A DNA stretch of 64,000 nt from Paenibacillus durus ATCC 35681 (lineage in GTDB: Bacteria; Bacillota; Bacilli; Paenibacillales; Paenibacillaceae). The notes under the pieces are model-generated. The model did no database searches and had not been told where the DNA came from. It worked only from the letters and a program-made list of their open reading frames with translations. The stretch's first letter is position 1. Each line of letters opens with the position of its first letter. Location: NCBI RefSeq assembly GCF_000993825.1, contig NZ_CP011114.1:1426001-1490000 (forward strand). The letters are read 5' to 3'. The position numbers and the translations under genes were made by a program. Positions 1 through 64,000 of this stretch are shown here, in pieces.

Positions 1-150
1 ACGTCTTCCGGGTCCCTTGAATTTTCTGCTGTTGCAGTAATGAATGTGGAAAAAAAGATTATGGATATTCATGATTTCCTCCACAAGATAAATTTGCTTA
101 TGCGAATCTGCACCCCATTAATTATACTTGTTTTAACCTGTAAGTTTTAA
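1..150 (+). CDS. Possible 3' end of a gene entering from the left
   Basis: Reading frame 1 is open from the window edge to a TAA at 148-150, giving 49 residues. It contains a short hydrophilic stretch ([16 protein letters not shown]) followed by a hydrophobic tail. The last few bases overlap the end of the convergent MFS gene. I do not recognise the family, and a 150-base open frame can occur by chance. The start, if real, lies outside the window. Confidence 0.3.
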
Positions 151-1337
151 GCTCTTTTTTCCGTAAAAAAGTATAGTAAAGCTAGAATTGGCAGGATTAT
201 TCCTACCAGGGATGTTAAGCTCCAGCCGCCGTGAGCATAAGTCCAGCCGCCTAAAGACGAGCCAATCGCTCCGCCAACAAAGAAGATGGACATGAACAGT
301 CCGTTTAGACGTCCTCTCGCTTCACTCCCCAATGTGTAAATCGCACGTTGTCCAAGCACAAGATTTCCCGATACGGCCATGTCCAGCGTGATAGCGGAAA
401 CAAGGAGCATGGCTAGAGCAAATGTTGAATTGCCTTGAACAAGGTATGCCAGCAAAAAGGACAGGGCAGCGATGATCATCGCTAGTCCGCTTAAAAATCG
501 GGTCCAGCCTTTGTCCGCCAGTCTTCCGGCGATCGGTGCTGCGACTGCGCCGCCAACACCGGCTAAAGCAAACAATGCAATGCCTTGCTGAGACAATCCG
601 AAATCATCCGCAAGCCGTAAAGGAGCCGTAGTCCAAAAGAGGCTAAAGACACCAAATAGGCAGGCTTGATAAATGCCCCGGCGGCGTAATACAGGTGTTT
701 GTTTTAATAGAGCACCCAATGAAACGATTAATTCGCCATAATTCATCGTAGGTGAAGGCTTGCGCTCAGGAAGAATACGCGACAACAGAAGCGATAAAAG
801 AGCTGTAATAACTGCCGACAATGCAAATACTGCATGCCATCCCCAAAGGCTGGCTATAAAGCTTGCTACCGGCCGGGCCAACATGATTCCGAGCAAGAGT
901 CCGCTCATTACGTTCCCCACCACACGTCCGCGCTGCTCTTCAGACGATAAATAGGTAGCATAAGGTACCAGTATTTGGGCCACCACAGATCCGAGTCCAA
1001 TGAATAGGGAAGCAGTGAGGAACAATATCGCATTAGGTGTGAATGTTGCCGCAATCAAAGCACATACAACAACAAGCAGCGATAAGACCGCAAGACGCCG
1101 ATTTTCAATAATGTCACTAAGCGGTACGATAAACAGCAGCCCTACGACATAACCAATCTGAGTTAAAGTGACAATTAACCCTGCTGCGTCGGAAGAAAGA
1201 CCCGTAGCGGCGCTGATTGGTCCTACCAGTGTTTGGGCATAATACAGATTGGCGACGATAAGGCCGCATGCAGTTGCTAACAGCAACGTGATCCAACTCG
1301 AAATACTTTTACCCTCCATTACTTGTTCTGTTTGCAT
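147..1337 (-). CDS. MFS efflux transporter, drug:H+ antiporter type
   Basis: This is a 396-residue, 12-helix major facilitator protein of the YnfM/Bcr-like exporter type. The first helix carries the [13 protein letters not shown] motif, and a cytoplasmic loop carries DIIENRR in place of motif A. The start is the ATG at 1337, because AGGAGGA lies just upstream of it. A longer open frame exists but runs back through the operator. It is divergent from a TetR regulator and its promoter is covered by matching palindromes, so inducible export of a toxic compound or metabolite is likely. The substrate cannot be read from sequence. Confidence 0.85.
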
Positions 1338-1361
1338 AGTAATCCTCCTCGTAAAATAAAT

Positions 1362-1478
1362 ACTGAACGTATAGTTCACTAATCCATGTCTTTATAATAT
1401 ACTGAACGTACAGTTTTGTAAATAGTCAGTTTTTATTTTTCTTTTGCCGGATATTATGTATAATGAACGTATAGTTTT
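1362..1478. promoter_or_regulatory. Three TetR-type operators in the divergent promoter region
   Basis: Three copies of a palindrome of the form TGAAC-GTAYA-GTT(CA) are present. The copy at 1362-1378 is perfect (TGAACGTATAGTTCA). The copies at 1401-1416 and 1462-1478 have one degenerate half. Copy 1 lies downstream of the exporter -10, copy 2 between its -35 and -10, and copy 3 overlaps a TATAAT (1459-1464) just upstream of the tetR ribosome site. This arrangement predicts repression of the exporter and autoregulation of the regulator. Confidence 0.75.
1394..1422 (-). promoter_or_regulatory. SigA-type promoter of the MFS exporter
   Basis: On the minus strand TTTACA (1417-1422) and TATTAT (1394-1399) are separated by exactly 17 bases. 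The spacer is filled by operator 2 of the TetR set, which is the usual geometry for direct repression. Confidence 0.65.
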
Positions 1479-1496
1479 TATTTGGAGGGGATTTCT

Positions 1497-2075
1497 GTGA
1501 ATGCCAAAAGAGGGCGCCCGCGTAACATTGAAACTGAAAAGTCCATCCTTGCCGCTTCCTATGACTTGTTGTTGGAGAATGGCTTTGGAGCGGTCACTGT
1601 TGAGAAAATTGCTGAGCGTGCCGGGGTGAGTAAAGCTACCATTTATAAATGGTGGCCCAACAAGGCTGCTGTTGTTATGGATGGCTTCCTTTCTGCTGCC
1701 GCAGCAAGACTGCCGCTCCCCGATACAGGCTCAGCATTCAATAATGTACTGATGCACGCCACTAATTTAGCCCGGTTCTTGACAAGCCGGGAAGGTAAAA
1801 TCATTACGGAGCTAATAGGTGAAGGGCAGTTCGATTCGGGGCTGGCAGAGGCATACCGGATCAGATATTTCTATCCGCGCCGGCTTGAGGCGAGACAACT
1901 ATTGGAACAGGGAGTTCAGCGGGGGGAATTAAAGGAAAACCTTGATATTGAGTTAAGCATTGACCTGATTTATGGGCCGATTTTCTATAGATTGTTAGTA
2001 ATCGGTGAGAAGCTGGACGATACTTATGTGCAAAATATAGTAACCTCCGCGTTTGAAGGGATTAAAATAGATTGA
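1497..2075 (+). CDS. TetR/AcrR family repressor of the divergent exporter
   Basis: A 192-residue TetR regulator. The N-terminal helix-turn-helix reads IAERAGVSKATIYKWWPNK, and the C-terminal half is the divergent ligand-binding domain. The start is GTG at 1497, because GGAGGGG at 1484-1490 would lie inside the coding region if the upstream TTG at 1482 were used. Three palindromes in the shared upstream region are its likely operators. By family rule, ligand binding would release the exporter promoter. The ligand is unknown. Confidence 0.85.
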   Translation: MNAKRGRPRNIETEKSILAASYDLLLENGFGAVTVEKIAERAGVSKATIYKWWPNKAAVVMDGFLSAAAARLPLPDTGSAFNNVLMHATNLARFLTSREGKIITELIGEGQFDSGLAEAYRIRYFYPRRLEARQLLEQGVQRGELKENLDIELSIDLIYGPIFYRLLVIGEKLDDTYVQNIVTSAFEGIKID

Positions 2076-2190
2076 ATAGGAGGGGCTGCACAGCTGCGGT
2101 GCCGAACCTGATCGACGCCGCAGCTGCGGGTATTAGGCCAATCATTCCTGCCATACCTCTTAAGCGTAAGCGCTTGTCGAAGAAGTTCTA

Positions 2191-4206
2191 TCAACCGGGT
2201 GGGACTTGGATTTCATCCACGGCAGCCGGACGTATGCGAATGGCTTGCCCGCCTCCCGGCGCGAGCCTCAATTGCAGGGTCGTGCTTCTGTCAACAGGTA
2301 CCTTGGAAATGGTCAGGGGATAGGGATTGGTCCTCCAGTCGGCAGACGGGCCGTCGGCGTAGATTTCAGCTACATACGCTTTGTCTGGATCAAGAAAAGC
2401 GAGCGGCGCCGCAAGCGTCCGTCCGTGCTCATCGGTAATGCTACCCAGGTACCATTCTTCGCTGTTTCTGTCTTTGCGGACAATCGTAACATAATCTCCG
2501 ATCTCTCCGCCCAGCACCTTGGTATCCTGCCAATCGGTAGGGACATCCAGAATAAATTGAAAAGCTGCGCGCTGCTGTTCGTAATTTTCCGGCAGGTCGG
2601 CTGCCATTTGCAGCGGGCTATACAGAACCACATAAAGCGCGAGCTGTTTAGCTAACGTCCCCCGCACCCGGTTGCCCGGTCTGAATTCCCTATAAATCAG
2701 CCTTACAATCCCCGGCGTATAGTCGATGGGACCGGCAAGCATCCGGGTGAAAGGCAGGATGGTGGTGTGGTCCGGAGGGTTTCCGGCATATTCGGCGGAG
2801 GCATCGAACTCCTGTCCCCGCGCGCCTTCGCGGGTCATCATATTCGGATAGGTGCGCCGTTCTCCCGTATCTTTCACCGGCTCATGGGCGATCAGACTAA
2901 TCTGATACCTAGCTGCGGTTTCGATTACTTTTCGATGATGATCGACGTTGTATTGACCGCCAAGCCACTCCATGCTGATCAGATTCCCTTGGTCATCAAA
3001 GCGCTTGAGTGCAGGGTCGGGGGAGACATAGCCTGTTTTCACAACGTCTATCCCGAGTTTTTTAAACAAAGTAAACGCCGCTTCCAACTGACGCTCCAGA
3101 TTCTGAATCGCTCCGGCTGTTTCCATGTGCCCGATAATTTTCACGCCCTTGCTGGCGGCATACGAGGTGACCTCCACAATGTCATAATCCGGATAAGGGG
3201 TTGTAAAACTGAAGTTCTCGCCATGCTTGGTCCAATCGTTCTCCCACCCGATATTCCACCCCTCGATCACCACCATCGGAATGCCGTATTTGGCGGCAAA
3301 ATCAATGTACCGCTTAGCATTCTCGGTCGTCGCGCCATGTCTGGGGCCGTAGCTCCAGGTGTAAATCCCCAGATGCATGCCCCACCAAATGCCAATGTAC
3401 TTGCCCGGTTGTACCCATGACACATCTCCCAGCCTGTTCGGTTCATTCAGATTAAGAATCAAATAGGAGGTAATCAAATCGCCTGGCGTTTCCGCGATCT
3501 GAATCGTTCGCCACGGCGTTTTTAGCGGAGTGGAGCCTTTGACTTTAACACCGTCGGACCAGGGAATAAGGTCGGCTGCAAGCGTATTATTTTCCAGGGG
3601 CATCAGGGTCAAGGTGGAATAGCGGGACAGTTCCGCTTCGTGAATGCTCAGGTATAATCCATCCGCCATTTTCATCGTTAAAGGGGTATGGACGGCGCGG
3701 TAGGGAATGGAACGAAGGGGAGTCACATGGTACAGGAGTTCAGTATACAGCTTCTGATAGGCGGGTATCCACCAGGCCACTTCCACATCGGTCAGGGCAA
3801 ATTCGGTTTCTTCGCGCTTGATTTCAAAATGGGAGAGATGGTCCTGCTCAGGCAGCTCATAGCGAAAGCCCAGGCCGTCATTGTATACACGAAAAATGAT
3901 GAACATTCGGCGCGGAGACGGGGTTGTCTCTTCAAGGGCCACGCGGAGTTCATTGTAATGATTGCGTATTTCCCTGACTTCTCCCCAAGGCTGTGTCCAA
4001 GTCTCATTGAAGCTGTCATACCTGGCGGCGGAGACCCTGAAGTTCCGGTTAAGCGGCTCGGCATGTTCAAAGGTAAAGCCCAGCTTCGAAGGCCGGATCA
4101 CGGGCCGGTGACGATAGCGCACACTATAATAAGGAATGCCGTTATTTAGGATAAATTCCGCCTGGATGCCGCCATCGGGTGAAAAAACAACCCACCTGCT
4201 TGTCAC
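2191..4206 (-). CDS. Glycoside hydrolase family 97 protein
   Basis: This 671-residue protein has the GH97 layout: N-terminal beta-sandwich (about 1-255), catalytic TIM barrel (about 265-560) and C-terminal beta domain. The stretches DVVKTGYVS, AHEPVKDTGERRTYPN and REGARGQEF match the SusB-like branch. The GH97 nucleophile Asp of retaining members is not seen in KTGYVS, and Glu442 and Glu466 have the 24-residue spacing of the SusB catalytic pair, so an inverting alpha-glucosidase is the best guess. There is no signal peptide, unlike Bacteroides SusB, so it should act in the cytoplasm. The start is GTG at 4206 behind GAGGAGG. It lies downstream of an aldo/keto reductase and a glycosyltransferase on the same strand. 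Confidence 0.85.
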   Translation of the reverse strand: MTSRWVVFSPDGGIQAEFILNNGIPYYSVRYRHRPVIRPSKLGFTFEHAEPLNRNFRVSAARYDSFNETWTQPWGEVREIRNHYNELRVALEETTPSPRRMFIIFRVYNDGLGFRYELPEQDHLSHFEIKREETEFALTDVEVAWWIPAYQKLYTELLYHVTPLRSIPYRAVHTPLTMKMADGLYLSIHEAELSRYSTLTLMPLENNTLAADLIPWSDGVKVKGSTPLKTPWRTIQIAETPGDLITSYLILNLNEPNRLGDVSWVQPGKYIGIWWGMHLGIYTWSYGPRHGATTENAKRYIDFAAKYGIPMVVIEGWNIGWENDWTKHGENFSFTTPYPDYDIVEVTSYAASKGVKIIGHMETAGAIQNLERQLEAAFTLFKKLGIDVVKTGYVSPDPALKRFDDQGNLISMEWLGGQYNVDHHRKVIETAARYQISLIAHEPVKDTGERRTYPNMMTREGARGQEFDASAEYAGNPPDHTTILPFTRMLAGPIDYTPGIVRLIYREFRPGNRVRGTLAKQLALYVVLYSPLQMAADLPENYEQQRAAFQFILDVPTDWQDTKVLGGEIGDYVTIVRKDRNSEEWYLGSITDEHGRTLAAPLAFLDPDKAYVAEIYADGPSADWRTNPYPLTISKVPVDRSTTLQLRLAPGGGQAIRIRPAAVDEIQVPPG

Positions 4207-4311
4207 TTTATGCTCCGCCTCCTCACATCGATTCCACTACATCATCTTATGAGGGCTTGAGCTTGGCATATCCCTGGAAATATGCTGTGAGCAAAGCTGC
4301 TGCGAAAACCT

Positions 4312-5274
4312 CTACCATTGATCCAGATTAAGCCATAGCCGTTCTACTTCAGTCATACGTATATCCAGCGCTGCGAAGCTGGAGATTAATTCATCGACGC
4401 ACTCAGGCCCAATGACCGCACATACAGGATAGGGCTGGTTTAACACATAAGCTAACGCAATATGATTTGCTGTAATCCCCTTTCCCTTGTGCGCGGCCAA
4501 GCTGCTCGCACGGCCTAACCGTTCCCAGTTGTCGTCGCTGTAGTAGACCCGGACCATGTCCTCGCTCACGCGCACGCCGGGGGAGTAGCGCCCCGAGAAG
4601 AAACCGCCGGCTTGAGACGACCACGCGAATAGTGGAAGCTGGGTTTGCTTATGCCATTCATGATAAGCTTGATCTACATACACCGTTCCAGGCCAGCGCG
4701 GCTCATTGATTGCGGCCAGGCTTAATGAGGGACTATTGACCGCCAGACGTTTATAGCCCTTTTTGTCCGCATACCGATTCGCCTCTTCAATTCTTTGAAC
4801 CGACCAATTGGAGGCTCCAACCGCTTTAATCAGACCGGAGTCCATGTGTTCCTGAAGAAAATCCATAATTTCGTCCACCGGAACCGAAGGGTCATCGCGG
4901 TGAAGCAAGTAAATATCAATATAATCCGTCTGAAGTCTCTCTAAACTGCGCCCCAGATCCTCCGCAACATCTTGGCGAGTCAGCCTGTTTACAATGGCTT
5001 GATTGGCATTCACATGATAGTGGCCGCCCTTGTCGATGATTACGACATTTTGCCGAAGCTGTCTCGATTTTAGCCACTGCCCGATTACCAGCTCGCTTTC
5101 GCCATCCCCGTAAACATTCGCCGTATCGATGGCGTTTCCGCCGTGCAGGATATAGGCATCAAGCATTTCAAATGCAGCATCCAGACGCTTTCGGGAAAAA
5201 TCGGCTGTCCCTATGACCAATTGCGAACAGGACTTGTCAAGACCTTGAACGGGTATATATTTTATTGTGATCAC
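4312..5274 (-). CDS. Aldo/keto reductase
   Basis: A 320-residue NAD(P)H-dependent (alpha/beta)8 oxidoreductase. The catalytic tetrad is visible as Asp50 and Tyr55 (IDTANVYG), Lys82 (IIDKGGHY) and His125 (YLLHRDD). The GASNWS strand and the cofactor-binding AYVLNQP region follow. The best start is GTG at 5274, nine bases after the stop of the upstream glycosyltransferase gene, so the two are probably co-transcribed. It resembles sugar- or aldehyde-reducing members. The substrate is unknown, and the neighbourhood (GT2, GH97) hints at carbohydrate. Confidence 0.8.
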   Translation of the reverse strand: MITIKYIPVQGLDKSCSQLVIGTADFSRKRLDAAFEMLDAYILHGGNAIDTANVYGDGESELVIGQWLKSRQLRQNVVIIDKGGHYHVNANQAIVNRLTRQDVAEDLGRSLERLQTDYIDIYLLHRDDPSVPVDEIMDFLQEHMDSGLIKAVGASNWSVQRIEEANRYADKKGYKRLAVNSPSLSLAAINEPRWPGTVYVDQAYHEWHKQTQLPLFAWSSQAGGFFSGRYSPGVRVSEDMVRVYYSDDNWERLGRASSLAAHKGKGITANHIALAYVLNQPYPVCAVIGPECVDELISSFAALDIRMTEVERLWLNLDQW

Positions 5275-5283
5275 CCCGCGTTT

Positions 5284-6105
5284 TCATTCCCACTTCTGCA
5301 GCTGATTATTATACCGAAACAGGCCGTCCCGGTTCAGGCGCTTCTTTACCTTTCCGTCTCCCATCCAGATCAACCGGTCAAATTGAAGGGTAATAAATTC
5401 CTTTATTCCGGGTTTGGTCCCAATGGAACGCATTTCGGCGAAATACGCTTCAAGGTTCTCGGAAAGCTGGCCCTTGTGAGACCGGAAACCTCCCAAATAA
5501 GCATCGACGATTTTCAGCTCGGCGACCTCCGAGAATCGCCGCCACAAATAATAATCTCCGGCATACTTGAACGTCGGCCAAAAATCATAATCAATGAACT
5601 CATTCAGTTCTCTGCTCCAAAACGTAGATTCCTGCTGCAGAAAGGGGAGCTTCATGCCATAATACCCGCAGCAAAGCAAGTTTTTTCTGTATTTAAAAGG
5701 CAGAAAGGACGAAACAAACTGTGAACGGTCATTGTAGCTGACATTCAGTCCTGTAAGCCACTTTACCGGTTTCGTTTCGAACAGATCCAGAACAACATCG
5801 AAGGCGTGCCTGGAGTAATAATCCCCGGCATTTATATAAGCGCAAATGTCTCCAGTCGCGAGCTGGAAGCCCTTGGATAAAGCGTGATACATCCCCGCAT
5901 CAGGCTCGGATATGATCGTTATGAACCCGCTGTTTACACTACTGATTAGTTCAATCGTACGATCCGTTGAACCGCCGTCACAGATGATATATTCCAATTC
6001 AACCCGTCCCGATTCCACGGCACTCTGCGTAATTACCGATTGAACGGTCTCCATTATATATTTCTCCGCATTATAGCAAGGCGTTACAATAGATATTTTG
6101 TCCAA
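5284..6105 (-). CDS. Glycosyltransferase family 2
   Basis: A 273-residue GT-A fold enzyme. ISIVTPCYNAEKYI opens the nucleotide-sugar fold, the family's acidic motif is seen in YIICDGGSTDRT, and the DXD-like site is the AYINAGDYY segment. It resembles WcaA-type transferases with no transmembrane helices. The start is chosen as TTG at 6105, four bases after a GGGGGGAG site. The longer frame to 6132 would put that site inside the protein. It is followed at once by an aldo/keto reductase. The acceptor is unknown. Confidence 0.8.
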   Translation of the reverse strand: MDKISIVTPCYNAEKYIMETVQSVITQSAVESGRVELEYIICDGGSTDRTIELISSVNSGFITIISEPDAGMYHALSKGFQLATGDICAYINAGDYYSRHAFDVVLDLFETKPVKWLTGLNVSYNDRSQFVSSFLPFKYRKNLLCCGYYGMKLPFLQQESTFWSRELNEFIDYDFWPTFKYAGDYYLWRRFSEVAELKIVDAYLGGFRSHKGQLSENLEAYFAEMRSIGTKPGIKEFITLQFDRLIWMGDGKVKKRLNRDGLFRYNNQLQKWE

Positions 6106-6141
6106 TGTTCTCCCCCCGCTTCTTGGAGTCAAATTGATATT

Positions 6142-6179
6142 TTAGGTTATGAAAAGTATGAAAAATGTGTGCAACCTAA
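6142..6179. repeat. Inverted repeat upstream of the kdp operon
   Basis: A perfect 7-base inverted repeat, TTAGGTT (6142-6148) and AACCTAA (6173-6179), is separated by 24 bases. It lies in the 195-base gap between the divergent glycosyltransferase and the first kdp-linked ORF. It could be a regulator site or a weak hairpin. I do not see a recognisable c-di-AMP (ydaO) riboswitch in this gap. Confidence 0.3.
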
Positions 6180-6300
6180 CAAACAACAGCACAGAAAAGC
6201 AGGTTGGAAAAGTTAGGCGTAAAACACATTAAATTGAACCATACTAAGGTGCATGAGATTATGCTTCGGCAAGTGCAAATCGTAAGGGGGGTTAAGCGAA

Positions 6301-6408
6301 ATGCTGGATGCAGGAATGATCGTGCTGTTTGTTCTGCTAACTGCGTGTATGGCTGGACTCTTATTCTGGGCCGGACGGGTTGTGGAGGAAGGAAGTGTGC
6401 GGGAATGA
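6301..6408 (+). CDS. 35-residue membrane protein coupled to kdpF
   Basis: The ATG at 6301 follows a strong AAGGGGGG site and opens a 35-codon frame: a hydrophobic helix of about 22 residues (MIVLFVLLTACMAGLLFW) and then a short charged tail (GRVVEEGSVRE). Its TGA overlaps the kdpF start as ATGA, which indicates translational coupling. This is the layout expected of a genuine micro-protein of the Kdp operon. I do not recognise the family by name. A role as an accessory or regulatory subunit of the pump is inference from position only. Confidence 0.65.
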   Translation: MLDAGMIVLFVLLTACMAGLLFWAGRVVEEGSVRE

Positions 6409-6485
6409 TTTGGGTTCTGGGAGTGATTGTGCTTTTCATGTTCGGGTATTTAACTTACGTCTTGCTGAACCCGGAAAAATTTTAA
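6405..6485 (+). CDS. kdpF: Potassium-transporting ATPase subunit KdpF
   Basis: This 26-residue protein is a single transmembrane helix (MIWVLGVIVLFMFGYLTYVL) ending in LNPEKF, the KdpF signature just before KdpA. KdpF stabilises the KdpFABC complex in the membrane. The start ATG overlaps the stop of the preceding small ORF. A longer frame reading in from 6204 crosses that ORF out of frame and is not credible. Confidence 0.88.
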   Translation: MIWVLGVIVLFMFGYLTYVLLNPEKF

Positions 6486-6516
6486 TTTGCTGTTTCCAGG
6501 AGGGATAGAAATTACT

Positions 6517-8187
6517 ATGATAGCCATCGTTTCCATCATGGTTACCTTGCTGCTCGTTTTGCTGTTGGCACGTCCAGCAGGCTTATATATCGCCAAAGTG
6601 TTCGATTATGACAACACACAATTAGACCGATTTTTCGGACCTATTGAAAAAGTGATTTTTGCCATTGGGGGAATCAGGCAGGAAAATCAGTCGTGGAAAA
6701 AATACGCTGCCGCACTGCTCGTCAGCAACACCGTGATGATCGCTTTGGTCTACGTGATTTTTCGGACACAAGGTTATCTGCCGCTGAATCCGGCTCATGT
6801 ACCCAATATGGAGCCAAGGCTTGCGTTTAATACAGCCATTAGTTTTATGACCACAACGAATCTGCAGCATTATAGCGGTGAAAGCGGCATGTCCTACTTG
6901 TCGCAAATGATCGCCGTCGTCTTTATGATGTTTGTGGCTCCGTCGTCCGGGCTGGCGGTATGCATCGCATTCATCCGTGGACTTGCCGGGAAACCGTTCG
7001 GGAACTTTTTTGTTGATTTGATCCGCTCGATTACACGCATTTTGCTGCCGATTGCTTTTGTGATGGCGTTTGTTTTTATCGCCCTTGGTGTGCCCCAGAC
7101 GCTGGAACCGAACGCGATTGCCCAGACGCCATCTGGTACGGAGCAGTCCATAGCTCGGGGGCCGATCGGCTCATTTCTGTCGATTAAGCAGCTTGGCAAT
7201 AACGGCGGCGGATTCGTAGGGGCGAACTCCGCGCACCCATTCGAGAATCCTGACGCCATTAGCAATTTACTGCAGATTTTGCTGATGCTGCTGATTCCGA
7301 CCGCAATGCCCTTTGCTTACAGCAAGGTCGTCGGGAATGCCAAGCAGGGCCGCGTTTTGTTCGTATCTATGGCTTTACTCTTCATCATTCTGCTTAGCGC
7401 ATCGCTAGTTGCAGAATATGCGGGCAACCCGGCTCTGAATGCTCTGGGCATCAACCACAGCCAGGGGAGCATGGAAGGTAAGGAAGTGCGGTTCGGTGCG
7501 GCGCAATCTTCCTTGTATTCCGTTGTAACTACCGCTACGGAGACGGGGGCCGTTAATACGATGCATGATACCCTGACTCCAATTGCCGGATTGGCTGCCA
7601 TTGCCAATATGATGCTGAACACCGTGTTTGGCGGCGCTGGCGCGGGACTCTTGCATGTACTGATGTATGCCATCATTGGGGTGTTTTTATCGGGCTTGAT
7701 GGTCGGACGGACACCGGAGTTCCTGGGCAAAAAAATAGAAGGCAAGGAAATGAAGCTCATTGCGGTGACGATGCTCATCACCCCTTTTCTTGTATTAGGG
7801 CCTACTGCCCTGGCTGTATTTAGCCATGCGGATACCATCTCCAATCCGGGATTCCACGGACTGACACAGGCCATGTATGAATTCACTTCAGCAGCGGCGA
7901 ACAACGGCTCCGGGTTTGAAGGATTGGGAGACAATACTGCCTTTTGGAATATTTCTACAGGGATGGTCATGTATATCGGAAGATTCTTCCCGTTCATTAC
8001 AATGCTGGCTGTTGCAGGGTCCTTGGCCGCTAAAAAACCGGTAGCGGAAACGACAGGGACCTTTCGAACGGATACGGCATTATTTGCGGTGGTGTTTCTC
8101 GCCGCTGTGCTTATCGTTGGAGCATTGACGTTTTTCCCGGGTCTTGTACTCGGTCCCATTGCAGAGCAATTAACCTTGAAGCCTTAA
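6517..8187 (+). CDS. kdpA: Potassium-transporting ATPase, K+-binding subunit KdpA
   Basis: A 556-residue membrane subunit, the normal size, that holds the selectivity filter for K+. The four channel-like repeats are seen through TTTNLQHYSGESGMS, NNGGGFVGANSAHPFENP, TTATETGAVNTMHDTLTPI and TSAAANNGSGFEGL. The ATG at 6517 follows AGGAGGG with a slightly long gap of 12 bases. It is the second of four structural genes in order F-A-B-C, the standard high-affinity K+ uptake operon used when external potassium is low. Confidence 0.97.
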   Translation: MIAIVSIMVTLLLVLLLARPAGLYIAKVFDYDNTQLDRFFGPIEKVIFAIGGIRQENQSWKKYAAALLVSNTVMIALVYVIFRTQGYLPLNPAHVPNMEPRLAFNTAISFMTTTNLQHYSGESGMSYLSQMIAVVFMMFVAPSSGLAVCIAFIRGLAGKPFGNFFVDLIRSITRILLPIAFVMAFVFIALGVPQTLEPNAIAQTPSGTEQSIARGPIGSFLSIKQLGNNGGGFVGANSAHPFENPDAISNLLQILLMLLIPTAMPFAYSKVVGNAKQGRVLFVSMALLFIILLSASLVAEYAGNPALNALGINHSQGSMEGKEVRFGAAQSSLYSVVTTATETGAVNTMHDTLTPIAGLAAIANMMLNTVFGGAGAGLLHVLMYAIIGVFLSGLMVGRTPEFLGKKIEGKEMKLIAVTMLITPFLVLGPTALAVFSHADTISNPGFHGLTQAMYEFTSAAANNGSGFEGLGDNTAFWNISTGMVMYIGRFFPFITMLAVAGSLAAKKPVAETTGTFRTDTALFAVVFLAAVLIVGALTFFPGLVLGPIAEQLTLKP

Positions 8188-8214
8188 ACTAGGAAGGAAG
8201 GGAGGAAGTAGACC

Positions 8215-10242
8215 ATGAATCAGAAAAAATCCGCTTTGAGCAGAGAAATTATGCAAAATGCGATTAAGGAATCCTTCTTGAAGCTTGATCCGAGAGTCAT
8301 GATCCGCAATCCGATTATGTTCGTGGTTGAAGCGGGTTTTATCATCACCTTGATTTTGATCGTTGTGCCGGGTGCATTTGGAGGGGGTACACCTAGATGG
8401 TTTAATTTGGTGGTATCGGTCATCCTTCTGTTTACTGTGCTTTTTGCGAACTTTGCCGAGGCTCTTGCGGAAGGACGAGGCAAAGCGCAAGCCGATTCCT
8501 TGAAAAGAACGAAAAAAGAGATTACAGCCAATAAAATCACGGGAAATGGAGTCAAGACGGTTTCCTCTACAGATTTGCGCAAAGAGGATGTTGTCCTTGT
8601 TGGGCAAGGAGAAACGATCCCAGGTGACGGCGAAGTGATCGAGGGGCTGGCTTCAGTCGATGAATCCGCCATTACTGGCGAATCCGCGCCGGTTATCAAA
8701 GAAGCGGGCGGCGATTTCAGTTCGGTTACCGGCGGTACCCGTGTCATCAGCGATCAGATCAAGGTGCGTATAACAAGCGATCCCGGTGAATCGTTTCTTG
8801 ACCGGATGATCTCTTTGGTTGAAGGAGCCAAAAGACAAAAGACGCCGAACGAAATCGCCCTAACGACGGTTCTCACCAGTTTGACGCTGATTTTTCTGAT
8901 TGTGGTGGTCACGCTTCCGTTTTTTGGCGCTTATTTGAATATAGAAATCGAGGTTCCTGTACTTGTCGCTTTGCTGGTATGTCTCATTCCGACTACCATC
9001 GGCGGACTGCTGTCGGCGATCGGTATTGCCGGAATGGACCGGGTAACCCAATTTAATGTACTTGCCATGTCCGGTAAAGCTGTGGAAGCGGCGGGAGATA
9101 TCAATACGATCATTTTGGATAAAACAGGCACGATAACGTACGGGAACCGGATGGCCAGCGAATTTCTTCCGGTTGGTACCGAGACTGTGGCTGATGTTGC
9201 GAGGTGGGCCGCTATTAGTTCTGTGAAGGACGAGACACCGGAAGGCCGGTCTGTTCTGGAACTGATTAAGCAGCAGAACCTTTCTTATGATGCGGGGCTT
9301 GCAGATGGAGGCGAGTTTGTGGAATTTAAAGCGGAAACCCGAATGAGCGGGATCGACTTGAAGGATGGCCGCCATGTACGCAAGGGTGCGGTTGATGCCA
9401 TCAAAAAATGGGTAGCCGGGCAAGGGGGAGCCGTTCCGGCAAACCTCGATAAGAATAGTGACAGTGTGGCTTCCGCGGGCGGAACCCCCCTTGCCGTCGC
9501 AGTGGATAACCGCATCTATGGGATTATTTATTTAAAGGATACGGTTAAGCCTGGTATGCGTGAGCGTTTCGAGCAGATGCGTCAAATGGGCATCAAGACG
9601 ATTATGTGTACGGGCGACAACCCGCTGACGGCTGCCACGATTGCGCGGGAAGCGGGTGTGGATGATTTTATCGCGGAAAGCAAACCGGAAGACAAGATCG
9701 CCGTTATCCGCCGGGAGCAGGATGAAGGAAAGCTGGTGGCCATGACCGGAGACGGGACGAACGATGCTCCGGCTCTGGCCCAGGCGGATGTAGGCATTGC
9801 CATGAACAGCGGCACGGTAGCAGCCAAGGAAGCGGCCAACATGGTGGATCTGGATTCCGACCCTTCCAAGATCATTGAAGTTGTGGCGATTGGCAAGCAA
9901 TTGCTGATGACCAGAGGCGCGTTGACCACCTTCAGCATTGCCAACGATATTGCGAAATATTTCGCTATTATTCCCGCCATGTTTATGATAGCCATTCCGG
10001 AGATGGATGTGCTGAATGTCATGAAGCTGGGTTCCCCGATGTCGGCGATAATATCCGCGCTTATTTTTAACGCGATCATTATTCCGCTGCTGATCCCGCT
10101 GTCCATGAAAGGTGTGGCATACAAGCCGGTTAGTTCGGCGCGATTGTTAAGCCGCAATTTGTTTGTGTATGGTTTGGGTGGAGTAATTGTGCCTTTTGCC
10201 GGAATCAAAATCATTGACCTCTTGGTGCATTTGTGGGTATAA
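8215..10242 (+). CDS. kdpB: Potassium-transporting P-type ATPase KdpB
   Basis: This 675-residue P-type ATPase energises K+ uptake. The phosphorylation site is Asp302 in [12 protein letters not shown]. The actuator loop [10 protein letters not shown], the hinge [21 protein letters not shown] and the nucleotide-domain motif GRSVLELI are present. Family length and order of domains are normal. The ribosome site GGAAGGGAGGAAG lies just before the ATG. It lies 27 bases after kdpA. Confidence 0.97.
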
Positions 10243-10264
10243 ATTAGGAAAGGAATGAACTTGG

Positions 10265-10837
10265 ATGAGGTTAATAGCTGCAAGTCTTCGTACAAGTTTA
10301 ATGCTCATGGTATTATGCGGGCTTCTCTATAATTGGAGTGTGACCGGGATTGCGCAGCTTGTGTGGCCGAAGCAAGCCGGCGGCAGTCTGGTCTTTAATG
10401 ACAATGGAGATGTGATTGGTTCAGAGTTGATCGGTCAATCTTTTACGGATTTAAAGTTTTTTCAGGGGCGTGTATCAAGCATTGATTATCATGCGGAAAG
10501 TTCAGGATCTCCCAATTATGCGCCTTCGAACCCCGATTTGTTGAATCGTGTAATGCTTTCGGTGGAGGATTGGCGGAAAAATAATCCAGATGTTCCTGTC
10601 AGTCAGCTTCCTGTTGACCTGATTACGAATTCGGGTTCCGGATTAGACCCTGATATCAGTCCTAAAGCGGCTAAAGTTCAAATTCCGCGAATCAGCAAGC
10701 TGACCGGGATTACTCCCCAAGCGCTGGAATCGCTTGTAAATGAATACTCCGAGGGAAGGAAGCTGAGTTTTCTGGGCGAACCGGTTGTGAACGTATTGAA
10801 GCTGAATATCGCTTTGGAAAAATTGATTGCCCATTAA
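10265..10837 (+). CDS. kdpC: Potassium-transporting ATPase subunit KdpC
   Basis: A 190-residue subunit with one N-terminal membrane helix and an extracellular domain. The KdpC signatures GSxLIGQSF ([18 protein letters not shown]), [16 protein letters not shown] [29 protein letters not shown] [18 protein letters not shown] and the C-terminal [10 protein letters not shown] are all present. It closes the structural part of the operon. The 110 bases before the next gene contain a CCCTG/CAGGG pair that might form a weak attenuating hairpin. Confidence 0.96.
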
Positions 10838-10947
10838 GCAAACTTGAAACGAATCCCTGTTCAAATTAATTGGGCAGGGTGCTTCCATTTTCAACGATAG
10901 AAATGATTTCACATGAGAAGGGCAGGTACAGCCGGGGGAGGATTTCT

Positions 10948-13278
10948 TTGGAAAATTTTAAACGAAAATCGCCGGAAGAAATTTTATATTCGATTAATCA
11001 GATTCACCGCGGCAGGCTGAAGGTTTACATTGGACCGGTTAGCGGTTCGGGGAAAACGTACCACATGCTGCGGGAAGGGCAATCGCTAAAGCAGCAGGGA
11101 ATAGATGTTGTCATTTGCGCGGTTTCGACGATGCAGCGGCCAGAGACCATTGAACAAGTCGGAGATTTGGAAAGAATACCAAGCATTCATTGGATGAAAG
11201 ATGGCGTTGAACAGAAAGATTTGAATATGGATGCGTTATTGAAGCGCAACCCGGAGGTTGTTTTGGTCGATGAGCTGGCGCACCGGAACCGGAAGGAAGC
11301 GGAGTACCCGACAAGGCTTGAAGATATAAAAATTTTGCTCGATCAAGGCATCAGTGTCATCACGACCATTAATGTCTACGAACTGGAAGGGGTGACGGAG
11401 CTTGCCCGGAAACTGACCGGCATTAAAGTGACAGAGACGGTCCCCGCCGATACATTGGAGCTTGCTGATGAAGTGCGGCTGATCGATGTAACGCCTGAAA
11501 CCCTTCTGGAGCGCTTGTCGGCTGGACATATGGGGAATCAGCATCCCGGGTTATTCAAGCGGGGGAATTTAGGTATCCTTCGTGAATTGGCGCTGCGCCA
11601 GATGGCCGGAGATGTGAATGATTCACTGGAAAAGTACCGGGAAGAAGAGGGCTTGCTTGGACCATCGGGAGCGACAGAACGGATTCTGGTGTCTGTGCAA
11701 TACCATTGGAATGGTTCTATTTATGTGCGCAGAGGTCAGCAGATTGCCAAACGGCTAAACGGGGATTTGATGATTGTCTCGTTCGTCAACCCGAACAAGC
11801 CCTTATCCAAAGAAGCGGCAGCGTTTAAGCACTCCATCATCCAACTGGTTAAAAAAGTGGAAGGCGTGTTCGAAGAAATTCCTCTCGTTTCCCGCAGGGC
11901 CTTGCCTCGGAAATTGGTGAATTATGCCGTAGAGCATAATGTGACGAGAATCGTGATGGGGCATTCCAAACAAAGTGTCTGGCAGGAAATTTGGAAGGGC
12001 TCTGTTGTGAACGGGCTGCTCAAAAGAATCCGAAATGTGGATCTTTTTTTCGTTGCCGACCGGGCGGAACAAGATGGAGAACGAATTCTTCCAACAAGGA
12101 GCAACAAGCAAAAAGACTATGGTCCTTATCACAGACTAACCAGTCAAGAAGTACAAAAACAGATTCAGAAGATCAAAAGAGGCAAATTTAAAGTTTACAT
12201 CGGCGCCGCGCCGGGAGTAGGCAAAACGTATACGATGCTGCGGGAAGGAAATGATTTGCTTAAAAAAGGAATTGATGTGGTCCTTGGTCTTCTGGAAACT
12301 CACGGCCGCGAAGAAACGAAGGCACAGATCGGGTCTTTATCTATAATCCCGCGCTCGCAAATAGCGTATCGTGGAGCTTCATTGGAAGAAATGGATCTTG
12401 AAGCCATCTTGCAGCGCAACCCGGAAGTCGTATTGATTGATGAGCTGGCTCATACCAATGTACCAGGCAGCAAAAATAAAAAGAGGTATGAGGATGTTAT
12501 AGAAGTTCTGAACGCTGGCATCTCCGTCATTTCCACCATGAACGTCCAGCATTTGGAGAGCTTGAACGATGCAGTGGAGCAAATTACCGGAATCCGTGTC
12601 AGGGAAACGGTTCCTGACCACATGCTGCGGCTTGCGGATGAAGTGCAATTGATTGATGTTGCGCCAAAGTCGTTGCAGCAGCGCATGAAAGAAGGAAAAA
12701 TATATGCAATGGACAAGGTCGATCAAGCGCTCAATTCTTTTTTTAAGACTGGCAATCTGATCGCCCTTCGGGAACTGGCGTTAAGAGAACTTGCGGATGA
12801 TGTAGATGAACGGCTGGAGTCCCTGGACAGAAAGGATTCATTTAGGGGACCCTGGCGCAGGAAGGAAACGATATTTGTCGGTGTAACCACAAGCTGCAAT
12901 GCGGAAAGGCTGATCCGCAGAGGGTTTCGCATCGCCTATCGGCTAAAGGCCGCCTGGTATGTGATGTATGTCCAGAAAGGGACGGATGTGCCGGAAAATG
13001 TGAGCAAAAGAATCGAAACGCTGAAGGAACTGACAACCCGTTTGGGAGGAACGTTTGAGCTGCAATATACAGAACACGACAAGCAGGCAGCTTCTATTTT
13101 ACTGGATAAAGCCAATGAATATGCCAGCACTCAAATGATTGTCGGACACTCCCAAAAGAGCTTTTGGGATAAATTGCGGAAAGGTTCCATTGTGAAAATG
13201 ATCCTTCGCCATGCGAGACACATGGATGTATTGATTGTTGCTGATTTTGATCCGAATGTTCGAATGATAAAAAGTTGA
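10948..13278 (+). CDS. Double KdpD-sensor/USP protein without histidine kinase
   Basis: This 776-residue protein is two copies of the KdpD N-terminal unit in tandem: KdpD1 (about 12-225), USP1 (244-370), KdpD2 (402-620) and USP2 (638-766). Neither the DUF4118 membrane part nor the HisKA/HATPase kinase of full KdpD is present. Copy 2 is canonical: Walker A GAAPGVGKT (419-427), ETHGREE (450-456), Walker B VVLIDELAHTN. Copy 1 has diverged: GPVSGSGKT (29-37), VSTMQRPE in place of ETHGREE, and VVLVDELAHRN. In USP2 Thr647, Ser649, Trp670 and Tyr674 fall at the spacing of the S. aureus c-di-AMP motif; USP1 has lost these positions. The start is TTG at 10948 behind GGGGGAGG; the frame upstream lacks a site. 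No kdpE follows. A role in sensing potassium or c-di-AMP and acting on the pump or a distant partner is inference. Confidence 0.9.
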   Translation: MENFKRKSPEEILYSINQIHRGRLKVYIGPVSGSGKTYHMLREGQSLKQQGIDVVICAVSTMQRPETIEQVGDLERIPSIHWMKDGVEQKDLNMDALLKRNPEVVLVDELAHRNRKEAEYPTRLEDIKILLDQGISVITTINVYELEGVTELARKLTGIKVTETVPADTLELADEVRLIDVTPETLLERLSAGHMGNQHPGLFKRGNLGILRELALRQMAGDVNDSLEKYREEEGLLGPSGATERILVSVQYHWNGSIYVRRGQQIAKRLNGDLMIVSFVNPNKPLSKEAAAFKHSIIQLVKKVEGVFEEIPLVSRRALPRKLVNYAVEHNVTRIVMGHSKQSVWQEIWKGSVVNGLLKRIRNVDLFFVADRAEQDGERILPTRSNKQKDYGPYHRLTSQEVQKQIQKIKRGKFKVYIGAAPGVGKTYTMLREGNDLLKKGIDVVLGLLETHGREETKAQIGSLSIIPRSQIAYRGASLEEMDLEAILQRNPEVVLIDELAHTNVPGSKNKKRYEDVIEVLNAGISVISTMNVQHLESLNDAVEQITGIRVRETVPDHMLRLADEVQLIDVAPKSLQQRMKEGKIYAMDKVDQALNSFFKTGNLIALRELALRELADDVDERLESLDRKDSFRGPWRRKETIFVGVTTSCNAERLIRRGFRIAYRLKAAWYVMYVQKGTDVPENVSKRIETLKELTTRLGGTFELQYTEHDKQAASILLDKANEYASTQMIVGHSQKSFWDKLRKGSIVKMILRHARHMDVLIVADFDPNVRMIKS

Positions 13279-13298
13279 TTAGGATGGAGTGAACAGGC

Positions 13299-13880
13299 TT
13301 GCATGTTGGAACTCAAATCATTGAAACCGCCAGGCTTACGTTAAGGCCGTTTGTTTTGCAGGATGCCGGGAGCATGCATAAGAACTGGATTAGCGATCGG
13401 GAAGTTCAGTGGAACTACGGCGAACCTGCTTATGAAGATCTTGGCTCGGTTATAGAATTGCTGGAGAAATGGATTGCATCTTACGTTCGAAGCGAATTTT
13501 ACAGGTGGGCGATTATCCTTATAGACAATGAGGAGTGCATTGGACAAATTGCCTTTTGCAGCGTTGATGAACAGCATCATTTTGCGGATATTGAGTATTG
13601 CATCGGGAGGTCATACCAGAACCAAGGATACGCCAGTGAGGCGTTGGCAGCGGTAATCCGATTTACATTTAAGCAAACCGGGTTAAACCGGCTTCAAGCT
13701 TTTCATCGCGGCAGAAATATGCCTTCGGCAAAGGTTTTGCAAAAAGCCCAAATGAGGTATGAAGGAACTTTAAGGCAGAGCTACTACTATAGCGATACGG
13801 ATGAATACGATGACCGAGTGTATTATGGTATTACAAAAAAATCTGGTTATATAAGCCGACCCCCTTTTCTGTCAGATTAA
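13299..13880 (+). CDS. GNAT acetyltransferase, RimJ/RimL type
   Basis: A 193-residue acetyl-CoA-dependent N-acetyltransferase. The N-terminal ETARLTLRPFVLQDA is the typical opening of the RimJ/RimL branch; IEYCIGRSYQNQGYASEAL is the acetyl-CoA-binding motif A, and the NMPSAKVLQKAQMRYEGTLR end matches the family's N-x-x-S-x-x-V-L-x-K-x-x-M/F pattern. The start is TTG at 13299 after AGGATGGAG. Its last 50 bases overlap the convergent TetR gene. The substrate (ribosomal protein, antibiotic or metabolite) cannot be told. Confidence 0.82.
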   Translation: MHVGTQIIETARLTLRPFVLQDAGSMHKNWISDREVQWNYGEPAYEDLGSVIELLEKWIASYVRSEFYRWAIILIDNEECIGQIAFCSVDEQHHFADIEYCIGRSYQNQGYASEALAAVIRFTFKQTGLNRLQAFHRGRNMPSAKVLQKAQMRYEGTLRQSYYYSDTDEYDDRVYYGITKKSGYISRPPFLSD

Positions 13881-14424
13881 AATACAGGATGCTCCAGATA
13901 ATATTTAAAAGCCCCTCATGTTGTTCTGTTTCCCCCAGTGAAGTTTGTTGTACCCACGACATCATCAATAATACAATTCCTTTTGCCAAACACGCCTGAA
14001 GCTCTTTATTTGGGGATGCCCTGAATATTTCTTTTTTTTCAAAATTCTCAATAATTCTGAGGAAATGCAGTGTAAGCTCTTCTCTTACTTTTAATTGGAA
14101 TTCCAATATTTCATGATAGGTTTTGCGCAATTCAATCATATTGCTAAAGTAGAAATAGTATTTCTTTTGAAAGTCCAGCATCATTTTCAACTGCTCATTT
14201 AAACCTTCTATGTCAACGTCCGTTTTCAAATCCAAGGATTGTAAATCTTCATACTGGAGCTCAACGATAGCAAAGATTAAATCGGATTTTTTTTTGTAAT
14301 GGTAGGTTATGTTCCCCACACTCTTATTGGTTGCATCGGCAATATCACGCATCGAGACGGTGGCATATCCATTTTTATTAAATAACTCTATGGCCTTATC
14401 CAAAATCACTTTTTTGGTAGTCAT
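13831..14424 (-). CDS. TetR family regulator of the divergent hydrolase genes
   Basis: A 197-residue TetR protein whose HTH is SMRDIADATNKSVGNITYHY. The start ATG at 14424 follows GGAGGGG. The longer frame to 14460 has no ribosome site. The C-terminal half is helical and rich in aromatic residues, and I cannot assign its ligand. It is divergent from two alpha/beta hydrolases, and two palindromes between them fit its operator. Its 3' end overlaps the GNAT gene by 50 bases on the opposite strand. Confidence 0.82.
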   Translation of the reverse strand: MTTKKVILDKAIELFNKNGYATVSMRDIADATNKSVGNITYHYKKKSDLIFAIVELQYEDLQSLDLKTDVDIEGLNEQLKMMLDFQKKYYFYFSNMIELRKTYHEILEFQLKVREELTLHFLRIIENFEKKEIFRASPNKELQACLAKGIVLLMMSWVQQTSLGETEQHEGLLNIIWSILYFNLTEKGVGLYNQIFL

Positions 14425-14467
14425 GAGACCCCTCCGAAAATAAAATTTCCATAGCAGCATACCATAC

Positions 14468-14525
14468 TTGACGGATTAGTACAATCGTGCTAATATCAAA
14501 ATGCAATTTAGTACAAACGTACTAA
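14468..14525 (+). promoter_or_regulatory. Hydrolase promoter with two TetR operators
   Basis: TTGACG (14468-14473) and TAATAT (14491-14496) are 17 bases apart and face the hydrolase genes. Two near-identical palindromes, TTAGTACAATCGTGCTAA (14476-14493) and TTAGTACAAACGTACTAA (14508-14525), fill the spacer and the start-point region. They are 32 bases apart centre to centre (three helical turns). This is a strong sign of repression by the divergent TetR protein. Confidence 0.8.
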
Positions 14526-14546
14526 CATTGATGTGGGGAGGTCAAA

Positions 14547-15617
14547 ATGATGAACCCGGATAAACAGGAAATGAATGCAATCGTTCGGACTGTACCTATT
14601 GACAGAGCCATTCCTAATGGTCTTGACGTAAATGATTTCGTTGTACTCATGCGGGAATATGAAAAGGGAGGCGACTATGCCGATATTTGTGACAGTTTGG
14701 GTGACCGTTCTAGGGCATCAGCCGATCATGCAATGCGGCAGGGCCACCTAATGACTGCAACAACTTTTTATCTCAATGCTGTTGCTGCTTACAGAGTTGG
14801 ACAATACACAATTATCCCGGATACGGACAAAAAGCTGGGTATGTACCGAAAGCTGATAGATTGCTATAGTGAAGCTGCAAAACTGTATACTCCGGAAATT
14901 GAAAGGATCGAAGTACCATACAAAAACAGCAAAATGGCCGGATGGTTAAGAATGCCTCAGAATACGGCGGGAAAAGTTCCAGTCGTTATTTCTATCGGAG
15001 GAGCTGACGGCTGGCGCGAAGAACATCATAATTACAGCAGCTATTATGCAGAGAGAGGTCTCGCGTATCTGATGATAGACGGACCGGGGCAGGGTGAAAC
15101 AAGGCTGTTTAACAAGATGTACATGGAACTGAATAACGAAGAAGCCTTAAATGAAATTGTTGAATATGTATCAATAGATAATAGATTTGGCAAAATAGGC
15201 ATGGTAGGCTACAGTTTTGGCGGATATTTGGTTGCAAGGACTGCAGGAATCAGTAAGAAGCTGGATGCTTGTGTCATCAATGGGGGCTCCTATTTTCCAA
15301 AAGAGATCATCAAATTTATTCCTCATTTCAGCAAAGTATTTTCAGCGCTGTCAAACAAGAAGGGCACCGAGTTGGAGAAGTTCATTGACAATATGACGAT
15401 GGAAGGGCATGCCTCCAATATTACCTGTTCACTTTTAGTAAACCATGGGATACCTGATCCCCTGTTCAGCGCTGAAGGGGTTGAAAAAATATACAATGAA
15501 GCCCGATCGACGGATAAAACATTAAAGCTCTGGAAAGACGGCAATCATTGTGTCACAAATCATGCATCTGAAACGATAACCATGTTTGCAGATTTCTTCA
15601 TGGACAGACTGAAATAG
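14547..15617 (+). CDS. FrsA-like alpha/beta hydrolase (first of a pair)
   Basis: A 356-residue serine hydrolase. Residues 1-115 form a helical cap typical of the FrsA/2,6-dihydroxypseudooxynicotine-hydrolase group, and 120-350 the alpha/beta core. The nucleophile is Ser223 (GYSFGGY), the oxyanion region is IGGADGW, DGPGQGET is the family strand-4 motif, the acid is the Asp of HGIPDP and the base the His of GNHCVTNH. It is the first gene after the TetR-controlled promoter and is followed 33 bases later by a related hydrolase. The substrate is not known; the group includes C-C bond hydrolases and esterases. Confidence 0.82.
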   Translation: MMNPDKQEMNAIVRTVPIDRAIPNGLDVNDFVVLMREYEKGGDYADICDSLGDRSRASADHAMRQGHLMTATTFYLNAVAAYRVGQYTIIPDTDKKLGMYRKLIDCYSEAAKLYTPEIERIEVPYKNSKMAGWLRMPQNTAGKVPVVISIGGADGWREEHHNYSSYYAERGLAYLMIDGPGQGETRLFNKMYMELNNEEALNEIVEYVSIDNRFGKIGMVGYSFGGYLVARTAGISKKLDACVINGGSYFPKEIIKFIPHFSKVFSALSNKKGTELEKFIDNMTMEGHASNITCSLLVNHGIPDPLFSAEGVEKIYNEARSTDKTLKLWKDGNHCVTNHASETITMFADFFMDRLK

Positions 15618-15650
15618 ATTGTCTATATCTGGCCTGCGGGAGGGAGAGCA

Positions 15651-16778
15651 ATGGTTCATTTAACTTTAAAGGAAAAATTTGCATTTAAGTTTATTTTTAG
15701 TGAGGGCAGGGTTTATCACCGGTGGTATGGAAGATTTTTATCCTTCGGATTAGATTATGGGAGATTGAGAAGAGTAGTGGCAAGGGTGCCCAACTGGCTG
15801 AATTGGTGCGAGCAATGGAATATAGAAGGCGATGCGCTTGTTAAAATGGCTGAGGAAGCATTAGATAAAGGAAACAGGGTAAAGGCACGGGCATTGTTCC
15901 ATGAAGCCGTCGGCTGCTATCATGCCGGTCAGCATGTGTTTTTTATTGACAGCAATCAAAAAGAAAGAACACAAGAAAAAGCCAGAAAAAGCTATCAAAG
16001 AGCAATAAGCCTATACGATGAAAAGGAAAGGCCCATACGCATTGATGTGCCCTTTAACGGTGTGAAAATCCCGGGATATTTGAGGCTTTCGACAGTGCCT
16101 GACAGCCCGCTTATCATATTTGTAAACGGGATGGATAACATCAAAGAGGCTGAGGGCAACTCACATGGAAATTTATTTAGACAGAATGGGTTTAACTATT
16201 TTACATTCGACGGGCCGGGTCAAGGCGAACTGTGGAAAGATATGAAATTCGATGTAAAAGAATATCATAAAGCAGTAACGGCGATCATCGACTGGTTCGA
16301 ACAGCATCAGATCTATGGAATGGACATGGGAAGAGTCGGCCTTATAGGATTCAGCTTGGGTGGATATCTGGCGCCGATGTGTGCGGCATATGATAAGCGG
16401 GTAAAATGTGTGGTTGGGAATAGCGGACTTGTATTTACCGGCGGATTAGAAGGGCTGAAGAAGCTTAATCCATTATGGCAGCGGGGCGTCACATATATGA
16501 CCGGATGTGAGACGCTTGAACAGGCGACAACTCAATTTGACTGGGATATTGAGCGTGATCCCGGCTTAAATGTACCTTTGCTGTTCTATCATGCAGGGAA
16601 GGATGAGGTTATGCCTTCACCCAAGCTCCACGCGGATAAGATGATGAGATGGGCGAGGGGAGAAAAGACGCTGCAATACTATGAAAAGGCTGAACACTGT
16701 ACAATGGACTACCTGGATGAGGTTTTTCCGGAAATTATAGATTGGTTTAAGAAAAAACTTAAAGAGAGACAGGGATGA
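15651..16778 (+). CDS. FrsA-like alpha/beta hydrolase (second of a pair)
   Basis: A 375-residue relative of the preceding enzyme with the same helical cap (about 1-128) and core. The nucleophile is Ser235 (GFSLGGY), DGPGQGEL is conserved, the acid is the Asp of HAGKDEV and the base the His of AEHCTMD. The glycine-rich IGGADG of the neighbour is replaced by VNGMDN, so the oxyanion loop differs. The same promoter probably serves both genes, and a strong terminator follows. The pair may be paralogues with different substrates. Confidence 0.8.
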   Translation: MVHLTLKEKFAFKFIFSEGRVYHRWYGRFLSFGLDYGRLRRVVARVPNWLNWCEQWNIEGDALVKMAEEALDKGNRVKARALFHEAVGCYHAGQHVFFIDSNQKERTQEKARKSYQRAISLYDEKERPIRIDVPFNGVKIPGYLRLSTVPDSPLIIFVNGMDNIKEAEGNSHGNLFRQNGFNYFTFDGPGQGELWKDMKFDVKEYHKAVTAIIDWFEQHQIYGMDMGRVGLIGFSLGGYLAPMCAAYDKRVKCVVGNSGLVFTGGLEGLKKLNPLWQRGVTYMTGCETLEQATTQFDWDIERDPGLNVPLLFYHAGKDEVMPSPKLHADKMMRWARGEKTLQYYEKAEHCTMDYLDEVFPEIIDWFKKKLKERQG

Positions 16779-16783
16779 GACCG

Positions 16784-16826
16784 GGCCTCATTTCCACGAA
16801 AAATGTGGAGTGAGGCCTTTGTTCTT
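16784..16826 (+). terminator. Terminator of the hydrolase operon
   Basis: GGCCTCA...TTCCAC pairs with GTGGAG...TGAGGCC (16784-16817), followed by TTTGTTCTTT. Confidence 0.85.
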
Positions 16827-16978
16827 TAAAATATGGGTGAACGTAAATCATAGCCTGTGACCTGGGAGAGTCATGAATATTTTGCGGCATGCGCTTAGAT
16901 TATTTTGTCGGAACCCGCTATACTTAAACATATAGTGTTCTAATAAATTGTCACATGCTTGCTGAGGAGGGCTCCCTT

Positions 16979-19720
16979 GTGTCCGATTTAATATTTGAGC
17001 AGGTCTATCTTCGTTCATCCAGTGGAATCGCCATGATTTCTCTGCAGGATGGGATGATGACGCGCTGCAATCCGGCTCTCTGCCGAATGTTCGGCTATAC
17101 TGAGCAAGAACTGAGGGGACTTCGTTACGGTGAGCTTGTGATGCCGGATGAGAATTACGCCTCCGTCCCCTACTCTATTCTTACATTTATGCTGGCCCAG
17201 CCCGGCGAGGAATGTTATAAAGAAAAGCGGTTTACCCGAAAAGACGGCGGGCTGCTGTGGGCGAAGCTTCATCTGATATTGATTCGGGAGCAGCCGGAAG
17301 GCGAACCTCACTGTCTGGTTGTCGAAGTGACAGACATCACTATTCGCAAGCAGGCCGAAGAGAAGCTGCGGGCCAGCGAGCGGAACTATCGCCTGATCTC
17401 CGAGAATTCACTGGACTTCATCTCGCGGAACGCGGTCGACGGATTTGCCACTTATCTGTACGCCTCGTCGATCTGCCTGCAGATGTACGGCTATACTCCG
17501 GAAGAGATGACCGGCACCCGGGCGCTTGATTATATCCATCCCGATGATTTGGGTATGGTAAAGAATTACCTGCAAGACTGCATGAGGGGCAAGGAGAATC
17601 TTCCGATTCTGTTCCGTTTTCGGTGTAAGGACGGAAGCTATATGTGGACTGAGACAACGCTCCGCCGCGTGTATTCCGAAGATAAGCAGAACTATGAGAT
17701 TATCGCGGTCTCGCGGGATGCCGGGGGCCGCAAACAGTATGAAATGAAGCTGGAGGAGAGCCAGAACCGGTACAAATCCCTATTCGAGTATAATCCTTCC
17801 GCCATCAGCGTCATGGATTTGCTCGGCCGGACCCTGTCTGTGAATTCCAGTATGGAATATATGACCGGCTATGTCCGCTCCGATCTTCTGATGTCCCATT
17901 TCACCGAGGTCGTTGATTCGGATGAACTGAACTACGTGAGCGAACGATATCGGCGCGCTGTGGGAGGCATTGCCCAGACTTTTGAGAGCCGAATCGTTCA
18001 CCGGGACGGTCATATTGTGGAGGCCAGTATGATTTTTGTGCCCATACTGGTGGATGGCGATGTGGTTGGCGTGTTCAGCATTACAAGCGACATTACGGAA
18101 CATAAGCGCCATCTCAATCAAATTGAAAAGCTAAGCTACGAGCATGCGCTGATCCTGAACTCGGTATCCGAGGGGATATTCGGCATCGACATGGAAGGCC
18201 GGACGATGTTTATTAATCCGGCGGCAGCCGGTCTGCTCGGATACGGGCCAGGGGAGTGGACGGGCCGCAGCCAGGATGACCCGATTCAACTGATGAGGCT
18301 GAGCGGCGAATATGCGGGCGAGCAAATGAGCCTGCTTCGGATGTTCTCGGAGAGCGGAATGCACGACGAGCGGGAAGGCGTCTTCTGGCGGCAGGACGGC
18401 TCAAGCTTCTTGGTCAATTACCGTATGTCTCCGCTGTATGACAAGGGGATAAGAAAGGGAACCGTTGTCGTATTCCGGGACATTACGGAAGAGAAGGAGA
18501 TCCGGCGGGCCAAAGAATCAGCCGAGCAGGCGGACCGCGCCAAATCGGAGTTTCTGGCGATTATTAGCCATGAGCTGCGCACGCCGATGAACGGGATTAT
18601 CGGTATGACGGATCTGCTCAAGGATACGGAGCTGGACGAGGAGCAGCGCGGTTATGCCGAGATCATCAGCCAGAGCGGAGAATCGCTGCTGCACATTCTG
18701 AACGAGGTGCTTGATTTCAGCAAAATCGAAGCGGGCATGATGACGCTGGAGCTTAAAGAGGTAGACTTGCGAGGTGTGCTGCAGGGCGTAAGCGATCTGT
18801 TCTATCCAAAGGTGTCGGATAAAAGGCTGAATCTTAGCTACGATATGGATCCGGAGCTTCCGGAAACGCTGATTACCGACGAGGCCAGACTGCGGCAGAT
18901 TCTTGTGAATCTGGTGGGCAATGCCGTTAAATTCACGAATAGCGGCAGCATTGACATTGAAGTGAAGCTGGGCGCGGTCCGGAATCCTTCCCGGATCATC
19001 GTGCTGTTTACGGTAAAAGATACCGGTATTGGCATTCCCGAGGACAGACAGGGACAGCTGTTCCAGTCCTTCACGCAGCTTCATCCATCCATTAACCGGA
19101 AATACGGCGGAACGGGCCTTGGGCTTGCGATCAGCAAGAAGCTGGCCGAGCTTCTCGGAGGCACGATCGGCGTGGACAGCCGGGAGGGCGAGGGTTCTTC
19201 GTTCTACTTTACGGTGGAAGCCGTAATTCCGGGCGGAGCGGTCCCCTCCGAAGAGGAGGCGGAGGAGGAGACGGGTGAACCGCATGGACCGGAATCACCT
19301 GACGAAGGCCGGTACGGTCCTTTATCCATCTTGATTGCGGAAGATCATCCGGTTAACCGGTATTTGATGAAGACCTTTTTGCAGAAACGGGGGTATTCTC
19401 CGGATATCGCGGAGGACGGGGAACAGGCTGTGAGGGCCGCTAACTCAAAAGACTATGATCTGATCCTCATGGATATCCAGATGCCGTTAATGGACGGCCT
19501 TGAAGCGACCGCTCTGATCAGGGAAAAATACGGCCCCCACCCGATCATTATTGCGGTAACGGCTTTCGCCAGAAAAGAAGACAGGGAGATGTGCATCAAA
19601 GCGGGAATGCAGGATTTCATTTCCAAGCCGATCCATGGCGATGATCTGGACAGGGTGCTGAAGCAGTGGGGGCCAGCGAGTGCGTTAACCGGCAAAATAA
19701 TGGTAAGCGAGAGCGATTGA
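16979..19720 (+). CDS. Hybrid sensor histidine kinase with four PAS domains
   Basis: A 913-residue soluble hybrid kinase: PAS1 (about 8-125), PAS2 (135-252), PAS3 (260-382), PAS4 (390-512), HisKA with His531 (SHELRTPMNG), HATPase_c with the N box (NLVGNAVKFT), DTGIGIP and YGGTGLGLAISKKL, and a C-terminal receiver with Asp832 (LILMDIQMP) and the Lys of SKPI. No membrane segment is visible, so the signal is probably cytoplasmic. There is no HPt domain or partner regulator beside it. The start is GTG at 16979, seven bases after GAGGAGGG; the ATG at 16955 would put that site inside the gene. Confidence 0.92.
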   Translation: MSDLIFEQVYLRSSSGIAMISLQDGMMTRCNPALCRMFGYTEQELRGLRYGELVMPDENYASVPYSILTFMLAQPGEECYKEKRFTRKDGGLLWAKLHLILIREQPEGEPHCLVVEVTDITIRKQAEEKLRASERNYRLISENSLDFISRNAVDGFATYLYASSICLQMYGYTPEEMTGTRALDYIHPDDLGMVKNYLQDCMRGKENLPILFRFRCKDGSYMWTETTLRRVYSEDKQNYEIIAVSRDAGGRKQYEMKLEESQNRYKSLFEYNPSAISVMDLLGRTLSVNSSMEYMTGYVRSDLLMSHFTEVVDSDELNYVSERYRRAVGGIAQTFESRIVHRDGHIVEASMIFVPILVDGDVVGVFSITSDITEHKRHLNQIEKLSYEHALILNSVSEGIFGIDMEGRTMFINPAAAGLLGYGPGEWTGRSQDDPIQLMRLSGEYAGEQMSLLRMFSESGMHDEREGVFWRQDGSSFLVNYRMSPLYDKGIRKGTVVVFRDITEEKEIRRAKESAEQADRAKSEFLAIISHELRTPMNGIIGMTDLLKDTELDEEQRGYAEIISQSGESLLHILNEVLDFSKIEAGMMTLELKEVDLRGVLQGVSDLFYPKVSDKRLNLSYDMDPELPETLITDEARLRQILVNLVGNAVKFTNSGSIDIEVKLGAVRNPSRIIVLFTVKDTGIGIPEDRQGQLFQSFTQLHPSINRKYGGTGLGLAISKKLAELLGGTIGVDSREGEGSSFYFTVEAVIPGGAVPSEEEAEEETGEPHGPESPDEGRYGPLSILIAEDHPVNRYLMKTFLQKRGYSPDIAEDGEQAVRAANSKDYDLILMDIQMPLMDGLEATALIREKYGPHPIIIAVTAFARKEDREMCIKAGMQDFISKPIHGDDLDRVLKQWGPASALTGKIMVSESD

Positions 19721-19746
19721 TATAGATGAATCGGCCGGAATGCAAG

Positions 19747-20616
19747 CTATTTCGCCGAACCCAGCAGCTGGTCCCATTCTTCTTCGGAATCTGGGCTGGT
19801 ATACACATACGGAGTGGAAGATTGCTCAACCTTTGTAACGGATTCGGCATCGATTTGCAGCGTTTCCTTGCCCTTGTAAACAACAACTTGAAGCTTGCCC
19901 CGAACCTTGATCCAGGTATCCACGGGCAGGCTTTTTTGCTGCTTGGCATATACTAGAATACCGAGCGGCGTTGCATCGGCAGTGCAGCACTGCACAAGAA
20001 AGCGGCTTACCGCGAAGCGGCCGCCCATGGAGCCGGTATTCTCGCGGTACAAAAAGCCGCTGACCACAATCTCTTTTCCCTCGAAATCATGCTTGAACCT
20101 TTCGAGCGTTCCCAAGGTTTCCGTAAAGATTTGCGGAAATACGGGAATAACCGGCTGGCTGTACAGCTTTTTAGCTAAGGCGGCGAATTCTGCGGCGAAT
20201 GGATCGCTCGTCTGAAACCGGGCGGATTCCTTAGGAACGAGCGATGAATAGTTTAACGAAATACCTTTGCGGGTTGCGGCGGCGCTCCCGAGCGCGCGGT
20301 CCGGCAGAGCGAATCCGAGCAACAGGGGAAGCAGGAAGACACCGTACATTGCGGCGCTGCCGGCCCGTGAACGCGGAAGCTGGCGGCCGCAGCCGCAGAT
20401 GGCGCTCGGTCCGCCGAACAGGGCCTGGACAGCCAGACTGAGCGCCATGAATGAGAGCGGAACCGGGCAGAGCCTGACCCAGACCGCGAGCTTTGGCGTG
20501 ACATAATAGTGGAGCGCATCATGCCGCGCCAGGTGTTCGATGTAGACGGCGAAGGCCAGCAGAACGGCCGCCCGGAATAAGTAATGGCGTTTGACGCTGC
20601 CGGAACTATACATCAT
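19747..20616 (-). CDS. TIGR03943 family membrane protein (YcgQ-like)
   Basis: A 289-residue protein with several N-terminal hydrophobic segments and a soluble C-terminal half holding GKEIVVSGFLYRE, CCTADATPLGILV and VRGKLQV, as in the TIGR03943/DUF1980 family that is nearly always next to a DUF318 permease. It follows the permease by 40 bases and is the last gene of the minus-strand operon. The start is ATG at 20616 with AGGAGG six bases before it. A role in zinc handling with the permease is inferred from the Zur box at the head of the operon. Confidence 0.8.
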   Translation of the reverse strand: MMYSSGSVKRHYLFRAAVLLAFAVYIEHLARHDALHYYVTPKLAVWVRLCPVPLSFMALSLAVQALFGGPSAICGCGRQLPRSRAGSAAMYGVFLLPLLLGFALPDRALGSAAATRKGISLNYSSLVPKESARFQTSDPFAAEFAALAKKLYSQPVIPVFPQIFTETLGTLERFKHDFEGKEIVVSGFLYRENTGSMGGRFAVSRFLVQCCTADATPLGILVYAKQQKSLPVDTWIKVRGKLQVVVYKGKETLQIDAESVTKVEQSSTPYVYTSPDSEEEWDQLLGSAK

Positions 20617-20655
20617 ACGTCTCCTCCTAAAAGTTTTGCGGAGCATAGGCGAAAA

Positions 20656-21645
20656 TCACAGCCATCCCGACAGCAGAATCGCGCCGGTGAAGACAGTGGA
20701 GGCAATCAGAAAGAACAAGTAGAGCGCAAACCTTGTCTTGAAAAGCGACATCAGCATCATCGCATTCTTGAAGTCGAGCATCGGACCGAGCACCATAAAG
20801 GCCAACAGCGAACCGGAAGGGAATGAATGTGCAAATGACGAGGCCACGAAGGCGTCGGAGGTGGAACAGAGTGACAGGATGAAGGCGAAGCCCATCATAA
20901 AGAGATAGGAGCCAAGCGGTCTGCCGCCGATAGAAGCTAGGCTGCTCTGAACGACGAAGGTCTGGATGAGGGACGTGAGCAGACAGCCGAGTATCAAATA
21001 TTTTCCCATTTCAAAAAAATCATCCGCAGCATGCGTGAACACGGCCGCGAGCCTGCCTCCGTTCAAGGCTTCATGGTGCAGTTCTTCATCACCGCGCTGC
21101 ATGGAGAGACGGAGCGGCGAGCGCTTGACGGTGGCGTAAACGATAAACCCAATGATAAGCGAAACGGCGAAGGCTAGGCCCATCCGGGCGTAAGCCAGGC
21201 CGGGGTGACTGCGGAAGGCGGTCAGCGTGGCGCTGAAGACGATCGGATTAAGGATGGGGCCTGATAGGATGAACGCAATCCCGACATAGAGCGGCATCCC
21301 CTTGCGGAGCAGCCGCCGGACGAGCGGAATCATTCCGCATTCGCAGATAGGGAAGATAACGCCCAGAAGACAGGCGAACAGCAGCGCCGGAAGCGCCTGC
21401 CGCGGAACCCAGCGGGTAATTGCCTCATCAGGGATGAAGACGCCGATCACCGAGGACAGCAGCGCACCCGTTAGAACAAAAGGAAGAGCCTCCAGCAAAA
21501 TGCCGATAAAGCCTGTCTTGAACGTATAGAGATAAGGACTGTCCAGCAGCTCGCGGTGCTGCGGAAGCCACAGAACGGCGGGGATGATCAGAAAAGCCGC
21601 GGGCAGGAGCAACGGCAGCATTTTGAGCGGCGAAAAAGAGGTCAT
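20656..21645 (-). CDS. DUF318 (ArsP/YraQ-type) permease
   Basis: A 329-residue membrane protein of about eight helices. FPICECGMIPLVRRLLRKGM is the cysteine motif of the ArsP_1/YraQ family, and ILSGPILNPIVF and FILSLCSTSDAFVASSF are its two conserved half-repeats. It lies between a COG0523 GTPase and a TIGR03943 protein, the arrangement of B. subtilis ycgR-ycgQ. The family includes organoarsenical exporters, but here the Zur-box context favours a role under zinc limitation. The ribosome site is AAAGGGGAA. Confidence 0.82.
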   Translation of the reverse strand: MTSFSPLKMLPLLLPAAFLIIPAVLWLPQHRELLDSPYLYTFKTGFIGILLEALPFVLTGALLSSVIGVFIPDEAITRWVPRQALPALLFACLLGVIFPICECGMIPLVRRLLRKGMPLYVGIAFILSGPILNPIVFSATLTAFRSHPGLAYARMGLAFAVSLIIGFIVYATVKRSPLRLSMQRGDEELHHEALNGGRLAAVFTHAADDFFEMGKYLILGCLLTSLIQTFVVQSSLASIGGRPLGSYLFMMGFAFILSLCSTSDAFVASSFAHSFPSGSLLAFMVLGPMLDFKNAMMLMSLFKTRFALYLFFLIASTVFTGAILLSGWL

Positions 21646-21662
21646 GCGGCTTCCCCTTTCTG

Positions 21663-22679
21663 TCAGCGGAACAGGGCGGCCCAGCGCTCAGCCAGCTGTT
21701 CCCCGTTGAGATTTGTGCCGATAAATACGAGATAAGGTGCACCGGGATACCGGGAATCTTCCCATGTCGTCCGTGAGCCGGCATGCTGAACCAACTGCAC
21801 CGGCTTTCCGCCGGGAAGCTGCACATGCCCTTTGGCCCGTAGCAGCCTGTCCGCCCATTCCCCGAAGAACGCTTCAAGCACCGCCTTCGGCAGCGTCTTG
21901 CCTTGCGGAAAAGCCAGCGTTACCGCGCCAACTTGCGAGAACGAGGCAGCGTGTTCCCCGGGCGCGTTGTCCGGTACGGCTTCACTACGCCCGGCTGCCG
22001 TCTTCCGGAGCGGGCTTCCCTGGAAGCCCAACGGTGCCCGCTTGGGCAGCGGTTTCGTCTCTTTCGGGACAATTCCGGCCAGCAGGGAGTGCAACGGAAT
22101 CCGGCTGTAGGCTGTGAATTCAATCTCCGCATTGGGGTTCCGTTTGCGGATCGCTTTTTCAATCTTGGTCAGAATTTCCGGGGTTACGAGATCGCTTTTG
22201 TTCACAATAATGAGATTCGCCAAAGCCAGTTGGCTGCGGAGCGTGCGTACAAGCTGTTTGTCCGAGGACAGACGGCTGTTATAGTCGAGCATGTTTTCAG
22301 CGTCAACGAGCGTCACCACAGCATGCGCCGACAGGCGGGTTGCTAAGTACGGCTCATGAAGAGACCGTGAAATCTCATCGGGGTCGGCTACGCCCGTAAG
22401 CTCTATGAATATCACGTCGGGACGCCGCTTGATCAGCAGCTCCAGACTGTCTCCGAGTTCTTCCCTGCGGCTGCAGCACACGCAGCCGTCCAGCAGCTTC
22501 TCAACCGCAGCGCCGGTCTGCTCCTCCAAGATGTACCCGTCCACATCCTGCTTGCCAAGCTCGTTCATCAGGACGCCCGGCTGAAGGCCGCGCGCATAGC
22601 TCTCTTTTAGCAGGGACAGCAGCAGGGTTGTTTTGCCGCTTCCCAGAAATCCACTCAAGGTAATTACCGGTATTCTCAT
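21663..22679 (-). CDS. COG0523 metallochaperone GTPase
   Basis: A 338-residue G3E-family GTPase. The P-loop is GFLGSGKT (10-17), the metal site is Cys66-x-Cys68-Cys69 (CVCC), and the guanine motif is NKSD. The C-terminal CobW domain is present but short, and a Pro/Arg-rich linker joins the two halves. The start is the ATG at 22679 behind GGAGGAG; the GTG two codons upstream touches that site. It is the first gene of a minus-strand operon with the permease and TIGR03943 protein, divergent from a second COG0523 gene across a Zur box. It probably delivers zinc to client enzymes under starvation. Confidence 0.86.
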   Translation of the reverse strand: MRIPVITLSGFLGSGKTTLLLSLLKESYARGLQPGVLMNELGKQDVDGYILEEQTGAAVEKLLDGCVCCSRREELGDSLELLIKRRPDVIFIELTGVADPDEISRSLHEPYLATRLSAHAVVTLVDAENMLDYNSRLSSDKQLVRTLRSQLALANLIIVNKSDLVTPEILTKIEKAIRKRNPNAEIEFTAYSRIPLHSLLAGIVPKETKPLPKRAPLGFQGSPLRKTAAGRSEAVPDNAPGEHAASFSQVGAVTLAFPQGKTLPKAVLEAFFGEWADRLLRAKGHVQLPGGKPVQLVQHAGSRTTWEDSRYPGAPYLVFIGTNLNGEQLAERWAALFR

Positions 22680-22817
22680 TCCCACTCCTCCGATTCTCCG
22701 ACTCTCCGTAAAGATTGCTATATTCTTAGTTCCATCTATACGTGTCCGGCCCCGTATAAAGACCGATTTTCTTGCATCTGTCCCAATAGAGGCGTCGGCA
22801 TTTTTGCCGCGTCATGG

Positions 22818-22846
22818 TTGACATAGGTGAACTAAAATGATTTAAT
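22818..22846 (+). promoter_or_regulatory. Promoter of the rightward COG0523 gene
   Basis: TTGACA (22818-22823) and TTTAAT (22841-22846) are separated by 17 bases. The -10 overlaps the Zur box, so Zur-Zn would block polymerase directly. Confidence 0.7.
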
Positions 22847-22862
22847 CGTAAATATTACGATT
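22844..22862. promoter_or_regulatory. Zur box
   Basis: AATCGTAA-ATA-TTACGATT is a perfect 8-3-8 palindrome that matches the Bacillus Zur consensus (TCGTAATnATTACGA) with one central difference. It overlaps the rightward -10 and abuts a leftward TATAAT (complement of 22860-22865), so one site can silence both operons when zinc is plentiful. Confidence 0.88.
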
Positions 22863-22934
22863 ATAGTGCGCCGTGAAACCTGATAAGCGCCGCGCTAATC
22901 GGATGAATGATAATAAGGAGTGAAATCTTAGTCC

Positions 22935-24143
22935 ATGAAAAAAATACCCGTCACCGTGCTTAGCGGATATCTCGGTTCAGGCAAGACGACGCTGCTGAAT
23001 CATATTTTGAACAATCGGGATGGCCTGAAGGTGGCCGTTATCGTCAACGATATGAGCGAAGTGAATGTGGATGCCAATCTGGTCAAGTCGGGCAATACGC
23101 TGTCCCGGACAGAGGAGAAGCTGGTGGAAATGTCCAACGGCTGTATCTGCTGCACGCTGCGCAACGATCTGCTGCTCGAAGTGAAGAAGCTTGCGCAAGA
23201 GGACCGGTTCGACTATATCCTGATCGAATCCTCGGGAATCAGCGAGCCGGTTCCGGTCGCGCAGACATTCACGTATGCGAGCCCCGATCTGGATGTCGAT
23301 CTGACGGAATTGGCCCGCCTGGATACTATGGTAACCGTTGTAGACGCGAACCGTTTCTGGCATGACTTTGGCTCGGGCGACAGCCTGCTTGACCGCAATC
23401 AAGGAACGGACGAGAGCGATTTCCGGGATATTGTCGATCTGTTGATCGACCAGATTGAGACTTGCGACGTGCTGCTGCTGAATAAATGCGATCTGGTGGC
23501 GGAAGAGGAGCTGAACAAGCTGGAAGCGGTTCTCCGCAAGCTTCAGCCGGAGGCCAAGATCATCCGGACGGTTAATGGCGCCGTCGATCCGAAGGAAATC
23601 CTGAATACCGGTCTATTTGATTTTGAAAGAACGAGTCTGTCCTCGGGATGGATCGCCGAGCTGAACAAGGACAGCCATACGCCGGAGACGGAGGAATACG
23701 GCATCTCTTCTTTCGTGTACCGCCGCAGAAGACCTTTGCATCCCGAGCGGCTGAGTTTCTTTTTCAACAATTGGCCGGTTGAAGTGGTGCGAGCCAAGGG
23801 CTTCGTCTGGATGGGTACGCGCGGCGACATTGCCGCTTCGCTGAGCCAAGCGGGACCTTCTATCCAGTTCGGACCTGCCGGTTACTGGCTGGCATCGCTG
23901 CCACAGCAACAGCAGCTTGAGGTATTGGAAAGCGAGCCGGAGATCAAGGAGAAATGGGACGAGCAGTGGGGCGACCGGATGACGGAGATTGTGTTCATCG
24001 GAATGGATATGGACCGCGCCGACATCGAAGCGAGGCTGGATCGCTGTCTGTTGACCGACGAGGAGATGAAGCAGGATTGGAGCAAATTCAACAATCCGCT
24101 TCCTTGGCCGTCCGAGGAGGAGTTAATGCCTGCTGGTAATTAA
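22935..24143 (+). CDS. zagA: YciC/ZagA-type COG0523 zinc metallochaperone
   Basis: A 402-residue G3E GTPase close in length and domain order to B. subtilis YciC/ZagA. GYLGSGKT (11-18), Cys70-x-Cys72-Cys73 (CICC), ESSGISEPVPVAQTF, NKCD, and a full CobW C-terminal domain (about 235-370) ending in an acidic tail. The B. subtilis protein is induced by zinc starvation and supplies metal to client enzymes such as FolE. The promoter here carries a Zur box, which supports the same control. The symbol rests on overall resemblance. Confidence 0.85.
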   Translation: MKKIPVTVLSGYLGSGKTTLLNHILNNRDGLKVAVIVNDMSEVNVDANLVKSGNTLSRTEEKLVEMSNGCICCTLRNDLLLEVKKLAQEDRFDYILIESSGISEPVPVAQTFTYASPDLDVDLTELARLDTMVTVVDANRFWHDFGSGDSLLDRNQGTDESDFRDIVDLLIDQIETCDVLLLNKCDLVAEEELNKLEAVLRKLQPEAKIIRTVNGAVDPKEILNTGLFDFERTSLSSGWIAELNKDSHTPETEEYGISSFVYRRRRPLHPERLSFFFNNWPVEVVRAKGFVWMGTRGDIAASLSQAGPSIQFGPAGYWLASLPQQQQLEVLESEPEIKEKWDEQWGDRMTEIVFIGMDMDRADIEARLDRCLLTDEEMKQDWSKFNNPLPWPSEEELMPAGN

Positions 24144-24228
24144 CTTGGACCGTCGCTGAAAGGACCGATCCCGGCGCAGCGCAACCAAGCCGGCACCTGG
24201 CGCTAAATTAAAATATTGAAAGGCTTCG

Positions 24229-24267
24229 AGGCCGACTCTCTTACCGGAAGGTGGAGACCGGCCTTTT
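24229..24267 (+). terminator. Probable terminator after the COG0523 gene
   Basis: AGGCCG (24229-24234) pairs with CGGCCT (24259-24264) around an imperfect inner stem, followed by TTTT. Confidence 0.6.
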
Positions 24268-24368
24268 CGTCATATTCGATAGGAGCATGTTTTTTTGCGA
24301 TAAGGAAGGATTTGGAATATATTGGAGCGAATAGTAGTGAAGAGTAAAAAAAACGAATGGGGGACAGC

Positions 24369-25046
24369 ATGCAAAGCCACGAACAATATTGGAACCAACG
24401 GTTTGGGAAGGAAGGCATGATTTGGGGGACGGAGCCGAGTCCGACCGCCTATATGGCAAAGGATCTGTTTCTGTCCCACGGTGTCCGGACGGTATTCGTG
24501 CCCGGGGCCGGGTATGGGCGCAATACGAAAGCTTTCTCACAAACATTCGAGGTGGAAGGGGCGGAATTAAGCGAGGCCGCCGTGAAGATAGCGGAGAAGT
24601 GGGACCCGGACAGCCGGATCACTTGCGGCTCCGCGCTGGATGACCCGGAGCAGGGCGAATGCTATGACGCGGTATACTGTTATGATGTGCTGCATTTGTT
24701 CCTGGAGCCGGAACGCCTAAGGCTGGTGGCCGCCTGCTTGAAGCAGCTGCGGCCCGGGGGCCTCGTCTATTTTACCTGCTTCTCCGACGAAGATCTGAGT
24801 AACGGCCGCGGAGAGCGGCTTGAACCGGGAACCTACCGTTATAAAGAGGGGAAGTTCGCCCACTTTTTCAGCGAGGACGATCTAAAGGCGCATTTCTCAG
24901 AAATGGAAATATTGGAGACCGGCACCTTGAAGGAGATGTTTGGCGGGCCGAGCGAGGGGCAGCATGAGTATATTTTGAGAACAATCGCCGCCAGGAAAAA
25001 AGGCTCAGGCGGAATCGCCGAAGAAGATCCCCGCGACTCCACCTGA
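24369..25046 (+). CDS. Class I SAM-dependent methyltransferase
   Basis: A 225-residue methyltransferase. The SAM-binding glycine motif is VFVPGAGYGRNT, motif II acid is AELSEAAV, and motif IV is YDAVYCYDVLHLF. The N-terminal EQYWNQRFGKEGMIWGTEPS resembles the TehB/thiopurine-methyltransferase group. The start ATG at 24369 follows GGGGGAC; the ATG at 24357 overlaps that site. It stands alone between the Zur locus and a convergent regulator gene. The substrate is unknown. Confidence 0.78.
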   Translation: MQSHEQYWNQRFGKEGMIWGTEPSPTAYMAKDLFLSHGVRTVFVPGAGYGRNTKAFSQTFEVEGAELSEAAVKIAEKWDPDSRITCGSALDDPEQGECYDAVYCYDVLHLFLEPERLRLVAACLKQLRPGGLVYFTCFSDEDLSNGRGERLEPGTYRYKEGKFAHFFSEDDLKAHFSEMEILETGTLKEMFGGPSEGQHEYILRTIAARKKGSGGIAEEDPRDST

Positions 25047-25060
25047 CAAGGCGGGCAGCA

Positions 25061-25654
25061 CTAATTATTACTGCCCTTGGGGACGCAATCGGCGAACAAA
25101 ATGGCCCGGGGTATCCGGAAGAACGCTTCCGCCTTTTCCTGCAGGGAAGGAGACGGGAGCTGGCTATTGTGCAGCCATTTGCGAAAGGTCCCGGGATGAA
25201 CCCCAATCCAATACCCGGCGTCGGTGACGGAAAGATCATGCACCATGCACAGTCCGGTCAGAATGTCGCTGCGGCGTGGATACACCTTGCTCCGCTTCAT
25301 GTACCTGGAAGGAGCAGGCTGGCACAGAATCGGACTCTGGCGAAGCAGCGCTTCATTAAACAAGACATGCTGGGGATAACCGAGATAGCGGCAGGCTTTT
25401 TCCATATTGGTCCTGGACGGAATGCGGCTTTCATACACCCAGGCGCTAACGCTCCTTGAGGATACGGAAAGCTCTTCCGCAAACTTGGACAGCTTGATAT
25501 CGCGGGACATCAGCACGGCTAGCAGCACGCGGTTGCGGATCTGGCTTCTCTGGGGACGGCGGAATCTCTTAATCCGGACGCCCTTTCCCAGATATTTGCG
25601 GTTAACCAGAGACCACGCCTGTATTTTATAAGGCTCTGACTGATTTGTAGGCAT
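25061..25654 (-). CDS. Protein with two tandem XRE-like helix-turn-helix units
   Basis: A 197-residue basic protein containing the same ~60-residue unit twice. Unit 1 (about 42-104) has FAEELSVSSRSVSAWVYESRIPS and ends YLGYPQHVLFNEA; unit 2 (about 129-191) has AGYWIGVHPGTFRKWLHNSQLPS and ends FFRIPRAILFADC. The matching ends argue for internal duplication. The N-terminal 40 residues are rich in Lys/Arg. The start ATG at 25654 follows GGAGGT. I do not recognise a named family. A DNA-binding role reading a direct or inverted repeat is likely, the target unknown. Confidence 0.7.
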   Translation of the reverse strand: MPTNQSEPYKIQAWSLVNRKYLGKGVRIKRFRRPQRSQIRNRVLLAVLMSRDIKLSKFAEELSVSSRSVSAWVYESRIPSRTNMEKACRYLGYPQHVLFNEALLRQSPILCQPAPSRYMKRSKVYPRRSDILTGLCMVHDLSVTDAGYWIGVHPGTFRKWLHNSQLPSPSLQEKAEAFFRIPRAILFADCVPKGSNN

Positions 25655-25924
25655 ACTACCTCCGATTTCTTGAAATATAAGAAAGAATAAGCTTTATGCT
25701 TATCCTTGACCAAATATTTCAACGAGAAACGCTTCCGTCTTTAAGCGGGACGGTGCAGCCGTTTCTTTTTGAAAATATACTACAATACTTGTCCGTTTCA
25801 AGGCAATGGATATTCCTTACACATCCCCTGCCGCCGCAGCTTCCTTTCGGAAAACGGGGGGTTATGATATATTTTTAATAAACTTATAAACACATTACAA
25901 TCCAATAACGGGGAGCGAAAAGAA

Positions 25925-26212
25925 ATGATAAAGCATGTTGTGTTTTTTAAACTGAAGGATGGTTCGGAGGAAAGTGTGGCCAAGACCGTCGCCGTGCTTC
26001 GCAACATGGAAGGAAAAATCCCTCAGCTGATCTCGCTGGAAATCGGAGCCGACATTCTGCGCACCGAGCGTTCATTCGATATCGTCTTGACCGCAGCTTT
26101 TGCCAATCTCGAAGATCTCGACGCTTACCAGGTACATCCCGCGCACAAGGAAGTTATCGCTTATATTAGTGAGGTTAAAGAGCTTTCCTTCGCTGTGGAT
26201 TACGAGCTTTAA
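25925..26212 (+). CDS. Dabb (stress-responsive alpha/beta barrel) protein
   Basis: A 95-residue protein with the Dabb signature: opening MIKHVVFFKLKDG, central FDIVLTAAFANLEDLDAYQVHPAH and ending in a beta strand. The family forms dimeric beta barrels; most members are uncharacterised, a few are cyclases or stress proteins. The ribosome site is GGGGAGCG. The 270 bases upstream hold no gene I can support; AT-rich sequence at 25870-25905 probably includes its promoter. Confidence 0.8.
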   Translation: MIKHVVFFKLKDGSEESVAKTVAVLRNMEGKIPQLISLEIGADILRTERSFDIVLTAAFANLEDLDAYQVHPAHKEVIAYISEVKELSFAVDYEL

Positions 26213-26267
26213 AAGGTATTTATCTGTCATAAACACGGCTATCTGATGACGGAAAGCGGTGAGCGGA

Positions 26268-26378
26268 ATGCGTGAGCTGGAATACCCGATGGAAGCGTTA
26301 ACCTATCTTGTGGTATTTTTTGCGGCCTGCTTTATTATGCTGTTTTGGCTGAAGCGCCGCGGCAAACGCCGCAAATAG
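26268..26378 (+). CDS. 36-residue single-pass membrane protein
   Basis: ATG at 26268 after GCGGTGAG opens a 36-codon frame with a hydrophobic helix (YLVVFFAACFIMLFWL) and a strongly basic tail (KRRGKRRK). It stops 16 bases before the next start, so it is probably in one transcript with the DUF86 gene. The composition and inside-positive tail fit a real N-out/C-in membrane peptide. No family is recognised. Confidence 0.55.
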   Translation: MRELEYPMEALTYLVVFFAACFIMLFWLKRRGKRRK

Positions 26379-26394
26379 CAAAGGAGTGCCTGAA

Positions 26395-26838
26395 ATGTAC
26401 TATGTAAACCGCGAGCAAATTGAACACATTTTAGGACAAATTCCCGATATTGCGGACGGGCTGCGAATGGCGGCGGCTTCCTGGGACGGGGGGAAGATCT
26501 GGGGGCTGGTGCAGGAACGCTGCCTTCATCTCTCGATCGAGATCGTCACCGATGTCGGCAGCTGTCTTATTGACGGTTTTATTATGCGCGATGCCGGCAG
26601 CTACGAGGATATCGTCACCGTCATTTATGAGGAGTCGGTATTTCGCGATAAAGAGATGTATGACCGGCTTATCGAGCTGGTGTCGATGCGGGGCTCTCTT
26701 GTACAGGAATATTACGCCTGGGAGCGGGGGCGGCTGCATCCGCTGACGGCCGTCCTTCCGGAGCTGCTGACCTGCTTTGCCGCCGAAGTCAGAAGCTATC
26801 TGAATCAGGAACTGGGCACCGCCCTGCCGGTGAGCTAA
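26395..26838 (+). CDS. DUF86/HepT-like protein (YutE type)
   Basis: A 147-residue helical protein of the DUF86 family. HepT toxins of this family use an R-x4-H-x-Y motif as RNase site and target of AMPylation. Here the motif reads Arg99-GSLV-Gln104-E-Tyr106, so the His is replaced by Gln. There is no MNT nucleotidyltransferase antitoxin beside it. It is more like the solo chromosomal YutE group than a toxin. The start ATG at 26395 follows AAAGGAG; the GTG at 26386 overlaps that site. Confidence 0.78.
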   Translation: MYYVNREQIEHILGQIPDIADGLRMAAASWDGGKIWGLVQERCLHLSIEIVTDVGSCLIDGFIMRDAGSYEDIVTVIYEESVFRDKEMYDRLIELVSMRGSLVQEYYAWERGRLHPLTAVLPELLTCFAAEVRSYLNQELGTALPVS

Positions 26839-26883
26839 GATCCGCCGCGCCTGTGAAATCTGTGAGCAGAAGGGGGGACCGAG

Positions 26884-27525
26884 ATGAAGAGAGGGCAGGA
26901 GAACGGTTCGACCAGACACATCATTATGACGCTTCTAAAAATGAGAGGACCGTTGACTATCGGAGCACTGGCCGAGGAACTCGGCATTACGGAAATGGGA
27001 GTAAGGCGCCATGTGCTGCAGCTTGAGCGGGAAGGCCTGGCCAGAAACAAGATTGTGCGGCAGGCGATGGGCCGGCCTATGCATATGTATTCGCTGACGG
27101 AAAGAGCCGAAGACTATTTTCCCAAAAATTATCACAACCTTACGCTGGAGCTGCTTCGCGAATTGGAACACACCAGCGGGACCGAGGCCGTGAACGTCCT
27201 GTTCGAGGGGCGGAGGCGCAGGCTGCTCGCGCAGTACAGCCCCATGATGGAGCGGAGAGACCTCGAAGAGAGAGTGGCGGAACTGTCCGCCATCCAGAAT
27301 TCCGGCGGCTACATGGCGGAATGGGACCGGGAAGAGGACGGATCTTTCGTGCTCCGGGAGTACAACTGCCCCATCCGCCAGGTTGCCATCCAGTACCGCA
27401 AGGCCTGCGAGTGTGAGAACAATCTGTTCGAGGAATTGCTGAATGCGAGAGTTTCGCGCAGTGACTGCATGGCCGAGGGCGGGCAGTGCTGCAGATACTC
27501 GATTAAACCGATGCACCTTTCGTAA
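26884..27525 (+). CDS. SufR-like winged-helix regulator with Fe-S-type cysteines
   Basis: A 213-residue regulator of the COG2345 type. The N-terminal winged helix is LTIGALAEELGITEMGVRRHVLQLEREG, then MGRPMHMYSLTERAEDYFP. The C-terminal domain carries Cys162, Cys175, Cys177, Cys195, Cys202 and Cys203, as in SufR proteins that bind an iron-sulphur cluster. It may sense cluster status. The target is not evident; no suf gene is in the window. The ribosome site is AAGGGGGG. Confidence 0.75.
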   Translation: MKRGQENGSTRHIIMTLLKMRGPLTIGALAEELGITEMGVRRHVLQLEREGLARNKIVRQAMGRPMHMYSLTERAEDYFPKNYHNLTLELLRELEHTSGTEAVNVLFEGRRRRLLAQYSPMMERRDLEERVAELSAIQNSGGYMAEWDREEDGSFVLREYNCPIRQVAIQYRKACECENNLFEELLNARVSRSDCMAEGGQCCRYSIKPMHLS

Positions 27526-27639
27526 GGAAACGGCAATCACCAGATAGCAAAAAAACTTCCTCATCAGTCACGGGACGGCCTCTCTCTGCTTATGATATAA
27601 GCAGGATCTAGGCATTCGCCCGTAAAGGAGAGATGAAGG

Positions 27640-28017
27640 ATGAAGAAGAACACGAAAAGCTTGCTGTGGGGAATAGTTGCCGGGGGCGCCGTCGGTTCGG
27701 TGACCGCTCTGCTGCTGGCGCCCAAATCCGGAAAAGAGCTGCGCAAGGATATCTCGGACGGCGCTGCGGCAACAGTGGATAAAGCCCAGGAACTTGTTCA
27801 TCAGACCTCAGACAAGACCGTGGAATGGTACAGCAAAGCCAAGGACTCGGTGGAGCAGGTGATTCAAGAGGTAACGGACTGGAGCAAACAGTTCACTAAG
27901 GCAGAGGATGAAGCCACGGTCATTACTGCCCAGGAGATTGAACCGGCGCCGGACGGCTCCGGCCCCGGGGATGAAATTGGCTCATCAGCCGCGGATGACA
28001 CCGGGGAAAAGGCGTGA
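27640..28017 (+). CDS. YtxH domain protein
   Basis: A 125-residue protein with an N-terminal glycine-rich membrane helix (LLWGIVAGGAVGSVTALLLAPKSGKELR), the YtxH signature, followed by a helical, coiled-coil-like region and an acidic disordered tail. YtxH proteins of Bacilli are often general-stress proteins. The start ATG at 27640 follows AAAGGAGAG. I do not see a clear SigB promoter. Confidence 0.82.
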   Translation: MKKNTKSLLWGIVAGGAVGSVTALLLAPKSGKELRKDISDGAAATVDKAQELVHQTSDKTVEWYSKAKDSVEQVIQEVTDWSKQFTKAEDEATVITAQEIEPAPDGSGPGDEIGSSAADDTGEKA

Positions 28018-28113
28018 CGGCTGTCACGCCGGCAGCCGTATAGCCGGCGGTCGCCCGGTCAGATCGCGATGCCTGACAAAACCTGTAAGCTATTGCTTTC
28101 ACAGCTATACGGT

Positions 28114-28182
28114 ATGCCCTTGAACGGCCCCCGCTTCGCTTGTTGCGAAAAGGCGTTCCGTTCAAGGGCATTTATCTTTTTC
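28114..28182 (+). terminator. Long-stem terminator after ytxH-like gene
   Basis: ATGCCCTTGAACGG pairs with CCGTTCAAGGGCAT (28114-28171) around a second inner hairpin, then TTTATCTTTTT. The gap 28018-28367 otherwise holds the glutamate racemase promoter and no gene that I can support. Confidence 0.85.
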
Positions 28183-28261
28183 GTATCTATGTAAGGTTCC
28201 TGGCGGACTAGGGGCGAGAAGCTGCGCAGTCCAGGATTAAGGCGGGGGGGAGTTTCTCCTC

Positions 28262-28290
28262 TTGAACTAGGAAGATAATTGGAGTATTAT
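28262..28290 (+). promoter_or_regulatory. Probable glutamate racemase promoter
   Basis: TTGAAC (28262-28267) and TATTAT (28285-28290) are 17 bases apart, about 78 bases before the racemase start. Confidence 0.55.
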
Positions 28291-28367
28291 CTGCAATTGG
28301 GACAGGAAGCCTGGTACACTTTGCTTCCGCCTTACATAAGCTATTTAAAACAAGATGAAGGAAGCGT

Positions 28368-29195
28368 GTGTTCGTGCAGCAAGCTATCGCTATACTAGAC
28401 TCGGGCGTAGGCGGATTGACGGTTGCCAAGGAAGTAATGAGGCAGCTGCCGAGGGAGAAAATCATTTATTTCGGAGACACCGCCCGCTCCCCGTACGGAC
28501 CCCGTTCGTCCGAGGAAGTAACACTTTTTACCGAGCAAATTGTCGATTATCTTATTCAATTCAATCCTAAAATGATCGTGATCGCTTGCAACACGGCGAC
28601 TGCTGCCGCGCTCGATTATATATCGGCGAAAGTGGAGATTCCGGTCATCGGCGTTATTCATCCCGGCGCCCGCGCCGCCATCAGCGCGACAAAGACCGGA
28701 CGGGTAGGCGTAATCGGTACCGTCGGAACGATCGGCAGCGGAGCTTACACGGCAGCGCTGAAACAGCTGTCCCCGTATGTTGAGGTCGTCAGCCAGGCAT
28801 GTCCGGCGCTTGCCCCGCTGGTCGAACAGGGGATGTTCCGTACGGAGGAATGCGACCTTGCGGTGCGTGATTCGCTGAACGGGATTAAGCATGAACCGAT
28901 TGATACCCTTATCCTCGGGTGTACGCATTACCCGTTTCTCGTAGAGCCGATCGGCCGGGCAATGGGGCCCGGAGTCAAGCTGATCAGTTCTGCGGACGAG
29001 ACGGCGCGCGAGATCAGCACCATTTTGTACGACAAGGGAAAGCTGGCGAGTGGAGACGACAGTCCGGTGCATCAGTTCTTCTGCAGCGGAGATGCCGGCA
29101 TATTTCAGAGGATCGCCATGGACTGGCTTGGAGAGCAGATCAGACGCACGCCGGTGGTCTGGCAGGTGTCATCGCTTGAACCTGCGGACGTCTGA
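28368..29195 (+). CDS. murI: Glutamate racemase
   Basis: A 275-residue cofactor-independent racemase making D-glutamate for peptidoglycan. The two catalytic cysteines are Cys74 (ACNTATA) and Cys185 (GCTHYPF), with Asp11 (LDSGVGGLT), and YFGDTARSPYG is the conserved loop. Length is normal. The start is GTG at 28368 or 28374; AAGGAA precedes both. It is alone in its transcript, between two terminators, and precedes a peptidoglycan endopeptidase. Confidence 0.94.
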   Translation: MFVQQAIAILDSGVGGLTVAKEVMRQLPREKIIYFGDTARSPYGPRSSEEVTLFTEQIVDYLIQFNPKMIVIACNTATAAALDYISAKVEIPVIGVIHPGARAAISATKTGRVGVIGTVGTIGSGAYTAALKQLSPYVEVVSQACPALAPLVEQGMFRTEECDLAVRDSLNGIKHEPIDTLILGCTHYPFLVEPIGRAMGPGVKLISSADETAREISTILYDKGKLASGDDSPVHQFFCSGDAGIFQRIAMDWLGEQIRRTPVVWQVSSLEPADV

Positions 29196-29247
29196 ATGTA
29201 ACCAGGGACAACTCTTTCATTCAGGTTAAAATCATATTCGGATTCAG

Positions 29248-29281
29248 AACGGCCGGGCGGCGCAAGCCCGGCCGTTCTTTG
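29248..29281 (+). terminator. Terminator of the racemase gene
   Basis: AACGGCCGGGC pairs perfectly with GCCCGGCCGTT over a seven-base loop, followed by CTTTGC. The T run is short but the stem is very strong. Confidence 0.75.
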
Positions 29282-29387
29282 CGCATGTAGGACAAGAGGA
29301 TTCGCATACAATCAAGAAGAAATGGCTTTGCCGTCCATTTAAGCAGTCACAGCTACAGAAGGAAACGCAGCGGAGAGGATGAGAGGT

Positions 29388-30590
29388 ATGCTTCAATATA
29401 TTGTCCGCAAGGGAGATACCGTGAGACGGATAGCCGCGGCGCATGGACTTACTCCAGGGCATGTAATACAGGGGAATCCCTGGGCGGCCGAGCAGCCGTA
29501 CCTTTTTCCGGGGCAGGTGCTGTTCCTGCCTACCGTCCAGCGCAGGCGATATATTGCCCAGGGAGGGGAACGCATAAGGGAGGTGGCGGCACTGTACGGC
29601 GTCAGCCTGGAAGGGCTGGAACAGCTTAATCCCGGTATATCTCCGGACGGGTTCTGCCCGTCTGGAAAAACCTTGGTGATCCCGGTGTCCGAGCCGGCGG
29701 CGGTTGTGCGCCTGCGTGGCGAGTACGGGCCTTCGGAACTTGCGGCGGATATCGGCCTTCTGACCAATAAATATCCTTTTATCTCAGCAGATATGATAGG
29801 CTTCAGTGTCCTTGGAAAACCGCTGCATTTGCTGCGGATCGGCAGCGGGCGCTGCAGACTGCATGTGAATGCGGCGCTGCATGCCAATGAGTGGCTGACC
29901 TCGCCCTGTCTTCTAGCCTTTCTGGAGCAGTATGCCGAGGCTTATGAGAAAGGCCGGAAATGGAACGGTCACAGCCCGGAAGACTGGTTCTACAACTGGA
30001 CGGTCTGGGCCGTCCCGATGGCGAACCCCGACGGCGTAGAGCTCGTGCAGGAAGGAGCCGGTCCATGGCATCCTTACAGGCGGGAGCTTACGGAATGGAA
30101 CGGTGGACGACGCAGCTTCCGCCACTGGAAAGCCAATATCCGGGGCGTGGACCTTGGGGACCAATTCCCGGCCTTTTGGGAAGAAGAGCGGTTGCGCCGG
30201 GGCATGAGCGGGCCTGCTCCCAGGGATTATGGCGGCCCGTCGCCGCTCAGCGAGCCGGAGGCTGCTGCACTGGCTTCGCTGTGCGAGGAGGAGCCAGCGG
30301 ATATAGCAGTGTCGCTGCACAGTCAAGGCCAGGAGATCTACTGGAACTATCGCGGATATGAGCCGCCGGAGAGCCAGGAAATCGCGGAACGCATGGCGCT
30401 GGCCGGCGGCTACCGAGCGGTTGCTTTGACGGAAAGTGACGCGGGATTTAAGGACTGGTTCATTATGAAATTCAGAAAACCGGGGTTCACCGTGGAACTG
30501 GGTCTGGGCAGAAATCCGCTCCCGCTTGAGGATTTTGAAGATCTGACGCTGGAAACGGGGCAGATATTGGCTGCTATTCTATCCCATTGA
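29388..30590 (+). CDS. Two-LysM M14 gamma-D-glutamyl-diamino acid endopeptidase
   Basis: A 400-residue peptidoglycan hydrolase: LysM 1 (1-47), LysM 2 (55-99) and an M14 carboxypeptidase-like domain (about 112-395). Zinc ligands are His165 and Glu168 (LHANEW) and the His of VSLHSQGQ; the catalytic Glu is in FTVELGLG. This is the ENP1 architecture of Lysinibacillus sphaericus, which cuts the D-Glu-diamino acid bond of spore or cell wall peptide. The substrate-binding N-R pair of carboxypeptidases is G-D here (VDLGDQFP). There is no signal peptide. The ATG at 29388 is preferred because GGAGAGG precedes it by nine bases; an ATG at 29379 touches that site. Confidence 0.87.
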   Translation: MLQYIVRKGDTVRRIAAAHGLTPGHVIQGNPWAAEQPYLFPGQVLFLPTVQRRRYIAQGGERIREVAALYGVSLEGLEQLNPGISPDGFCPSGKTLVIPVSEPAAVVRLRGEYGPSELAADIGLLTNKYPFISADMIGFSVLGKPLHLLRIGSGRCRLHVNAALHANEWLTSPCLLAFLEQYAEAYEKGRKWNGHSPEDWFYNWTVWAVPMANPDGVELVQEGAGPWHPYRRELTEWNGGRRSFRHWKANIRGVDLGDQFPAFWEEERLRRGMSGPAPRDYGGPSPLSEPEAAALASLCEEEPADIAVSLHSQGQEIYWNYRGYEPPESQEIAERMALAGGYRAVALTESDAGFKDWFIMKFRKPGFTVELGLGRNPLPLEDFEDLTLETGQILAAILSH

Positions 30591-30635
30591 AAGTAAGTGA
30601 AACATTTTCAGCATAGCTGCGTAATCTATATAGAG

Positions 30636-30684
30636 GGTATGGCCGTATACATCGCTAGAGACTGCTGCACGGCCGTACCTTTTT
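30636..30684 (+). terminator. Terminator after the endopeptidase gene
   Basis: GGTATGGCCGT pairs with ACGGCCGTACC (one bulge) and is followed by TTTTT. Confidence 0.8.
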
Positions 30685-30723
30685 ACTGAATCGATCTGGT
30701 TAAAGGCAGGAAGGAGACCGAAG

Positions 30724-31002
30724 ATGAAACTAAGGAAGCTGCTGTCGCTTAAAGGATGGTCTCACGTGCTGCGAAGCACATGGCAATACGTCGTCTCTCC
30801 GCATGTCGCGCTAGGGGACAAGCTGCTGTTCGTGATTCCGGTGGCGCTGTATTGGGTGCTGCCCGATGTTATGCCTTTTATGCCGATTGACGATATCGGT
30901 GTATCGATGATGCTGATGGCCTGGTTCGTCTCCAGAATGGACCGCAAATACCCGGCGCTGAATGGCCCGAAAAGATTGAGGCTAAATGACGGGAGCAGAT
31001 AA
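30724..31002 (+). CDS. Small membrane protein, DUF1232-like
   Basis: A 92-residue protein with one or two hydrophobic segments, LFVIPVALYWVLPDVMPFMPIDDIG and VSMMLMAWFVSRM. The P-D-x-x-P-x-x-P-x-D-D pattern resembles DUF1232/YkvA proteins. The function is unknown. It has a good ribosome site (AGGAAGGAG) and stands alone between a terminator and a small Fe-S-type gene. Confidence 0.65.
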   Translation: MKLRKLLSLKGWSHVLRSTWQYVVSPHVALGDKLLFVIPVALYWVLPDVMPFMPIDDIGVSMMLMAWFVSRMDRKYPALNGPKRLRLNDGSR

Positions 31003-31092
31003 AATTTAAAGTTTGGTTGCATTATCCGGCGGTTTTCCTTTAAAATATATCTCTAGAGTATAGAAATCCAGTTGTCAGGAGATGGACGGACT

Positions 31093-31395
31093 ATGAAAGT
31101 CAAAATTACCCGCAACGCGGCTAAAGTTATAAAGCAACAAATGGATCTGGAAGAAAATAAGGATCTGAAGCTGCGCGTTCTGATTACCCATTCGCATGGC
31201 GACCACGCCCACTACGGTCTTGATTTGGACACGCCCAAGGAGAACGACGAGGTCATTCCGACGGATAAGGACATCGACGTTATTCTGGAGAAGGGGCAGC
31301 CGCTCCTTGACGGCGTAAAGGTCGACTATCTGTATTTTCCGCAAGAAGGTTTTGTTATTACGAACCCGTCCCAAGGCAACCACGGAGACCACTAA
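31093..31395 (+). CDS. HesB-fold protein without cysteines
   Basis: A 100-residue protein of the HesB/IscA-like fold: MKVKITRNAAKVIKQQM, then ITHSHGDHAHYGLDLD and an FVITNPSQ strand. IscA-type carriers use three cysteines; this protein has none, and it carries a His/Asp cluster (HSHGDHAH, and a terminal HGDH). It resembles the YneR-type non-canonical group. It cannot bind an Fe-S cluster by Cys ligation; metal binding by His is possible. The ATG at 31093 follows AGGAG. A YuzB gene follows by 53 bases. Confidence 0.7.
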   Translation: MKVKITRNAAKVIKQQMDLEENKDLKLRVLITHSHGDHAHYGLDLDTPKENDEVIPTDKDIDVILEKGQPLLDGVKVDYLYFPQEGFVITNPSQGNHGDH

Positions 31396-31448
31396 GCTAT
31401 AGGGTTTGACAGGCTGAAGCTGTCTGGACGGCAAAGAAGGGAACAGCA

Positions 31449-31688
31449 ATGGCTAACGATATACGCATTTGCGATAAATGCAATCATATGAGCATCAAGA
31501 GCGTTCTGCCGAAGCTCCGCAAAATGGCGCCTGACGCCGAGATCAAAATCGGCTGCAAGTCCTACTGCGGCCCATGCGGCAAGCGCGCTTTCGTCTACAT
31601 TAACGGCCGCTATGTCAGTGCTCCGACCGAGGACGAGGTTTTGAAGAAAGTGGAGCCTTTCATTAAGCAGCCCGCAGTAAAGAAGTAG
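31449..31688 (+). CDS. YuzB family (DUF1450) protein
   Basis: A 79-residue protein with Cys pairs in IRICDKCNHM and GCKSYCGPCGKRAF, matching DUF1450/YuzB of Bacilli. The cysteine layout suggests a thioredoxin-like or metal-binding fold; function is unknown. The start ATG follows AAGAAGGGA. A terminator lies 50 bases downstream. Confidence 0.82.
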   Translation: MANDIRICDKCNHMSIKSVLPKLRKMAPDAEIKIGCKSYCGPCGKRAFVYINGRYVSAPTEDEVLKKVEPFIKQPAVKK

Positions 31689-31740
31689 ATAGGTTCAAAA
31701 ATGGATCTGTGCTTTGCCGGAATTCGGAGAGTGCTCTTTT

Positions 31741-31777
31741 GGCCGTTTTTGCAGGTCGACTGCAAGAATGGCCTTTT
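31741..31777 (+). terminator. Terminator after yuzB-like gene
   Basis: GGCCGTTTTTGCAG pairs with CTGCAAGAATGGCC over GTCGA, followed by TTTT. Confidence 0.8.
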
Positions 31778-31874
31778 CTGTTTAGGCGCATGACCCGGGA
31801 CTAATTTAGCAGAATAGGGTAACGTGATATAATAGATTGAAATTGAGCGAGTACATAGAGGAGCGGGTGATCGA

Positions 31875-32699
31875 ATGAGACAACTATCGGATACCATTTT
31901 GCTGAATAACGGAGTTGCCATGCCGTGCTTCGGGCTGGGAACGTATAAAGCCGAGGGCAATGAGGTGGAAAATGCGGTGACGGCGGCGCTTGAGCTGGGC
32001 TACCGGAGCATCGATACGGCGTCCCTGTACGGGAATGAACATGAAGTGGGACGGGCCATTCGGGCCAGCGGTCTGCATAGGGAAGAGCTGTTCGTCACGA
32101 CGAAGGTATGGAATGACGATCAGGGCTATGACCGGGCGTTGGCCGCTTTTGAGAAGAGCCGCGAGGCGCTGGGTCTTGAAGTGATCGACTTGTACCTGAT
32201 TCATTGGCCGGGACTGAACAAATACAAGGAGACGTGGCGTGCGCTGGAGCGTCTGTACGAGGAAGGCAGCGTCCGCGCAATCGGCGTCAGCAATTTCCAG
32301 ATTCACCATCTGGAGTCGCTGATGAATGACAGCAACATCGTTCCGGTAGTGAACCAGGTAGAACTGCATCCCCGTCTAAGACAGCGGCCGCTGCATGACT
32401 TCTGCTTGCTGAACAATATCCAGATCGAAGCCTGGGCGCCGCTTATGAAGGGGCAGCTGCAGGATAACGGAACGCTGACCTCCATTGCGCGCTTGCACGG
32501 CAAATCGGTCTCCCAGGTCATTCTTCGCTGGGAATTACAGCATGACATCGTCATTATTCCGAAATCCGTAACGCCTTCCCGTATTAAGGAGAACAGCGAA
32601 ATCTTCGATTTCGAGTTATCCCAGGAGGAAATGGACGCTATCGATACGCTGGATACCGGGGAACGCATCGGCAGGCATCCGGACGATTTGATGTTCTAA
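31875..32699 (+). CDS. Aldo/keto reductase, YvgN/YtbE type
   Basis: A 274-residue AKR5-like NADPH-dependent reductase. The catalytic tetrad is Asp47 and Tyr52 (SIDTASLYGNE), Lys77 (VTTKVWN) and His110 (YLIHWP). IPKSVTPSRIKENSEIFDF is the NADPH-binding motif. Bacillus homologues reduce methylglyoxal and other aldehydes. The gene has its own ribosome site (GAGGAGCGGG) and is monocistronic. Confidence 0.88.
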   Translation: MRQLSDTILLNNGVAMPCFGLGTYKAEGNEVENAVTAALELGYRSIDTASLYGNEHEVGRAIRASGLHREELFVTTKVWNDDQGYDRALAAFEKSREALGLEVIDLYLIHWPGLNKYKETWRALERLYEEGSVRAIGVSNFQIHHLESLMNDSNIVPVVNQVELHPRLRQRPLHDFCLLNNIQIEAWAPLMKGQLQDNGTLTSIARLHGKSVSQVILRWELQHDIVIIPKSVTPSRIKENSEIFDFELSQEEMDAIDTLDTGERIGRHPDDLMF

Positions 32700-32855
32700 G
32701 GAGCCGGAGGAACTGAGGGCATTTGTGGAAGATTAAAGGCTAATTATATAAAGGGAACAGGCAGGCCGCGGGGTACCGCAGCCTGCCTGTATTTCGTATA
32801 GCGCTCGCTGCCGGAGATCATAGGCCGACCCGATCTTAGGCGCGTACGCGTTCAA

Positions 32856-34013
32856 CTACTGCGCACCGGTCTCCTTCTTCGGCGTTCTTGGCGGCAGAGG
32901 ACCCAGGTACTGATAATACTGGCACTCGATCCGTCCATTGTACAGCTTGCGCCGCTTGTCCGCCTTTCTGCCGAAATAATGCTCGAACTGCTTGGCCGGA
33001 CTAAGGGAGAAGAAGGACCAGGTCGGAAGATGAGCCATCATAACCCCGAACTGGCGGATCAGCTTCTCCGCCTCCTCCTTGTCGCTCAGCCGCTCCCCGT
33101 AAGGGGGATTGGTGATGATGCAGCCGTATTCGCCTTCCGGCTGCGCTTTGGAAGCGGGCAGGACGGAGAAGGTGATCTCACCGGACAGGCCCGCGCTCTT
33201 GGCGGCGGCCTGCGCGATATCGATCGCCTTCGGGTCGATGTCGCTGCCGGTTAGCTGCAGCGGATCGTCGTCGCGGACGGCGTCGAACGCTTCTTCGCGG
33301 GCGGTCTGCCACGCTTCCGGCGGGATCGCCGGCCAATGCTCGGACGGGAAAGAGCGCCGGAGCCCCGGAGCGATATTCCAGGCCATCATGGCCGCCTCGA
33401 TCAGAAACGTGCCCGAGCCGCAGCACGGGTCGTACAAAGGGCGGCTGCCGTTCCAGCGGCTGAGCTTTAATAGCGCGGCGGCCATGGTCTCTTTGAGGGG
33501 CGCTTCCGTAACCAGCTTGCGGTAGCCCCGCTTATGCAGCGCAGGACCGGTTGTGTCCAGCGTAATTAGCGCGATATCATTGAGCAGCGTAACCTCAATA
33601 ACGTATCGCGGACCATTCTCGGGGAACCAGTCGGTGCGGTAATATTGCTTCAGCTTATCGACAACCGCTTTTTTGACAATGCCCTGTGCGGCCGGGACGC
33701 TGGTAAGCTGCGACTTATGCGAGCGTCCCTCGACGGGGAATTCGCCATGCTCGGGAATCCAATCCTGCCACGGCAGCGCCTTGACGCCTTCGAACAGCTC
33801 GTCAAAGGTTTTAGCCGGAAATCGCCCCATATTGATCAGGACCCGATCCGAGGTGCGCAGCCACAGATTGCAGCGGCAAATATCGATAAAATCCCCGCTG
33901 AAGAGAACGCGGCCGTTCTCGGTAGCCGTTTCATAACCCAATTCGTTTAATTCGCGTGCGACGACGGCCTCCAGTCCCATGGGGGCGGTGGCAATCAGCT
34001 GCAATTTGCTCAA
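32856..34013 (-). CDS. THUMP-domain RNA methyltransferase (YpsC-like)
   Basis: A 385-residue class I RNA methyltransferase: an N-terminal THUMP-like domain (about 5-160), then a UPF0020/RlmL-type methylase with DPCCGSGTFLIEAAMMAW as SAM motif and NPPYGERL as the catalytic NPPY. Known relatives make m2G in 23S rRNA or tRNA; this is the short single-methylase form found in Bacilli as YpsC. The start is TTG at 34013 behind GGAG; the frame upstream to 34064 has no site. It converges on the aldo/keto reductase gene. Confidence 0.87.
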   Translation of the reverse strand: MSKLQLIATAPMGLEAVVARELNELGYETATENGRVLFSGDFIDICRCNLWLRTSDRVLINMGRFPAKTFDELFEGVKALPWQDWIPEHGEFPVEGRSHKSQLTSVPAAQGIVKKAVVDKLKQYYRTDWFPENGPRYVIEVTLLNDIALITLDTTGPALHKRGYRKLVTEAPLKETMAAALLKLSRWNGSRPLYDPCCGSGTFLIEAAMMAWNIAPGLRRSFPSEHWPAIPPEAWQTAREEAFDAVRDDDPLQLTGSDIDPKAIDIAQAAAKSAGLSGEITFSVLPASKAQPEGEYGCIITNPPYGERLSDKEEAEKLIRQFGVMMAHLPTWSFFSLSPAKQFEHYFGRKADKRRKLYNGRIECQYYQYLGPLPPRTPKKETGAQ

Positions 34014-34118
34014 GAATCTCAACTCCGTTGCTTGTAGGTATGTGAGTAAAGCCAGTACAATCAAGTAGAAGCGTTAAGCAGCCGCCTTATAGGGGCAGAC
34101 CCGCATCTCGTAGACCAG

Positions 34119-34136
34119 TATACTTTTTTTAGTATA
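34119..34136. repeat. Small inverted repeat in a divergent promoter region
   Basis: TATACT-TTTTTT-AGTATA lies between the RNA methyltransferase and the O-methyltransferase genes. It might be an operator or part of a promoter; nothing else supports a function. Confidence 0.25.
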
Positions 34137-34229
34137 GGCGAAGGAAGGGCGTATCACAACGTCCCGATTGGCCGGGGAACGGAAGTGCTTGCCTACATAT
34201 GTAAAATGTGAACAAAAAGGAGATCAGTT

Positions 34230-34877
34230 ATGCTTAATCAGGAGCAGTACTTTAATCAAGAGATGTACAGTGAGCAGTTATATACGGAAGATGAACTTCT
34301 GCTGTCGGTAAAAGAGGCCATCCGCGTGAGTGGCATGCCCGAAGTGTCGATTGCGCCGGGTTACGGAAGGCTGCTGAGCATGCTCGTTTCGCTTTCCCGC
34401 GCATCCAGCGTGCTGGAGATCGGAGCGCTCGGCGGATACAGCGGCATTTGCCTGGCCAGGGGACTGGCTTCCGGAGGAACATTAACCTCTCTGGAGCTAA
34501 AGCCGGAGTATGCCGAGATGGCGCGCCGCCATCTGGAACAAGCCGGATTCGGCGGCATTGTCGAATACCGGACAGGCCCCGCGCTGGACAGTCTTGCCCT
34601 GCTGGCGGAGGAAGGGAGAACGTTCGATTTCTTTTTTATCGATGCCGACAAGGAGAACTATCCGAACTATCTGGAATACGCCATACGGCTGGCGAAGCCG
34701 GGAGCGGTCATCGCGGGCGATAATATCTTCCTGCGCGGACGCACCCTGAATACGGACAAGAACGGGCCTGCCGTGCAGGCGATGCGCCGTTTCAACGAGA
34801 TGATTGCAGGTGACAACCGGCTAACCAGCACGCTGCTGCCCGCGTATGACGGACTCGCTCTTGCAATTGTGAAATAA
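34230..34877 (+). CDS. O-methyltransferase family 3 (YrrM-like)
   Basis: A 215-residue SAM-dependent O-methyltransferase of the caffeoyl-CoA/catechol type. VLEIGALGGYSGICLARGL is the SAM motif, FFFIDADKENYPNYLEYA carries the metal-binding Asp, and AVIAGDNIFLRG the second metal site. Metal-dependent methylation of a vicinal diol or, for Bacillus TrmR/YrrM, of tRNA hydroxyuridine is possible. The ribosome site AAAAGGAG precedes the ATG. It converges closely on an MFS gene. Confidence 0.83.
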   Translation: MLNQEQYFNQEMYSEQLYTEDELLLSVKEAIRVSGMPEVSIAPGYGRLLSMLVSLSRASSVLEIGALGGYSGICLARGLASGGTLTSLELKPEYAEMARRHLEQAGFGGIVEYRTGPALDSLALLAEEGRTFDFFFIDADKENYPNYLEYAIRLAKPGAVIAGDNIFLRGRTLNTDKNGPAVQAMRRFNEMIAGDNRLTSTLLPAYDGLALAIVK

Positions 34878-34887
34878 AGGCGGGAGG

Positions 34888-36153
34888 TTAACGAAACAGC
34901 CTGATCGGGGCAGCCTTGTACAGCATGATTCGGACCCATACCGTATTGATCAGCAGCATAGCGCCGGAGACGATGAATATGCCTTCGATGCCAATATAAC
35001 CCGCCAGAAAGCCGCCGATCAGCGATCCCAGCATATTGCCGAGGGCCAGCGTGCTGCTGTTGAAGCCGAAGGCTCGGCTCTCCTTGCCGTCGGGTGTATA
35101 AGAACGGATCAGGGCGTTTACGCTCGGAAGAAGTCCGCCCATGAAGACGCCCATCAGAAAGCGGACGAATATGAGCTGCCAGACGCTGCCGACGAACGCC
35201 TGCGGAATAACAAACAGGGCAGCGCCGATCAGAGCGTAGGTCAGAATCCGGTGAGCGCCGACCTTATCGCTGAGTTTGCCGAGTACCGGCGAGGCGATCA
35301 TGTTCGAGACCCCGGTTACTGCGCTGACCACTCCTGCCCAGAACGCGATATTGACAGCGGTCCCGTGCAGCCTCTCGACATATATGGGCAGCAAGGCCAT
35401 CGGGCTTAGCATGGCGAACTGAATCAGGAACGTGACGGCGAACAGCGCCGGAAGCTGCGGAACCTTGATAAGATCTTTTAATCCTTCCAAAGTGGATACC
35501 TGCGGCTTGTGGGCGGCTTCCTCGCGGTTGAAATTCTCTTTAACCAGGAACATGGCGAGCAGCGTGGCGATGGACAGCAGCAGGCCAATCACGTAAAAGA
35601 TCGGACGGAATCCGATCCAGTCCGCAAGCAGTCCGCCGATCAGCGGTCCGAGAATCGTTCCGGCTACGGAGCCGGACTGCATGAGGCCCATGGCGAATCC
35701 CATCCGGTGCTTCGGCGTCGTCCCCGAGACGAGTGAGATGGAAGCAGGATTGAATCCGGAGATGGTGCCGTTGAGCAGCCGGAGAAGGAGCAGCTGCCAG
35801 GGCGTCTGCGCAAAGCCCATCATCGTGATGACGATTGCCATGCCAAAGCCGGATCGCAGCAGCATGATTTTACGGCCGTATTTATCGGAAAGCGAGCCCC
35901 ACAGCGGCTGAAACAGAAACGAAGTCATAAAATTGGCGGAAAAAATAATACCGGCCCATATCCCGACGGCATCCCCGCGAACGCCAAGGTCCTTGGCCAG
36001 ATAGAGCGACAGAAACGGGGTGATCATCGTCATCCCGGCATTCACCAGAAATTGTCCAAACCAAAGCACATAGAGATTGATCTGCCAGGTCTCCCAAGTT
36101 TTCCACTTTTTCAATGTGCTTTTCACATCCTTTTTAAAATTCAAACCGTTCAC
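34888..36153 (-). CDS. MFS multidrug-type transporter
   Basis: A 421-residue, 12-helix MFS exporter of the DHA1 type. GSLSDKYGRKIMLLRSGF is the cytoplasmic motif A, and ASISLVSGTTPKHRMGFAMGLMQSG lies around motif C. The related second-half motif is GKLSDKVGAHRIL. The first 20 residues are amphipathic and cytoplasmic. The start is uncertain: GTG at 36153 has no clear ribosome site, and GTG at 36126 or TTG at 36114 are alternatives. It is divergent from hemE; whether it exports a tetrapyrrole or a drug cannot be said. Confidence 0.82.
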   Translation of the reverse strand: MNGLNFKKDVKSTLKKWKTWETWQINLYVLWFGQFLVNAGMTMITPFLSLYLAKDLGVRGDAVGIWAGIIFSANFMTSFLFQPLWGSLSDKYGRKIMLLRSGFGMAIVITMMGFAQTPWQLLLLRLLNGTISGFNPASISLVSGTTPKHRMGFAMGLMQSGSVAGTILGPLIGGLLADWIGFRPIFYVIGLLLSIATLLAMFLVKENFNREEAAHKPQVSTLEGLKDLIKVPQLPALFAVTFLIQFAMLSPMALLPIYVERLHGTAVNIAFWAGVVSAVTGVSNMIASPVLGKLSDKVGAHRILTYALIGAALFVIPQAFVGSVWQLIFVRFLMGVFMGGLLPSVNALIRSYTPDGKESRAFGFNSSTLALGNMLGSLIGGFLAGYIGIEGIFIVSGAMLLINTVWVRIMLYKAAPIRLFR

Positions 36154-36251
36154 AAAGATGACATTCTAATAGTATACCATATTTTTCTTAGGAACCGGAG
36201 GCGCATTCCATCCGTTGTCAAATAATTGTCATGCCTTGTAAGGTGTGACGG

Positions 36252-36280
36252 TTGTTACATTCTTTTAAAAAGGGCATAAT
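36252..36280 (+). promoter_or_regulatory. Possible hemE operon promoter
   Basis: TTGTTA (36252-36257) and CATAAT (36275-36280) have 17-base spacing. A TATAAT lies five bases further on and may be used instead. Confidence 0.4.
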
Positions 36281-36322
36281 ATAATTTAAGAAAATTTTAT
36301 CTAAATCTATGGAGATCTTATC

Positions 36323-37390
36323 ATGACCTATAACGATACTTTTATCCGCGCCTGCAGAAAGCAGGAGACGGAGCATATTCCCGTATGGTACATGCGGCAG
36401 GCCGGCCGCTACGATCCCGAATACCGGAAGATCAAAGAGAAGTACTCACTGCTGGAAATCAGCAGGCAGCCTGAATTGGCGGCGGAAATTACGATGATGC
36501 CGGTGCGTAAACTGGGCGTCGATGCGGCCATTCTTTACTCCGACATCATGAATCCGGTGGCCTCCATCGGGGTGGAGTTCGACATTGTGCAAAATATCGG
36601 GCCCGTCATCGAGCGTCCAATTCGCAGCAGCGCAGACGTAGAGCGGCTGAAGCCGGTGGATGTGGAAGGCGACCTCGGCCATATTTTGGAAACGATCGCA
36701 ATATTGGATAAAGAGCTGAAGGTGCCGCTGATTACCTTCGCCGGCGCGCCCTTCACGATTGCCAGCTATCTGATCGAAGGCCGTCCGTCCAAGAGCTATA
36801 TTCGCACCAAAGAGCTGATGTACACGCAGCCCAAAGTCTGGGAAATGCTGATGGACAAGCTCGGAGACATGGTTATCGCTTACCTAAGGGCGCATGTCCG
36901 CAGCGGAGGCAAGGCGTTTCAACTGTTCGACAGCTGGGTGGGAGCCTTGTCGCCGCAGGATTTTGAAGTATTCGTTCTGCCGACCGTCTCCCGTATTTTT
37001 GCCGAATTATCTGATTTAGATGTGCCCAAAATCTATTTTCCCGGAGTGAGCTCCGGCGAATTGCTGTCCACCCTTACGGGACTTCAAGCGGATGTGATTG
37101 GTCTGGACTGGCGGGTGCCGCTGGACGAAGGCCGGCGCAGAACCGGCGGGAATTTCGCGATCCAGGGAAATCTTGATCCATATATTCTGACCGCGCCGAT
37201 GAAGCTTATCAAAGATCGCGCCAAAGCGCTGATTGATGAAGGCATTCGCGAGCCCGGCTATGTGTTCAACCTGGGACACGGACTGTTCCCCGAAGCATCG
37301 CTCGACAAGCTGCGTGAATTGACGGAGTACGTCCACAGCTATTCCAAGGAAGCGCTGGCGCTCAAAGAAGCAGCTAGGCTGCGCTCCTGA
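36323..37390 (+). CDS. hemE: Uroporphyrinogen III decarboxylase
   Basis: A 355-residue enzyme that removes four acetate carboxyls to give coproporphyrinogen III. The N-terminal signature PVWYMRQAGRYDPEYR, the ILYSDIMNP stretch with the catalytic Asp, and GAPFTIASYLIEG are all present, as is the C-terminal FNLGHGLFPE. Length is normal. It heads a hemE-hemH-hemY operon with 40 and -4 base gaps, the usual Gram-positive order. Confidence 0.96.
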   Translation: MTYNDTFIRACRKQETEHIPVWYMRQAGRYDPEYRKIKEKYSLLEISRQPELAAEITMMPVRKLGVDAAILYSDIMNPVASIGVEFDIVQNIGPVIERPIRSSADVERLKPVDVEGDLGHILETIAILDKELKVPLITFAGAPFTIASYLIEGRPSKSYIRTKELMYTQPKVWEMLMDKLGDMVIAYLRAHVRSGGKAFQLFDSWVGALSPQDFEVFVLPTVSRIFAELSDLDVPKIYFPGVSSGELLSTLTGLQADVIGLDWRVPLDEGRRRTGGNFAIQGNLDPYILTAPMKLIKDRAKALIDEGIREPGYVFNLGHGLFPEASLDKLRELTEYVHSYSKEALALKEAARLRS

Positions 37391-37430
37391 ATATCCGCTT
37401 ATAATTATTCGTTAAGAGGTGATCTGCAAA

Positions 37431-38387
37431 TTGACAACACAAATCGGCGTTCTGGTTATGTCCTACGGTACTCCTGAAAGCCTGGAGGACGTTGAGTCTT
37501 ATTATACGCATATCCGGCGCGGCAATCCGCCATCGGCGGAACAGCTGAAAGAACTGAAGGACCGCTATGAAGCCATCGCCTGCGGAATATTCCCGCTGCG
37601 GGAAAATACGGACCGTCAGGTACAGGCGCTGCAGGACGCGCTAGGCCGAGATAATAAGGACAAGGATATCGAATATATTTGCTTCCAGGGTCTTAAGCAC
37701 GCCCGTCCTTTCATCGAGGATGGAGTGGAGCGGATGGCGGAGAGCGGCATAAGGCAGGCAATAGGCATCGTGCTCGCTCCGCATTATTCCGTCATGAGTG
37801 TCGGAGGCTATATTAAACGGGCCCAAGAAAAAGCGGAAAGCTGCGGCATTCAAATGGCATTTGTAGAAAGCTACCATCTTCATCCCAAGCTTATCGAAGC
37901 GCTTAGCCGCCGCGTATCCGCAAAGCTGGACCAGTACGAGGAGGCGGGAGCGAACCGGGAAGACGTTCGAGTGCTCTTCAGCGCCCACAGCTTGCCGGAG
38001 CGGATTCTCTCCATGGGCGATCCATACCGGGACCAACTGCTGGAGACTTCCAAGGCGGTTGCGGAGCAAACCGGAGTTACCTCGTGGCAGTTTACCTGGC
38101 AGAGCGCCGGGAGAACGGCGGAGCCCTGGCTTGGGCCGGATATTCTGGATACGCTCCACGAGCTGAGCAAAGAGCAGGTGGAATACGTGCTGTCCGCCCC
38201 GATCGGATTTGTATCCGACCATCTTGAGGTGCTGTACGATCTGGATATTGAAGCAGAGGCTGTTGCGTCCGAGCTGGATATGCGTCTGATGCGGATTGAA
38301 TCGCTGAACAGCGACCCGGCTTTCATGGCGGTGCTGAGCGATGTGGTGCGGGACCGGGCCGGAGAACTGAAGGCGGGACGCCCATGA
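37431..38387 (+). CDS. hemH: Coproporphyrin III ferrochelatase
   Basis: A 318-residue chelatase (HemH/CpfC) that inserts iron into the porphyrin. VLVMSYGTPESLEDVESYYTHI is the N-terminal signature, APHYSVMSVGGY carries the metal-site His, and SAPIGFVSDHLEVLYDLD the conserved Glu. In Gram-positives this enzyme uses coproporphyrin III. The start is TTG at 37431 behind AAGAGGTGAT; the GTG at 37419 is part of that site. Its stop overlaps the start of hemY. Confidence 0.95.
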   Translation: MTTQIGVLVMSYGTPESLEDVESYYTHIRRGNPPSAEQLKELKDRYEAIACGIFPLRENTDRQVQALQDALGRDNKDKDIEYICFQGLKHARPFIEDGVERMAESGIRQAIGIVLAPHYSVMSVGGYIKRAQEKAESCGIQMAFVESYHLHPKLIEALSRRVSAKLDQYEEAGANREDVRVLFSAHSLPERILSMGDPYRDQLLETSKAVAEQTGVTSWQFTWQSAGRTAEPWLGPDILDTLHELSKEQVEYVLSAPIGFVSDHLEVLYDLDIEAEAVASELDMRLMRIESLNSDPAFMAVLSDVVRDRAGELKAGRP

Positions 38388-39877
38388 GCGGAGCTTCACG
38401 CAAAGTCGTCATTATCGGTGGAGGTCTGAGCGGACTAAGCGCCGCTTTTTACGTGCGCAAATATTATAAAGAAGCCGGCATCCAGCCGGAAATAGTCATT
38501 CTCGAAAAAGAGCGCAGCCTTGGCGGGAAAATTGAGACCTTACATAAGGATGGCTTCGTGATCGAAAAAGGGCCGGATTCCTTCCTGGCCCGCAAGAAGG
38601 AAATGAGCGACCTGGCGGGAGAATTGGAGATCGACCATGAGCTGGTAACGACCAATCCGAACGCCAAGAAGACTTATATCTTGCAGCGCGGTAAGCTGCT
38701 GCCGATGCCCGCCGGCCTTATGCTGGGCATTCCGACGGATCTTAAGCCCTTTATAGGCACCAGGCTGCTCTCCTTTCCCGGCAAACTGCGCGCGCTTATG
38801 GATTTCGTTATTCCGCCCCGGCGCGGGGAGGAGGACGAGCCGCTTGGAGAGCTGATTGAGCGGCGCTTCGGAACAGAGGTGCTGGAGAACTTGACGGAGC
38901 CCCTCCTGGCCGGGATTTATGCGGCGGATATGCGGAAGATCAGCCTGCAGGCGACCTTTCCGCAGTTCGGTGAGATCGAGCGGCAGCACGGCAGTCTGAT
39001 TCGCGGCATGATAATGGGGAAAAAGCCTCAAGAGACGCATACCGGCACGAAAAAGAGCATGTTCCTGACCTTCCGTCAGGGACTGCAAAGTCTCGTGCAT
39101 GCGCTTATACATGAGCTGTATGATGTGGAGCAGCGCACGGAAACCGCCGCGATTGCTATCTATGACCGGATCGCCGAAACGAATAGCGGCACGGCCGGGG
39201 CTGAGGGAGCTGCGGCCTCGGCTGCTTTGGAACCAGCTGTTTCACCGCAAGCGCGCTACGCGGTAGAACTCGGAAACGGCGAATTACTGCCTGCGGACGA
39301 CATCTATATCACGATTCCCAATTTCGCGGCGGCCGAGCTGCTGCGCCCGCATATCGATGTATCGGCACTGGACGCGGTGAACTATGTATCGGTTGCCAAT
39401 GTGGTTATGGCCTTTTCCGGCAAAGAAATGGACGGTAATTTCGACGGCTCGGGCTTTCTCGTTCCCCGGAAGGAAGGGCGGAATATTACGGCCTGCACCT
39501 GGACTTCGGCCAAATGGCTGCATACGAGTCCCGAGGACAAGGTGCTGCTGCGCTGTTATGTGGGACGTTCGGGCGACGAGCAGAATGTGCAACTGCCGGA
39601 CGAAGCGCTGGAAGAGCTGGTGCGCAAGGATCTGCGCGAGATTATGGGCGTAACGGCCCGGCCGTTGTTCACGGAAATTACGCGGCTGCCGAACTCGATG
39701 CCGCAGTATCCTGTTGGGCATCCGGCCGCAATTGCAGCGCTCCGCAGCGATCTGGCCGCCGTCCTTCCAGGCGTGCACGTATTCGGAGCCGGATATGACG
39801 GGATCGGCATGCCGGACTGCATTAAATTTGCGAAGCTTACGGCGAAGGCGGCTGCCGAAGGACTGCAAGCGAACTGA
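38384..39877 (+). CDS. hemY: Coproporphyrinogen III oxidase, HemY/CgoX type
   Basis: A 497-residue FAD enzyme that oxidises coproporphyrinogen III in the Gram-positive haem route. VVIIGGGLSGLSAAFYVRK (8-26) is the FAD-binding Rossmann motif, ILEKERSLGGKIET follows, and the C-terminal VFGAGYDGIGMPDC is the family FAD clamp. Residues 263-289 are an Ala/Gly/Ser-rich insertion (low complexity) before PQARYAVELG, not a feature of the core fold. The ATGA overlap with hemH predicts translational coupling. Confidence 0.95.
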   Translation: MSGASRKVVIIGGGLSGLSAAFYVRKYYKEAGIQPEIVILEKERSLGGKIETLHKDGFVIEKGPDSFLARKKEMSDLAGELEIDHELVTTNPNAKKTYILQRGKLLPMPAGLMLGIPTDLKPFIGTRLLSFPGKLRALMDFVIPPRRGEEDEPLGELIERRFGTEVLENLTEPLLAGIYAADMRKISLQATFPQFGEIERQHGSLIRGMIMGKKPQETHTGTKKSMFLTFRQGLQSLVHALIHELYDVEQRTETAAIAIYDRIAETNSGTAGAEGAAASAALEPAVSPQARYAVELGNGELLPADDIYITIPNFAAAELLRPHIDVSALDAVNYVSVANVVMAFSGKEMDGNFDGSGFLVPRKEGRNITACTWTSAKWLHTSPEDKVLLRCYVGRSGDEQNVQLPDEALEELVRKDLREIMGVTARPLFTEITRLPNSMPQYPVGHPAAIAALRSDLAAVLPGVHVFGAGYDGIGMPDCIKFAKLTAKAAAEGLQAN

Positions 39878-39919
39878 TTTCTTCATACGTTATCTATCAC
39901 ATGATCGCAATATTAGCTG

Positions 39920-39961
39920 ACGGCGAAGCGCGGGTTCTGCCCGCTCTTCGCCGTTTTTTTT
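39920..39961 (+). terminator. Terminator of the hem operon
   Basis: ACGGCGAAGCGCGGG pairs with CCCGCTCTTCGCCGT (one mismatch) and is followed by eight T residues. Confidence 0.93.
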
Positions 39962-40081
39962 ACAGCATGGTTGTTCGGAAGACAAGGGGCCTCTTTCCGT
40001 CTTCGTTCTTGCTTGTTCGGGAGAGATTGATAGATATGATATAATAGAACGAGTTTAGCGGGCAAAGGAGTCAGAATACAT

Positions 40082-41467
40082 ATGTATCCCCCTAGATCCA
40101 GCAAAAAAAGAAGCAATAACACCAGAAAGAAGAGAAAAAACCGGATTTGGTCTTGGATCAACTTCAGTTTGCTGGCGCTGATCACGGTTCTGCTGTTCTA
40201 TTTATTCTACAGCGGAGGGGGCCGCGATAGCATTCCTCTCCCCGAGACGGGAACGGCTTCGCCTTCACCGGAGAGATCAGCGGCGGCGGGAACCGCTGGA
40301 GCGGCTGAGCCCGGGGCATTAGGCGGAGCTTCAGCCGCTCCGTCAGACGTGCTTCAGCCGTCCGCTTCGGCCGCACCGTCTGCGGAAGCCATGCCGACGC
40401 CGTCTCCCGCAGCTAGTACAGGCAGCGGGCCGGAGCAGTCCGGCGCTTCACAGCAGGCGCCGGGAGCCGAAGCTGACGGGCAGTCGGCAGGACTGCCGGA
40501 CGGCGAGGATGGCAGCGGAAAGACGGTAACGCTGAATTTTGCGGGTGATGTTATTTTTGCCAGCAAAGTCGGTGAGCTGTTGAAGCAGAAGGGCTATGAC
40601 TATCCGTACGCCCGTCTGGGCGGGATGTTCCTACAGGATGACCTTTCCGTCATCAATCTGGAAACGCCTGTCACCGACCGAGGCACGGAGGCGAACAAGA
40701 CCTTTGTGTTCAAGTCGCCTCCGGAGGCGCTGAATGCGCTGAAGGCTGCGGGAGTGGATGCCGTTAATCTGGCGAATAACCATACACTGGACATGGGCGA
40801 GCAGGGGCTGCGGGATACGCTTACCAATCTGAGTCAACAAGGCATTCCGTTCGTCGGAGCCGGAGCAGACTCCACCCAGGCTTATTCGGCGCAATATTTT
40901 AATCGCAAAGGAATGACCATTGCTCTGCTCGGCTTTACGCGGGTCATCCCCGAAGCCGGATGGGTAGCCGGAAAGGGCAAGCCCGGCGTAGCCTCCGCAT
41001 ATGACAGTGGCCCGGCGCTTAAGGCGATAGCCGAAGCCAGAAAAAAAGCGGATATTGTCGCCGTGATCGTCCATTGGGGGAAGGAACGGGAAAATGAGCC
41101 GAATGCGGTACAGCAGTCGCTGGGCAGGAGCTTTATCGACGCCGGCGCGGATCTCGTAATCGGGGGGCATCCCCATGTCCTTCAGGGACTTGAGCCGTAT
41201 AAAGGGAAGTGGATCGCGTATAGTACGGGCAACTTTATTTTTACGCGTTCTTCTGCGAAGACCACCTGGGAGACGGCGGTGTTTCAGGCCGAATGCAGCG
41301 TCCAGGGACAATGCTCGATGAAGCTTACGCCTTTTGAAGCCGAATTGGGTCAGCCGGTGCCAATGAGCGCTGCTGACGGGCAGAAGCTGCTGCGGCGGGT
41401 AGAATCGCTCTCTTCCGGCAAAGTGGAGATCGACGAAGCGGGCAGAGTGACGGAGGCCGGACGTTAG
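40082..41467 (+). CDS. CapA-family (PgsA-like) metallophosphatase-fold protein
   Basis: A 461-residue membrane-anchored protein. Residues 1-20 are very basic, 24-43 form a transmembrane helix, 48-145 are a low-complexity Ala/Pro/Ser linker, and about 150-440 is the CapA domain: NFAGDVIFA, NLETPVTDRG, VNLANNHTLDMGEQG, VHWGKERENEP and VIGGHPHVLQGLEPYKGKWIAYSTGNFIF. CapA/PgsA proteins take part in poly-gamma-glutamate production, but no pgsBC genes are here, and solo members are common in Paenibacillus. The ATG follows AAAGGAG. Confidence 0.85.
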   Translation: MYPPRSSKKRSNNTRKKRKNRIWSWINFSLLALITVLLFYLFYSGGGRDSIPLPETGTASPSPERSAAAGTAGAAEPGALGGASAAPSDVLQPSASAAPSAEAMPTPSPAASTGSGPEQSGASQQAPGAEADGQSAGLPDGEDGSGKTVTLNFAGDVIFASKVGELLKQKGYDYPYARLGGMFLQDDLSVINLETPVTDRGTEANKTFVFKSPPEALNALKAAGVDAVNLANNHTLDMGEQGLRDTLTNLSQQGIPFVGAGADSTQAYSAQYFNRKGMTIALLGFTRVIPEAGWVAGKGKPGVASAYDSGPALKAIAEARKKADIVAVIVHWGKERENEPNAVQQSLGRSFIDAGADLVIGGHPHVLQGLEPYKGKWIAYSTGNFIFTRSSAKTTWETAVFQAECSVQGQCSMKLTPFEAELGQPVPMSAADGQKLLRRVESLSSGKVEIDEAGRVTEAGR

Positions 41468-41534
41468 CTTCCTGGTAATCCGCAGCCTGTACACTTCGGA
41501 GGATGCTTACATTTTTTTCGGGAGGGCTTGCTGT

Positions 41535-42272
41535 ATGATGAACAACTTGTGCGTCGCTCATCGGGGATTTTCCGGCAAGGCTCCGGAGAACACGCTGGCC
41601 GCCATCCGTATGGCGATGGAACTCCCGTATGTGACCTGGATGGAAATCGACGTTCAACTGACGAGGGATGGAGTGCCTGTTCTGATTCACGATTACAGCC
41701 TGGACCGGACGACCAATGGCCGCGGCAAAGTGAAGAATATGGATTGGAGCCATATGCGGCTTCTCGATGCCGGGGGCTGGAAGGGCCGCGCCTTTCGGGG
41801 CGAAGGAGTTCCTTCGCTGGAAGAGGTGCTCGATCTGTGCAAAGGGCGGCTGCGGCTGAATATCGAGCTTAAGAACGCCGGCAACCTGTATCCCGGCATT
41901 GAAAAGACGGTTACGGAGCTGATCGCCTCCAAAGGGATGCAGGGCGAGACCGTGCTGACATCATTCGACTCCGGCACGCTGCTAAGGTGCGAAGAAGCCG
42001 ATCCCGGCATCCGCCGGGGACTGATCTTGGACTCCAGGTGGGGCGATCCGGCCGGGCGCGTGCGGGAATTGGGCTGTTCTTTTTTATCTATAGGCTTCTC
42101 CCGCCTTACTCCCGGGCTGGCCAGATTTTTGTCGGGGCGCGGGGTCGGCATCATGGCCTGGACGGTGAATAAAGCTAAAGAGATGCGTCGCCTGGCGGAC
42201 ATGCATTCTGATATAATGATATGTACGAATCGCCCGGATATTTGGGGGGAGACGTTTTTAGGAAGCAAGTGA
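41535..42272 (+). CDS. Glycerophosphodiester phosphodiesterase
   Basis: A 245-residue GDPD-fold enzyme without a signal peptide, so cytoplasmic. CVAHRGFSGKAPENT holds the catalytic His and Arg, EIDVQLTRDGVPVLIHDYSLDRTTNG holds the Glu/Asp metal ligands and second His, and NIELKNAG the third acid. The C-terminal GIMAWTVNKAKEM is the family closing motif. It frees glycerol 3-phosphate from lipid headgroups. The start has GGGAGGG ten bases before. Confidence 0.9.
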   Translation: MMNNLCVAHRGFSGKAPENTLAAIRMAMELPYVTWMEIDVQLTRDGVPVLIHDYSLDRTTNGRGKVKNMDWSHMRLLDAGGWKGRAFRGEGVPSLEEVLDLCKGRLRLNIELKNAGNLYPGIEKTVTELIASKGMQGETVLTSFDSGTLLRCEEADPGIRRGLILDSRWGDPAGRVRELGCSFLSIGFSRLTPGLARFLSGRGVGIMAWTVNKAKEMRRLADMHSDIMICTNRPDIWGETFLGSK

Positions 42273-42301
42273 CTAAACAAACTGACAGGAAAGAGAGCTG
42301 A

Positions 42302-42931
42302 ATGCCAATGTGCGCTGCTGTAAACAACTTGTACTGTGTGGGACGGAACTACAAACTTCATGCGGAGGAGCTCGGCAATAAAGTGCCAACCGAACCGTTG
42401 ATTTTCTTGAAGCCCTCTCATGCGGCTGTTCGTCTTGACAAAGAAACCATTCAGCTGCCGAAGGATTCCGGTCAGGTTCATTATGAAGGCGAGCTTGTGC
42501 TGCGCATCGCGCGTGACTACGTTCCCGGCATGAGCGTGGAAGAACTGGTGGATTCCATGGCTCTTGGACTGGATTTCACATTGCGGGACATTCATAACGA
42601 TCTGCAAAAAAAGGGGCTTTCCTGGACGCCAGCCAAGGGCTTTAAAAATGCCGCGCCTCTGACCCCATTCATCGCATTTCCTTCCAAGGAAGAGCTGGAA
42701 GCGACCGATTTCACGGTTCGCAAGAACGGTGAAGAAGTGCAGCGGGGCAATGTGAAGAACATGATTTTTTCGCTGCAGACGATTGTGGATTTTATCGGCA
42801 GCCGCTACGGGCTAGGTAAGGATGACGTGATCTTCACCGGCACGCCCGCAGGCGTCGGTCCTACCGTCTCGGGCGATTCGTTCGAGCTGTATTGGGGCGA
42901 CCGGCTGATGGGCACCTGCCTCATCGGATAA
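42302..42931 (+). CDS. Fumarylacetoacetate hydrolase family protein
   Basis: A 209-residue FAH-fold protein. YCVGRNYKLHAEELG is the opening motif; metal ligands are seen in VHYEGELVLRI (Glu, Glu) and LGLDFTLRDIHND (Asp); IIFTGTPAGVGP-like VIFTGTPAGVGPTVSGD closes the active site. Family members act on acylpyruvates, oxaloacetate or ring-cleavage products; housekeeping oxaloacetate decarboxylation/tautomerisation is a common role. AGGAAAGAGAG precedes the ATG. Confidence 0.87.
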   Translation: MPMCAAVNNLYCVGRNYKLHAEELGNKVPTEPLIFLKPSHAAVRLDKETIQLPKDSGQVHYEGELVLRIARDYVPGMSVEELVDSMALGLDFTLRDIHNDLQKKGLSWTPAKGFKNAAPLTPFIAFPSKEELEATDFTVRKNGEEVQRGNVKNMIFSLQTIVDFIGSRYGLGKDDVIFTGTPAGVGPTVSGDSFELYWGDRLMGTCLIG

Positions 42932-42964
42932 CTTACTCAAGGATCATATACTGGAGTTGAAATC

Positions 42965-43768
42965 ATGCAGTGGGTAATCGGCGCCTTGGGCGCCTTGTTC
43001 GTTGCCGGAGCGGCTTATCATAAGGGTTCGTTGAGTTTATCCGGGATGCTTGCCGCCATGCTCATGGGCACTGTCTATTTCGGAGCGGGCAACGCCTTTT
43101 GGTTCGGAATATTGCTGCTGTTCTTCATCTCCTCCAGCCTGCTGTCGAAGCTCAGGGCGGAGCATAAGGAGGAATTGGAACGTTCCTATGCCAAGACAGG
43201 AAGGCGGGATGCCGGCCAAGTGTTCGCCAACGGCGGTCTCGGCATGCTGTTCGTTCTGCTGAATGCCGTGTACCCGCTGCCCGCATGGGAGCTGCTCTTC
43301 GTCGGTGTGATGGCGACGGTGACTGCGGATACGTGGGCGACGGAAATCGGCACCTTGAACAAAAAGCCGCCACGATCAATACTGAACGGCAAAAAACTTC
43401 CAACAGGCGCTTCCGGCGGCGTTTCGCTCCCGGGTACGCTTGCGGCTGCGGCGGGCGGTCTCCTAATCGGCATCGCATCATGGGTTTTGCAGCATTTGAC
43501 AGGAATGACTGGACAGTCGTTTGTGGCTTTAGCGGCTGCGGGCCTCCTTGGAGGACTCGTTGGCGCTTTTGCCGATTCCCTCCTTGGCGCTACGGTGCAG
43601 AAGATGAACCGCTGCGCCGTATGCGGCCGAGAGGTGGAGAGCGGGGTCCATTGCGGCATGCCCACGGCGCATGCGAGAGGGTGGCATTGGATGAGCAATG
43701 ATGCGGTGAATGCCCTAAGCTCGATTGCCGGAGGAGCCGTGGCGCTGCTGATCGGCGGGCTGATGTGA
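42965..43768 (+). CDS. DUF92 family integral membrane protein
   Basis: A 267-residue protein with about six helices. GMLAAMLMGTVYFGAGN, RDAGQVFANGGLG, ATVTADTWATEIGTLNKKPPRSILNGKKLPTGASGG (split by a loop) and the C-terminal WMSNDAVNALSSIAGG are the DUF92/TIGR00297 marks. The function in bacteria is unclear; plant and archaeal relatives include phytyl-phosphate (VTE6) kinases. Two Cys-x-x-Cys-like residues in MNRCAVCGREVESGVHCG form a small possible metal site. Confidence 0.85.
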   Translation: MQWVIGALGALFVAGAAYHKGSLSLSGMLAAMLMGTVYFGAGNAFWFGILLLFFISSSLLSKLRAEHKEELERSYAKTGRRDAGQVFANGGLGMLFVLLNAVYPLPAWELLFVGVMATVTADTWATEIGTLNKKPPRSILNGKKLPTGASGGVSLPGTLAAAAGGLLIGIASWVLQHLTGMTGQSFVALAAAGLLGGLVGAFADSLLGATVQKMNRCAVCGREVESGVHCGMPTAHARGWHWMSNDAVNALSSIAGGAVALLIGGLM

Positions 43769-43808
43769 TTGTTTAGTTCCAAATCTACAGGGAAGGCGAA
43801 TAACGACT

Positions 43809-45755
43809 ATGAATATTATGACCGTAGAGCATCTTGTCAAAAGCTACGGAGAAAAAGTACTGTTCCAGGACGCGTCCTTCGGAATGGACGAGCGTGACAA
43901 GATCGGCGTCATCGGTGTGAACGGGACGGGCAAATCGACGCTTCTGCGGATTATTGCTGGACTTGAAAGTCCGGACGAGGGGCAAGTTGCTATCGGCAAT
44001 GATGTGCGCGTACAGTTTTTGGCGCAGAATCCGCCCTATAATCCGGAGTATACCGTGCTTCAGCAGGTATTTGCCGGAGACAATCCGGAGCTGGCCGTCA
44101 TGCGGCGGTACATGGAGACGACGGCACTGCTTGAAGCCGATCCGGGGAATACGAAATTGGAAGCAGAGCTAGTCCGCCAAGGTCAGGACATCGACGCCGC
44201 AGGGGTCTGGCATTTGGAGAGCGAAGCGAAAAGCGTGCTATCCAAGCTCGGGATTCAGCAGTTCGACGCGCGTATGGGGTCGCTCTCCGGCGGACAGCGC
44301 AAACGGGTCGCGCTGGCGGCGGCCCTGATTACACCTTCGGAGCTGCTCATTCTAGACGAACCTACCAACCATATCGACACGTCTTCGGTCGCCTGGCTGG
44401 AGCAGTATTTACAGAAGCGGCGCGGCGCGCTGCTGATGGTCACTCATGATCGCTACTTTCTTGAGCGGGTGGCGGGCGTTATGCTGGAGGTGGATCAGGG
44501 ACGGTTGTTCCGCTATGAAGCGAATTATTCCCGCTTCTTGGAGCTGAAGGCCGAGCGCGAAGAGCGGGAGGCTGCTTCCGAGCAGAAGCGGCAGAACCTA
44601 CTGCGCAGCGAGCTGGCCTGGATCAGGCGCGGCGCCAAGGCGCGGTCGACGAAGCAGAAGGCGAGGATCGAGCGCTTCGAGAAGCTGAGAGACCAGCAGG
44701 GCGTATCCTCCGGCAGCCAGTTGGAGATTTCCGCTGCCTCGACAAGGCTGGGGCGCAAGATCCTTGAAATTGAGGATCTGGTGATGTCCAGGGGCGGCCG
44801 GACGCTCATTAAGGATTTGAGCTACATCGCTGTCCCGCAGGACCGCGTTGGTATCGTCGGGCCGAACGGCAGCGGCAAATCGACGCTGCTGAACCTGATT
44901 GCCGGCAAGCTGCAGCCGGACAGCGGCGAGGTCGTGCTTGGACCGACGGTGAAGCTGGGCTATTTCACCCAGGAACATCAGGATATGGACGACACGCTGC
45001 GGGTGATTGAATACATCAAGGAAGAAGCGGAAGTCGTCCGTACGGCGGACGGCTCCTCGATTACGGCGGCTCAGATGCTGGAACGCTTCCTGTTCCCGCC
45101 GGCGATGCAGTGGACGCCGATCTCGAAGCTGTCCGGCGGAGAGAAAAGGAGACTGTATCTTCTGCGCGTACTGATGAGCGCTCCCAATGTGCTGCTGCTG
45201 GACGAACCGACCAATGACCTGGATATCGGCACACTTGCGATCTTGGAAGACTATCTGGATGAGTTTCCCGGAGTCGTCTTTACCGTCTCGCATGACCGGT
45301 TCTTCCTGGACCGGACGGTGGACAAGATCATCGCGTTCGAGGACGGAATGATCCGGGTTCATGTCGGTGATTACAGCGAGTACGAAGAGTGGCTGGCCAA
45401 GAATGGGCCGGTTCGCAGCACCGCAGGCGATGGGAAAGAGGATGCGGCAGCCAAACATGGCTCAGGCAGCCAGTCTCCGCAAGGACAAACTGCTCCTGCT
45501 CCGGCTCCGGCCCGGGAAAAGCTGAAATTTTCATTCAAGGAACAGCGGGAGTATGAAGAGATTGACAGCCTCGTTGAGCAGGCCGAGCAGCGTCTAAGTT
45601 CCATTGCCGCGCAGATGGAAGCGGCCTTTGCCGATTCCGGGAAGCTCCAGCAATTGGTGGAGGAGCAGCGCGCGGCCGAGGCGGAGCTGGAGCGGCTGAT
45701 GGATCGCTGGACTTATCTGAACGAACTGGCGGAGAAAATCGCGAACAAATCGTAA
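43809..45755 (+). CDS. ABC-F ATPase, Uup type
   Basis: A 648-residue soluble protein with two ABC domains: Walker A GVNGTGKST and GPNGSGKST, signatures LSGGQRKR and LSGGEKRR, Walker B ILDEPTNHID and LLDEPTNDLD. A charged linker (about 235-310, with KARSTKQKARIERFEKL) joins them, and a C-terminal coiled coil (about 575-645) follows a Pro/Ala-rich hinge. This is the Uup layout. ABC-F proteins act on the ribosome, here most likely a housekeeping factor and not a resistance determinant. A small ribosome site (GGGAAGG) precedes the ATG. Confidence 0.9.
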   Translation: MNIMTVEHLVKSYGEKVLFQDASFGMDERDKIGVIGVNGTGKSTLLRIIAGLESPDEGQVAIGNDVRVQFLAQNPPYNPEYTVLQQVFAGDNPELAVMRRYMETTALLEADPGNTKLEAELVRQGQDIDAAGVWHLESEAKSVLSKLGIQQFDARMGSLSGGQRKRVALAAALITPSELLILDEPTNHIDTSSVAWLEQYLQKRRGALLMVTHDRYFLERVAGVMLEVDQGRLFRYEANYSRFLELKAEREEREAASEQKRQNLLRSELAWIRRGAKARSTKQKARIERFEKLRDQQGVSSGSQLEISAASTRLGRKILEIEDLVMSRGGRTLIKDLSYIAVPQDRVGIVGPNGSGKSTLLNLIAGKLQPDSGEVVLGPTVKLGYFTQEHQDMDDTLRVIEYIKEEAEVVRTADGSSITAAQMLERFLFPPAMQWTPISKLSGGEKRRLYLLRVLMSAPNVLLLDEPTNDLDIGTLAILEDYLDEFPGVVFTVSHDRFFLDRTVDKIIAFEDGMIRVHVGDYSEYEEWLAKNGPVRSTAGDGKEDAAAKHGSGSQSPQGQTAPAPAPAREKLKFSFKEQREYEEIDSLVEQAEQRLSSIAAQMEAAFADSGKLQQLVEEQRAAEAELERLMDRWTYLNELAEKIANKS

Positions 45756-45791
45756 CGGGCCGTTCGCAGCAATAATCGAGGAGGCGGATTT

Positions 45792-46367
45792 ATGCGATCG
45801 ACGCTTGAGGACGCGGTCCGGTTGCGCGAAGAGGGGCGGGCTGAAGCGGCGAAGGATAAGCTTCTCCTGCTGCTTCAGCAATATGAGAGCAGCATGTCAG
45901 CCGGTCACAATCGGTTCATTCGGCAAGCTACTTCCGAAGCCGAACCCGAAGCGAAGAGCACAAGCTCCGGGCAGGACCCGTTCTACGCTGAGCTGCTCTA
46001 TCAAATCGCCTGGACACATGATGTTATGGGTCTGGAGAGCGCCGCCGTTCCCTTTTATGAACAAAGCTTGTCAGCCGGGTTGGCCAAAAAATGGAGACCT
46101 GGCGCTCTTTTGGGATTAGGCAGTACATATCGAACGCTGGGCCAATACGAACAATCGGAAAATGTGCTGCGGCGGGCGATCGAAGACTATCCCCAGCACA
46201 GAGAATTTCAAGTGTTCTATGCGATGACCTTGTACAATTTACGGCAAAATGACAAGGCTATGGGAGTTCTGCTGCATTTGCTTGCTGATACGTCCGGCGA
46301 TCCCGGTATTTCCGAATATGCCCGGGCTATTAGTTTCTATGCCGACAAACTCGATCAGGTATGGTAA
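45792..46367 (+). CDS. Tetratricopeptide-repeat protein
   Basis: A 191-residue helical protein with three TPR-like repeats: AELLYQIAWTHDVMGLESAAVPFYEQSL, RPGALLGLGSTYRTLGQYEQSENVLRRAIEDYP and REFQVFYAMTLYNLRQNDKAMGVLLHLL. It is probably cytoplasmic and acts as a protein-binding scaffold. GAGGAGG precedes the ATG, 36 bases after the ABC-F gene, so the two may share a transcript. Confidence 0.8.
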   Translation: MRSTLEDAVRLREEGRAEAAKDKLLLLLQQYESSMSAGHNRFIRQATSEAEPEAKSTSSGQDPFYAELLYQIAWTHDVMGLESAAVPFYEQSLSAGLAKKWRPGALLGLGSTYRTLGQYEQSENVLRRAIEDYPQHREFQVFYAMTLYNLRQNDKAMGVLLHLLADTSGDPGISEYARAISFYADKLDQVW

Positions 46368-46401
46368 TAGATAAGATAAACTTAAAGATGGGGTGAGTGC
46401 A

Positions 46402-47586
46402 TTGACAAAGTATGATTTTGACCGTGTTGTCAACCGGAGCAATACGCATTCCTACAAGTGGGACCAAGTGGAAAAACTGTTCGGAAACAAGGATATTTTA
46501 CCGCTATGGGTGGCGGATATGGACTTCGAAAGTCCACCGGCTGTAAAAGAGGCGCTGGTTCGGCGCGCAGAGCAGGGCATTTATGGATATTGCATCCAAA
46601 GCGACTCGTACATTGACTCGATCACCGGATGGTTCCGCCGCCGCCACGATTGGGAAATTTCCAAGGAATGGATTTCGCAATCGCCCGGTATCGTAACTAC
46701 ATTAAGCTTGGCGGTCGAGCTGTTCAGCGAACCGGGAGCCGAGGTTATTTTACAGTCGCCGGTCTACTATCCTTTCTACGATGTCATCAAAATGAACGGC
46801 CGCCAAGTGGCCGACAATCCGCTCGTGCACCGGAACGGACGCTATGAAATGGACTATGAGCAGCTGGAAGGGCTGATGAAGGGCGGCGCCAAGCTGCTGC
46901 TGCTGTGCAGCCCGCATAACCCCGGCGGACGGGTGTGGGAGCGCGAGGAACTGCTGCGGCTCGGAGAGTTGTGCCTGCAATACGGCGTTACTGTGGTTTC
47001 TGACGAAATCCACTGTGATTTGGCGCTTCCCGGACACAAGCATATTCCGTTCGCCTCGCTGTCCAAGGAACTGTCGGACATTACACTGATGGCGCTGGCT
47101 CCGACCAAAACTTTCAATCTGCCGGGCATTCAATCCTCTTTTATCGTGGCATCGAACCCGGAAATGAAACGCAAATTCGAGACGCGGATTAAGACATTTA
47201 GTCTGCATATGGCCAGCTTTTTCGCACAGGATGCGGTAGAAGCAGCCTATACCGAAGGGGCTGAGTGGCTTGACGAACTGATCTCCTACATCAGCGGCAA
47301 CATCGAGCACACGGTCTCTTATCTGGCTGAGCACTTGCCGCAAGTCAAGGTAATGAAGCCAGAGGCTACCTACCTGTTGTGGGTGGATTGCCGGGCGCTG
47401 GGCTTAAACGGGGCAGGGCTGAAAAAGCTGATGTATCAAGAGGCAGGCGTTGCCTTTAATGAGGGTTCGGTGTTCGGAAGTGAAGGGGAAGGGTTTCTGC
47501 GGATCAACATGGCCTGCCCAAGATCGATTTTGCAGGCAGCCTTGGAGCGGTTCAGCGCGGCTGCGGCGAAGGTTGTTGTGAAGTAA
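46402..47586 (+). CDS. patB: PatB/MalY-type C-S lyase (PLP aminotransferase family)
   Basis: A 394-residue fold-type I PLP enzyme. LPLWVADMDFESPPAVKEAL is the PatB/MalY N-terminal mark, QSPVYYPFYDVI and SPHNPGGRVWEREEL the cofactor region, SDEIHCDL the Asp that binds pyridine nitrogen, and ALAPTKTFNLPGIQ the PLP lysine. These enzymes split cystathionine or cysteine conjugates to thiol, pyruvate and ammonia. The start is TTG at 46402 after GGGGTGAG; a GTG at 46393 lies inside that site. Confidence 0.9.
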   Translation: MTKYDFDRVVNRSNTHSYKWDQVEKLFGNKDILPLWVADMDFESPPAVKEALVRRAEQGIYGYCIQSDSYIDSITGWFRRRHDWEISKEWISQSPGIVTTLSLAVELFSEPGAEVILQSPVYYPFYDVIKMNGRQVADNPLVHRNGRYEMDYEQLEGLMKGGAKLLLLCSPHNPGGRVWEREELLRLGELCLQYGVTVVSDEIHCDLALPGHKHIPFASLSKELSDITLMALAPTKTFNLPGIQSSFIVASNPEMKRKFETRIKTFSLHMASFFAQDAVEAAYTEGAEWLDELISYISGNIEHTVSYLAEHLPQVKVMKPEATYLLWVDCRALGLNGAGLKKLMYQEAGVAFNEGSVFGSEGEGFLRINMACPRSILQAALERFSAAAAKVVVK

Positions 47587-47595
47587 ATAGAGCAT

Positions 47596-47634
47596 AAAAA
47601 GCTGGCCCCGGGAAACCTCGAGGCCAGCTTTTTT
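47596..47634 (+). terminator. Terminator of the patB gene
   Basis: AAAAAGCTGGCC pairs with GGCCAGCTTTTT over a 14-base loop, ending in TTTTTT. The A-rich left arm would also let it work on the minus strand. Confidence 0.93.
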
Positions 47635-47680
47635 ACGGACATAATGATAAGACGCGGCAGTGTGTCTGTCCCGTTAGCAT

Positions 47681-47706
47681 AAAAGGGAGGCCGGAGAGCC
47701 TCCCTT
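47681..47706 (-). terminator. Terminator of the M42 peptidase gene
   Basis: On the minus strand AAGGGAGGC pairs with GCCTCCCTT, followed by TT, 39 bases after the peptidase stop. Confidence 0.7.
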
Positions 47707-47744
47707 GTTCATTTTCAGCAGCCAGCCGCAGGCACAAGCTTCTG

Positions 47745-48797
47745 TCAATTCGCTCCCACATAAGCGGCCAGCAGCTTGGCCGTATTGAATACGGCCTGCT
47801 TATGCGTGCGCTCCATGGAGTGGGAAGCGTGAACGCCCGGGCCGATCAGCGCGGCCCGGATATTGGCGCCGCCATGAAGCGCCGCAGAGGCGTCAGAGCC
47901 GTAATGCGGATAAATATCAACCGCATGGGGGATACCCAGGCCCTGAGCCAGCTCGATGAGCCGTCCGGTCATCGTATAATCGTAAGGGCCGGTGGAGTCT
48001 TTGGCGCAGATGGAGACGTCGGTCTCCTTGCAGCTCAAATCGTCGCCCAGGACGCCCATATCGACGGCGATCAATTCGCTGATGCCGCCGGGAATCCAGG
48101 AGGCGCCGTGTCCGACCTCTTCATAATTGGAGATCAGCAGCGACAGATTATGCAGCGGTTTCCAGCCTTCACGCTTGATGCTTTCCAGCAGGCCGAGCAG
48201 GGCGGCGACGCTTGCTTTATCGTCCAGATGGCGCGACTTGATATAACCGCTTGGCGTAATAACGGGACGGGCGTCAAACGAAATAAAATCGCCGACGGCG
48301 ATGCCCAGCTTCAGTACATCGTCCTTGCTTGAGACGACCTCATCGATGCGGACCTCCATATTTTCTTCGATCCGCTTAATATCACGGGCATCGGCGGGGT
48401 AGGCATGGGCGGAAGGCCGCGTCGACAAAATCGTTCCGGTATAAGTCTTTCCGCTGCGTGTATGAATGACGCAGTATTCATTCTCGATGCTGTACATCGT
48501 GAAGCCCCCGACGGAGGTCAGGCGCAGAGTGCCGTCCGGACGGATGGAGCGGACCATCGCACCGAGCGTATCGACATGGGCGCTCAGTCCGACGGTGCGG
48601 GAGGGATCAAGGCCGTCGACACTTAGGATTAACCCGCCTTTTTCGTTCCAGGATAGGCTTGCTCCAAGAGCGGCGCCTTCTTCAGCAACAAGCTTCATGA
48701 CGGCATGGGTGAAGCCGCTAGGGCTTGGTGTATCGAGCAGTTTCTTGAGGATATTCAGAATGTATTCTTCATTGGGCTGGATTGAAAGGATCGGCAT
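47745..48797 (-). CDS. M42 family aminopeptidase (FrvX/YsdC-like)
   Basis: A 350-residue di-zinc peptidase. Metal ligands are in LSAHVDTLG (His, Asp), RHLDDKASV (bridging Asp), NYEEVGHGAS (catalytic Glu and Glu ligand), AVDMGVLG (Asp) and ASHSMERTH (His). The dodecameric aminopeptidase family trims peptides in the cytoplasm; some members act as glucanases. The start ATG at 48797 follows AGGAGG, and only about ten bases upstream of that site begins the palindromic element at 48817-49037, so its promoter lies in or behind that element. Confidence 0.9.
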   Translation of the reverse strand: MPILSIQPNEEYILNILKKLLDTPSPSGFTHAVMKLVAEEGAALGASLSWNEKGGLILSVDGLDPSRTVGLSAHVDTLGAMVRSIRPDGTLRLTSVGGFTMYSIENEYCVIHTRSGKTYTGTILSTRPSAHAYPADARDIKRIEENMEVRIDEVVSSKDDVLKLGIAVGDFISFDARPVITPSGYIKSRHLDDKASVAALLGLLESIKREGWKPLHNLSLLISNYEEVGHGASWIPGGISELIAVDMGVLGDDLSCKETDVSICAKDSTGPYDYTMTGRLIELAQGLGIPHAVDIYPHYGSDASAALHGGANIRAALIGPGVHASHSMERTHKQAVFNTAKLLAAYVGAN

Positions 48798-48816
48798 GGA
48801 AATCCTCCTGTCTTTT

Positions 48817-49037
48817 TAACTATAAGATGAACTTAAGATTCTACCATCAAATATCAGTCGTAACTACGAGGAACGTTTGGACTTCCGGCCGCTGTTGTCT
48901 CCAGATTTCTTGATTTAACCGCTCTTCGCGGATGAAATCCGGAGACAAAGGCGGTCGCTATCGCTCCTACAGTTCCAAACTTCCCCTTCGTTACTCCTTA
49001 TCCTGATGTCATTTTTCAAGTTCATCTTATATAGTAA
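48817..49037. repeat. About 220 bp imperfect palindrome, MITE-like
   Basis: The two ends are inverted repeats: AACTATAAGATGAACTT (left) against the complement of the right end, TTACTATATAAGATGAACTT. Further in, AACGTTTGGACTT pairs with AGTTCCAAACTT, and GTCTCCAGATTTC with GAAATCCGGAGAC, with the turn near 48920. The whole element could fold into a long hairpin and has no coding frame. It sits between the M42 peptidase and LapA genes, both read leftward. Its size and ends fit a MITE or a genus-specific repeat; copy number cannot be seen in one window. Confidence 0.75.
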
Positions 49038-49052
49038 GCAATCAACCGTACA

Positions 49053-49385
49053 TTAATTAAATGTTGTCGTTCCGCCGGGAATGGTGCTCTCTGCCATCGT
49101 ACTCACCGCATTTGCCGTTTCCAGTTCCGCGATTTTTTCATTGGCTTTCACGAGCTCGGCAGTAAGGGATTTGATCTTTCTTTGCTGCTTGTACTGACGG
49201 AATATTCCGTACGAGCCTACGATTACTCCGCCGATCAGCGCGCAGCTGAGAATGACCAGGATCAGCGGGAGCGACACGATGCTGAAACCGAAGTTCACTT
49301 GAACCGGATCGACGTTGATAACGGCAAAAAAAGCGATAAACAGCGCAAAAATCAGGCCGAAAATTAAAGACCATTGCATTTTCAT
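49053..49385 (-). CDS. LapA domain membrane protein
   Basis: A 110-residue protein with two membrane helices (WSLIFGLIFALFIAFFAVINV and LPLILVILSCALIGGVIVGSYG) and a cytoplasmic coiled coil (KSLTAELVKANEKIAELETAN). NVDPVQVNFGF between the helices is the LapA/YrvD (DUF1049) mark. The start ATG at 49385 follows AAGGAGGA; the longer frame to 49511 has no site. The function is unclear; E. coli LapA helps control lipopolysaccharide synthesis, which does not apply here. Confidence 0.85.
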   Translation of the reverse strand: MKMQWSLIFGLIFALFIAFFAVINVDPVQVNFGFSIVSLPLILVILSCALIGGVIVGSYGIFRQYKQQRKIKSLTAELVKANEKIAELETANAVSTMAESTIPGGTTTFN

Positions 49386-49514
49386 AACAAACTTCCTCCT
49401 TGGGAAAATTCCGAATCGGCAGTTAGACGGCCGCTTTACATTATAAAGTCCCTTACCCGAAAAGGGCAAGGGACGATATGAACTTGCAACCGAGATCGCC
49501 AAAGGGCTCATACT

Positions 49515-51431
49515 TTACTTCGTCAACTGTTCCATTTGCCCAATCACATCTTCAAAGACGCTCATCGCTTCGCGGATCGGCTGAGGCGAGGACATATCGA
49601 CGCCCGCTTTTTTCAAAATATTGATGGAATAGTCGCTGCCGCCGCTCTTCAGGAACCCGAGATACCGGTCAACCGCCGGCTTGCCTTCTTCCAAAATCTG
49701 CTTGGAGAAGCTGGTGGCCGCCGAGAAGCCTGTCGCATATTTGTAGACATAGAAGCTGTTATAGAAATGCGGAATCCGTGCCCATTCCATCTCGATATCC
49801 TTGTCCACGACCATGTCCTTGCCGTAATACTTGACGTTCAGATCATAGTAAATGGCCGACAGATCCTGCGGTGTGAGCGATTCGCCTTTCTCGGCGCGCT
49901 CGTGCACGATTTTCTCGAATTCGGCAAACATCGTCTGACGGAACACCGTGGTGCGGAATTGGTCCGCATAGTAGGTGAGCAGATACATTTTTTCCTTCTT
50001 GTCCGTCGATTTTTCCAGCAAATAATGCATCAGCAGCGCTTCGTTCGTCGTCGAGGCTACCTCGGCCAGAAAAATAGTATATTGCGCGTCGCGATATTTC
50101 AGCGCATTATCCGAATAGTACGAGTGGAGGGCGTGGCCCATTTCATGCGCCAGCGTGAACATACTGTTCAGGTTGTCGTTATGGTTCAGCAGCACGTACG
50201 GGTGAGTGCCGTAGGCTCCCCAGCTGTACGCTCCGGTGCGCTTGTTCTCGTTCTCGTAAATGTCGATCCAGCCGTTGTCGTAGCCTTCCTGGAGCGTCTT
50301 CAGATAATCCTCGCCCAGCGGCTTTAGGCCTTCCTTCGTAATTTTTTTGGCTTCCTCAAAAGGGATATCCAACTTGTATTCGTCCACCAGCGGCGCGAAC
50401 AGATCGTACATATGGAGTTCATCAACGCCCAGCAGCTTCTGGCGCAGCTTCATGTAACGGTGCATCAGCGGCAGGCTCTCATGGATCGTGTCGACGAGGT
50501 TCGTGTAGACTTCCTGGGAAATGTTGTCGCCGAACAGCGACATCTCCAGGACGGAAGGATATTTGCGCACGCGCGAATAAAAGACGTTCTTGTTCACATT
50601 AGCACTCAGGGTTGCGGCGATCGTGTTCTTCTGCTTGGCGTAGGTGTCGTACACCGCCGTAAAGGCGTTCTTACGGACTTCCCGGTTCGGGCTTTCAAGG
50701 AATTTAATGTAGCTTCCGTGGGTCAGCTCAACTTCTTTCCCGGACTCGTCCTTGATTTTCGGGAATTTAAGATCGGCGTTGTTCAGCATGCCGAAAATAT
50801 TTTGCGGTGCCTGGGACAGCGTACCAACCTGCGCGAGCAGCGCCTCTTCCTGTTTCGAGAGAACATGGGCTTTTTGACGCTTCATTTCGGTCAACGTAAA
50901 TGTATAATCCGAAAGCGCCGGATCGGCGATGAATTCGTCCAGCTTCTCCACGGGCAGCGCAAGAATCTCCGGAGTTATATAGGAGAGGGCTTCGCCCGCA
51001 TCCACGCTAAGCTTCTTTGCTTTCTGCGAAAGCGCCTGATAGACCGGGTTCGCGGTGTCTTCATCCTGGCGCATGTGGGCGTATACATATAGACGCTCGG
51101 TCTTGAGCGACAGTTCGTCGTCCAACTCGAAGCACTCTTTCAGTGCGGAAGCGGTGCTGAGCTTGCCTTGGAATTTGGAGGCTTCCTCAATCAGGTTCTT
51201 GGCTTGGTCATAAGTTTTATCCCATTCCTGCTGTGAAGCAAACATATCTTCAAGCTTCCAACGGTTCTCGGCGGGCACTTCGCTTCTCTTCAATAGTTGT
51301 TCCATAGGAATCCTCCTTAATAAATGGGATGAGATCTGCGCGGGCTGCGGTTTGGCCGCAGCGGAGGAGAAGCTCCCCTGCAGCAGACCGAGCGCAAGCA
51401 GCGCTGAAAGGGATCTGGCTGCAAAAGACAT
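49515..51431 (-). CDS. pepF: Oligoendopeptidase F, with two possible starts
   Basis: A zinc M3B peptidase that cuts short peptides. HEMGH (429-433 in the long form) and the following FLAEVAS Glu are the metal site; the PepF N-terminal EVPAENRWKLEDMF and C-terminal NSFYVYKYATGFSAA are typical. Two starts are well formed: ATG at 51305 behind AAGGAGG gives the usual 596-residue cytoplasmic enzyme; ATG at 51431 behind AAGGAGGT gives 638 residues, the extra 42 holding a basic start, SLSALLALGLL and an AxA-like SAAA cleavage site, that is, a plausible Sec signal peptide. Both may be used. There is no stop between them. Confidence 0.92.
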   Translation of the reverse strand: MSFAARSLSALLALGLLQGSFSSAAAKPQPAQISSHLLRRIPMEQLLKRSEVPAENRWKLEDMFASQQEWDKTYDQAKNLIEEASKFQGKLSTASALKECFELDDELSLKTERLYVYAHMRQDEDTANPVYQALSQKAKKLSVDAGEALSYITPEILALPVEKLDEFIADPALSDYTFTLTEMKRQKAHVLSKQEEALLAQVGTLSQAPQNIFGMLNNADLKFPKIKDESGKEVELTHGSYIKFLESPNREVRKNAFTAVYDTYAKQKNTIAATLSANVNKNVFYSRVRKYPSVLEMSLFGDNISQEVYTNLVDTIHESLPLMHRYMKLRQKLLGVDELHMYDLFAPLVDEYKLDIPFEEAKKITKEGLKPLGEDYLKTLQEGYDNGWIDIYENENKRTGAYSWGAYGTHPYVLLNHNDNLNSMFTLAHEMGHALHSYYSDNALKYRDAQYTIFLAEVASTTNEALLMHYLLEKSTDKKEKMYLLTYYADQFRTTVFRQTMFAEFEKIVHERAEKGESLTPQDLSAIYYDLNVKYYGKDMVVDKDIEMEWARIPHFYNSFYVYKYATGFSAATSFSKQILEEGKPAVDRYLGFLKSGGSDYSINILKKAGVDMSSPQPIREAMSVFEDVIGQMEQLTK

Positions 51432-51544
51432 GACGGCGACCTCCTTGAATGTAAAGGTGCGCCTAGTATTCCCTCGAGATCTGTGATTATGAATCTATTT
51501 ATGGATCTATTCTTGCGCCGAATGCCATTTTGTCTCGCTTAACA

Positions 51545-51715
51545 TCATGTCAGCAAGTCATAGATGACAAAGACAAAAGCCAGCGCAATCATTGCAACCG
51601 TAATTAACGCCATGACTCTTCTCAATCTGGGATCAAGGCGGTCCTTGCTCATAATCAGTACGGCGCCCAAGCATAGAACAGCGACAACATATATGGCTAG
51701 ACTTTCATTGTTCAT
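51545..51715 (-). CDS. 56-residue two-helix membrane protein
   Basis: The ATG at 51715 starts four bases after the stop codon region of the upstream gene (51719-51952), so translational coupling is likely. The frame has two hydrophobic stretches (LAIYVVAVLCLGAVLIM and VMALITVAMIALAFVFVIY) separated by a charged loop, SKDRLDPRLRR. The ribosome site is weak (CAGGT). No family is recognised, but the composition is that of a genuine small membrane protein. Confidence 0.6.
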   Translation of the reverse strand: MNNESLAIYVVAVLCLGAVLIMSKDRLDPRLRRVMALITVAMIALAFVFVIYDLLT

Positions 51716-51718
51716 GTC

Positions 51719-51952
51719 TTATACCTGCTTAAACGCCGCCATGATGCGATTGTATTCTTCCTCGTTATCTTTATAGGATTCCTTATTAAACCGGTTATTA
51801 ACCCATTGCATCAACGCGGGACGGCTTAGAAAGGTATGCGTTTCTTCGCCCCACTGGTCGGATATTTCCCTCAGTACAATATAGCGGCCCTGGACCTCTA
51901 CAGTCATCATATTCCATTTATCCGTCTTGTAGATTTCGTGTTTTTTGATCAT
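51719..51952 (-). CDS. Small conserved-looking hypothetical protein
   Basis: A 77-residue protein, MIKKHEIYKTDKWNMM and so on, with alternating charged and hydrophobic residues and a helical end (SYKDNEEEYNRIMAAFKQV). The start ATG at 51952 follows AGGGTGGGA; the longer frame to 52018 lacks a site. I do not recognise the family. It is read divergently from the cold shock gene and is followed by the 56-residue membrane ORF. Confidence 0.65.
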   Translation of the reverse strand: MIKKHEIYKTDKWNMMTVEVQGRYIVLREISDQWGEETHTFLSRPALMQWVNNRFNKESYKDNEEEYNRIMAAFKQV

Positions 51953-52046
51953 TGTTGTCCCACCCTGGCGATATTTGGCTTTTGATAAATGATAACGCAC
52001 CGGAGAAGGGAAAAGCAAATTAATTCCGGGTCAATTAAAAGATGGA

Positions 52047-52075
52047 TTGCTTTGCCTGGAAGATTGAAGTATAAT
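52047..52075 (+). promoter_or_regulatory. Cold shock gene promoter
   Basis: TTGCTT (52047-52052) and a perfect TATAAT (52070-52075) with 17-base spacing, about 45 bases upstream of the start codon. Confidence 0.75.
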
Positions 52076-52084
52076 GTAGACATT

Positions 52085-52098
52085 CGCCATATATGGCG
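52085..52098 (+). promoter_or_regulatory. Palindrome in the cold shock leader
   Basis: CGCCATATATGGCG is a perfect 14-base palindrome at the start of the mRNA, ending eight bases before AGGAGG. It may form a small hairpin that stabilises the message or tunes access to the ribosome site. Confidence 0.4.
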
Positions 52099-52120
52099 GC
52101 ATTTTTAGGAGGTTGTTCAC

Positions 52121-52318
52121 TTGAAAGGTACAGTAAAATGGTTTAACGCAGAAAAAGGCTACGGCTTCATCCAAGTTGATGGCGGCGAAGACGTATTCGT
52201 TCATTTCTCCGCAATCCAAGGAGATGGCTTCAAAACTTTGGAAGAAGGTCAATCCGTTGAGTTCGAAATCACTGAAGGCAACCGTGGACCGCAAGCAGCT
52301 AACGTAATCAAACTGTAA
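52121..52318 (+). CDS. cspB: Cold shock protein (CspB/CspD type)
   Basis: A 65-residue OB-fold RNA chaperone. RNP1 is KGYGFIQV and RNP2 VFVHFSAI, and the full sequence matches the Csp family closely in length. The start is TTG at 52121 behind AGGAGGTT. The leader is short (about 40 bases), unlike the long E. coli cspA leader. The gene symbol within the Csp group is a guess. Confidence 0.93.
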
Positions 52319-52409
52319 GACAAGGCGGAAGGGAACAGCCCTTCGCTCTGAATATACTTGATATGGTAAGCTTTTATTAAGGCGTAACCCAAGCAATGTA
52401 TAACTCAAG

Positions 52410-52443
52410 ACACAGTTCTCTTTATGGGAGCTGTGTTTTTTAT
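52410..52443 (+). terminator. Terminator downstream of the cold shock gene
   Basis: ACACAGTTCTC pairs with GGGAGCTGTGT over TTTAT, followed by TTTTT. It lies 90 bases after the csp stop; no other gene lies between. Confidence 0.75.
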
Positions 52444-52541
52444 TTTGGTGCGGGGATTATTTCAACAGCATCTTTTCCAAAAAATCAGGGCTCTGCCGCT
52501 CTTTTGAAGGAGACAGCAGGCCCTTTTCTGTCATGTATAGA

Positions 52542-53189
52542 TTACTTCACAATTGTCAGAATCTCATCGATCTCTTTACGGGCAATCATTTTTGGCTGAA
52601 CGGCGGGGTGTCCAAGCGCAACCGCCATATTGATCTGCCGGTCCCCAGAAATATTTAAATATTCCCGAAGATCCTGTTCGGCAAGCAGCACGGGGCCGGT
52701 CATCGGACATGTGCCAAGCCCTTTGGCATGTGCGGCGAGCATCAAATTCTGAATGGACAGGCTGCTGCTCTTGATTCCTTCTTCAGCCCAGATCTCCGGA
52801 CTGCCGAACTCAAGCGGGTCGAAAATGCGCTCACGGAATTTAGAAGTATATGGGGTCGCCAGGCAAATAATCATCACAGGAGCGCTGCCGAAGGCGGTCG
52901 CGTAAGGGCCGAACGACTTCACCATCATCTTGGCTTCCCGCGCTAGTCCGCGTTGTTCCGCCGAAGCCGCGATTTCCTTCAGCCTTTCCCAAGTAAAGGC
53001 TTCAATCTCTTTGATTTTGTCACGGTTCATTACGGCGATAAATTCCCAGGTCTGCGAGTTGGTATCGCTGGGAGCAAACCGGGCGCAGTCGATAATATCC
53101 CTAATGTCTTCCGGGAGCACATCTTCTTCGCTGAAATCCCTGATGCTGCGGCGGGACTGTGCCAATTGCTTGAATTCGTCAAAAATCAT
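52542..53189 (-). CDS. Nitroreductase family protein
   Basis: A 215-residue FMN-dependent reductase. SRRSIRDFSEEDV is the FMN phosphate motif, RFAPSDTNSQTWEF the second flavin contact and AHAKGLGTCPMTGP the C-terminal one. Members reduce nitro groups, quinones or flavins, or dehalogenate. It stands alone, convergent to the csp gene. A weak GGAAGGGG site lies before the ATG. Confidence 0.87.
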   Translation of the reverse strand: MIFDEFKQLAQSRRSIRDFSEEDVLPEDIRDIIDCARFAPSDTNSQTWEFIAVMNRDKIKEIEAFTWERLKEIAASAEQRGLAREAKMMVKSFGPYATAFGSAPVMIICLATPYTSKFRERIFDPLEFGSPEIWAEEGIKSSSLSIQNLMLAAHAKGLGTCPMTGPVLLAEQDLREYLNISGDRQINMAVALGHPAVQPKMIARKEIDEILTIVK

Positions 53190-53468
53190 TGCAGTTATGC
53201 CCCTTCCAATATTGTTACCAAGTACTAATACCTGGTGCTGATTCTATTATAGCGCAAGTTCTTCCAGGTGAGAAGTATCGCAGGCCGTATAGAGTGCTGG
53301 CTGCAATAGGAAGCTTGCCATGGCAGAGCTATATAGATATAAAATTCCGTCCATACCGATCTGTGAATTTGAGCGTCATGTATCTGACAGTAGACGAACA
53401 GAGTAATATGAGACGTGAAGTGCCGCTATTTTGCACTGCAAATGGGGATTCCGGAGTGATATTGTTGT

Positions 53469-53497
53469 TTGTACAAACGTTTGGATCATATTATAAT
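53469..53497 (+). promoter_or_regulatory. Promoter of the DUF2600 gene
   Basis: TTGTAC (53469-53474) and TATAAT (53492-53497) are 17 bases apart. A small palindrome, TTTGTACAAA, covers the -35. Apart from this, the 337-base gap 53190-53526 holds no gene I can support. Confidence 0.6.
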
Positions 53498-53526
53498 AAT
53501 TATGATTTGGATAAGGAGACAACAAT

Positions 53527-54624
53527 GTGGAGGCACCGTCATTGAGTGAATTTGAGCAAGGCCGTTCCCTGAGTCCGCGTGGCCCGGTTGGATTGATGAG
53601 CAGGGTCTACAAGTACGTGCTGCCTGAGGTGAGAAACTGCCTTAATCAGTGGCGCAAAGATGCGGAAGGGATTCCCGATCCCGAGCTCCGGAAGCAAGCG
53701 CTCGCAAGCATTGAAACGAAACAGTTTCATTGTGAAGGCGGAGGTGTTTATGCCGCCGGAAATTTACCGATGAGGCACATTCTCATTCCGCTGATAGTCG
53801 CGTACCAGACGATAAGCGATTACTTGGACAACTTGTGCGACCGCAGCACTTCTATGGACCCTGACGACTTCAGGTTGCTGCACCAATCGATGCTGGATGC
53901 GATTACACCAGGTGCTGAACCGGTTAATTATTATGCGCTCCGCAGTGAACAGAATGACGGCGGATATCTGCATCGGCTGGTCCGCACTTGTCAGGAAATG
54001 ATCTCAAGGCTTCCCGGGTACACGGCGGCGGCTTCTGAGATCTATGATCTGGCTGCATTGTATACGGACCTTCAGGTATACAAGCATATCCGTCCGGAAA
54101 TGAGAGAAGCTGCGCTTAAGGAATGGTGGGAGGAGAACAGAAGCAGGGCGCCGCAATTATATTGGAATGAATTTGCGGCGGCAACTGGATCGACATTAGG
54201 TGTCTTTATGCTTTTTCTGGCTTCCTGCGATTCAAGGCTGACCAAGCCGGACGTTTCATTAATCCGATCGGGGTATTTCCCGCATTTGTGCTGCTTGCAT
54301 ATTATGCTGGACTATCTGATCGACCAGGATGAAGACCGTGCCGGCGGCGATCTCAATTTCTGCAATTACTATGACAATACGGATATCATGCTGAATCGGA
54401 TCGCTTCAATCGTGGAGTGGGCACGAAGAGATGTTCGGAACATACCTGAGACTCCCTTGCACCGCATGATCATCGAGGGGCTGCTGGCATTGTATTTATC
54501 CGATCCGAAAGTAAGCGAACAGCGGGAGGTTCGCTCAGTGTCGAGACGGCTGATGAAGAGAAGTCCGCTTACCAGACTATTCTTCTTTGTCAACAGCCGA
54601 TGGATACGCAAGCATTTGTATTAG
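53527..54624 (+). CDS. ytpB: DUF2600/YtpB terpene synthase
   Basis: A 365-residue all-helical protein of the YtpB family. B. subtilis YtpB is tetraprenyl-beta-curcumene synthase and makes sesquarterpene precursors. The metal-binding aspartates are in DYLDNLCD (98-105), and a second acidic site is MLDYLIDQDEDRAGGDLNFCNYY. The start is GTG at 53527, seven bases after AAGGAGA; an ATG two bases earlier is in another frame. It is followed by pfkA, 24 bases on. No squalene-cyclase homologue is in the window. Confidence 0.9.
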   Translation: MEAPSLSEFEQGRSLSPRGPVGLMSRVYKYVLPEVRNCLNQWRKDAEGIPDPELRKQALASIETKQFHCEGGGVYAAGNLPMRHILIPLIVAYQTISDYLDNLCDRSTSMDPDDFRLLHQSMLDAITPGAEPVNYYALRSEQNDGGYLHRLVRTCQEMISRLPGYTAAASEIYDLAALYTDLQVYKHIRPEMREAALKEWWEENRSRAPQLYWNEFAAATGSTLGVFMLFLASCDSRLTKPDVSLIRSGYFPHLCCLHIMLDYLIDQDEDRAGGDLNFCNYYDNTDIMLNRIASIVEWARRDVRNIPETPLHRMIIEGLLALYLSDPKVSEQREVRSVSRRLMKRSPLTRLFFFVNSRWIRKHLY

Positions 54625-54648
54625 CATTCTAAGGAGGAAACCATTCGT

Positions 54649-55620
54649 ATGGCAGATGTAAAAAAAATTGCAGTATTGACAAGCGGCGGGGATTCGCAAG
54701 GGATGAACGCCGCCGTGCGCGCCGTCGTGCGCAGCGCCATTTATTACGGTGTTGATGTATTCGGTATTCAGCGCGGATATCATGGGCTATTAAACCGGGA
54801 TATCTTCCCGATGACGATTCGCAGCGTCGGCGACATTATTCAGCGCGGGGGCACAATTCTTCAATCCGCCCGCTGTCTGGAATTCCTGCAGCCGGAAGGC
54901 CAGCAAAAAGGCGCCGATATCTTGCGTGAGTACGGCATCGACGGACTTGTCGTCATCGGCGGTGACGGATCTTACAACGGGGCGAACAAATTGAGCAAGC
55001 TCGGCATTAAGACGATGGGGCTTCCAGGAACGATTGACAATGATATTTCCTTTACCGATTACACTATCGGTTTCGATACCGCTGTCAGCGTTGTTGTGGA
55101 TGCCATTAACAAGCTGCGGGATACGATGTCTTCCCATGAACGTTCTTCCGTCGTTGAAGTTATGGGGCGGCACTGCGGCGACATCGCCTTGCATGCTGGA
55201 CTGGCTTCCGGTGCAGAAACGATCCTCGTCCCCGAAATACCTTTCGATCTGGACGAAGTTGCAGACCGGATGAAGGAAAACTTCGCCAGAGGCAAGCAGC
55301 ATAGTATTATTATCGTAGCTGAAGGCGTAGGCAAAGGCGAAGACATCGCTCATGCGCTTAAGGACCGGCATGCTTCGATCGATGCGCGCGTAACGGTACT
55401 GGGACATATCCAGCGCGGCGGCAGCCCGACTCCGGCAGACCGTAACCTGGCAAGCCGTTTGGGTGACTTTGCCGTGCGCAAATTGATCGAGGGTGAATCG
55501 GGCAAAGCCTGCGGCATCATTAATGGCGAGCTTACTCTTACCGATATCGATCTTGTCGTCAACACCAAGAAAGAATTCGATCTGGACACGTATAATCTGG
55601 CTTTGCGTCTGTCCCAGTAA
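54649..55620 (+). CDS. pfkA: ATP-dependent 6-phosphofructokinase
   Basis: A 323-residue glycolytic kinase. LTSGGDSQGMNAAVRAVVR is the ATP site (Gln in place of the more usual Pro/Ala), VVIGGDGSYNGA, GLPGTIDNDI with the catalytic Asp, and GFDTAVSVVVDAINKLRDT the fructose 6-phosphate region. AAGGAGGAAA precedes the ATG. It is not next to pyk or accA, as in Bacillus. A longer C-terminal variant loop may make it a second, minor PFK, but the key residues are intact. Confidence 0.93.
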   Translation: MADVKKIAVLTSGGDSQGMNAAVRAVVRSAIYYGVDVFGIQRGYHGLLNRDIFPMTIRSVGDIIQRGGTILQSARCLEFLQPEGQQKGADILREYGIDGLVVIGGDGSYNGANKLSKLGIKTMGLPGTIDNDISFTDYTIGFDTAVSVVVDAINKLRDTMSSHERSSVVEVMGRHCGDIALHAGLASGAETILVPEIPFDLDEVADRMKENFARGKQHSIIIVAEGVGKGEDIAHALKDRHASIDARVTVLGHIQRGGSPTPADRNLASRLGDFAVRKLIEGESGKACGIINGELTLTDIDLVVNTKKEFDLDTYNLALRLSQ

Positions 55621-55647
55621 GATTGCAGCTCGTATATATCAGTACAG

Positions 55648-55678
55648 GCCCTGCGCAAATCAGCGTGGGGTTTTTTGT
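55648..55678 (+). terminator. Terminator of pfkA
   Basis: CCCTGCGC and GCGTGGGG form an imperfect stem around a six-base loop, followed by TTTTTTGTT. Confidence 0.65.
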
Positions 55679-55781
55679 TGCGCGAAATATCGTTTCCGGG
55701 CTAACCGTAATCTGTCTAACCGTAATCTGTACCGCCATTGACCGGACGCCCGAGCCAGCGATCAGATCCGAAGCTAATATG

Positions 55782-55828
55782 CAAAAAGCCGCACCTCTCA
55801 GCAGATTGATCTACCGAAGGAGCGGCCT
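55782..55828 (-). terminator. Terminator of the MATE gene
   Basis: On the minus strand GCCGCTCCT pairs with AGGTGCGGC, followed by TTTTT. It lies 51 bases after the MATE stop. Confidence 0.75.
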
Positions 55829-55878
55829 TTCTGAATGCTTAATTAGGAGTGCTGCTGTTTCTTTCGCCGCTGATTTCC

Positions 55879-57252
55879 TTAGTTTTCCGTCTGCGTTCCG
55901 GAATATTGCGCCGCAAATCGGTGCTGGACCTTAAAGAGCCGGCTAAGCAGCAGCACCGCCCCGATAGCCAGACCCGTGATGAGCCCGATCCAGTAGCCGT
56001 ACGCACCTAAATCTGTATGTTCGGCAAGAACATAGCCGGTGGGGAGTCCGATAATCCAGTAGGCGACGAAGCAGATGATAAAGGCTGGGTTTACGTCTTT
56101 ATATCCGCGTAGAACGCCTTGGGTCGGCGTCGCAATGGCATCGGAGATCTGGAAAAAGATCGCATAGATTAGAAAATGCTTGATCAACGCGATAACTTTC
56201 GGATCGGTAGAATATAAGCCAGCCACATGGCTGCCGGCAAAGAGCAGCACGAGAGCGGTGACCAGCGACATAGAGGCGGCCGAGCCAATGCCGAGCAGGC
56301 TGTACTGGCGGGCATCCTTCAACCTTCCCGAACCGGCCTCGAAGCCGACGAGAATGGTAAGACTCATGCAGATGCTGAGCGGAATCATGTACAGCATAGA
56401 GGCAAAGTTGATCGCCGCCTGATGAGCGGCAATCGTCATCGTGTCGAACCGGCTCATCAGCAGTGTAACCGTGGAGAAGACCGCTGTCTCAAAAAAGATG
56501 GAGAAGCCAATCGGCACGCCAATCAAGAGCTGCTCCTTAATGGCCGCTGGCGAGAGTGCGTGAAATTTACGGAGTATCCCTAGATTTTTAAAAGGCTCTG
56601 CCAGAAATATAAACAGAAGCGCCACACCAAAAATGACCCAGTACGTGATGGCGGAAGCAACACCTGCACCGACCCCGCCCATACGGGGAAAGCCCCAGTG
56701 GCCAAAGATTAACAGATAATTTAATCCGACATTTACAGGCAGGGCGATTAGAGTAATGAACATTGACACCCGGGTTTGTCCGGTTGCATCAATACAGCTG
56801 CGCAGCACGGTGTACCCGAACAGAGGAATGACTCCGAAGGATAGGGCGCCCAGAAAGCGAAAAGCGATGCTCCGTACGGAAGGCTCAAGGTCCATAAAAC
56901 TCAGAACCGGTCCCAAAGCGAGCGCTCCAAGCACCAGTACGAGAAGTGATACGATAAGCGACAGCCAGATGCCCTGCATGACTTTGTAAGCGACTTCGCC
57001 ATCGCGCCGTTTTCCTAACAGCTGCGAAACGATAGGGGTAAGGCCGATTAAGATACCGCTCAGTCCAGTTTGGATGGGAATCCACAGGCTGGTTCCGATC
57101 GCGACCCCGGCGAGATCGGCGGTACCAAATCTGCCCGACATGTTCGTATCGAAAAAAGCGATTGCGGACAAGGCGATTTGAGTAATGAGGATGGGGAAAA
57201 GAATATGGAAAAACTGGATTATTTTTTGGCCGAATGATGTTGTTGGTTTCAT
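55879..57252 (-). CDS. MATE efflux transporter (NorM type)
   Basis: A 457-residue membrane protein with 12 predicted helices. The N-terminal ILITQIALSAIAFFDTNMSGRFGTADLAGVAIGTS (read across a loop) and the matching second-half LMSRFDTMTIAAHQAAINFASMLYM are the MATE halves, with the acidic residue of FFDTNMSG as the likely cation site. The start ATG at 57252 has ACGAGG before it; the frame upstream is not supported. Multidrug or dye export by Na+ or H+ is the family role. Confidence 0.86.
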   Translation of the reverse strand: MKPTTSFGQKIIQFFHILFPILITQIALSAIAFFDTNMSGRFGTADLAGVAIGTSLWIPIQTGLSGILIGLTPIVSQLLGKRRDGEVAYKVMQGIWLSLIVSLLVLVLGALALGPVLSFMDLEPSVRSIAFRFLGALSFGVIPLFGYTVLRSCIDATGQTRVSMFITLIALPVNVGLNYLLIFGHWGFPRMGGVGAGVASAITYWVIFGVALLFIFLAEPFKNLGILRKFHALSPAAIKEQLLIGVPIGFSIFFETAVFSTVTLLMSRFDTMTIAAHQAAINFASMLYMIPLSICMSLTILVGFEAGSGRLKDARQYSLLGIGSAASMSLVTALVLLFAGSHVAGLYSTDPKVIALIKHFLIYAIFFQISDAIATPTQGVLRGYKDVNPAFIICFVAYWIIGLPTGYVLAEHTDLGAYGYWIGLITGLAIGAVLLLSRLFKVQHRFAAQYSGTQTEN

Positions 57253-57328
57253 GAAAATATGCCTCGTTATCTTTAAGTTTGCAAATCTGGAGAAAAACAA
57301 GCACAGGCCGCTGTAAGGCCGGCTCCAG

Positions 57329-57355
57329 CAAAGAACCCGGCACCTGCGCCGGGTC
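57329..57355 (-). terminator. Terminator of the DUF4015 gene
   Basis: On the minus strand ACCCGGCGCAGGTGCCGGGT forms a stem-loop followed by TCTTT. Confidence 0.7.
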
Positions 57356-57407
57356 TCTGATCAAAAATATAAGAATAATTTAGATGGTTTAATCATTGCA
57401 GTATTCG

Positions 57408-58661
57408 TTATTTTTCGTAGTCGACGTCCGGTGAATACCGATTGCTCGCATTCCATAACAGGAATTCGTTAACATTCTGTTCTTTCATTGCGCGGATCTG
57501 ATCTTCCACCTGCTGCTTGCCGTATTTGATATAATGACCGCTGCCAAGCCAACTGGCTGTGAAGTCTTGAATCCAGGGCCTTATAATCGGCTTGTAGCTG
57601 CCTAGCGGATTCAATTTCTTGTGGGTATCCACCATTGAGCCTTTGATGGTCGCGTAAGGGTTCTTATCCGGGTCCTTGACGTTGAACCAGCCGACCGAAT
57701 AATGGCTTGGGTAAACCATGGGACTAATGACATCCACGTTCTTGGAAATTTTCACAAAATCCTGACCAATTCCTTCTGCGGCCGGAACCGAGGCGGCATA
57801 ACCGAAAATATCAACGGATACCCTTACGCCGAGCGGATTTAGCTCCTGCTTCGCATACTTGACGAAGTCCGAAACGATTTGAACCCGGCTTTTTCCTGCG
57901 ACCTTGGTGTATTTCAGCGAGTCCGCCCGTTTTTCAAATCCTTCGGGGAAGCGGACGTAATCGAACTGGATCTCTTTGAAGCCGAGCTTAACCGCTTCTT
58001 TGGCGATTTCTACATTGTATTTCCATACATTTTCGTTGTAGGGATTGACGAAGCTGTCTCCGCCTTTGTTGTGCCATACGGAACCGTTACTCTTCACGAA
58101 CGACAATTGCGGGTTCTTCTTGGCAAGCACGGAATCCTTGAAGACAACGATCCGGGCGATCGGATAGACATTATGCTTCTTAAGCCGTTCCATCAATTTG
58201 TTGATATCGCCGATAAAAGGCTGGGGTTTGCCCATCTGCTGCAGCTCGGCGTTATCCGTCTTGTAGGTGATGTAACCGGCGTCGTCCTTGATGTCGATAA
58301 CCATCGCGTTCAGTTCCGTCTTGTCGATCAAATTTAGCAGCGTATCCATCCGCGAGCCGCCAGCACTGTACGCAGTGACGTATATTCCTTTGACTTTGGG
58401 AGCGTCCGGCTGAGGATCGGGCAGGGGGGCGCCATCAAGGGCTCTGGTTGCATCCGGCGAGGCGGAAGGTGCAGGAGTTGAAGCAGCGCCTCCTGGTTTC
58501 GAATCCGCCCAGCCTCCAGGTGCACTTGGCGGGGCTGTTTGATTTACGGCAACTGTATAAGTGACGGATTGAAGTACGGAAGTAGCGTCAGCTTGCGATT
58601 GCCCATGCTGAACGCCCACGCTTCCCAGGGCCATCATCAATATAGCCCAAGTGATGTTCAT
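57408..58661 (-). CDS. Secreted or membrane-anchored DUF4015 glycosidase-like protein
   Basis: A 417-residue protein with an N-terminal hydrophobic stretch (ITWAILMMALGSVGV), a Pro/Ala/Ser-rich linker (about 40-90) and a TIM-barrel domain of the putative glycosyl hydrolase family DUF4015. KGIYVTAYSAGG, NAMVIDIKDDAGYITY, FKEIQFDYVRFPEG and VISPMVYPSHY are the conserved strands, and the acidic residues in DIKDD and FDYVRFP are candidate catalytic groups. Activity is unproven. The start is ATG behind GAGGAGAG. Confidence 0.8.
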   Translation of the reverse strand: MNITWAILMMALGSVGVQHGQSQADATSVLQSVTYTVAVNQTAPPSAPGGWADSKPGGAASTPAPSASPDATRALDGAPLPDPQPDAPKVKGIYVTAYSAGGSRMDTLLNLIDKTELNAMVIDIKDDAGYITYKTDNAELQQMGKPQPFIGDINKLMERLKKHNVYPIARIVVFKDSVLAKKNPQLSFVKSNGSVWHNKGGDSFVNPYNENVWKYNVEIAKEAVKLGFKEIQFDYVRFPEGFEKRADSLKYTKVAGKSRVQIVSDFVKYAKQELNPLGVRVSVDIFGYAASVPAAEGIGQDFVKISKNVDVISPMVYPSHYSVGWFNVKDPDKNPYATIKGSMVDTHKKLNPLGSYKPIIRPWIQDFTASWLGSGHYIKYGKQQVEDQIRAMKEQNVNEFLLWNASNRYSPDVDYEK

Positions 58662-58782
58662 TTTTCTCTCTCCTCTTTTATGTACGTTGGTATAAATTAT
58701 AATAAGAATGGTAACGAATAAAAAGAACAGGTTTGTAACAATAATGAATGATTTGTCAATCTTCTGCCGATCGTAAGATTAT

Positions 58783-58832
58783 AAAAAAAGTAAATGCCGC
58801 CTGAACCGGATATTAAGCTGGTCCAAGCGGCA
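58783..58832 (-). terminator. Terminator of the small gene at 58854-59048
   Basis: On the minus strand GCCGCTTGGACC pairs with GGTTCAGGCGGC, followed by an A/T-rich run ending in TTTTTTT. Confidence 0.75.
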
Positions 58833-58853
58833 ACCTTAAAACTCGTGTTTCCT

Positions 58854-59048
58854 TCATTGAAGATACGCAGAATCCTGATGCTCGCAAATGCTGTACTGAA
58901 TGATGTCCATCGCATCAGCAGAGTCCAGAATGCTCAGCCCGTCCCGCAGAACGATCATGGAATCGAGTTCGTCCTGCTTGAGAAACGGCATCATATCTGG
59001 ATACCACTTCATGACGATTTCTGACAATTTCACCGTTTCCATTTCCAC
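58854..59048 (-). CDS. Small acidic hypothetical protein
   Basis: A 64-residue protein, VEMETVKLSEIVMKWYPDMMPFLKQDE and so on, acidic and with two short helices predicted. The start could be GTG at 59057 or 59048; AAAGGAAAGG precedes both, and 59048 has better spacing. A terminator follows. The function and family are not recognised, though its size and MIxxDxxM-like pattern recall DUF1858-type helical proteins. Confidence 0.6.
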   Translation of the reverse strand: MEMETVKLSEIVMKWYPDMMPFLKQDELDSMIVLRDGLSILDSADAMDIIQYSICEHQDSAYLQ

Positions 59049-59219
59049 AGTAATCACCCTTTCCTTTTTCGAATGTTGCTGAACTTAAATTCAGGTTTCA
59101 CCCAGAAAAACGACAAGTGCCTGGAAAAGAGGGCAGAGCAGAATCATCAAGAGCATGTATTGACTTCTAACGCATCATTAATATATCACAATTTTTAAGC
59201 ATGTGCACCATTTAACAAG

Positions 59220-60041
59220 TTACCTTTTGCGGAACGATCCCATAATACCAACCGTTTCCAAAATATTGACAAAAGCTTGCGGATCGCTCTGTTTGATGAT
59301 TCGCTTGAGCTCCGCCAACTCGTAACGGGTCGTCACTGTCATTAGCATGTCCTTTTCCGTATGGGAGTAAGCGCCCTCGGTCTTGATCTTGGTTACGCCT
59401 CTCTGGAGTTCAAGCAGGTGCTGCAGCATTTCGTCCGTGCGGTTCGTAATAATTAATACGGTAACTTTAATATGGCTAACGTGGATCAGATCAACCACCC
59501 GGCCGGTTACGTACATGGAGGCCATTGAAGCCAGAGTAATGTTCCAGTTATTCTCTAGATAACCTGCGGCCAGAATAACTAGCGCATTCAGGGAAACGAG
59601 TACGTTGCCAATGGGAAAGTCCCTATGGCGGCTGATGATTGAGCCCAGAATATCGAAGCCTCCGGACGAACCGCCGACGCGGAACGAAATTCCGCTGCCG
59701 ACCCCGACGAGCACTCCGCCGAATACGGAGGCCAACAGCATATCGGAGACAAGCGGCTTTACGGGAATGATTTCAATCAACCAGGCTGCTGCGGCAACCG
59801 ACGCAATGCTAAGCACGATAAAACGCCGGCCAAGCTGAAACCATCCGGCAACCAGCAGAGGAATGTTGAAGAGAAGATACAGCAAACTGACATTGAGCGG
59901 AGTAAAATAGCTTGCCAGCATGGACAGACCGGACACGCCGCCGCTCAGCAGCCGATGAGGTATAAGGAACAGATTGAAGCCGGCGGCAATCAGTCCGGAG
60001 CCGAAGATTACGGCCAGAAGGCTGAAGCAATATCTAAGCAA
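59220..60041 (-). CDS. YitT family membrane protein (DUF2179)
   Basis: A 273-residue protein with about five helices and a C-terminal cytoplasmic DUF2179 domain (about 205-265). LFLIPHRLLSGGVSGLSMLA, GVGSGISFRVGGSSGGFDILGSIISRHRD (split across a loop) and the closing AFVNILETVGIMGSFRKR are typical. Members number several in each Bacillus genome, and their role is unclear. The start TTG at 60041 lies seven bases after GGAAGGTGA; the longer frame has no site. Confidence 0.88.
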   Translation of the reverse strand: MLRYCFSLLAVIFGSGLIAAGFNLFLIPHRLLSGGVSGLSMLASYFTPLNVSLLYLLFNIPLLVAGWFQLGRRFIVLSIASVAAAAWLIEIIPVKPLVSDMLLASVFGGVLVGVGSGISFRVGGSSGGFDILGSIISRHRDFPIGNVLVSLNALVILAAGYLENNWNITLASMASMYVTGRVVDLIHVSHIKVTVLIITNRTDEMLQHLLELQRGVTKIKTEGAYSHTEKDMLMTVTTRYELAELKRIIKQSDPQAFVNILETVGIMGSFRKR

Positions 60042-60140
60042 GCAAAAATCACCTTCCGAAATAATGGGATGTAAGTAAGAATGCAAACGATGTAAGTACA
60101 AATGAAAGGAATACGCTGGTATTCCTCTTTGGATTTGTGA

Positions 60141-60379
60141 TATAATGTATAGGATATTCTTGAGTAGAGCGTTACAATGAACTTTTTGCATTGTTTCGAA
60201 TGTGAAGCTACTGTTGTTCGGGCCTATTAGAGCACCTGATGAAAGGACGGCCCGCCGTCCCCTTACGCGAAACCATGCAGAGTTTCCGGCATGATTGGAC
60301 AGCCTATAAATGTTTGCCGCTACTTAAGAATACAGACAAGCATGTGGAATGTCCACTGTATAGAAGGAGCATGAATAAT
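60141..60379 (+). promoter_or_regulatory. Extended -10 promoter and ~230-base leader of the helicase gene
   Basis: TGATATAATG (TATAAT at 60141-60146) is an extended -10 box without a clear -35. The leader contains a hairpin, GGACGG-CCCG-CCGTCC (60245-60260), and no terminator. Long leaders are common on cold-induced DEAD-box genes. The gap 60042-60379 has no other gene I can support. Confidence 0.5.
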
Positions 60380-61975
60380 TTGAAGACATTTGCAGAATTT
60401 GACTTGGACCCGAAAGTGTTGCAAGCCATCACAGAACTGGGATTCGAGGAAGCAACTCCGATTCAATCCCAGTCCATCCCGATCGCTATGACAGGAAGTG
60501 ACTTGATCGGACAAGCCCAGACCGGTACCGGGAAGACGGCAGCATTCGGTATTCCGCTTATCACCAAGATTCCACGCGAGGAAGAAAAAATCGTAGCGCT
60601 GATCATGACGCCGACCCGTGAACTTGCCATTCAGGTAGCGGAAGAAATCGGCAAGCTTAGCCGCTTCAAGGGAATCCGATCCCTGCCAATCTATGGCGGT
60701 CAGGACATCGGCCGCCAAATCCGCGGTCTGAAGAAGAAACCGCAGATCATTATCGGTACGCCGGGACGTCTGCTTGACCACATTAACCGCAAGACGATCC
60801 GTCTGGACGACGTGCAGACCGTCGTACTGGATGAAGCGGACGAAATGCTGGATATGGGCTTCATGGACGATATCCAGTCCATCCTGAAGCTCGTTCCTGA
60901 AGAACGGCAGACTATGCTGTTCTCGGCAACGATGCCTCCGAACATCCAGCGTCTTGCCCAGCAGTTCCTTAAGAACCCAGAGCATGTCTCCGTCATTCCG
61001 AAGCAGGTTAGCGCGCCGCTGATCGATCAGGCGTACATTGAAGTCCCGGAACGCCAGAAGTTCGAAGCGCTGAGCCGTTTGATCGATATGGAATCTCCGG
61101 AACTTGCGATCGTATTCGGACGGACGAAGCGCCGGGTTGATGAGTTGTCCGAAGCGCTCCAAAAGCGCGGCTACTCCGCAGATGGTCTGCACGGCGACCT
61201 GTCTCAGAACCAGCGCGATGCTGTAATGCGTAAATTCCGCGACGGAAGCATCGATGTACTGGTTGCGACCGACGTGGCGGCTCGCGGACTCGACGTTTCC
61301 GGGGTAACGCATGTCATTAACTTTGACCTGCCGCAGGACCCGGAAAGCTATGTTCACCGAATTGGACGTACCGGACGCGCAGGCAAGGAAGGCGCTGCCG
61401 TATCGTTTGTGACTCCTCGCGAAATCGACCATCTGCGTCTTATTGAGCGTGTGACTCGTCACCGGATTGCCCGCAAGCCGCTGCCTACGATGGCTGAGGC
61501 GATTGAAGGCAAACAGCGCGTTACCGCCGAGCGGCTGATGGATACGATGGAGAATGGAGAACTGAACGAGTACAAGGGTATTGCGATCCAACTGCTTGAG
61601 CAGTATGATTCCGTTCGTCTGCTGTCCGCAGCGATGCAGCTGCTTACCGGGGAGAAGAAGGATTCCGAAATCCAACTGACACCGGAAGAACCGATCCGCG
61701 TGAAACGCCGTGGCGGTAAGAATGATATCCGCAGCGGGCGTAAGCCTAGCGGCTATAGCGGCAACCGCGGCGGCTATGGCGGCGGAGGAGGATACCGGGG
61801 CAACCGCGAAGGCGGCAGCCGTGGCGGTTATAACAGCGGCGGCAGCGGCGGCAGCGGCGGCGGATACAAAGGCAGCCGTGAAGGTTCGAGCTATCGCGGC
61901 GGAGAACGCAAATTCCAGCGTCCGGCCGACGGTGAGCGCCGCACGCCGAAGCGTGAGGACTCTTTCGATATTTAA
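60380..61975 (+). CDS. cshA: DEAD-box ATP-dependent RNA helicase (CshA-like)
   Basis: A 531-residue RNA helicase. Q motif region [15 protein letters not shown], motif [13 protein letters not shown] as [16 protein letters not shown] as LFSATMP, and in the second RecA domain [14 protein letters not shown] and [13 protein letters not shown]. The C-terminal 110 residues are rich in Gly, Arg, Ser and Tyr (an RGG-type tail), ending KREDSFDI. The preferred start is TTG at 60380, ten bases after AAGGAG; ATG at 60371 sits too close. CshA takes part in mRNA decay and ribosome assembly in the cold. The exact orthology is a guess. Confidence 0.93.
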
Positions 61976-62010
61976 GCTCGGCGGGCGGTTGACAAGCCCA
62001 GAGCAGCATA

Positions 62011-62050
62011 GAAGACGGTGCGCATCATGTGCGCGCCGTCTTCTTTTTTT
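62011..62050 (+). terminator. Terminator of the helicase gene
   Basis: GAAGACGGTGCGC pairs with GCGCGCCGTCTTC (one mismatch) over ATCATGT, followed by seven T residues. Confidence 0.94.
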
Positions 62051-62170
62051 ACCTCTACATAACCAAGGGTAGAGCGCCGCCCAAACTTACATGACTTAAG
62101 CTATGGAAATGCCGTGGTGAAATAAGGTATAGTTAAGCTATGCAGTAGCGAAGAGACAGGAGGAAGGAAA

Positions 62171-63004
62171 GTGGAGTTTAAAGGCGCAATGGGCGGTTTA
62201 TACCGTATCACGGAGTGGATTTCACGCATAGCGTTCAGCAATGTGCTGTGGACCTTATGCTCATCTCCGTTTTTGTTTTTTATCGTAATGAAATTCATGC
62301 TGATGGCGACGGGCCAGGGGGGAGCCAACGAGCAGGTCGTCTTGAACTGGGGCCTTGCCATCACGGCTCCGTTTACCGTTTTTCCGGCAACGTCGGCGCT
62401 GTTCACGGTGGTTCGCAAGTGGGTAATGGGCAATACAGATGTAAGCACATTCAAGACTTTTTTTCTAGGGTATAAGGAAAATTACCTGAAGAGCATGCTT
62501 GGTGGCCTGATCTATACGCTCTTGTTCGTCGTGATGTACTTTGATGTGACGATTTATATGACACAAATGGCCGATTTTAAGATTGTCGGTATTTTGATGC
62601 TTGTTCTGATGATTGTCCTTATGGTGTCGATGTTCAACTTTTTTTCGGCGGTCGTTCACTATCAGATGACTTTCAAGCAAGTGATGACCAACTCCATACT
62701 GCTGACCATTGCCCGTCCAATCCGGGTGTTTACAACTCTCGTGGCCGGTCTTGTGCTCGCTTACATCGGTTTGAGATATCCTGCACTCTATTTTGTGTGT
62801 ATTCCAACGCTGATCGCCATGGTTGCTTTCTTTAATTTCTACGCTACCTATAACAAATTGCAGCTTCAGGCGGAAACGAGAAAGCGTCAGGAAGAAGAAG
62901 CTCTAGAGGCTGAGCGCAGCGTGGGCAACAAAGGATCGGAAGAAATTTCAGAGAAAGTCAACCTTTCCAAAGAGACGCCGGACGAGGAGCAGCCCCGCCT
63001 TTAA
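62171..63004 (+). CDS. YesL/DUF624 membrane protein
   Basis: A 277-residue protein of five helices and a charged C-terminal tail (about 230-277, rich in Glu). ITEWISRIAFSNVLWTLCSSP, TAPFTVFPATSALFTVVRKWVMG and FKTFFLGYKENYLKSML are the DUF624 marks. In B. subtilis YesL lies in the rhamnogalacturonan locus; solo members are of unknown role. The start is GTG at 62171 behind GGAGGAAGG. Confidence 0.85.
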   Translation: MEFKGAMGGLYRITEWISRIAFSNVLWTLCSSPFLFFIVMKFMLMATGQGGANEQVVLNWGLAITAPFTVFPATSALFTVVRKWVMGNTDVSTFKTFFLGYKENYLKSMLGGLIYTLLFVVMYFDVTIYMTQMADFKIVGILMLVLMIVLMVSMFNFFSAVVHYQMTFKQVMTNSILLTIARPIRVFTTLVAGLVLAYIGLRYPALYFVCIPTLIAMVAFFNFYATYNKLQLQAETRKRQEEEALEAERSVGNKGSEEISEKVNLSKETPDEEQPRL

Positions 63005-63082
63005 TTCAGCGTTTCCTGCTGGAGACTGTTAACCATATATAAAAAGAAAAACCGTCTCATGTAAAATAAAGCGCATACAAGG

Positions 63083-63111
63083 TTTACTTTTTCGCTAGAA
63101 CGCAATATAAT
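63083..63111 (+). promoter_or_regulatory. 6S RNA promoter
   Basis: TTTACT (63083-63088) and TATAAT (63106-63111) have 17-base spacing, placing the start of transcription near 63118, at the 5' end of the predicted 6S RNA. Confidence 0.8.
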
Positions 63112-63117
63112 AAGGCT

Positions 63118-63305
63118 AAATCCTGCGATGTACGTTATCGGCTGCTCGTTGTTTTGAACCAATGATAATGTCTTGGGAGATCTACATGAAGCGCAGCTGA
63201 AAGGCCCTGTCTATATGACAAGGGGACTTCAAAACCGCAACTGCGATCACCCACCTGCTATTGCAGGTTCAGAAGACACTGTAGCCGGACGGCATAGGCG
63301 GGTTT
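63118..63305 (+). ncRNA. ssrS: 6S RNA
   Basis: A length of about 185 bases is consistent with 6S RNA. The closing stem is CCTGC-G-ATG (63122-63130) with CAT-AG-GCGGG (63293-63302), and the bases just inside (ATGTACG and GGACGGCAT) mirror the 6S core of E. coli (ATGTTCG, GGCGGCAT). The central bubble is flanked by TTTTGAACC and GGGGACTTCAAAACCGC, and hairpins TGTCTATATGACA and ACCTGCTATTGCAGGT lie on the arms. A T-rich tail follows. 6S RNA binds the main RNA polymerase. I base this on structure, without covariance testing. Confidence 0.85.
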
Positions 63306-63320
63306 TCTTTTATCGCGTAC

Positions 63321-63366
63321 GAAGGCGCCCAAGTATCCTTAGCGGGAGACTGGGCGCCTTCTTGTG
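63321..63366 (+). terminator. Hairpin downstream of 6S RNA
   Basis: GAAGGCGCCCA (63321-63331) pairs perfectly with TGGGCGCCTTC (63351-63361) over a 19-base loop, then TTGTG. It may be the real terminator or a processing signal. Confidence 0.6.
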
Positions 63367-63472
63367 TGCCGAAATGCAGACTGCAGCGGGATTAATAAGC
63401 ATTTTACTTTTGTTCCTGGGACAAGAGTGATACACTTAAATAAGTGAACTTGGGATATGAGGGGGAAGTCAG

Positions 63473-63862
63473 TTGTCTTTAAAAAGAACCTTGGTCGGCT
63501 TGTTTCGCAGCCATGAAGGAACGAGCGACCGCGCCAAAGAACCCGCTTTAAAAACGCGCTATTACAACCTCACCAAAGAAAAGGGATGGGAGGAAGTGTC
63601 CTCCACATTAAAGAAAATTCCAGGCTTTAGAGTACTTCATGAAGTTCAATCCGTAGGAGAGATTACGCTGGAGAAAAAGACGGCATTCGGCCGAACGCTG
63701 GATATTACCGTTTCCGTGCTTAATACGTCACCAACGCGGTGTGCGGTCGACGTCTATTCGGCATCCCGGGGCTCGCTTGGCGATTTGGGCTCGAACTACC
63801 GGGTTATTCAACGCCTCTACGAGACGCTGGACAAGAAGATCGGTAAATATAAGCTCGATTAA
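63473..63862 (+). CDS. DUF1499 family protein
   Basis: A 129-residue cytoplasmic protein. The C-terminal half, with RCAVDVYSASRGSLGDLGSNYRVIQRLYETL, matches the DUF1499 mark (VDVRSASR-x-G-x-x-DLG-x-N). The start is TTG at 63473 behind GAGGGGGAAG. The function is unknown; members occur alone, as here, after a small RNA gene. Confidence 0.75.
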   Translation: MSLKRTLVGLFRSHEGTSDRAKEPALKTRYYNLTKEKGWEEVSSTLKKIPGFRVLHEVQSVGEITLEKKTAFGRTLDITVSVLNTSPTRCAVDVYSASRGSLGDLGSNYRVIQRLYETLDKKIGKYKLD

Positions 63863-63901
63863 ATCCTGCTGCGCCGCTTAGCGAAGGAAAGCGAGTATTG
63901 T

Positions 63902-64000
63902 ATGCGCTTATATTATGGAAGAAACAAATTTACCCATCTGGGCCAAGATGGAAAATGGCTTGTTTTGGCTTGCAAAAAAGCGGGAGAAGGTGTGCCTTCT
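63902..64000 (+). CDS. 5' end of a gene cut by the window
   Basis: ATG at 63902 behind AAGGAAAG opens a frame that runs to the window end: MRLYYGRNKFTHLGQDGKWL and on, 33 codons. It is plausible coding sequence, but 33 residues give no family. Confidence 0.45.
   Translation, partial: MRLYYGRNKFTHLGQDGKWLVLACKKAGEGVPS

Follow-up and report, generated by a model that had tools for sequence, protein, structure and literature searches.

A doubled short KdpD encoded after kdpFABC in Paenibacillus durus, a predicted soluble off-switch of the potassium pump

In Paenibacillus durus ATCC 35681, the gene that follows kdpC encodes two KdpD+USP units joined head to tail in one chain, and we consider it probable (about 60%) that this protein is a soluble off-switch of KdpFABC, built as an internal heterodimer. 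At high potassium, a cytosolic signal, most likely c-di-AMP as is known for a short KdpD, would act on the USP part, and the KdpD domain of copy 2 would then phosphorylate Ser157 in the TGES motif of KdpB, so that the pump stops. The new part of this mechanism is copy 1, a possible pseudokinase that would position the active half or gate it. The two USP domains, as placed in structure models, would hold the halves together in the manner of tandem USP proteins.

The gene belongs to a kdp operon within the window, that is, the whole stretch of 64,000 nucleotides analyzed here (contig NZ_CP011114.1, positions 1,426,001 to 1,490,000); a 6S RNA also lies in the window at 63117-63308 (+). The operon comprises the following features:

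6301..6408 (+), 35-aa ORF with a single TM segment immediately 5' of kdpF, whose start codon its stop overlaps
6405..6485 (+), kdpF (Pfam PF09604)
6487..8187 (+), kdpA (operon gene call, Pfam, NCBIfam)
8215..10242 (+), kdpB (operon gene call, Pfam, NCBIfam)
8683..8685 (+), Ser157 in the TGES motif of KdpB, equivalent to E. coli Ser162 and the predicted site of phosphorylation
10265..10837 (+), kdpC (operon gene call, Pfam, NCBIfam)
10948..13278 (+), two-unit short kdpD gene, TTG start, 776 aa plus stop

The whole open frame of the doubled gene spans 10870-13278 (+), and the TTG at 10948, with GGGGGAGG just before it, is the likely start, as the preliminary description of this DNA had it. The 120 best database matches have lengths of 767-803 aa, the closest being a Paenibacillus durus protein with 96% identity; many of these entries are named 'histidine kinase', a name that their sequences do not bear out. 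PF02702 matches twice within the one frame (237.6 bits in copy 1, 325.4 bits in copy 2), and NF038185 matches two stretches, with 809.5 bits for the whole protein against a cut-off of 550 and 334 and 486 bits, under that cut-off, when each unit is scored alone. The Pfam Usp model finds a single stretch, located in USP2, and USP1 has a USP-like fold in the structure models. Pfam gave no match to TM, GAF or DHp/CA histidine kinase domains in the protein. Pfam and NCBIfam thus agree with the architecture first described, two head-to-tail KdpD+USP units and no other domain, and its position directly 3' of kdpFABC is borne out, the start lying 110 bases past kdpC. The accompanying claim that the protein has no kinase domain fails, since the KdpD domain itself is reported to be an atypical serine kinase that phosphorylates KdpB Ser162 and inhibits the pump (PMC11018627). 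The same report supersedes the view that control of kdpFABC must use another output, as KdpB phosphorylation is the known output of a short KdpD.

That the doubled gene could be a sequencing or assembly artefact has a negligible probability. The genome is a single 5.58 Mb contig, the two copies are just 37% identical across 382 aligned residues, and the architecture recurs in other genomes, which rules such an artefact out. Nor is there a downstream histidine kinase joined by a frameshift, the other early concern, because the adjoining gene encodes a GNAT acetyltransferase. Within the genus, 33 of the 41 sampled genomes have one frame holding two or more PF02702 matches. NF038185 was matched in 245/295 genomes of the family Paenibacillaceae (best E <=1e-90 in 215) and in 192/398 genomes of the class Bacilli. 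The family matches listed all lie in open frames of 759-915 aa, some of them possibly full-length KdpDs. Among the Bacilli matches listed, some families have single units of ~360-465 aa and others have doubles, and two genomes have two adjacent single-unit genes with a ribosome-site-like stretch before each. Carriers named among the matches listed include Paenibacillus, Cohnella, Brevibacillus, Effusibacillus and Heyndrickxia, and one double (G712) was found outside the class. Frames of ~215-260 aa that match just the USP part of the KdpD model also occur in many Bacillota genomes (e.g., G013:C1:2979508-2979894).

Two types of doubles were distinguished in a FastTree of 157 units. In type A, which includes the window, Paenibacillaceae and others, the first units (A1) and the second units (A2) form one clade each, the A2 clade having a support of 0.50 in this tree and of 100 in trees of 91 and 50 units. 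In type B, from other families and with unfused pairs included, B1 and B2 likewise form one clade each. An AU test on 50 units (LG+G4) rejected a single duplication common to types A and B (p = 0.002) and the grouping of A2 with B2 alone (0.006); the grouping of A1 with B1 alone (0.065) and the union of all doubles (0.21) were not rejected. The single full-length KdpD, which stood beside A1 with a support of 0.07 in the 157-unit tree, was left out of the AU sets. These rejections make two independent duplications likely, though not certain, as the origin of the two types. A 91-unit AU test with fast constrained searches was discarded as unsound, because it gave a score 42 log units lower to a constraint that the best tree already satisfied.

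The search for the same architecture, suggested at the outset, placed the gene <=350 bases after kdpC in 28/31 type-A loci. The exceptions were L093, with another kdpB-like gene between, L086, where kdpFABC is divergent, and L082, without kdpFABC. The fused type-B double lies <=350 bases from kdpC in 13 of 16 loci, with gaps of 0.7-1.8 kb in L069, L073 and L079. Some genomes carry more than one double: G550 has a type-B double (L081) beside kdpFABC and a type-A double (L082) around which the 13 kb retrieved contain no kdpABC, and G526 has, besides a type-A double (L086), another double on a different contig. At L075 and L076, two loci of one genome, kdpB is split over two or three open frames, and at L069 kdpA is in two pieces; these genes, either broken or affected by sequencing errors, were kept as separate pieces.

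The domains and motifs of the two copies are arranged as follows:

11005..11616 (+), KdpD domain of copy 1 (NTD1)
11032..11058 (+), copy 1 Walker A GPVSGSGKT, complete
11122..11145 (+), copy 1 VSTMQRPE, where copy 2 has LETHGREE (ETHGREE motif)
11266..11289 (+), copy 1 Walker B VDELAHRN, Glu present
11371..11391 (+), copy 1 NVYELEG, replacing NVQHLES
11677..12060 (+), USP domain of copy 1 (modelled fold, conservation)
11698..11718 (+), QYHWNGS loop of USP1, with strong conservation across type-A copy 1 units
12175..12804 (+), KdpD domain of copy 2 (NTD2), predicted active serine kinase (PF02702, 325.4 bits)
12202..12228 (+), copy 2 Walker A GAAPGVGKT
12436..12459 (+), copy 2 Walker B IDELAHTN
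12865..13245 (+), USP domain of copy 2 (Pfam Usp)

The motifs first described, VSTMQRPE in copy 1 and GAAPGVGKT, ETHGREE, T647, S649, W670 and Y674 in copy 2, are all present as stated. In the characterized kinase, E110A and D109A are reported to abolish KdpB phosphorylation, and mutation of Walker A or of W39/R190 nearly abolishes it (PMC11018627). The KdpD domain of copy 2 keeps the residues needed and is predicted to be an active serine kinase. Its Walker B Glu is present in 55/55 type-A loci (two genomes appear twice) and in 118/118 of the best 120 database proteins in which both copies could be read by pattern; it is also kept in all singles (30), B1 (16) and B2 (16). Copy 1 differs. Its ETHGREE motif is gone, as the preliminary description stated, to which it should be added that in the window Walker A is intact and Walker B retains both D and E. 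Across type A, copy 1 keeps K37, T38, D109 and R190 in 45/45 units, whereas the window and L095 are the only ones of 53 genomes in which it keeps the catalytic Glu110, with Gly in 42; Asp at this site occurs 4 times in the unit alignment and twice in the full-protein alignment, the latter being used for the counts. The 118 pattern-read database proteins have Gly at this position of copy 1 in 105 cases and Glu in 4. The E of ETHG is kept in 0/45 and the H in 2/45 type-A copy 1 units; outside them the H is invariant and the E changes just to D, in B1 and P1. The Q and H of NVQH are also absent from type-A copy 1 (0/45), replaced by Y/F and E/D, and unchanged in all other units compared.

As read from the sequences, the residue pattern of copy 1 is that of a nucleotide-binding pseudokinase half: it keeps the ATP-binding residues and has lost others common to working kinases, and it would therefore act as a pseudokinase. 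The window copy 1 itself carries the ETHG and QH replacements; because it keeps Glu110, loss of catalysis in it would rest on these other changes. Both window copies have the Walker A Lys/Thr, the Walker B Asp/Glu and the adenine Arg (R190 in copy 1), which would suit two active kinases, the duplication serving dosage or a two-site contact with the pump complex. Type-B doubles, which keep all these residues in both copies (16/16 each), also fit such an arrangement. For type A, however, the near-absence of Glu110 from copy 1 and the replaced ETHG and QH residues, present in the window too, make it unlikely that both halves are active. The target of the predicted kinase is widely present, with TGES found in 100/101 kdpB frames checked.

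Regarding the signal, the S. aureus c-di-AMP motif is given as five positions, (A/G/C)XSXSX2N plus Y/F (PMC8214093). USP2 of the window matches 3/5 of them and USP1 0/5, and the full-length KdpD encoded at the other kdp operon of this genome (L005) has 4/5, with a USP loop, SPS-X20-WTAVY, that resembles the motif. The D. geothermalis KdpD used for comparison (Q1J2K3; P0130 of the protein search) has 1/5, and yet the kinase activity of this short protein is reported to be stimulated by c-di-AMP (PMC11018627). Consequently, the motif is no evidence for or against binding by the window protein, and the USP2 residues first proposed as evidence of sensing lose that value, being incomplete and part of a motif that fails for a c-di-AMP-responsive KdpD. 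Since neither USP has the full S. aureus motif, we infer c-di-AMP as the ligand from relatives; a Bacillus single-unit KdpD is also reported to bind it (PMC11302148), and the P. durus genome has two diadenylate cyclase domains. The UspE-type ATP motif G-X2-G-X9-G-(S/T) is likewise incomplete in these USPs, which have GHSK and GHSQ without the second Gly and keep the final GS. In USP1, the Q, Y and N of the loop Q-Y-H-W-N-G-S are invariant in 45/45 type-A copy 1 units.

Conservation was compared over 55 type-A loci. Mean column identity was 0.657 in NTD1 and 0.769 in NTD2 (difference 0.112, 95% 0.059-0.169), and the order is reversed in the USP domains, USP1 exceeding USP2 by 0.109 (95% 0.033-0.182). 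Median dN/dS (NG86) was 0.050 in NTD1, 0.052 in USP1, 0.036 in NTD2 and 0.072 in USP2; of the 40 pairs, 19-21 were usable, and their dS was nearly saturated (medians 1.4-2.0). By these sequence-based estimates, low across all four domains, copy 1 is not in decay. They bear on the reading of copy 1 as a functionless, decaying remnant, in which the protein would work as a single-unit KdpD serine kinase. The residues that the copy 1 NTD has lost and that are kept elsewhere, its lower conservation and the failure of the Pfam Usp model to find USP1 agree with such decay. A remnant is nevertheless very unlikely: copy 1 is full length in all 45 type-A units compared, its ATP-site residues are kept throughout, the QH replacement is itself conserved (Y/E), and USP1 is better conserved than USP2. 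Furthermore, the better-conserved head (NTD2) and the better-conserved USP (USP1) lie in opposite halves, which argues against a division into one sensing and one structural half. The preliminary description had assigned sensing to copy 2 and a structural role to copy 1; with USP1 the more conserved USP and the c-di-AMP motif not diagnostic, this assignment is not supported, and what stands of the proposed subfunctionalisation is an asymmetric division of labour, which the kinase residue pattern supports.

An internal pseudodimer had also been proposed, and it is supported at the level of models, through the USP domains. USP1 and USP2 lie against each other, in the manner of tandem USP proteins, in two AlphaFold models whose alignments share no sequences. 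Both models have a pTM of 0.42-0.43, and both alignments were drawn from one family, each row having 65-96% identity to the first row. Some single-USP matches to the first model take residues from both halves, a sign that its USPs may be intertwined in error. The modelled USP1-USP2 contact suggests that the doubled KdpD is an internal pseudodimer. As evidence for a pairing of the kinase heads, matches to the two-headed ATPases ArsA and KaiC (rmsd 20 or more) and, in other model comparisons, to KaiC and RecA (rmsd 15 or more) were rejected.

The preliminary description stated that KdpE and a histidine kinase are lacking. This is true at the window locus but not genome-wide, because the check for a kdpE-like gene elsewhere found a second cluster, kdpABC-kdpD-kdpE, at C1:3,893,745-3,901,612, whose KdpD has 910 aa with HK:

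C1:3,886,000-3,904,000, locus L005 (second kdp operon), full-length KdpD plus KdpE

The KdpD/KdpE pair of this cluster leaves room for the doubled protein to be mainly a transcriptional regulator, a scaffold or ligand sensor acting on KdpD/KdpE or on another two-component system. In line with such a role, the order kdpD(HK)-kdpE-kdpFABC-double was found in 6/6 clusters retrieved from the genus, all of them selected because a long KdpD frame lies nearby, HK and KdpE-like genes adjoin several others, and in E. coli the KdpD USP is reported to be bound by UspC (PMC2714519). Of the 33 double-carrying genus genomes, 18 have a separate KdpD frame of 868-931 aa located 8-12 kb upstream on the same strand, which makes the need for another such kinase hard to explain and weighs against the off-switch. 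Against a mainly transcriptional role, the gene stays with the pump where the fetched stretch shows no HK or KdpE, many such operons have a c-di-AMP riboswitch, and the conservation of the copy 2 kinase site points to catalysis; we judge such a role improbable.

Upstream of the window kdp operon, no c-di-AMP riboswitch was found at the gathering score or at E up to 5, and five matches lie elsewhere in the P. durus genome. On the operon strand upstream of kdp, the riboswitch was found in 10/11 and 3/10 type-A loci in two scans. Tandem aptamers precede kdpFABC in 7/11 type-A loci (L089, L092, L097, L099, L102, L103 and L104), the second aptamer of L099 barely exceeding the cut-off, and also occur in L202 (second scan) and in L107, which has a single-unit KdpD. 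KdpE and the c-di-AMP riboswitch are stated to be mutually exclusive (PMC6488665), against which L099 and L101 combine a KdpE-like regulator, a histidine kinase and the riboswitch at one kdp locus. The second kdp operon is preceded by two TTTATAC repeats, which the window operon does not have; as evidence of KdpE sites they were dropped, such hexamers being patchy across the upstream regions compared. The doubled gene is thus retained under differing transcriptional controls, as a post-translational switch would lead one to expect, and transcription of the window kdpFABC would be under control other than the doubled KdpD.

Among known systems, the short KdpD of D. geothermalis described in PMC11018627 is the one that shares KdpD+USP units without TM, GAF or HK, with the catalytic residues here in copy 2, a gene after kdpC, the KdpB TGES serine and diadenylate cyclases in the genome. 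It differs in having one unit per chain (365 aa) instead of two (776 aa), the first with changed kinase residues; against single units of ~365-390 aa, the window protein is a variant of short KdpD and not a plain member. Both units match NF038185 (KdpD-like non-kinase potassium sensor), a family model of one unit and 373 positions, whose label 'non-kinase' is at odds with the serine kinase activity since established. With canonical KdpD sensor histidine kinases such as that of L005, the protein has the KdpD domain and USP in common, but it is without TM, GAF, DHp and CA and has the N-terminal part duplicated. The tandem USPs UspE, Rv2623 and TTHA0350 also have two USPs per chain, in an arrangement like the modelled one, and in TTHA0350, as here, one half is reported to have diverged (PMC3673472); in contrast, a P-loop KdpD domain precedes each USP here, and the KdpD USPs are without the UspE ATP motif. 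A literature search recognised, by title and start of abstract, no report of a doubled or pseudokinase KdpD, and the main text of PMC11018627 makes no mention of duplication, two KdpDs or Paenibacillus, although its supplement may list the doubled form.

Single-TM ORFs of ~27-36 aa directly before kdpF, like that of the window, are conserved in many relatives. Five such peptides gave nothing above cut-off in Pfam and NCBIfam, and a literature search on the small pre-kdpF peptide recognised no precedent. A profile built from 23 type-A peptides matched 53/90 distinct kdp loci at E <= 1e-5, including 30/59 loci outside the training set and not full-length-only. At the same threshold it matched 5/14 single-unit loci and 0/15 type-B loci (similar ORFs are seen by eye); it matched 0/8 loci with full-length KdpD alone, and 0/2163 control ORFs at E <= 0.01. 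The contrast between locus classes is not a clean test because the loci are related. The peptide may be a pump subunit not described before, or it may anchor the TM-less KdpD to the membrane. A further reading, which we hold tentatively and think less probable than the off-switch itself, is that the altered, ATP-binding head of copy 1 and the conserved QYHWNGS pocket of its USP form a distinct second input that gates copy 2, so that the pump would be shut only when two nucleotide signals agree; the doubles would have arisen at least twice, and the pre-kdpF peptide may bring the soluble kinase to the pump.

These results emphasize that the doubled form seems to be a common post-translational off-switch of the high-affinity potassium pump in Paenibacillaceae and several other Bacilli. 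The doubled form makes it testable that the KdpD serine kinase acts as a USP-linked dimer with one active head, and the covalent pair lets the roles of the two KdpD halves be separated by mutating one half each time.
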